This document shows, in pieces, positions 1 through 23,689 of a stretch of DNA of 23,689 nt. The translations under genes and the position numbers were made by a program. Origin of the DNA: a virus; IMG/VR virus record IMGVR_UViG_3300032093_000845, positions 1-23,689 of that record; one strand, given 5' to 3'. The first letter of the stretch is position 1, and the number at the start of each line of letters is the position of its first letter. Below the pieces are notes generated by a model. It saw nothing but the letters and a program-made list of their open reading frames with translations. It did not search any database and had not been told where the DNA came from.

Positions 1-2
1 TC

Positions 3-170
3 CCCTTGTACAAGCAGAAAGAGCTTGGCGACTTCTCCCCGATGGAACGACTATGGCCAGAAATTGACGATGGTATTGTTACCCCTGAGACTAAGGGTGA
101 CCGCCTTCGTGAAGATGTTTACATTGATACAACCCCGCCGTCAGGCGCTACTACTAACGCTTTCTACTGA
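3..170 (+). CDS. C-terminal end of an unidentified phage protein (partial)
   Basis: An open frame enters from the left edge and runs 55 codons to a TGA at 168-170; it ends in the residues ATTNAFY. I do not recognise the family. The stop overlaps the next start by one base (TGATG), so it is the gene just upstream in the same operon. Its position before connector and tail-completion genes makes a head-shell or head-tail joining protein the likeliest identity, but that rests on gene order only. Confidence 0.6.
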   Translation, partial: PLYKQKELGDFSPMERLWPEIDDGIVTPETKGDRLREDVYIDTTPPSGATTNAFY

Positions 171-712
171 TGAATCTTCATACCGAACTTTCGTTAATAA
201 ATAAACACTTTAACAAACGCCACAAGGAGTCTGGGGAAGAGTTTATTGTCTGGTACGAGTTTGTTCCTCTAGGAACCTCTGCAACACTAAACAGTGTTTA
301 TGATGACGTGTACGATGAGTCACCATCAGGTTTAGGTGGCCGTAAATACAAGCCTGGTGTTGTCTTGCCGGTGCTCCTAGTCTCAGAGGCTGAGGATCAG
401 CGTAGAGCTATTCCTGAGGGCCGGTTAACTCTAGAGACTATTGACGCTTTTATACCCATAAAAGCTATGCGAGATGCTGGTCTATCAAATGTCTGGGAAT
501 ACAGAGAGCATCTAAATGATGTGTTTTCCTACGACGGTAGATTCTACTCAGTCTTTGATTACCGGGTTAGAGGTCGTCTAAAAGAGGAAGTGTTTGTGCT
601 CTTACAAGGGCAAGAATTATACGTTGACCAGGAGTTTGTCAACGACGACACATTCCCAACACTTAGCAGTAACAACCTTCCATGGCCTACATCCTTACCT
701 CAAATAGGGTAA
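170..712 (+). CDS. Probable head-tail connector/neck protein (hypothetical)
   Basis: A 180-residue soluble protein without signal peptide or membrane segment. Its ATG overlaps the stop of the upstream gene (TGATG), which implies translational coupling. Aromatic and acidic residues are spread through it, including WYEFVPLG near the N-terminus and a central segment (about 100-145) with several Tyr, Phe and Arg residues that could form beta-strands. I recognise no specific family. In myophages the slot between capsid genes and an HK97-gp10-like protein usually holds head-completion or connector proteins, and that is the basis of the call. It could equally be another virion protein. Confidence 0.5.
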   Translation: MNLHTELSLINKHFNKRHKESGEEFIVWYEFVPLGTSATLNSVYDDVYDESPSGLGGRKYKPGVVLPVLLVSEAEDQRRAIPEGRLTLETIDAFIPIKAMRDAGLSNVWEYREHLNDVFSYDGRFYSVFDYRVRGRLKEEVFVLLQGQELYVDQEFVNDDTFPTLSSNNLPWPTSLPQIG

Positions 713-724
713 AATTAAGATAGT

Positions 725-740
725 TATGGCGAGCGCCATA
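725..740. repeat. Short perfect inverted repeat between two late genes
   Basis: TATGGCG-AG-CGCCATA is a 7-bp inverted repeat in the 60-nt gap between the connector-like gene and the next gene. No T-tract follows it, so it does not look like an intrinsic terminator. It could be an RNA-processing or stabilising hairpin. A strong ribosome binding site, AAGGAG, lies downstream of it near 762-767, before the ATG at 773. Confidence 0.4.
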
Positions 741-772
741 GCATCCAACGCCTAGAACTGTAAGGAGACCCA

Positions 773-1186
773 ATGATTGGGAATTCTAAATCTGTGTCTT
801 CTGATTTCAGTTCTGACGCTCAAGTATCTAAACCAAAGCCCAGAATGCCGTGGGCTGTTCATAGTTTTATTTCTAAACTAGGCGAATTCCATAATGCTGT
901 GGATAGAGCCGTTGCCGAGTATCAGAAGGAAGTACGCCAAGATGCTTCTGCCGACTGGGGTGACGTAGCCAACACAATAATTGTTGAATTTGATAAAGAA
1001 AAAATGATGGTTAGTATCTACTCGCCCCACCCTGACGCAACATTGTTGGAGTACGGTACACCAGAACTACCACCAGCACCTGTTATACGTATGGCTTCTA
1101 TCCGGGCTCAGGAAAAGTTAGTTCCACTAATTAAAGAAGAACTTTCTAAATTAGGGTTATCGAGGGGTAGTGGGCATGCCAAATAA
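773..1186 (+). CDS. HK97 gp10-like tail completion (neck) protein
   Basis: A 137-residue protein preceded by AAGGAG. The C-terminal half has the pattern LEYGTPELPPAPVIR at about residues 90-104. This resembles the conserved 'E-[YF]-G-T ... P-A-x-P-[FV]-[IL]-R' core of the HK97 gp10 family of tail completion proteins, which sit at the head-tail interface. The N-terminal 30 residues are Ser/Lys/Pro rich and probably flexible. The helical segment before the motif (HNAVDRAVAEYQKEVRQDA) also fits the family. It overlaps the next gene by about 10 nt. Its place just before the tail terminator and sheath genes fits the usual neck gene order. The family assignment rests on this motif only. Confidence 0.6.
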   Translation: MIGNSKSVSSDFSSDAQVSKPKPRMPWAVHSFISKLGEFHNAVDRAVAEYQKEVRQDASADWGDVANTIIVEFDKEKMMVSIYSPHPDATLLEYGTPELPPAPVIRMASIRAQEKLVPLIKEELSKLGLSRGSGHAK

Positions 1187-1874
1187 AGGGTTCTTGCTCG
1201 CAGAAGATGCTGCGGTTAAAAACCGATTCAGCAACCTAACTGTGTCTGATGACAGAGATGCCAGCCGAGCAGTTCAGGTGTTCTTTAGATACCCAGAGGG
1301 CGAAACCGAAAAGGCATACCCTTTTATAACTGTTGAAATGGTGGGCATGTCTCATGACACCCGTAGACAGCTATCTGAAACGACGATGTATTACAGCAAT
1401 AGTGCTTCGGCATCAAGTAAGCCTAATTACATTAATTATTATCCATCAGAACTGACCGAATCTGAGATGTCTTCTATGGTTACTAACTCTAATGTTTTAG
1501 CTGTACACTCGTTTATACCAGTTAACCTGGTATACCAAATAACTACTCACACCAGAAGTGCTCTACACGACAGACAACTTTCAAGTAAAATACTACGCAG
1601 AGTAGTGCCCTTTAGGCAGGGCTTTATAGAAATACCTGAAGATGGTACTATTAGAAGGTTTGATTTACTGTCGTGGTCTACCGCAGACCTTTTGGACAGA
1701 GAATCTGGTTATAGAAAACGCATATTTAGAAAGATGTTTACAATTCAAATGAACGCTGAGATAGCTGCAACAGACCTGACATCTGTCAAGAAGGTAGCAT
1801 CTGTAGTTGGTAATATATATGATAACGATACGGCAATTCACACCCTAACACCCCAAATTTCAGAGGAGTTTTAA
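1176..1874 (+). CDS. Probable tail terminator / tail completion protein
   Basis: A 232-residue protein if it starts at ATG 1176, with GAGGGG 8 nt upstream. A GTG at 1170 is also in frame but would sit almost on top of that ribosome binding site. The N-terminal part has KAYPFITVEMVGMSHDTRR (about residues 43-61), which looks like the strand-rich core of tail terminator-type proteins. The middle holds an N/Y/S-rich loop. Function is assigned mainly from position: tail terminators sit between the neck gene and the sheath gene in contractile phages. The TAA is immediately followed by the sheath ATG. Confidence 0.45.
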   Translation: MPNKGFLLAEDAAVKNRFSNLTVSDDRDASRAVQVFFRYPEGETEKAYPFITVEMVGMSHDTRRQLSETTMYYSNSASASSKPNYINYYPSELTESEMSSMVTNSNVLAVHSFIPVNLVYQITTHTRSALHDRQLSSKILRRVVPFRQGFIEIPEDGTIRRFDLLSWSTADLLDRESGYRKRIFRKMFTIQMNAEIAATDLTSVKKVASVVGNIYDNDTAIHTLTPQISEEF

Positions 1875-3395
1875 ATGCCTGAATATAAGAATCCAGGAGT
1901 ATACGTATCCGAATCGGCATTCTTGCCGAAGGTTCGTAGAGGAGTAACCTCAAGATCAGCAGCTGCTTTCTTTGGTGAAGCATCGCGAGGACCCTCAGCC
2001 GCAACCCTAGTACAGTCATGGTCTGAGTACAAGACACTCTATGGTGATCTTTCACAAACCTCTGACCTTGGATTTGGTGTTTACCATTACTTTGCAAACG
2101 GTGGTAGAGACGCATGGATCACCAGAGTTATCGGTAGCACTGCTGTAACAGCAACAGCTACAGTTGCTTACTACCCCAATGGTTCTGGTCAAGCATCCGC
2201 CACCTTGTTTACTGCTTCTGCAAAGAGTAAGGGTGCCTGGGGTAACAGCCTTACCCTAGAGTTTTCAAACGGAAACACCGCCGCCTCGTCAACGGTTATG
2301 CCCACCTTTAACTTGGTAATCAAGCTGAGCGGCGAAGAAGTAGAACGATGGAACGACTTGTCTCCAGACATTGCCAGTAGCCGGTATTTTGTTACTATCC
2401 TTAATAACTACTCAAGCTACATCACAAGTGTTGCTGCCGGTGCAGGAATTGTAGCCAACTCTAGCTGGGTGTATAACTCAGTAGCAACCACATTTACAAG
2501 TGGTTCAAACGGAAGCGCAGTGCAGGACTCAGACTACGTGACGGCCCTTAGTCAGCTAGATTCAGTAGAAGGTGTGTTGCTACTTAACGCCGTTAATAAA
2601 ACTTCAGCAACTGTTATTAACCAGTTTCTTGCAAAGGCAGAATCACGAGGAAACTCCTTTGTAATTATCGACCCAGACATGACCGCTGTTGATGTATCCA
2701 CCATTGGTGGTTCAGTAGTAGGAAGCTACACTAGTTCAAACTACGGGGCTGTGTACTACCCGCATCTAACCATGGTTGACCCATCCAAGACTGGGCCAGG
2801 AGCAGTTAGAGCCACTGCACCAGGTGGTGCAATCGCTGGAGTATATGTTCGCACCGAGATTGAACGCAACGTTGCTAAGAGCCCAGCTGGCTACAACGTT
2901 ACTGTTCGTAACTCACTGGGTCTTGGTACTTCATTTACCGAAGCTCAAACAGGTACGCTCTACTCAACATACAACGTTAACGTGTTGAAGGCTGTTCCTG
3001 GTGGTGGGATCATTATCAACGGAGCCCGCACTCTAGACAAATCAGCTCCTGGTAAGTTCATCTCTGCACGTAGAACCCTAAACTACTTGAAGCAAGTGCT
3101 TAAAGAAGGCACTGAGTCTGCTGTGTTTGAGCCAAACGACGCTCGACTTTGGGACCAACTCACTGGATCTGTCTCCGCACTACTTGGAGAGTTCTGGCGC
3201 CAAGGTGGTCTTAAGGGCAAGAATGCCTCAGAGGCTTACTACGTAATTTGTGATGAGTCAAACAACACGGCTGTAACCGTTGATAATGGTGAAGTACATA
3301 TCGAGGTTGGTGTTGCTCTGCAGTATCCAGCCGAATTTGTGGTAATAAACCTGTCCCAATGGACCGGTGGTTCAAACGCAACAGAGACACTCTGA
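1875..3395 (+). CDS. Tail sheath protein
   Basis: A 506-residue contractile tail sheath subunit. The N-terminus PEYKNPGVYVSE followed by GVTSRSAAAFFGEASRGP is the typical sheath opening (x-PGVYV-x-E ... A-x-[FV]-G). The C-terminal ~110 residues contain the conserved fold that links neighbouring subunits, with landmarks such as FEPNDARLWDQL, WRQGGLKGKNASEAYYVICD and YPAEFVVINLSQW. The middle (about 100-270) is a more variable Thr/Ser-rich insertion domain. A GAGGAG ribosome binding site lies within the end of the preceding gene. The protein polymerises around the tail tube and contracts on infection. It precedes the tube gene, as is usual. Confidence 0.95.
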   Translation: MPEYKNPGVYVSESAFLPKVRRGVTSRSAAAFFGEASRGPSAATLVQSWSEYKTLYGDLSQTSDLGFGVYHYFANGGRDAWITRVIGSTAVTATATVAYYPNGSGQASATLFTASAKSKGAWGNSLTLEFSNGNTAASSTVMPTFNLVIKLSGEEVERWNDLSPDIASSRYFVTILNNYSSYITSVAAGAGIVANSSWVYNSVATTFTSGSNGSAVQDSDYVTALSQLDSVEGVLLLNAVNKTSATVINQFLAKAESRGNSFVIIDPDMTAVDVSTIGGSVVGSYTSSNYGAVYYPHLTMVDPSKTGPGAVRATAPGGAIAGVYVRTEIERNVAKSPAGYNVTVRNSLGLGTSFTEAQTGTLYSTYNVNVLKAVPGGGIIINGARTLDKSAPGKFISARRTLNYLKQVLKEGTESAVFEPNDARLWDQLTGSVSALLGEFWRQGGLKGKNASEAYYVICDESNNTAVTVDNGEVHIEVGVALQYPAEFVVINLSQWTGGSNATETL

Positions 3396-3412
3396 TAAGG
3401 AGAGATGATTAA

Positions 3413-4030
3413 ATGGCACGTTCAGCGAGCACAGATCCGGTAAGGAACTTTAAGTTCCAAGTCCAAATTCAACCAACTAGTAACACACGACTTGCTACTG
3501 TCCTTAGCGGCATTGGAGATCTCGGGTTTGCTGCTATGACTGGTGTTTCAGTCCAGCACCAAATGGTTGGTTACCGTGAGGGTGGTATGAACACCCACAC
3601 CCATAAGCTAGTCGGACAATCCGACTTTGGACCAGTAACATTCAGTCGTGGTGTAATTGCTGAGCAAAGCCACCTCTGGAAGTGGTCTGAGTTTATCCAC
3701 TCTTGGAACCAGGCCGCTGGTAACTCGGGTTCAGACTCAACTGTTGCCAACGGTAATGACTACCGGTGTCACATTCTAGTGCGGGTTTTTGACCACCCAC
3801 ACTCAGTAGGAAACTACCAGGAATCTGGCGTTGTTTCTTCAGCAGCAACCAACCTTGGTAAAGCTCGGCTTGGAATTAAGCTGTTCAACTGCTGGCCAGG
3901 AGCCTACACACTAAGTGATCTCTCAGCTGGTGACTCAGGCATCGTTGTACAACAATTGACTGTTCACCACGAGGGATTTAAACTTGCATGGACAGAGACT
4001 GATATTACTGCTCTAGCAAGCGTTAACTGA
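3413..4030 (+). CDS. Tail tube protein (T4 gp19-like)
   Basis: A 205-residue inner tube subunit. Landmarks of the T4 gp19/CIS tube family are visible. They are an opening DPVRNFKFQVQI, the segment FAAMTGVSVQHQMVGYREGG, and HKLVGQSDFGPVTFSRGV followed by a tryptophan-rich helix (LWKWSEF). The last strands (QLTVHHEGFKLAW) match the closing part of the family. AAGGAGAG lies about 9 nt upstream. Hexameric rings of this protein stack inside the sheath. The sheath-tube adjacency confirms the assignment. The length is slightly above T4 gp19. Confidence 0.93.
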   Translation: MARSASTDPVRNFKFQVQIQPTSNTRLATVLSGIGDLGFAAMTGVSVQHQMVGYREGGMNTHTHKLVGQSDFGPVTFSRGVIAEQSHLWKWSEFIHSWNQAAGNSGSDSTVANGNDYRCHILVRVFDHPHSVGNYQESGVVSSAATNLGKARLGIKLFNCWPGAYTLSDLSAGDSGIVVQQLTVHHEGFKLAWTETDITALASVN

Positions 4031-4053
4031 TTTAACTAAATAAGGAGAACAAA

Positions 4054-4848
4054 TTGGAAAAGTCAATAGAAGTTGAGTCGTTAGACCACGCGTTTAAAGA
4101 CCCCGCTCCATCAATAGCCACACCAGAGACAGTTATCGTTGAACTTCATAGGGGTTTGCTAAACCCAAACACCGGGCAATGGCAAACAACGGCAGAGGTG
4201 CGCGAGCTAACTGGCAAGGATGAGGAGTTCTTAGCTTCTCTTGAAAGCAACAAAACTATAACGTACGCAATGTACGTCAATCAGTTGGTCAGTAGAGCTA
4301 CTGTGAGAATTGGTGACACCTTGATCCAAGGCCACAAGGCGTTGATTGAAGACCTAATTACCGGCGACAGAGACACCCTTTTGTTGGGGATTATCAAAGC
4401 CACCTATGGTCCTGAGCGTACATTTAACTACCCGTGTAACGCTTGTAGAACACCAAACTCGATAACTATCGAACTTGATAAAGACTTCCCAATTCAAGAA
4501 TCCGAAGAGAATTTAAGAGAGCCATTTGAAGTAACATTCAAAAATGGCACCAAGGTAAAGTTTAAGTACCCAGTTGGCTCCGACAACATTGCTATGGGCA
4601 AAGCTGAAACTACAGCTCAACAGAGTACAATTTTAATTTCTCGTTGTGTTGTTTGGCCGGAGCACAGAGATTCTCTGTACAACGAAGAGTGGGCCAAGAA
4701 CCTATCTATGAACGATAGAAACCTAGTATTAAGAGCCCTCCTTTCACCAAAGGTTGGGCCTAAGCTTGGGGAGGTGAATACCCAGTGCGCACATTGTGGC
4801 GCTGATATAAACATCAATATCGACTGGGTATCCCTTCTACTCGCCTAA
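4054..4848 (+). CDS. Tail assembly chaperone / T4 gp26-like baseplate assembly protein
   Basis: A 264-residue protein starting at TTG 4054; AAGGAG ends 6 nt upstream and no better start is near. It resembles the T4 baseplate-assembly (gp26-type) family found in many contractile phages: a charged N-terminal segment, a helical core (LIEDLITGDRDTLLLGIIKATYG), then a small zinc-ribbon-like part with paired cysteines CNAC at about residues 129-132 and CAHC at about 248-251. Position between tube and tape measure is the canonical slot for tail assembly chaperones, which often have a recoded C-terminal extension. The next open frame (4811-4996) looks like that extension. The family call is moderately certain; the recoding is inferred. 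Confidence 0.65.
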   Translation: MEKSIEVESLDHAFKDPAPSIATPETVIVELHRGLLNPNTGQWQTTAEVRELTGKDEEFLASLESNKTITYAMYVNQLVSRATVRIGDTLIQGHKALIEDLITGDRDTLLLGIIKATYGPERTFNYPCNACRTPNSITIELDKDFPIQESEENLREPFEVTFKNGTKVKFKYPVGSDNIAMGKAETTAQQSTILISRCVVWPEHRDSLYNEEWAKNLSMNDRNLVLRALLSPKVGPKLGEVNTQCAHCGADININIDWVSLLLA

Positions 4849-4996
4849 TCTAAAAAGTATATACTGGGAATACGAAGGCGTGGCCTCTGTCTACAAAGGG
4901 TTTAGTTTAAACGACATACGGGACATGAGTGTCCGACAAAGAGATTTTTGGTTTCGTATGGCTAAGTGGCGACTAACGGATGGAGGTGGTGGTTAA
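4811..4996 (+). CDS. Recoded C-terminal extension of the tail assembly chaperone (+1 or -2 frame)
   Basis: After the chaperone stop at 4846-4848, the +1 frame is open from 4811 to a TAA at 4994-4996. It encodes a protein-like sequence: WEYEG, KGFSLNDIRDMSVRQRDFWF and RMAKWRLTDGGGG. The 'GFSLxDIRxM ... RxxFW' pattern resembles the C-terminal part of gp26-type chaperones. The frame has no ATG, GTG or TTG before GTG 4880, and that GTG has no properly spaced ribosome binding site. Access by frameshifting inside 4811-4848 is therefore the simplest explanation. The stop overlaps the tape measure ATG (TAATG), as expected for a coupled real gene. No classical slippery heptamer is obvious, so the shift site is unresolved. 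Confidence 0.65.
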   Translation, partial: TSISTGYPFYSPNLKSIYWEYEGVASVYKGFSLNDIRDMSVRQRDFWFRMAKWRLTDGGGG

Positions 4997-7900
4997 TGGC
5001 AAATGATGATGAAATCCAGAAAATGGTTTCAAAAGAAACTCAGTCTATGGCTAAGGCTGAAGTTGGCATTAACGCTGACACCACTGATTTACGGAACATC
5101 ACAGAGGCCCTTAAAAAAGCGTCTGAGGAAGGTAAACGCCTAGCGACAAGCCTTGGTCAGGCTGTAAAAGCCATGCGACAACTAAAGGAGATGGGCCTCG
5201 TACAAGTGTACGACCAATCCGCGCATTGGAGTGGAGGTCAAGGTGGAGGTGGGGGAGGTGCTGCTGGTGGTGGGCAGCTAAGCGTCGGCAGCACCCCAGT
5301 AGCGGGCTCTAAACCCAGTCACCCAGCACCTATAACACCAGCACCAAACGCTGTTGCTGCCGCAGGAGGAGCACCACCTGGAGTTGCTGGACTACAGGGA
5401 GTACCAGGATCATTTTTTAGAGGAGCTAATCCTGGAACATTTGCAGGCGTTCCGGGAGTACTCGGTTCCGGTGGAAGTGGAGCAATAGGTGGATCGGCTC
5501 AGTTAGGAGCCGGTGGTTTTGGTGCAGGAAACATAGCATCAATAATTGGAAGTCTTGGTTCACAAATTGTTAGTGCAATTGACAAGCGTGTTGATGCTGG
5601 TAGAGGATACTCACTAGCCGCAGATAAAAGCACACTAGTGATGCAACAGCTCACAGGCATGAGCCAAACCGGAGTAATGAATAACCTAAGAATGCCATTA
5701 ACCCAGTATAAGCTTGGAGTTAATGGTATTAACGAAATGATGGATCTACAGGCAAGAACTGGTATAAGTGCCGCAGGTCAGGCCCGAAGCGTTGAAATGA
5801 TGAGAACTCTTAGTGGGTTTACCATGGACGCTGCTGGGGCTACTGGAATTATTGAAAGTATGGCTGACCCAGAAACAGTGAACAAGATGTTCATGATGAC
5901 TGGTATGAGCTTAATTGGGCCTGGTGGTAAACAAAGATCAGCTCAATCTTTGATTGAAAGTATGGCTAAGAGAGCTGGACTAATGGACCCCAAGCTTGCC
6001 GCATCGGCTATGGCTCCAGGTTCTGTATCTCGTGCAACACTATCTCAAATGGGTGTTACTGGCGACATGCAGGAACAGGTTCTTAGATTTGCACAATCAA
6101 ACGCAGCGTTTCGTAAGCGCGGTGGAAAAGGCACGTACGATCCAACAAATGAAGAAGATCGCAAGCTTATGGGTATCGATGACACATTTGCTATGGAAGC
6201 TGAGGAAACTCAGCGTCGTCGTGGAAAGCGCGAAGAGCAGTTTTATAGGGACCAGGCAGATGCGTACGCAAAATTAGAACGGCAGACACAACGCCTTACC
6301 GACGTGATGGCTAAGTTTGAGCATGCAATGGAAGGCATAATTGGCGCAAGAACCGGTGGAAGAGTTGGTCAAAAGATTCTTGGTGGTATGGCAGGAGCTG
6401 CTGGAATCGGAATGTTGGGGTTAGGTGTCGCTACCGGTGGAATTGGGTTGTTGGCTGGTGGAGCCATTCTCGGTGGTTTAGGCAAAATACTAGGCGACCC
6501 AAATACCAGTGATGATTTTGCGTCCTCAATATGGACCCCACGTAGTTCTAGTACACCAGTTACTGGGAGTAGCATGGCTACTGTACCAGCTGGTACACCT
6601 GCTGGTCCACCTCCTGCTCCTCCCCCACCAGCCATAATAGTACCACCTCCAGTAGAGGTTTGGTCTCCTGGCCAATTTGATCAATTTAAAACCGGCCTTA
6701 AAGCTACGTATACTGATAGTTTTCTCCAAACTCAATACAGTGGTAATCCTGAGTACACAATTAAAAACACTGGTGAATTTAACGAACTGAACGGAGCACT
6801 AAGAAAAGCCATAAACAGCATGGCAGACAGAGCAATGGCAGAGGCTGGACTAGACATTAACCTAGTCAGTGGTAGACGATCTACTGATGAACAAGTAAAA
6901 CTTTTCTTAGAGCGGTATCAAGTAGCGCCTAACGGTGTAAAAGAGTACAGAGACGCTTACGACGGAAAAACTTATAAAGTTAAACGATACTATGGCGCTA
7001 ACTGGATGAAAAAGCCATCTAACAGTGACCCCCCAGTTGCGGTACCAGGTAGTTCGCTGCACGAAATTGGTATGGCGGCAGACATTGACATGTCTGATCC
7101 GCGTGTCGCAGCATGGGTACGTAACAACAAATGGAGATTCAACCTGGTTTCAGGTGAGGGGGAAGAGCACCACTTACAGCTTGCTTGGACAAAAGACATG
7201 TCACTAAGTAAGTTCTTGGGCACCACCGGTTTAAGTATGGAGCAAGCAAATACTAATACCCATGTAGCCATGGGTGGAAACTCCCGTTATACAAATTCAT
7301 TTAGACCTGGTTTTGGTGTTGACATTAATAAATTTTCAGAGGCGCTCCTTAGAAGGTGGGGTTACACCATAACCCCTGAAAAAATCATGTTACTTAGATC
7401 ATGGTCCGACAAAGAAGGTACTGGTGGATCATACAACCCAATGAACGTAGTCTCTGGCAACAACCGTGTTGATCCGGCTACAGGATACGAACGAGCCGAA
7501 ACAAACTACAACGTTAACGGTGGTGGCTTGTTCCCTGTGCAAAACTTTGACAGCTTTTCACAAGGTGTTGAATACACCGCGCTGCACCTAGGTACAAACA
7601 ACTCCGCATTAATGAGCGTTTTGTCAAAACCCAACCCAACGGTTGACGAAATAAGAGGAGTACTATCCGCAGTTGGTAGAAAAACAATGCTAGGAATATT
7701 CAATGGTTACGTTGAAAAATCACAAGCTTCTGGATATGATATAAACGCTGCGTTTAACATGACCGGAACATCTGGAGTTCAAAAGATGATATCTGGTATG
7801 GACGTTGGTAAAAAAATGGCTGGATTTGCCGGTGATCCTCAGATGCCAGGTAGTGGTTCAACTTCTCCAGTATCACTTCCAAGTATTATGCCGGTGTCCC

Positions 7901-8082
7901 AATCGTCTGGAACTTCTTCAGTTGTTCATCAAGGGAGTACAGTTACTATATCACCAGTAATAAACTTGCAGACAACTGGTACTGCAGGGAATATAAGTGA
8001 GTATGATTTAAGATTAATGGCAAAGAGGATTGCAAAGTTAATCGAACAAGAAACAAACCTTGATAAGATCAGGAGAGCGTAA
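4996..8082 (+). CDS. Tape measure protein with M15 peptidase and lysozyme-like domains
   Basis: A 1028-residue protein. I chose ATG 4996 (GGAGGTGG at 4982-4989, TAATG overlap) over an in-frame GTG at 4966. Order: a helical N-terminus (about 1-70), a Gly/Ala/Pro-rich stretch (about 80-190), helical tape region (about 190-450), a hydrophobic Gly-rich segment (about 461-501) that could enter a membrane, and a proline-rich hinge (about 533-555). Next comes a VanY/M15 carboxypeptidase-like domain with SLHEIGMAADID (H689, D696) and EEHH (E723/E724, H725/H726), the zinc ligands and catalytic acid of that family. Then follows an NPLN lysozyme-like domain with WSDKEGT (E807) and NPMN (814-817). It sets tail length and likely opens host peptidoglycan during injection. 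Domain calls rest on these motifs. Confidence 0.85.
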   Translation: MANDDEIQKMVSKETQSMAKAEVGINADTTDLRNITEALKKASEEGKRLATSLGQAVKAMRQLKEMGLVQVYDQSAHWSGGQGGGGGGAAGGGQLSVGSTPVAGSKPSHPAPITPAPNAVAAAGGAPPGVAGLQGVPGSFFRGANPGTFAGVPGVLGSGGSGAIGGSAQLGAGGFGAGNIASIIGSLGSQIVSAIDKRVDAGRGYSLAADKSTLVMQQLTGMSQTGVMNNLRMPLTQYKLGVNGINEMMDLQARTGISAAGQARSVEMMRTLSGFTMDAAGATGIIESMADPETVNKMFMMTGMSLIGPGGKQRSAQSLIESMAKRAGLMDPKLAASAMAPGSVSRATLSQMGVTGDMQEQVLRFAQSNAAFRKRGGKGTYDPTNEEDRKLMGIDDTFAMEAEETQRRRGKREEQFYRDQADAYAKLERQTQRLTDVMAKFEHAMEGIIGARTGGRVGQKILGGMAGAAGIGMLGLGVATGGIGLLAGGAILGGLGKILGDPNTSDDFASSIWTPRSSSTPVTGSSMATVPAGTPAGPPPAPPPPAIIVPPPVEVWSPGQFDQFKTGLKATYTDSFLQTQYSGNPEYTIKNTGEFNELNGALRKAINSMADRAMAEAGLDINLVSGRRSTDEQVKLFLERYQVAPNGVKEYRDAYDGKTYKVKRYYGANWMKKPSNSDPPVAVPGSSLHEIGMAADIDMSDPRVAAWVRNNKWRFNLVSGEGEEHHLQLAWTKDMSLSKFLGTTGLSMEQANTNTHVAMGGNSRYTNSFRPGFGVDINKFSEALLRRWGYTITPEKIMLLRSWSDKEGTGGSYNPMNVVSGNNRVDPATGYERAETNYNVNGGGLFPVQNFDSFSQGVEYTALHLGTNNSALMSVLSKPNPTVDEIRGVLSAVGRKTMLGIFNGYVEKSQASGYDINAAFNMTGTSGVQKMISGMDVGKKMAGFAGDPQMPGSGSTSPVSLPSIMPVSQSSGTSSVVHQGSTVTISPVINLQTTGTAGNISEYDLRLMAKRIAKLIEQETNLDKIRRA

Positions 8083-8084
8083 GT

Positions 8085-10367
8085 ATGTCTTATAAGACAA
8101 GCAGGGACTCACTATTTCAGCAACTACCCCCCGGTGTTAGGCAGGGTGAGGTAACCAACGATCTAACCGTTGAAAACCAACCATTTTCGTATCCAACAAA
8201 TATTGCTAGAGTTTCTGATTTTAGTGGACTTGGGCAAGGCTCCCTATCTAACGCCAATAACCAAAGTGTTACGCTAACGCGTGGGTTTATGAGAAACCTA
8301 ATGACAGACCTAGGAGAAAACCAACCAAAATTCCCAGATGTTAGGTGTTTCTTTCAGTTTAACCCTCAAGACATTGAACATGTCATTGAAGCTAGAAAAG
8401 ACATGTATTTGCCTATTCTTCAAGATCCAAACCAGCTACGCCAACCAATGGCTGGCAATGCAATGTTCAACTTTGAGCTAATTTTTGACAGAACAATGGA
8501 AGTTAACTCAGCCGTGTACAGCACTGTTTCTCAGGGTGGAGAACCAATTCCTAACACTAAGTCTCCAGGAACCGTGGGGGTGTTTCATGATTTACGTGTT
8601 CTGTATTCAATCATAGGTCAAGGTTTAAGTGAAGAGTTGCTTGAAGCACAGCAGGCAAAACTAAAGAATGACGTTAGACAATTTGCTATAAAAAACTACA
8701 ACTCTTTAAACCTGCAATACAACTCAGAGACTACCGAGTTTAAGGCAAACCAAACTCTATTAGACCCGTCAGAAGACACCTATGGTGACGACCCCAATGC
8801 GGCAGCAACGGCCAACTTCTTAAATAGCATTGTGTCTAACCCCGAATCGTCATCTATAAATACATTCATGGCAGACTTCAACGTAGGGAACTCAGCTTTC
8901 TTAATTCCTCAACCATGTCGTGTTGTATTTTCACCAGTGTTTATGGTTGATGGATTTGTTATGGGTACAAAAGTTTTGTTTACTAAATTTAGTACAAAAA
9001 TGATCCCTACTCAGTGTAAAGTTTACATAACTATGCAAGCTACTTATCTTGGATTTGCTAGAGCAAAAACATTTATAACTGAGCAACTTGATGAAACTGC
9101 AAGACAAAACACAGAAAACGATAGAATTGCTGTGAGTGAGTTAGGGTCTGTTGGGTTTGAGCTGTCTGGAGCTGTTTCCGACATTACGGTTGGGTTCTCC
9201 AGTGACCCTAGAGTAATAACCAAACCTGGCGATTCCGCACAGGGTCAGTACTCTACTGAGATTTATGATTCTATATTAAATGACATTCCAACTACAGTTG
9301 GATACGCTTACCAACCTTTTTGGTTATACGCTACCAAGGGGTTTTGGTACACTCGTCCATCGATTCCAAACTACGCTGGAGCACCAATTGGAACTGGTTC
9401 CAAATCAAATATCGCCGTTGATGGTGGTAGTGAGGATTACGACCCACTATATATGCTTCAAAGCCCATTAACAGACAGAACACCACACTTTCAACCACAG
9501 TTGTCTGTGCGAATTTCTCCTAGCGAAGAAAGCAAAAAAAGAATAAAAGAAGATGTGTTTGAAAAACTGCAGTCATCTAACCCAAAACTTACTTTTGAAG
9601 TAAAAGCACACATATTTGGCCCGTTTGCAACGCAAAACGATGCAGACACATTTAACGCAACCAAGATTGGAAAAACCCCTTTCTCTACTTTATCTACTGC
9701 TGTTACAGGCTCTGGTCTGTACGTTGGTAAGTATTCTGTTCGTAAGGAAATTGCCACAGCAGATAAGTGGGATGACTACGCTAAAGATCCGCAAAACTGG
9801 ACTATGGACATGAAGGCCACCAATGATGACTCAAACAGTCTAAATACTGCTCCTGACCCAATAACCCCCAGTACTAAAAATGCCCAAAATAAATCTGTAG
9901 CAGATGAAGCAGACGCCAGAGTTGCAGCAGCTTATTCTGGCGCGTTGATCGACTTTCCTAGTAAAACACCTGAAATAAACACAGCTATAGAAAACACACA
10001 AAGGCTTTATTACGACGGGCTATCATCAAAAGTTGAAAAAATTAATCCAGACTGGAGCGGTCCGGATATAAACTTTAGAGGGTTAGTTGGAATGCCACAA
10101 GAGGTATATCAAATAACAGTAGAGAATGGTGGAGATAGATTAGACTCTCTACTACAGTTAGTAGACAATGTACACGGACTAAGCTCCAAGTATTTCTCTA
10201 TAGTAGTTGATGCAGTAATTGTGTATGAAATTGAAACGGCAGCTGGTGTATATAAGAAGGCTTCTCCAGGAGGGGTTAGAAGCACCGCTGTTAAATTAGG
10301 TAGTGACTTTGGTTTTACAACTTCATTGAACTTGGGATGGGGGTCGTTGGCTGTTCTGCCAATTTAA
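8085..10367 (+). CDS. Baseplate protein with CIS-tube/LysM-associated features
   Basis: A 760-residue protein with AGGAG 9 nt before the ATG. The segments CFFQFNPQDIEHVIEARKD and FNFELIFDRTMEV recall the 'FNP ... FDT' elements of the small tube-initiator/LysM-type proteins of contractile injection systems (Afp7-like). The region VVFSPVFMVDGFVMGTK and TQCKVYITMQATY looks like the later strands of the same fold. Here the elements are spread over a much longer chain, with large inserts and a C-terminal half of unknown relationship. It lies immediately before a separate LysM gene, which supports a role where the tube meets the baseplate hub. The exact family is uncertain. Confidence 0.55.
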   Translation: MSYKTSRDSLFQQLPPGVRQGEVTNDLTVENQPFSYPTNIARVSDFSGLGQGSLSNANNQSVTLTRGFMRNLMTDLGENQPKFPDVRCFFQFNPQDIEHVIEARKDMYLPILQDPNQLRQPMAGNAMFNFELIFDRTMEVNSAVYSTVSQGGEPIPNTKSPGTVGVFHDLRVLYSIIGQGLSEELLEAQQAKLKNDVRQFAIKNYNSLNLQYNSETTEFKANQTLLDPSEDTYGDDPNAAATANFLNSIVSNPESSSINTFMADFNVGNSAFLIPQPCRVVFSPVFMVDGFVMGTKVLFTKFSTKMIPTQCKVYITMQATYLGFARAKTFITEQLDETARQNTENDRIAVSELGSVGFELSGAVSDITVGFSSDPRVITKPGDSAQGQYSTEIYDSILNDIPTTVGYAYQPFWLYATKGFWYTRPSIPNYAGAPIGTGSKSNIAVDGGSEDYDPLYMLQSPLTDRTPHFQPQLSVRISPSEESKKRIKEDVFEKLQSSNPKLTFEVKAHIFGPFATQNDADTFNATKIGKTPFSTLSTAVTGSGLYVGKYSVRKEIATADKWDDYAKDPQNWTMDMKATNDDSNSLNTAPDPITPSTKNAQNKSVADEADARVAAAYSGALIDFPSKTPEINTAIENTQRLYYDGLSSKVEKINPDWSGPDINFRGLVGMPQEVYQITVENGGDRLDSLLQLVDNVHGLSSKYFSIVVDAVIVYEIETAAGVYKKASPGGVRSTAVKLGSDFGFTTSLNLGWGSLAVLPI

Positions 10368-10370
10368 ACT

Positions 10371-10616
10371 ATGAAGACAAAATACTTTTCTACTGATAGA
10401 TACTCTTTAGACAGTTCTGGTCAAACTGCTTCAAGAACTAGGTTTGTTGCAAGTGGGTACTCTGTGTACACATCAGTCACCGGAGATACCTTTATGTCCT
10501 TAAGTATCAGATTTTTAGGGGATCAATCTCGTTATTGGGAAATCGCAGACATTAATCCTCAAGTTGAATGGCCCGATAGAATACCAATTGGTACAACACT
10601 TAGGATTCCAATATGA
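10371..10616 (+). CDS. LysM-domain baseplate protein
   Basis: An 81-residue protein. Residues about 25-81 form one LysM-like unit: VYTSVTGDTFMSLSIRFLGD, then YWEIADINPQ and RIPIGTTLRIPI at the very end. Small LysM proteins (T4 gp53, Mu-type and CIS baseplate LysM proteins) link the hub to the sheath or wedge. No clear ribosome binding site precedes the ATG, but it starts 3 nt after the upstream stop, so coupling is likely. Its own stop overlaps the hub start (ATGA). Confidence 0.8.
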   Translation: MKTKYFSTDRYSLDSSGQTASRTRFVASGYSVYTSVTGDTFMSLSIRFLGDQSRYWEIADINPQVEWPDRIPIGTTLRIPI

Positions 10617-11776
10617 TTGGCCCTTCTATAAACAAGTTTTCTGCAAGCTGCAGATTCCAAATACACGGAGTACCATTAGACCACACGACTATTATTGAAT
10701 ACGAACTTTCGTTGTCCGAGAACAAACACGACTTATTAATCGTAACTATGGCTGGCGTTCCAGCAGCCGCAGTAACTGATTACATAGGAGTACCCGTAAC
10801 TTTTTCCCTTGGAGAGGGTGTGGGGACATCACAACAGTTTGTTGGGTATGTTTCGTATGTTGAACCAATGCATAACGCAAAAGACGGGCTGATCAACAAA
10901 AGCCCAATACAGCTAGCAAAGGTGTACTGCATTGGGGCATCAATGGTCATGAAAGAAGTAAGATCAAAAGTATGGGAAACCCCTACACTTACAGAGATCG
11001 TTACTTTTATATCAGACACTCATGGATTTAGCGTTGATTACCCTAAGGACTCCTATAAGCCTGTCCGTCTAGTTCAGTCAAACGAAAGCGACTGGTCGTT
11101 TTTAAATAGAGTCTGCAAGAAGTTTGGTTTGTCATTTTCTCTACACGGAACACACCTTCATCTGTGGGACAGAAACAAATTTACTGGCAGAGCATCGTCT
11201 TACCATAGAGCTTTAACTAGCAATAGGACTCAAGAAAACAGGCCATTCTATGTGCTTAATTTTGAAGCAACCCTAGGAAAGATCTCGTCTTCGGGAGACC
11301 GCAGTCGAAATGTGGTTACTGTTTTGGATTCACAAAATAACATACATGTAGTAGTAGACGAAACCTCTGAGTACTTTCCCGGATCGACTGATTCGCCTAA
11401 GTTATTTAAAAAACCTCTTACGCTATCTCTGAACTCTTTAGAAGAGGGTGTTAGAACTATAGATTCATACGACAAGTACAACTCAATTTACAATGCAAAA
11501 CTTAACGTAATGTATGGCGGAGGAGCTGTGCCTGGTGGCATACTTTATCTTGATGGGTTTGACTCAAAGTTCGATGGGTTCTGGTATATATCTGACGTAA
11601 CTCATTTTGTTAAATCAGAGAACTATGTAACAGAGTTAATCCTGGCAAAATCAGATGAGTTTAACCAGGTTGTTGATACTTCCAATGTCACTACATTTCA
11701 AATACCACCGGAGTACAAGATGAGTTTTAATGAAGAATGGATTGCTAGCACAGCTAGGGTGTTGGAATATGCCTAG
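10613..11776 (+). CDS. Baseplate hub protein (gpD/gp27-like)
   Basis: A 387-residue protein of the phage late-control D / gp27 hub type. The diagnostic central stretch is PVRLVQSNESDWSFLNRVCK followed by FGLSFSLHGTHLHLWD (about residues 145-185). It matches the family's 'Q-x-x-E-S-D-w-x-F-L-x-R ... G' signature. The N-terminal part is a beta domain (FVGYVSYVEP), and the C-terminal part ends with a strand-rich region (FDGFWYISDVTHFV). Hub trimers cap the tube and hold the spike. The start overlaps the LysM stop by ATGA. The 3' end overlaps the next gene by 8 nt. Confidence 0.85.
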   Translation: MIGPSINKFSASCRFQIHGVPLDHTTIIEYELSLSENKHDLLIVTMAGVPAAAVTDYIGVPVTFSLGEGVGTSQQFVGYVSYVEPMHNAKDGLINKSPIQLAKVYCIGASMVMKEVRSKVWETPTLTEIVTFISDTHGFSVDYPKDSYKPVRLVQSNESDWSFLNRVCKKFGLSFSLHGTHLHLWDRNKFTGRASSYHRALTSNRTQENRPFYVLNFEATLGKISSSGDRSRNVVTVLDSQNNIHVVVDETSEYFPGSTDSPKLFKKPLTLSLNSLEEGVRTIDSYDKYNSIYNAKLNVMYGGGAVPGGILYLDGFDSKFDGFWYISDVTHFVKSENYVTELILAKSDEFNQVVDTSNVTTFQIPPEYKMSFNEEWIASTARVLEYA

Positions 11777-12002
11777 CTCAGATATAACACTGCACAGGGC
11801 CCTTGTGGTTAGGGTATCTGGGGATGAAGTATACGTAAAGATCCCAAGCGTACTTGGGGCAAATGAGTCAATAGCGTTACACACCCCCAAGACCCCGGCA
11901 GTTAGCTGGCCCCCTGTTGATGGTAACCAGTTAATTGTTGCAGTTGAAGGTGAGAACTTTAATAAAGTTTACGCTATAGCAAATATTGACACTGGTATAT
12001 AG
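11769..12002 (+). CDS. Small OB-fold-like spike/baseplate protein (gpV/gp5 N-terminal-like)
   Basis: A 77-residue protein from ATG 11769, inside the last codons of the hub gene. An ATG at 11730 is in frame but would give an 8-nt overlap extended to 47 nt and an unrelated-looking N-terminus. The pattern ALVVRVSGDEVYVKIPSVLG, then PPVDGNQLIVAVEG and NKVYAIANI, is the short beta-strand sequence expected of the OB-fold in gpV/gp5-type baseplate spike proteins. There is no C-terminal spike helix or repeat, so it would supply only the OB collar. The assignment is by strand pattern and by its place between hub and gp25. Confidence 0.6.
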   Translation: MPSSDITLHRALVVRVSGDEVYVKIPSVLGANESIALHTPKTPAVSWPPVDGNQLIVAVEGENFNKVYAIANIDTGI

Positions 12003-12014
12003 TTTGGAGTAACC

Positions 12015-12413
12015 ATGAAGTCTATAAAGATACCGTTTTCGTTCGTAGGTGGGAAGATAAACTCCACAACGGACGAGGGTACTATCGCCAACCAAAAAAT
12101 AGAGGCTGTGTTAACCACAATGCGTGGAGAACGTATTTTAAACCAAACGTTCGGCAGCGACATGAAACTACTTGTAAATGATACACCTAATGAAATTATT
12201 TTAGCTGATGCTAAAATAGAAGCTATATATGACTTAAAGGGTCAGGTGTCGGGTGCTCAAATAATTGATATGAATTTTGACCTTGATTCACTGACTAGCG
12301 ATGACCCAACTTTAAATGTATATGTTACATACAAACTACCACTAGGAAACTATAGGACTGGGAGAGTTAAACTGGCTGTTCCTGGGTTAATTACAGAAGA
12401 TACGATTGTGTAG
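12015..12413 (+). CDS. Baseplate wedge protein (gp25/GPW-like)
   Basis: A 132-residue protein with TTGGAG upstream of ATG 12015. It shows the gp25/GpW signature: a helix ending in KIEAVLTTMRGERILNQTFGSDMKLLVND (about residues 28-56). The TxxGER motif is followed by aromatic-Gly and a hydrophobic stretch, then ADAKIEAIYDL and a strand-rich end (LNVYVTYKLP). In contractile phages this protein joins the wedge to the first sheath ring. It directly precedes the gpJ-like gene, the standard order. Confidence 0.85.
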   Translation: MKSIKIPFSFVGGKINSTTDEGTIANQKIEAVLTTMRGERILNQTFGSDMKLLVNDTPNEIILADAKIEAIYDLKGQVSGAQIIDMNFDLDSLTSDDPTLNVYVTYKLPLGNYRTGRVKLAVPGLITEDTIV

Positions 12414-12420
12414 GTAACTA

Positions 12421-13893
12421 ATGACATCTGACCAAACATTTAATTACGCAAGTAGGACCTACGGTACTATCCGCCAGGACTTACTTGCTAGAGCTTCTAC
12501 AGTAGCCCCAGAATGGACTGACAGAGACGCGTCTGATTTTGGTATGTTATTTGTAGACCTATGGTCGTATATCGGGGACATAGTTCACTATTACATTGAC
12601 CGCACCGGTAGGGAATCCTTTATCTCCACAGCAACACAAAGAGAGAGCTTGTTGGCCTATGCCAACATGTTTGGGTACAAGCCAAGCGGTCGTGAATCTG
12701 CAAGAGGTTCTGTATATATAGCAAACTCTTCCAGTGCTTCTGCGTATACGCTACCTATTAACTCTCAACTTCGCGCAAACTTTGACAATGTTAACTACAA
12801 TTTTTACACCACAAACGCTATAACCATAGCCCCAGGAACGGTAGAAGAAGTTGAAGTCGTTGAAGGAAAGCTAGTCACCAACGACGTATTAACTACCTCA
12901 TCCTCCGGTTCTCCCAACCAGTCGTACATCCTAACTACTACTGATCCAGCGATATCTTCAATAGAGATAACCGTAACAGAAGACGGTGTAGATGTCCCAT
13001 ACCTACAGTACGCTGACATATCAGACATGTCTAGTGGGTCTAGAGGGTTTATAGTTAAACTAACGTCCGCTGGAACAGTTCAGGTTAGTTTTGGTAACCG
13101 TATTAACGGGTTTGTTCCACCAGCTGGATCTAAGATAACAGCTTCCTACACTAGAAGCTCCGGGGTTAATGGCAACTTAGGAGCTAACCTAATTTCTTCT
13201 TTTGTGGAAAACCACCCAAGTTACATTACGATCTCATCATCGACAGCTACCACCAGCGGTACAAACGGTGAGACTGCGGAAAGCTTAAAGTCAAATATCA
13301 TTTCATCAATACGCACACAGGATAGAGCTGTGACCCTACAGGACTACGCGGACATTGCTAAAACGGTTTCTGGGGTATACAAAGCTATCTCTTCGTATAC
13401 ACCATCTGCCCTGGGCAGCTCAGCTGGGGCATCGGTAACAATCTACGCACTACCGTTTGTCAGTGACTTCCTGACTACCACTAGCTATTCAATAACCGTT
13501 CCAACAACTTTAAAAAATGACGTTATAGAAAAGTTGACCCCAAGAAGTATGATTGGCGTAACACCCGTAGCAGCTAGTACTGTGACTTTAAGACGATTAG
13601 ACATAACTGCGTCTATACAAGTTTCCGAAGGGTTCGTTAGTAGCTGGGTCGAAGCAAATGTTAGAAACGCCATTGATGGGCTATTTACATTTGATAATGC
13701 AGACTTTGGAAAAGAGATTCGTAGGGGAGAGGTATACAAATTGTTGATGAATCTTACAGGGGTTGACTACATCGAAATATCTGACTTTTCGATAGAAGAT
13801 GGTTCTAATACAGTAAACGCAGTGCTTGACCCTACACATATTCTCAGAAAGGGCAATATAACATTGACGTTTGCTGGAGGGATGGGTAGCTAA
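12421..13893 (+). CDS. Baseplate wedge protein J (gp6/gpJ-like)
   Basis: A 490-residue baseplate J-like protein. The N-terminus has the typical opening DASDFGMLFVDLWSYIGDIVHYYIDR, then ESFISTATQRESLLAYANMFGY (about residues 37-85), where each monomer begins the wedge fold. The middle is strand-rich and Thr/Ser-rich. The C-terminal half includes SLKSNIISSIRTQDRAVTLQDYADIAK, the conserved 'R-[AT]-x-T-x-x-D-Y-x-x-L-A' type element of the family. It ends with a gpJ-like tail (GVDYIEISDFS). AGGT precedes the ATG. Two such subunits per wedge form the ring around the hub. Confidence 0.88.
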   Translation: MTSDQTFNYASRTYGTIRQDLLARASTVAPEWTDRDASDFGMLFVDLWSYIGDIVHYYIDRTGRESFISTATQRESLLAYANMFGYKPSGRESARGSVYIANSSSASAYTLPINSQLRANFDNVNYNFYTTNAITIAPGTVEEVEVVEGKLVTNDVLTTSSSGSPNQSYILTTTDPAISSIEITVTEDGVDVPYLQYADISDMSSGSRGFIVKLTSAGTVQVSFGNRINGFVPPAGSKITASYTRSSGVNGNLGANLISSFVENHPSYITISSSTATTSGTNGETAESLKSNIISSIRTQDRAVTLQDYADIAKTVSGVYKAISSYTPSALGSSAGASVTIYALPFVSDFLTTTSYSITVPTTLKNDVIEKLTPRSMIGVTPVAASTVTLRRLDITASIQVSEGFVSSWVEANVRNAIDGLFTFDNADFGKEIRRGEVYKLLMNLTGVDYIEISDFSIEDGSNTVNAVLDPTHILRKGNITLTFAGGMGS

Positions 13894-13896
13894 CTA

Positions 13897-15693
13897 ATGG
13901 CCCGCAAATCTTTCGTAGTACGCAGCTCTGCACCAAGTGGTGGTTCTTATCTACAGTATTATCCAGGTGGTGTTGGGGCATCACTGGGGTCTGCTAGCGC
14001 TACGGGTTCTGCTTCAGCAGCGTACATACGTGGTGACGGAGTTCAAGCTAGACCAACACTTGGTACAGCTGTACCTGTTGGTAATGTTCTTTATAACGCA
14101 GCGTACTTTGAAGCAGTGGCGTCTAGCTACCAAGAAACCACTCTTACATGGGATCTTACCTTGTACGACACAGACCCATCAAACCCAGGTTTGGTAAAAC
14201 CGTATTCGGTTTTAATTGTGTACTCTAATTATGGGTGCCCAGATACTATCTCAGAGGGATTTGTTCTAGTTGAAACTAGAGATTCAAAAAAGCATGTGCA
14301 TACACCAGTATTAGGTAGCTGGGCGTACTACTCAATGTTCATTAGGTACCGCTCACACGATGGTGATGACTACTACGAAATCGTGTCAAAGATCCCAGTG
14401 CTGCTACCGGTTGACCAAGATTCTTTGGAAGATCTTTACTCAAAAATTCCTGAGCACTATCGAGCCTTGGATGAGAATAGTTCTGGGGATCTTCGTAAGT
14501 TCCTGTCTATATTTAGTTGGGACTTAGACAAAATAAAGTCAACACTTAGACATTCCCTATCGATGCGCGACCCGTTAGTAGCGGATGAAGAATTACTAAA
14601 CTATGTCGCTCAGGATCTAGGAGTTACCCTACAAACTAATGACGTTGGATCTCAGAGACTTAGAGACTACTTAGTTAACTTCTCTAGACTAAAGAAGAGA
14701 GCGGGGTCTAAGTCTTCGATAGAAGCACACCTAGAAGCTCTGTGTGGGGCTGACGTTGAGATAAACGATACCTTAAAGACTATAAGTGTTTACCCGCAAA
14801 GAGTTAACCTTCTCTATGATCCAGCATTTGTAAATGGGGTTGCGTCGGGTATCGATGGTGGTGAGCCCACTGTTAGTAACAGCGCAATCTCGTATGATTC
14901 TGGTGTATTAGGTGAAGCCCAAACTATTTTTTATGACGGTGGAGACACGCCCACAACTACTCTGAGTTCGGGAACAGCCACGACAGAGCGATGGGTAAGC
15001 TTTCCAGACCCTACCAATGCCCTCTACTCTTATTTAGAGACAGCTTCTACCGCTTCTCCGGGAAGCCCCAAGTACGTAAAAGTAACAGGTGGGGACATCC
15101 TATACTTCTCAATCTCAGTACCAACAGAAAGCGACGTTGCTGACTACGTAGAAGATTCTATTCAGTCAGTATCGTTCTACTACGCTGGAGGAGCATCAGG
15201 TGGGTCAGCCAACTTGATAACCACAGACATCACTGCTCAAGAGTATGCTGGGAAGAAGTACTGGAGATTAGAAGTTCCAAGCAGTGTTACTACCTACACA
15301 AACGCAGTTCTTAGTATTAAGTTTGCAAACAGCGTTGGTAGCTTTTCCATATCATACGCTGACTTTAAATACGCCCTTCTTGAAAGAAACACAATTGGTG
15401 AATACTTTGATGGTAACACCGTACGGGGCGGATGGTTGATTGGTTCTACTGGGTCGATATCTGACTACAGGTGGAAGGGCACCCCAAATGATTCTCAGTC
15501 AGTATTCTCGTCAAACTGGGCAAAAACACAGAACGTTATAGACAGACTTCTGCAGTATATTATTCCTGTTACAGAGTCCATATCGTCTGGAACACTGTAT
15601 AGTAACGGGTACTATAAGACTACCGGTGGTTCTATAACAAAACTACCAACTTACAAGTACACTTTTACATACGACAAAATACCGGGAGAATAA
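13897..15693 (+). CDS. gpI-like tail protein fused to a probable receptor-binding region
   Basis: A 598-residue protein. Residues about 182-295 carry the phage tail protein I-type domain: KIPEHYRALDENSSGDLRKF, then a helix LDKIKSTLRHSLSMRDPLVA and LLNYVAQDLGV. In P2-like baseplates this domain completes the wedge. N-terminal to it is a strand-rich region. C-terminal to it is a Ser/Thr/Gly-rich beta region ending in YFDG (503-506) and YRWKGT (524-529) followed by S/Q repeats. That combination is common in tail proteins that bind carbohydrates or serve as fibre attachment points. The fusion suggests the wedge carries the host-contact part directly. No separate tail fibre gene is visible in this window. 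Confidence 0.7.
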   Translation: MARKSFVVRSSAPSGGSYLQYYPGGVGASLGSASATGSASAAYIRGDGVQARPTLGTAVPVGNVLYNAAYFEAVASSYQETTLTWDLTLYDTDPSNPGLVKPYSVLIVYSNYGCPDTISEGFVLVETRDSKKHVHTPVLGSWAYYSMFIRYRSHDGDDYYEIVSKIPVLLPVDQDSLEDLYSKIPEHYRALDENSSGDLRKFLSIFSWDLDKIKSTLRHSLSMRDPLVADEELLNYVAQDLGVTLQTNDVGSQRLRDYLVNFSRLKKRAGSKSSIEAHLEALCGADVEINDTLKTISVYPQRVNLLYDPAFVNGVASGIDGGEPTVSNSAISYDSGVLGEAQTIFYDGGDTPTTTLSSGTATTERWVSFPDPTNALYSYLETASTASPGSPKYVKVTGGDILYFSISVPTESDVADYVEDSIQSVSFYYAGGASGGSANLITTDITAQEYAGKKYWRLEVPSSVTTYTNAVLSIKFANSVGSFSISYADFKYALLERNTIGEYFDGNTVRGGWLIGSTGSISDYRWKGTPNDSQSVFSSNWAKTQNVIDRLLQYIIPVTESISSGTLYSNGYYKTTGGSITKLPTYKYTFTYDKIPGE

Positions 15694-15694
15694 G

Positions 15695-15949
15695 ATGGAG
15701 CTACTCATAGCTAGTTTAGCTGTGTACAAGATATTGCAGTTTATTGATTCTCTGCTTCCCAAAGAGGCAATGCCATGGGTGAAGCTCCTAGCCTCTCTAG
15801 TGCTTTCATACGGTGTATGTGTGGTTATGAAGGTAGAGAATATTTTTGTAAGTGGTGCTGCAGTAGCTGCCATATCTGGTACAGTTCACTCAGTTCTCCG
15901 ATTACTAACGCTTCTTGGAGACTCCGCTTACAGAAAAAACATTAGATAG
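15695..15949 (+). CDS. Small membrane protein, holin candidate
   Basis: An 84-residue protein with GGGAG upstream. It has two or three hydrophobic segments: about 1-20 (ELLIASLAVYKILQFIDSLL), 27-45 (PWVKLLASLVLSYGVCVVM) and 50-75 (FVSGAAVAAISG onward). It ends in a basic tail (YRKNIR). Size, membrane topology and location after the last tail gene fit a holin, but no holin family signature is recognised and no separate endolysin gene lies in this window. It could be another membrane-associated virion or superinfection protein. Confidence 0.5.
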   Translation: MELLIASLAVYKILQFIDSLLPKEAMPWVKLLASLVLSYGVCVVMKVENIFVSGAAVAAISGTVHSVLRLLTLLGDSAYRKNIR

Positions 15950-15957
15950 GAGCTAAC

Positions 15958-16758
15958 TTGAGTAAGAGTTCGACTTACGGGATTCTAGGAACGTCAGATG
16001 TGCCTAGAGAAGTCATTGTGGCGTCACTGTCCGATAGTGGTAACGCACAGTACATCATTCCTTGGTACGGCACCAAAAAGATATCACCAGCTCTTGAGTA
16101 TGTGTATGACTGGCTCATTGACAATGAGATCAACTACCAAGTAGTTGAGTCTACGGAAGGACGCCCATTACCAAATGCAATTAAAAAGCTGGCCACGGAA
16201 GTAACCCAAGCCGATGCAGTAGACATAGAGATCATGATGTGCCTCAAAAAGCATGAGGACAGCGCTGCGTTGATCATGTGGGATGAGGAGAACCCTCAGA
16301 GATCATTGTTCCTTGCCTCAACAGCAATTAGCATGGGCATCCAATCATTGGAGCTTACAAACGGGTTGGTTCCCATCATTGTTGAGGACTCTGACTTGAT
16401 TGTGTCTTCAAACAACGACGACACATCAAAAATGCAGATTGTTGCAAAGAGCAATGCAGAAGCGCACATTGACACTCTTCTAGATCTAGACACGAGCAGC
16501 TTTGACAGAGAAACTTTAGAAGTGATGCCAGCAGTGTCGGTTAAGCGTATGGCAGCAAATGCTGGGTTTGATGTGAAGACTAAGGAAGAAGCCATCAACG
16601 CCCTAACAGGTGGTGTTGCTGAGGAACCAAAATCAAAGTTTGATGTTGGCACGGTTCTACTGATGTTCAACGATGGTACAGAACTTGGGTTCTCGATGAA
16701 TAAGGATCTTCTACAGAAGATCATGGATGTAGTCTTAGAGTATCAATCAAACTTGTAA
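15958..16758 (+). CDS. Conserved-looking protein of unknown function
   Basis: A 266-residue protein starting at TTG 15958, 8 nt after AGGAG. It has no signal peptide or membrane segment. Residues about 1-140 look like a Rossmann-type alpha/beta domain: YGILGTSDVPREVIVASL, ALEYVYDWLIDN, then DSAALIMWDEEN and TNGLVPIIVED. Residues about 185-215 (MPAVSVKRMAANAGF, then KTKEEAINAL) resemble a SAP-type DNA-binding helical motif. The last 40 residues form a separate small domain. A nucleotide-binding or DNA-binding role is possible, but I do not recognise the family. It is the last gene before the convergent terminator. Confidence 0.6.
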   Translation: MSKSSTYGILGTSDVPREVIVASLSDSGNAQYIIPWYGTKKISPALEYVYDWLIDNEINYQVVESTEGRPLPNAIKKLATEVTQADAVDIEIMMCLKKHEDSAALIMWDEENPQRSLFLASTAISMGIQSLELTNGLVPIIVEDSDLIVSSNNDDTSKMQIVAKSNAEAHIDTLLDLDTSSFDRETLEVMPAVSVKRMAANAGFDVKTKEEAINALTGGVAEEPKSKFDVGTVLLMFNDGTELGFSMNKDLLQKIMDVVLEYQSNL

Positions 16759-16780
16759 GAGTTTCTGACACAAAGAGAAA

Positions 16781-16803
16781 AGCCCCAGGAAAATCCTGGG
16801 GCT
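16781..16803. terminator. Strong rho-independent terminator between convergent operons
   Basis: AGCCCCAGGA-AAA-TCCTGGGGCT is a perfect 10-bp GC-rich stem with a 3-nt loop. A T-rich tail follows on the plus strand (ATTTCTT). On the minus strand a TTTTCTCTTT-type tail follows. It lies 22 nt after the stop of the plus-strand gene and downstream of the last minus-strand gene, so it can end both transcripts. Confidence 0.9.
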
Positions 16804-16811
16804 ATTTCTTG

Positions 16812-16829
16812 TACCTACAACTGTAGGTA
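16812..16829. repeat. Perfect 8-bp inverted repeat downstream of the minus-strand operon
   Basis: TACCTACA-AC-TGTAGGTA lies between the last minus-strand gene and the terminator. Its TACCT/AGGTA arms share bases with the 11-bp repeat that pairs with the small gene's ribosome binding site region, so the two structures would compete in the transcript. Confidence 0.5.
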
Positions 16830-16967
16830 ACTAGTGAGTTCACTTCTTCTTGGGAGCTGCCTTCTTGGCAGGTGCTGACTTCTTGCCCTTGGCGGGACCC
16901 TTGCCATAGCCGGGGTCCTTCTTGTCCTTAAGGCCACATCCACATGATGCACACATACTAGTTACCT
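16825..16967. repeat. 11-bp inverted repeat flanking the 38-aa gene
   Basis: AGGTAACTAGT at 16825-16835 and its exact reverse complement ACTAGTTACCT at 16957-16967 flank the small minus-strand gene at 16840-16956. On the minus strand the upstream copy contains part of that gene's GGGAGGT ribosome binding site, so pairing would mask translation. Confidence 0.6.
16840..16956 (-). CDS. Small Cys-rich, Lys/Ala/Pro-tailed protein
   Basis: A 38-residue protein. It begins MCASCGCG, a compact Cys cluster like those that bind a metal in small zinc- or iron-binding peptides. The rest is a basic tail (GKKSAPAKKAAPKKK) like the C-terminal arms of actinobacterial HU proteins and H1 histones. It has 12 lysines, all encoded by AAG, which may reflect codon bias. 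GGGAGGT sits about 8 nt upstream, so translation is well supported despite the size. It starts 1 nt after the stop of the DUF5872-like gene and is the last gene of the minus-strand operon. A DNA- or RNA-binding role is inferred from composition only. Confidence 0.7.
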   Translation of the reverse strand: MCASCGCGLKDKKDPGYGKGPAKGKKSAPAKKAAPKKK

Positions 16968-17206
16968 CCCTTCCGGTACTTGCTTGTCTTCTTTGCAATC
17001 TTATCGGGTTGTTTCACAAATTGCTTGCCTTCGGCATTACCTTTTGCTTTTGCCCGATTGGTGGCAGCTTTTTCTGATGGGGATAGAGAGTCCCATGCCT
17101 TGTCTGGTAGGTAGCGCTTCTTGCCTTTGGATTCGGAGCCGTCAGAGGTGCGCCATTTCTCATTAGTCCACTTATCAAGATCCTTTTGCGGCTTAGCTTT
17201 AGCCAT
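16958..17206 (-). CDS. DUF5872-like small basic protein
   Basis: An 82-residue, highly basic protein. Key segments are LDKWTNEKWRTSDGS, RYLPDKAWDSLSPSEKAATNR and EGKQFVKQPDK. The 'RYLPxxAWxxLSPxEKxATN ... GKQFV' arrangement is what I recall for the DUF5872 family, small proteins seen in phages, giant viruses and some bacteria. No catalytic residues are apparent. AAGGA lies 7-8 nt upstream. The ATG follows the stop of the 63-aa gene by 2 nt. The function of the family is not known to me; strong positive charge suggests nucleic-acid contact. Confidence 0.65.
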   Translation of the reverse strand: MAKAKPQKDLDKWTNEKWRTSDGSESKGKKRYLPDKAWDSLSPSEKAATNRAKAKGNAEGKQFVKQPDKIAKKTSKYRKGGN

Positions 17207-17208
17207 GG

Positions 17209-17400
17209 TCAGTCCTTGTACCCGCCGCCAGCTTCCTTGTAGCGCTTAGCCAGAAGCTGGGCTTTGCGGGCAGACCACTCACCTGGGTCGCCGCCCTTGG
17301 TGCCAGCTTTGATTTCATTGAACAGGCGCTTGCGCAGAGCAGGCTTGGTGTAGTTACCAGCCTCATTGACCTTTGATTCGGCCTTCTTTTTAGCAGCCAT
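17209..17400 (-). CDS. Small basic conserved phage protein
   Basis: A 63-residue protein from the ATG ending at 17400, which overlaps the stop of the upstream gene as TGATG. A longer start upstream at 17412 would add only four residues. The sequence is Lys/Arg/Gly rich, with NYTKPALRKRLFNEIK and GEWSARKAQLLAKRYKEAGGGYK. The latter looks like a motif shared by small viral proteins that often travel beside DUF5872-like genes; I recall it only loosely. No enzyme motif is visible. A role as an accessory nucleic-acid-binding protein is inferred. Confidence 0.6.
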   Translation of the reverse strand: MAAKKKAESKVNEAGNYTKPALRKRLFNEIKAGTKGGDPGEWSARKAQLLAKRYKEAGGGYKD

Positions 17401-17669
17401 CAGCAATCCCACTTACGAAGTGACTTGTTGATGCGTGAGTCGGGGTCGTTTGCGGTCTTCTTTGAAGTGTTCTTTTTCTTCATACCCTCCATGCGGGCAC
17501 AGAAAGACTCACGACGAGCAGCATCCTTCTTGGACCTTGCTGCGCCTTCTTTGGACACGGGGGGCTTTAAGTTATGACCCTCTTTCTTTGCAGAAGCACG
17601 ACCCTTAGCGTTTAGCCCGCCCTCGGGATCTTTACCTTCTTTACGTTGCCATGCTGGACTTTTTGCCAT
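17400..17669 (-). CDS. DUF6321-like small basic protein
   Basis: An 89-residue protein starting at the ATG ending at 17669; GAGGT lies 5 nt upstream, overlapping the dps stop. An upstream in-frame start (17726) lies inside dps and is rejected. It is Lys/Arg rich, with KSPAWQRKEGKDPEGGLNAKG, NLKPPVSKEG, RRESFCARMEGMKKK and SRINKSLRKWDC. The 'WQRxEGKxPxGGLNxKGRxS ... SFCARMxGM ... SRINKSLRKW' arrangement fits what I recall as DUF6321, found in phages. Two conserved cysteines are present. Function unknown; the charge suggests contact with nucleic acid. Confidence 0.65.
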   Translation of the reverse strand: MAKSPAWQRKEGKDPEGGLNAKGRASAKKEGHNLKPPVSKEGAARSKKDAARRESFCARMEGMKKKNTSKKTANDPDSRINKSLRKWDC

Positions 17670-17676
17670 AAATACC

Positions 17677-18111
17677 TCACTTAGTCGAGGCGCGGAGTTG
17701 CCACGCCCATTTTTGGTGCATATCAATACGACCGGAAATAAAATCAGCTATGCCCTGCTGGTCTGCTTTGGTAGCCTTTTTAAAAACATCGTTTAGAGTT
17801 TTAATGACTGACTCATTTGCGGTGAGCAAAGCTTTGGCCATGGCCTTTGGAGTAGGTTCTACATCTTTAAACGTTACAGTGGTAAGTTCATTAAACTTCT
17901 TTAGGCTAAATGGCGCGTAGTCATCCAGCTTTCTAACGTTCTCAGCAATGGGGTCGATTGAACCGTAAGCATCCTCATAAATGTCGGCAAACAGCCCGTG
18001 GTACTGACTGAAGTCTTGCCCCTCCACGTTCCAGTGATACCCATGAGCCATGAAGTAGAATGTAACCACGTCAGACATGAGTACTTTTAAAGCTTTAATT
18101 AATTCTTCCAT
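17677..18111 (-). CDS. dps: Dps-family DNA-protection ferritin
   Basis: A 144-residue Dps protein from the ATG ending at 18111; AGGAGC lies 5 nt upstream. The ferroxidase-site residues are all present with family spacing. H26 (YHWNVEG), H38 (QYHGLF), D53 and E57 (SIDPIAE) match E. coli Dps H51, H63, D78, E82. Four-helix-bundle lengths fit the usual 150-170 residues, but the N-terminal DNA-binding tail is absent or very short. It would oxidise iron with peroxide and store it, and may condense DNA. It is the first gene of the minus-strand operon. A phage Dps could protect packaged or replicating DNA; that role is inferred. Confidence 0.92.
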   Translation of the reverse strand: MEELIKALKVLMSDVVTFYFMAHGYHWNVEGQDFSQYHGLFADIYEDAYGSIDPIAENVRKLDDYAPFSLKKFNELTTVTFKDVEPTPKAMAKALLTANESVIKTLNDVFKKATKADQQGIADFISGRIDMHQKWAWQLRASTK

Positions 18112-18199
18112 TGTGCTCCTAGTCAAACGGTCACCCCAAATAATACCACCTCAACAATCGTTGCGGATTGCAAATCCGCCCGCTACGCTTCCGAGTCCA
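18112..18199. promoter_or_regulatory. Divergent promoter region between dps and the replication initiator gene
   Basis: This 88-bp gap separates divergent genes. An AT-rich core at 18138-18146 offers TATTAT (minus strand, 18145-18140) as a -10 element for dps and AATAAT (plus, 18139-18144) for the rightward gene. Neither has a good -35 partner at normal spacing. The plus-strand gene has no obvious ribosome binding site. Confidence 0.35.
18163..18179 (+). repeat. Hairpin matching a tRNA-Cys anticodon arm
   Basis: GCGGATT-GCA-AATCCGC is a perfect 7-bp inverted repeat, 21 nt before the initiator ATG. It reads like a tRNA-Cys (GCA) anticodon stem-loop, but no D-arm, T-arm or acceptor stem can be built around it. 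It may be an operator or a 5' leader hairpin. Confidence 0.45.
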
Positions 18200-19453
18200 A
18201 TGGGAACTAGCAACGTATTTGGTGGGCGATTTATAGCCGTGCCCGAGTGGGCCTTGGCCTACATAAACGAGCATGGGCAACCACGCGACCTACAGATTCT
18301 GACTTGCCTTGTGTCAATGATAAACTTGCACGATAAGTCGGTAACTGTGTCTGTGGTAGACCTAGCGAAAGTCGCCCGCACTTCAAAAGAAACTGTAAAG
18401 AGATCACTCAAGTGGTTGTCCGATAACTTTGTAATTGGTGTTACGGTTGGCAAAAAGCCAAGCCCAAACACCTACACGGTACACTACACACAGCAAGTAA
18501 TAGGGTCATCAGTGACCCCATATAGGGTCATGGATGACCCATTGATAGGCACACCAGTGACCCCATTCGGGGTAGGGGGTGGGGTCACACATGACCCTAT
18601 CAAAACGATTGAAATCCCAGCGTGCGATGGGTTTTCTGAAACCCCTAGAGTATTACTACTATTGAATAGAGAAAATACAGAATCTATAAAGAGGGCCGAT
18701 GGCCAGGATGGTATGGTTGTAGACATGATTTTAGGTGCAGACCCAAACGAAATCTCTAAGGTTGAAGAACCGGTAAAACGCAAACCGCGTCCAGAGGTAA
18801 ACAACCTAGTAAACTACTTCGTATATCACCCACGATCAGTGATGAGTTGCTCCTACACTTTCCAAGAAACTCAAATACTGAGAAGAACCATGCGGTTGTT
18901 GCTTGACTCAGGATTGACACGGGCATCCATTGCAAAAATGATTGATAAGTTCTTCAGCACAGACCGTATGCGGTCAGCAGATTCACCAGTACATATGTTC
19001 TCTAGCAAAGCTGTACAGCAGTCATTGATGGAAAAGGTTGAAACTGAGCTGGATAGTGACACCAGCCCGGTGCTCACGTTGATGCTTAACGATTTCAACA
19101 GAGACAACGTACAACTACCGTGGGACTCATCGTCAGACAAACACCTGCGCAACACCGTGATTATGACTGCAATAGACGCGTGCTATCGCTACCCAGAAGT
19201 AGTTGCTAGAGTTATTGAATCAACTGCGGACTTCTCAGTTCCAGAGTTTAGAAATAAACTTTCAGCCCTTAACTCGCTGGTTAAGTGGCATCTCAATACA
19301 GAGGATTGCGATAGAGATGAGCTCCTTAGCACCCTCTCCGATATCACACTTCCAAAAGAATTGCTTGCTAAAACACGCTCATCCTTGAGACCCGCTGCTG
19401 ATACGATTGTGTCAGCAATTTACAATTACAGAAGAGGTTCTCATGGGGTATGA
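18200..19453 (+). CDS. Probable phage replication initiator, winged-helix type
   Basis: A 417-residue protein if it starts at ATG 18200; no ribosome binding site is obvious, so the start is uncertain. Residues about 28-97 look like a winged helix: LQILTCLVSMI, VDLAKVARTSKETVKRSLKWL and a wing (NTYTVHYTQ), as in phage replisome organisers and initiators. Residues about 101-133 form a low-complexity Pro/Val/Thr/Gly linker whose DNA carries the palindrome cluster at 18503-18597. The C-terminal ~230 residues are helical and may contact the loader or helicase. It heads the replication operon. An initiator with its origin inside its own gene would parallel lambda O. The specific family is not identified. 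Confidence 0.6.
   Translation: MGTSNVFGGRFIAVPEWALAYINEHGQPRDLQILTCLVSMINLHDKSVTVSVVDLAKVARTSKETVKRSLKWLSDNFVIGVTVGKKPSPNTYTVHYTQQVIGSSVTPYRVMDDPLIGTPVTPFGVGGGVTHDPIKTIEIPACDGFSETPRVLLLLNRENTESIKRADGQDGMVVDMILGADPNEISKVEEPVKRKPRPEVNNLVNYFVYHPRSVMSCSYTFQETQILRRTMRLLLDSGLTRASIAKMIDKFFSTDRMRSADSPVHMFSSKAVQQSLMEKVETELDSDTSPVLTLMLNDFNRDNVQLPWDSSSDKHLRNTVIMTAIDACYRYPEVVARVIESTADFSVPEFRNKLSALNSLVKWHLNTEDCDRDELLSTLSDITLPKELLAKTRSSLRPAADTIVSAIYNYRRGSHGV
18503..18690. other. Candidate origin of replication: palindrome cluster plus AT-rich stretch
   Basis: Three perfect 16-bp palindromes GGGTCA-N4-TGACCC lie at 18503-18518, 18525-18540 and 18582-18597; a relaxed copy, GGGTTT-N4-AAACCC, lies at 18629-18644. 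A 12-bp direct repeat CAGTGACCCCAT occurs at 18510-18521 and 18555-18566. Immediately after, 18651-18690 is 80% A+T. Initiator-binding repeats beside an AT-rich region inside the initiator gene is the lambda-like origin layout. Confidence 0.6.
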
Positions 19454-19658
19454 CGGTGTGTTTGCATTCGCAAGTTTTGAAGACCTTGTTCACTTTGTGA
19501 ATTGGGTCACATCATCATTTGATGACCCACAAGAGTTCAAAGACTGGATAGAGTCACGGACTCTCGACTTTGCAGAAATCGACAACCAATTTTGGAGCAT
19601 AATTGAAAATGGCTATTATTCGGAAAGCAACGGCTCAGACCTTCCCAGTTCCGACTGA
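19443..19658 (+). CDS. Small acidic protein of unknown function
   Basis: A 71-residue acidic protein from ATG 19443, which lies inside the last codons of the initiator gene; AGAGG precedes it by 7 nt. An in-frame ATG at 19407 would lie deeper in the initiator gene without a suitable ribosome binding site. It has FASFEDLVHFVNWV and FKDWIESRTLDFAEI, giving two likely amphipathic helices, and a Ser/Asp-rich end. I do not recognise it. It overlaps both the initiator gene and the loader gene, so it is probably part of the replication module. Confidence 0.55.
   Translation: MGYDGVFAFASFEDLVHFVNWVTSSFDDPQEFKDWIESRTLDFAEIDNQFWSIIENGYYSESNGSDLPSSD
19504..19528. repeat. Extra GGGTCA/TGACCC inverted pair
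   Basis: GGGTCA (19504-19509) and TGACCC (19523-19528) form an inverted pair with a 13-nt spacer, using the same half-sites as the origin candidate about 0.9 kb upstream. It falls in the 71-aa gene. Confidence 0.4.
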
Positions 19659-20238
19659 TTGGAAATCAGAAAAATGGTGGCGCAATCGTTCAACTGACGA
19701 GCGCCTGTTTCACACCCGCATACCCACTAGGTGGTTGTCGTTTACTCTAGACAACCTAGAAGTCAGCGATTCAACAAAGTCTGACGTTTCAGAGTGGATT
19801 GCAAACTACCAACCAGGAGACAGTCTGTTCTTGCATGGCAAGTCTGGTTGTGGCAAGAGCGTTGTTGCTCAAGCCGTTCTTGCTCAGCTAGTCGCAAACA
19901 ATGAACTGTCTGGGAGATTTGTTAGCAGTGATCGGTACATCGACATGCTGAAAGACACCTTTGAGCAGGACGGTGGGTTGCTCCCAGAGATGTACTCCAT
20001 GCCCTACCTACTAAAATACATTCAGGGTGTGTTTGACATTGTGATGCTTGATGGTGTTGGGCAGGAACGAGAGACAGACTTTTCAACACATGAGATAGGT
20101 AGCTTGATTAGACGCAGATACGAAGACACTAGATCCATGATCATTACAACAACCATGGGAGTCATGGACTTCAATCGTCGGTACGGTGATCGTGTAAAGG
20201 TAGCGACAACGGAGATGACCGAGATTAGGGTTTCATAA
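19603..20238 (+). CDS. DnaC-like helicase loader, AAA+ ATPase
   Basis: A 211-residue protein from TTG 19603 (GGAG 5 nt upstream). ATG 19609 is the alternative start and changes only two residues. Walker A is GKSGCGKS (residues 79-86). Walker B is FDIVMLDG (144-151), where the usual second acidic residue after D150 is Gly. A likely sensor 1 stretch MIITTTMG lies at 179-186 after a basic helix (RRRYEDTRS). This is the DnaC/IstB-like ATPase layout, with an N-terminal segment that would contact the helicase. It overlaps the upstream gene by about 50 nt and its TAA overlaps the next ATG. It would load the DnaB-like helicase encoded two genes later. Confidence 0.85.
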   Translation: MKMAIIRKATAQTFPVPTDWKSEKWWRNRSTDERLFHTRIPTRWLSFTLDNLEVSDSTKSDVSEWIANYQPGDSLFLHGKSGCGKSVVAQAVLAQLVANNELSGRFVSSDRYIDMLKDTFEQDGGLLPEMYSMPYLLKYIQGVFDIVMLDGVGQERETDFSTHEIGSLIRRRYEDTRSMIITTTMGVMDFNRRYGDRVKVATTEMTEIRVS

Positions 20239-20681
20239 TGGAGCGTGGGGATATATCCGATTACACGACGATTGCCCAATCGTGTATATGGGAAGGGGTT
20301 TTGGCAAACCCACCTGAAGGATTTACTTCAAAAACTCGTTATCGTCTGTACGAGAGAGCCAACAATTGGGAGTCAGCTATACCAATGTGGAAGCCGAACG
20401 ACCTATCGGTTCGTTCAATTGCAGACTGTACAAACAGGCTTCACATCGGTACTGACGTAATCACGTTTCTTTCACAGGACGCCGTAGACCCTATATACAA
20501 CTGGCTCCTTCGGAAAGGAATTACCACAACCGTGTTGTATTACCCGTCAGCCAAAGAGTATGCTCTCGACCTGCGTTACAACCGGGGAATAAAAACTGTC
20601 TACGTTGCCAACGACGATGATGCTTTCACGATAGGCTTACGAGCTCACGTCGTTCAACCAAACACTGCTTGGAGAATTTGA
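20238..20681 (+). CDS. Unknown protein in the replication operon
   Basis: A 147-residue protein whose ATG overlaps the loader stop (TAATG) and whose TGA overlaps the helicase ATG (TGATG). It is locked between loader and helicase. The N-terminal half is mixed (RYRLYERANNWESA). The C-terminal half looks like alternating strands and helices: TTTVLYYPSAKEYALDLRY, then GIKTVYVANDDDAF. The 'hydrophobic strand - NDDD' end recalls the acidic tip of a nucleotide-binding fold, but no family is recognised. The context suggests a replisome or nucleotide-handling accessory factor. Confidence 0.6.
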   Translation: MERGDISDYTTIAQSCIWEGVLANPPEGFTSKTRYRLYERANNWESAIPMWKPNDLSVRSIADCTNRLHIGTDVITFLSQDAVDPIYNWLLRKGITTTVLYYPSAKEYALDLRYNRGIKTVYVANDDDAFTIGLRAHVVQPNTAWRI

Positions 20682-21934
20682 TGGCTTCCAGTGAGCTGTA
20701 TCTCGTTTCAAAAATCATTCAAGAAAAAGACATGACGACGCCAGTGCGAGCAGGACTAAAGCCTGATCACTTCACTGGGTCGTGGGTAGAGGTGTGGTCT
20801 TGGCTACTTGACTTTCAAAGAACACACGGAGCAGTACCGACTGAGCGGGTATTCTCACAAGAGTTTGGTGACATTCATTTGGAGGATGCATCAGGCGAAA
20901 CATTCTCCAGATTGATCGATGAGGTTCTGTCTGCTTATCGGCAGAGAACCATCATGGATTCTTTGTCTCACGCCATACCTGCAATCAACAACAATGATAT
21001 TGACGACGCAATGGCCGCTCTTGCGGCTGGTCTACAGAAAGCGTCAGTTGAATCGTCAAGACTTCGTGACATTGATATCATTCAAAACTGGGAAAACCGC
21101 ATGTCTCGTTACGAAGAGATGCGCAACACACCAAACGCTTTGCGTGGTATACCAACAGGGTTTCATGGTCTTGACAGAATCACTCACGGACTACGCCCAC
21201 AACAGTTTATTGTCTTTGCTGGAGAGCCCAAGCGAGGAAAGTCATTGTTTGCTTTGATCTTGGCTAACTCAGCACACATCCACGGCAAGAGACCATTGTT
21301 TGTTTCGTTTGAGATGAGTATTGAGGAACAGGAAGCTCGGTACGACTCACTTATTTCCAGAGTTCCTTACACACGGATACTTTCAGGAGATTTGTCAAAT
21401 GCGGACATGGCAAAAATCAAGCGTGCATTGAGTCTCCGAAAGAACATGCAACCGTTTGTGTTTAGCGAAGACACATCTTCTCTAACTACTGTCACAGCTC
21501 TGGCTGGCAAAGTACAGGAGTATCAACCGGACTTGCTTGTTGTCGACGGTGTGTACTTGATGGACGATGAAGAGGGTGAAGCCAAGGGTTCCCCACAAGC
21601 ACTGACCAACATCACTAGAGCACTAAAGCGACTTGCCCAACGGTTTGACATTCCTGTCGTAGCCACTACTCAGGTTCTCTCTTGGAAGCTACAGAACAGA
21701 AAGACAAGAGCAGTTACAGCTGACGCAATTGGTTACACCTCGTCGTTTGCACAGGACGCTGACTTGATCCTTGGTGTAGAGCGCAACCCAGACGTTGATG
21801 ATCAAGCAATTATCAGAGTTGTCCTAGCAAGAACTGCACCAACTGGAGAAGTGCATGTAAAGTGGGACTGGTCTACTATGGAGTTTGAGGAAGTAAACGA
21901 CTATGACGACTACATCAACCCCTCATTCGATTAA
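20681..21934 (+). CDS. dnaB: Replicative DNA helicase, DnaB-like
   Basis: A 417-residue DnaB-family helicase from ATG 20681 (GGAG 8 nt upstream, TGATG overlap). A TTG at 20669 would add four residues. Residues about 1-110 match a short DnaB N-terminal domain. The RecA-like core has GIPTGFHGLDRITHGLRPQQ, then Walker A GEPKRGKS (181-188), FVSFEMS with the catalytic Glu (E211), Walker B LLVVDG (285-290) and a VATTQVL sensor region. The C-terminal GEVHVKWDWSTMEFEE is the usual closing strand. It is shorter than bacterial DnaB (about 470). It would unwind the fork after loading by the DnaC-like protein. Confidence 0.93.
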   Translation: MASSELYLVSKIIQEKDMTTPVRAGLKPDHFTGSWVEVWSWLLDFQRTHGAVPTERVFSQEFGDIHLEDASGETFSRLIDEVLSAYRQRTIMDSLSHAIPAINNNDIDDAMAALAAGLQKASVESSRLRDIDIIQNWENRMSRYEEMRNTPNALRGIPTGFHGLDRITHGLRPQQFIVFAGEPKRGKSLFALILANSAHIHGKRPLFVSFEMSIEEQEARYDSLISRVPYTRILSGDLSNADMAKIKRALSLRKNMQPFVFSEDTSSLTTVTALAGKVQEYQPDLLVVDGVYLMDDEEGEAKGSPQALTNITRALKRLAQRFDIPVVATTQVLSWKLQNRKTRAVTADAIGYTSSFAQDADLILGVERNPDVDDQAIIRVVLARTAPTGEVHVKWDWSTMEFEEVNDYDDYINPSFD

Positions 21935-22820
21935 CATCGCTCAAGTCCTAGAGTCAGTGGGCGTAGAGATCAAGCGAGTTGGTGAACGAGAGATCACCGG
22001 TAAATGCCCTGTTCACATTAGGACGGTTGGGCGACATGACAACTCCCCGTCATGGAGCATGAATGCCAACACCGGACTATGGATTTGCTTTTCCTGCGGA
22101 GCCAGAGGGTCTTTGTCCTCACTTCTGTACGAACTGACTGGTGGAGCCAACTCTCTTGACATACAGAAGATGTTGGTTGAGTCTTCTTTTGAAGCCCTAA
22201 AAGCACCAAAGATCGTACAAGAAGAAACCTACGTAGATCGAGATGTGTTCTTTGGGTTCGCAAGAGTACCAGAAGCTTTGTGTGAGTCAAGAAACCTTGA
22301 CCCAGAGCTAACGCACAAGCATGGCGTTAGGTGGAACAAAGATCACAGAGCCTGGGCCATACCGATAATGTCGCCAACAGGTCGCTTAGAGGGTTGGCAA
22401 GAGAAGAAGCATGGTAGTGTGCTGAACTACCCAAACGGAGTAAAAAAGTCCAAGACTCTATTTGGCATAGAACGCTTTAGAAGCACTACAGCTGTACTTG
22501 TTGAATCGCCATTGGACGTAGTTCGGTTTGCATCTCTTGGGTTAGATGCTCAGGCATTAGGTACCTTCGGTGCGTATGTATCTGATGAACAACTAAGATT
22601 AACTTTGTATGTCGCTGATAGAATTGTTGTAGCTATGGACAACGATGACGCTGGGATTGCTTCTAGTAAAAAGATTTACAAAGCAATAGGTACACCAAGA
22701 GCAGGGCTTTTGTGGTGGAACTACAGTGGTTCAGACTGCAAGGACATAGGTGACATGGAAGACGAGGAAATTAAGGTAGGATTAGATACCGCAACTGTCC
22801 TACCACCTTGGATTACCTAA
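21903..22820 (+). CDS. DnaG-type primase, short form
   Basis: A 305-residue protein starting at ATG 21903, 32 nt inside the helicase gene, with GAGGAAG upstream. The N-terminal zinc-binding domain has CPVH (35-38) and CFSCG (62-66), the CHCC set of DnaG. A TOPRIM-like core follows, with VLVESPLDV (E201) and VVAMDNDDAG (D246, D248, D249), the acidic metal-binding residues. The length is about half that of bacterial DnaG, so the helicase-binding C-terminal domain is missing and priming must be recruited another way. It would make RNA primers behind the DnaB-like helicase. Confidence 0.85.
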   Translation: MTTTSTPHSINIAQVLESVGVEIKRVGEREITGKCPVHIRTVGRHDNSPSWSMNANTGLWICFSCGARGSLSSLLYELTGGANSLDIQKMLVESSFEALKAPKIVQEETYVDRDVFFGFARVPEALCESRNLDPELTHKHGVRWNKDHRAWAIPIMSPTGRLEGWQEKKHGSVLNYPNGVKKSKTLFGIERFRSTTAVLVESPLDVVRFASLGLDAQALGTFGAYVSDEQLRLTLYVADRIVVAMDNDDAGIASSKKIYKAIGTPRAGLLWWNYSGSDCKDIGDMEDEEIKVGLDTATVLPPWIT

Positions 22821-22821
22821 C

Positions 22822-23689
22822 ATGTTTACAGGATCTCTATACCCATACCAAGAAGAGTCTGTCGAAAAAATGCTCGACAGAGGCCAAGTGCTACTCGGGC
22901 TTGTGATGGGCGCCGGTAAAACCGTAACAACTATTGCCGCCATAGAATCCCTTTTTGAGAGTAACGAAGTAGATCGTTGTTTAGTTGTTACCCCAGCGTC
23001 GCTGAAGTACCAGTGGAAGCGTGAGATTGAAAGGTTTACAAACTCACGTGTAGTTGTAATCGACGGTACTGTCAAAGCACGCGAACGCTGTTGGAAATCA
23101 GCATTATCAGCTCGCTATATCATCGTAAACCCTGAGTGTCTATTGCGAGACCTTACCTTGTTTAAAAAGGTAGATTGTCAGGCAATTGTTGTTGACGAAG
23201 CAACTATGCTTAAGTCACGGGTTAGCAAGAGATCAAAGTTAGTTAAAAAGATTGCTAAGCCGATGCTGTACCGGTACGCCCTTACAGGACAGCCTATTGA
23301 GAATAAACCTGAAGAACTGTTTTCAATAATGGAATTCGTAGACCCAACGGTTCTTGGCCCGTTCACAGACTTTGACCGCACATTCATTGTGCGTGATCAC
23401 TGGGGTAAGCCCTTAAGGTACAGAAACTTAATGGAGCTGCACAACTCCTTGTCACACTGCATGATCAGAAAGACTCGTGAAGACATCGCTGATCAACTTC
23501 CTGAGATTATTCACCAAGTAATCCCTGTACCATTTGATGAGGCTGGGGCTTCCCTCTATAGGTCAATCGCAAAAGACTTGTTGTACCATCTACAACAGGC
23601 TATGTCTAAACATGGTGGGTCTTTTAACCTATGGAAGCACTACAACGATCCTGAGTCTAACGAAGCCCAGGGACAGATTATGTCCAGGT
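22822..23689 (+). CDS. SNF2-like superfamily 2 helicase/ATPase (truncated by the window end)
   Basis: An open frame from ATG 22822, 1 nt after the primase stop, runs to the window edge (289 residues seen). It opens LYPYQEESVEKML (the Q/entry segment of SNF2-type proteins). Then come motif I GLVMGAGKTVT, motif Ia VVTPASLKYQW, motif II VVVDEATMLKS (a DEAT box instead of DEAH or DEAD) and motif III ALTGQPIENKPEEL. MIRKTREDIADQLPEI is a typical SNF2 linker. The second RecA-like domain would lie beyond the edge. Phage SNF2 proteins often act in replication or recombination; the exact role is unknown. Confidence 0.85.
   Translation, partial: MFTGSLYPYQEESVEKMLDRGQVLLGLVMGAGKTVTTIAAIESLFESNEVDRCLVVTPASLKYQWKREIERFTNSRVVVIDGTVKARERCWKSALSARYIIVNPECLLRDLTLFKKVDCQAIVVDEATMLKSRVSKRSKLVKKIAKPMLYRYALTGQPIENKPEELFSIMEFVDPTVLGPFTDFDRTFIVRDHWGKPLRYRNLMELHNSLSHCMIRKTREDIADQLPEIIHQVIPVPFDEAGASLYRSIAKDLLYHLQQAMSKHGGSFNLWKHYNDPESNEAQGQIMSR

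Follow-up and report, generated by a model that had tools for sequence, protein, structure and literature searches.

An IMG/VR virus sequence of 23,689 nucleotides (IMGVR_UViG_3300032093_000845, positions 1 to 23,689), the whole of which was analysed and is called the window here, carries palindromic sites and an AT-rich stretch inside the gene of a predicted replication initiator. What does this DNA do besides encoding protein? An earlier note, made from the letters alone, had read it as a likely origin. This reading is supported by the conservation of the sites, by the predicted fold of the protein and by an order of iterons and AT-rich DNA that is found throughout the family. We strongly infer from the sequence evidence that the array and the AT-rich block are an origin, and positions 18503-18704 are very probably a phage replication origin embedded in the initiator gene.

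The initiator gene and its predicted structure

18200 to 19453, plus strand: initiator gene, 417 amino acids (AlphaFold2 model; weak PHROG match)

The start of the gene was placed at the ATG at 18200, since the relative L008 has an in-frame stop upstream. Promoter-like TTGCGG and TACGCT elements, read by eye, stand directly 5' of this ATG (18140-18200), and similar elements are seen upstream of the initiator gene in relatives. A leaderless transcript would fit their position.

The protein was modelled with AlphaFold2 from a 15-sequence alignment, with moderate overall confidence (pLDDT 67). The model predicts a winged helix (residues 16-96), a disordered linker (residues 101-193) and a helical C-terminal domain (residues 198-414), with residues 63-75, KETVKRSLKWLSD, as the recognition helix. 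The array, the AT-rich block and a short inverted repeat encode the segment predicted to be disordered, in agreement with the earlier description of the array as lying in the low-complexity linker of a winged-helix protein. The best fold matches in the PDB are weak and mostly to MarR/ArsR-type regulators; the RepA_N structures 4pt7, 4pql and 5kbj (E 0.08-0.16) appear among the many MarR/ArsR entries. The best PHROG match is likewise weak (phrog_270, 'replication initiation protein', E 0.036). The initiator has no match in Pfam at E 0.1, lambda O models included, and no detectable relatives in the cultured-phage collection; its inferred mode of working resembles that of known systems.

Four palindromes on an 11.2-bp lattice

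18503 to 18518, unstranded: iteron 1, exact GGGTCA-N4-TGACCC
18525 to 18540, unstranded: iteron 2, exact
18548 to 18563, unstranded: iteron 3, degenerate (GGCACACCAGTGACCC); exact at the same offset in L084, L037 and L078
18582 to 18597, unstranded: iteron 4, exact

Three exact palindromes had been reported, the first two starting 22 bp apart, together with seven GGGTCA half-sites in about 95 bp. The palindromes are present at 18503, 18525 and 18582, the first two with that spacing, and seven half-sites were counted within 18503-18597. A search of the contig for further exact copies of GGGTCA-N4-TGACCC returned none beyond these three, where about 0.0009 would be expected from base composition. 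When two mismatches were allowed in the palindrome, a degenerate extra site that had been overlooked, GGCACA-CCAG-TGACCC, was recovered 23 bp past site 2. We count it as a member of the array, because the same gene offset holds an exact site in the three relatives listed above. The full array thus consists of four sites with start spacings of 22, 23 and 34. The relaxed copy GGGTTT-N4-AAACCC that had been proposed as a further site does exist, at 18629-18644, but relatives do not retain it and it is probably a chance occurrence. A 25-bp inverted pair, GGGTCA-N13-TGACCC, in the next ORF (19504-19528) was also considered and set aside as likely due to chance, since its second half-site is retained solely in a relative of 84% identity.

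Over all arrangements, the start spacings are 22, 23, 33, 34 and 45. These fit a lattice of 11.2 bp with a coherence of 0.937, compared to -0.05 at 10.5 bp, which is the repeat of relaxed B-DNA. Random arrays generated under the same codon-frame constraint never matched the lattice fit (0 of 3000, and 0 of 2000 for a conservative subset). Underwinding of the DNA inside a complex is one possibility for a lattice that differs from the relaxed repeat, and the difference makes DNA strain by initiator complexes testable.

Conservation of the sites across relatives

Relatives were collected in two independent searches, one with the palindrome pattern in IMG/VR and one with the initiator protein alone. 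Two palindromes 2-30 bp apart were found in 55 IMG/VR stretches, as against one for a reversed-pattern control. Most of the 55 lie in homologs of the window initiator, down to 27-28% identity, and many of the remaining matches sit just 3' of another winged helix. The protein-only search recovered homologs down to 26-28% identity. By our own count, at least two exact sites are present in 18 of the 22 non-redundant groups whose sequence includes the linker; in the remaining four, sites stand at matching positions but in altered form. The palindromes have been kept in relatives whose linker and whole protein have diverged to this extent. Relatives with the same protein and no sites were looked for, and none was seen; the members that depart from the pattern have changed palindromes, and in one lineage the recognition helix has changed too. 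Of 12 long contigs (73-96 kb), nine contain the exact palindrome, in each case only within the initiator gene, and the three that lack it come from variant-site lineages.

The half-site bases are invariant in homologs down to 28% amino acid identity, whilst the N4 centre varies. The sites are read in two codon frames, which encode different peptides (GS..T and V..DP), and the third frame would give an in-frame TGA. Thus, selection acts on the DNA. The linker peptides do look repetitive, and the repeats might be thought to arise simply from a conserved low-complexity peptide (GSxVTP / VxxDP). However, one DNA word yields two peptides, its half-site bases stay constant while the amino acids change, and the linker, which is predicted to be disordered, does not align otherwise. 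A peptide origin of the repeats is already contradicted by these observations, and we give it practically no probability.

Selection on the nucleic acid might also reflect RNA, as every 6-4-6 palindrome could fold as a hairpin in the initiator mRNA and act as an attenuator or stability element. The stems of such hairpins would be expected to drift with compensation, yet the GGGTCA stem is invariant between proteins of 28% identity. The 11.2-bp lattice also speaks against RNA hairpins, as do the rare site changes, which accompany changes in the DNA-recognition helix (see below). We regard hairpins as a highly improbable explanation of the palindromes.

A melt-prone block follows the array

18651 to 18690, unstranded: AT-rich, TpA-rich block, predicted DNA-unwinding element, 53 bp past the last iteron
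18694 to 18704, unstranded: short GC-rich inverted repeat GGCC-GAT-GGCC flanking the AT block (suggestive only)

The block at 18651-18690 is 80% AT, as had been claimed, and by nearest-neighbour energy no other 40-mer in the 23.7-kb window is less stable. The corresponding blocks of three long relatives also rank among the weakest 40-mers: first in 75 kb in one, and within the top 0.006% and the top 0.023% in the other two. In every family member, the most AT-rich downstream stretch starts about 32-56 bp past the last site, and it lies at or near the AT maximum of its gene. Codon choice within the block is strongly skewed: Ile is ATA in 81% of cases (14% elsewhere), Val is GTA in 100% (24% elsewhere), Leu is TTA or CTA in 96% (29% elsewhere) and Arg is AGA in 76% (16% elsewhere). 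The mean AT content is 0.758, compared to 0.620 expected from the same peptides, with a z of 14 that overstates independence because the sequences are related. Judged by codon usage, the amino acids do not account for the AT richness of the block. TAG is 3-fold enriched in the block. We do not claim a DnaA-trio reading, as easy strand melting alone accounts for the TpA-rich codons.

Of 16 relatives, 14 have a short GC-rich inverted repeat at a similar place 3' of the AT block. Pairing is complete in a subset of seven sequences, with compensatory changes at two of the pairs. A single joint alignment of the hairpin gave no support, because the hairpins are of two types whose registers differ. 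We treat the repeat as suggestive only, since most of these initiator genes contain hairpins of the same or greater strength at other places.

The AT block also bears on whether the palindromes are transcription operators, for the initiator or for another regulator, with no origin present. Palindromic sites of winged-helix proteins are typically operators, the predicted fold resembles MarR/ArsR regulators, and initiators frequently autoregulate. However, the array begins 303 bp inside the gene, with no copy near the start codon, where the promoter-like elements stand, and operators would leave both the conserved, codon-biased AT block and the lattice unexplained. We consider it improbable that the sites are operators only.

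Recognition helix and site sequence change together

Within the family, proteins with the helix sequence TVKR have GGGTCA sites. In L156 and L157, the helix reads TVQR and the sites read AGGTCA-N4-TGACCT, with both arms changed in two copies and the spacing unchanged; the residue preceding the helix change also differs (E to K). The more distant proteins L181 and L187 combine a TVIR helix with GTGTCA-N4-TGACAC. L162-type proteins retain KR, preceded by SPST, and the right arm of their sites is mostly TGACCT. The covariation comes from few lineages; the change of the recognition helix together with both arms of the palindrome points to the initiator itself as the probable binding protein. These naturally varying initiator/site pairs could be used to test origin choice and opening by winged-helix initiators.

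Outside the family, all nine array-bearing winged-helix proteins, most of them HTH_36 and one RepA_N, have KR at the helix position, compared to 2 of 15 relatives not chosen by the motif (Fisher p 4e-5, a correlation). As evidence to the contrary, the LKR helix of LASTA, a cultured Klebsiella phage, is not accompanied by this array.

Replication genes and a proposed mechanism

19603 to 20238, plus strand: DnaC-like AAA+ helicase loader, which probably works with the initiator (phrog_50, E 2e-18; IstB_IS21, E 6e-6)
20669 to 21934, plus strand: DnaB-like replicative helicase (PF03796, E 4e-37)
21903 to 22820, plus strand: DnaG-type primase with CHC2 zinc finger and Toprim (PF01807, PF13155; phrog_47, E 4e-34)

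Since TubR structures are among the weak fold matches, the array might be a partition (centromere-like) site of a TubR/ParB-like protein. In contrast, the neighbouring genes encode a loader, DnaB and primase, a melt-prone block is typical of origins, and no partition family was found among the window proteins scanned. A partition site thus has very little probability, and we retain the replication origin as our reading. Cumulative GC skew, calculated for three long relatives, showed no consistent inflection at the site and was uninformative, because skew follows gene direction.

In the mechanism that we propose for the origin, the N-terminal winged helix, probably as a dimer, would bind each 16-bp palindrome. 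Initiator copies on the regular 11.2-bp lattice would then assemble into a nucleoprotein complex, and the strain that it puts on the DNA could open the TpA-rich block at 18651-18690. The helical C-terminal domain may recruit the phage DnaC-like loader, which would load the DnaB encoded by the phage onto the strand thus exposed, with primase acting next. The protein segment encoded by the origin itself would serve as a flexible tether only. The analysis provides a base-resolved origin prediction for an uncultured myovirus-like phage family.

The closest cultured DnaB is that of Streptomyces phage BRock (35% identity), which hints at an actinobacterial host. Further genes lie on the other side of the initiator. 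A Dps-like ferritin-fold protein (17677-18126, minus strand; PF00210, E 1e-17; phrog_3636, 'DNA binding protein') is divergent from the initiator gene, and three consecutive small lysine-rich proteins, one of them a DUF6321 protein, are encoded at 16958-17726 on the minus strand. At 4966-8082, a VanY D-alanyl-D-alanine carboxypeptidase domain (PF02557, E 4e-7) is embedded in a tail tape-measure-like protein.

Comparison with lambda O and pSK41 Rep

In lambda, the loader gene lies downstream of O. The lambdoid origin is found in the middle of the O gene and consists of iterons and an AT-rich region (PMC7466680), and O dimers bind the iterons, which are inverted repeats (PMC5043065). The earlier note had likened the window to this layout, and the likeness holds across the family, with iterons and then an AT-rich element inside the initiator gene. 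As in lambda O, the window iterons fall in an inter-domain linker, here a predicted one, and an AT-rich predicted unwinding element adjoins them. The two systems differ in that the window sites have a different sequence, form perfect palindromes and follow an 11.2-bp lattice, the window protein lacks a lambda O Pfam match, and the window phage has its own DnaC-type loader, DnaB and primase in place of lambda P.

The plasmid initiator pSK41 Rep offers a second comparison. Its N-terminal domain is a winged helix that binds four boxes inside rep, its central part, encoded by the origin, is a dispensable linker, and its C-terminal domain contacts DnaG primase (PMC5703833). Similarly, the array and AT block of the window, our inferred origin, lie in the central linker of the initiator gene. 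However, the window protein does not match the RepA_N family (PF06970).

The same DNA word in other replicons

The GGGTCA-N4-TGACCC word also occurs with other winged-helix proteins. Six HTH_36 (PF13730) proteins, L044, L063, L070, L073, L074 and L081, have the same array just past the winged helix; L044 and L081 fall below Pfam's cut-off for HTH_36. In comparison, the window protein has no PF13730 match at E 0.1 and its sequence differs outside the winged helix. The RepA_N protein of Amphibacillus cookii (L107) has three exact copies in its gene. An open-access literature search for GGGTCA with iterons gave a match that, when examined, had GGGTCA in a primer only. We suggest, as a tentative idea that is rather unlikely as a whole, that the word is common to several winged-helix initiator groups (this family, the HTH_36 phage proteins and the RepA_N protein), that the helix residues KR, QR or IR set the outer half-site bases, and that the 11.2-bp lattice reflects underwound DNA held by the initiator. 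If this were true, origins of uncultured phages and plasmids could be predicted from sequence.

Palindrome pairs with 23-bp spacing were observed outside long ORFs in three Rhodobacteraceae genomes (L091:4175-4213, L100:6119-6157, L101:4953-4991); these are possible plasmid origins. Planctomycete and Thermoguttaceae genomes (L092, L093, L096, L099, L102) contain dispersed GCGAGCGGGGTCA-N4-TGACCCCG repeats, and we rejected the motif matches there as origins, as they look like dispersed repeats that are apparently unrelated to origins. Finally, Gordonia phage Chickadee encodes a winged-helix protein with the helix TVRR (L206:1453-2370), whose linker DNA holds ACGTGGACA(C) in four copies and may follow the same design with a different word.
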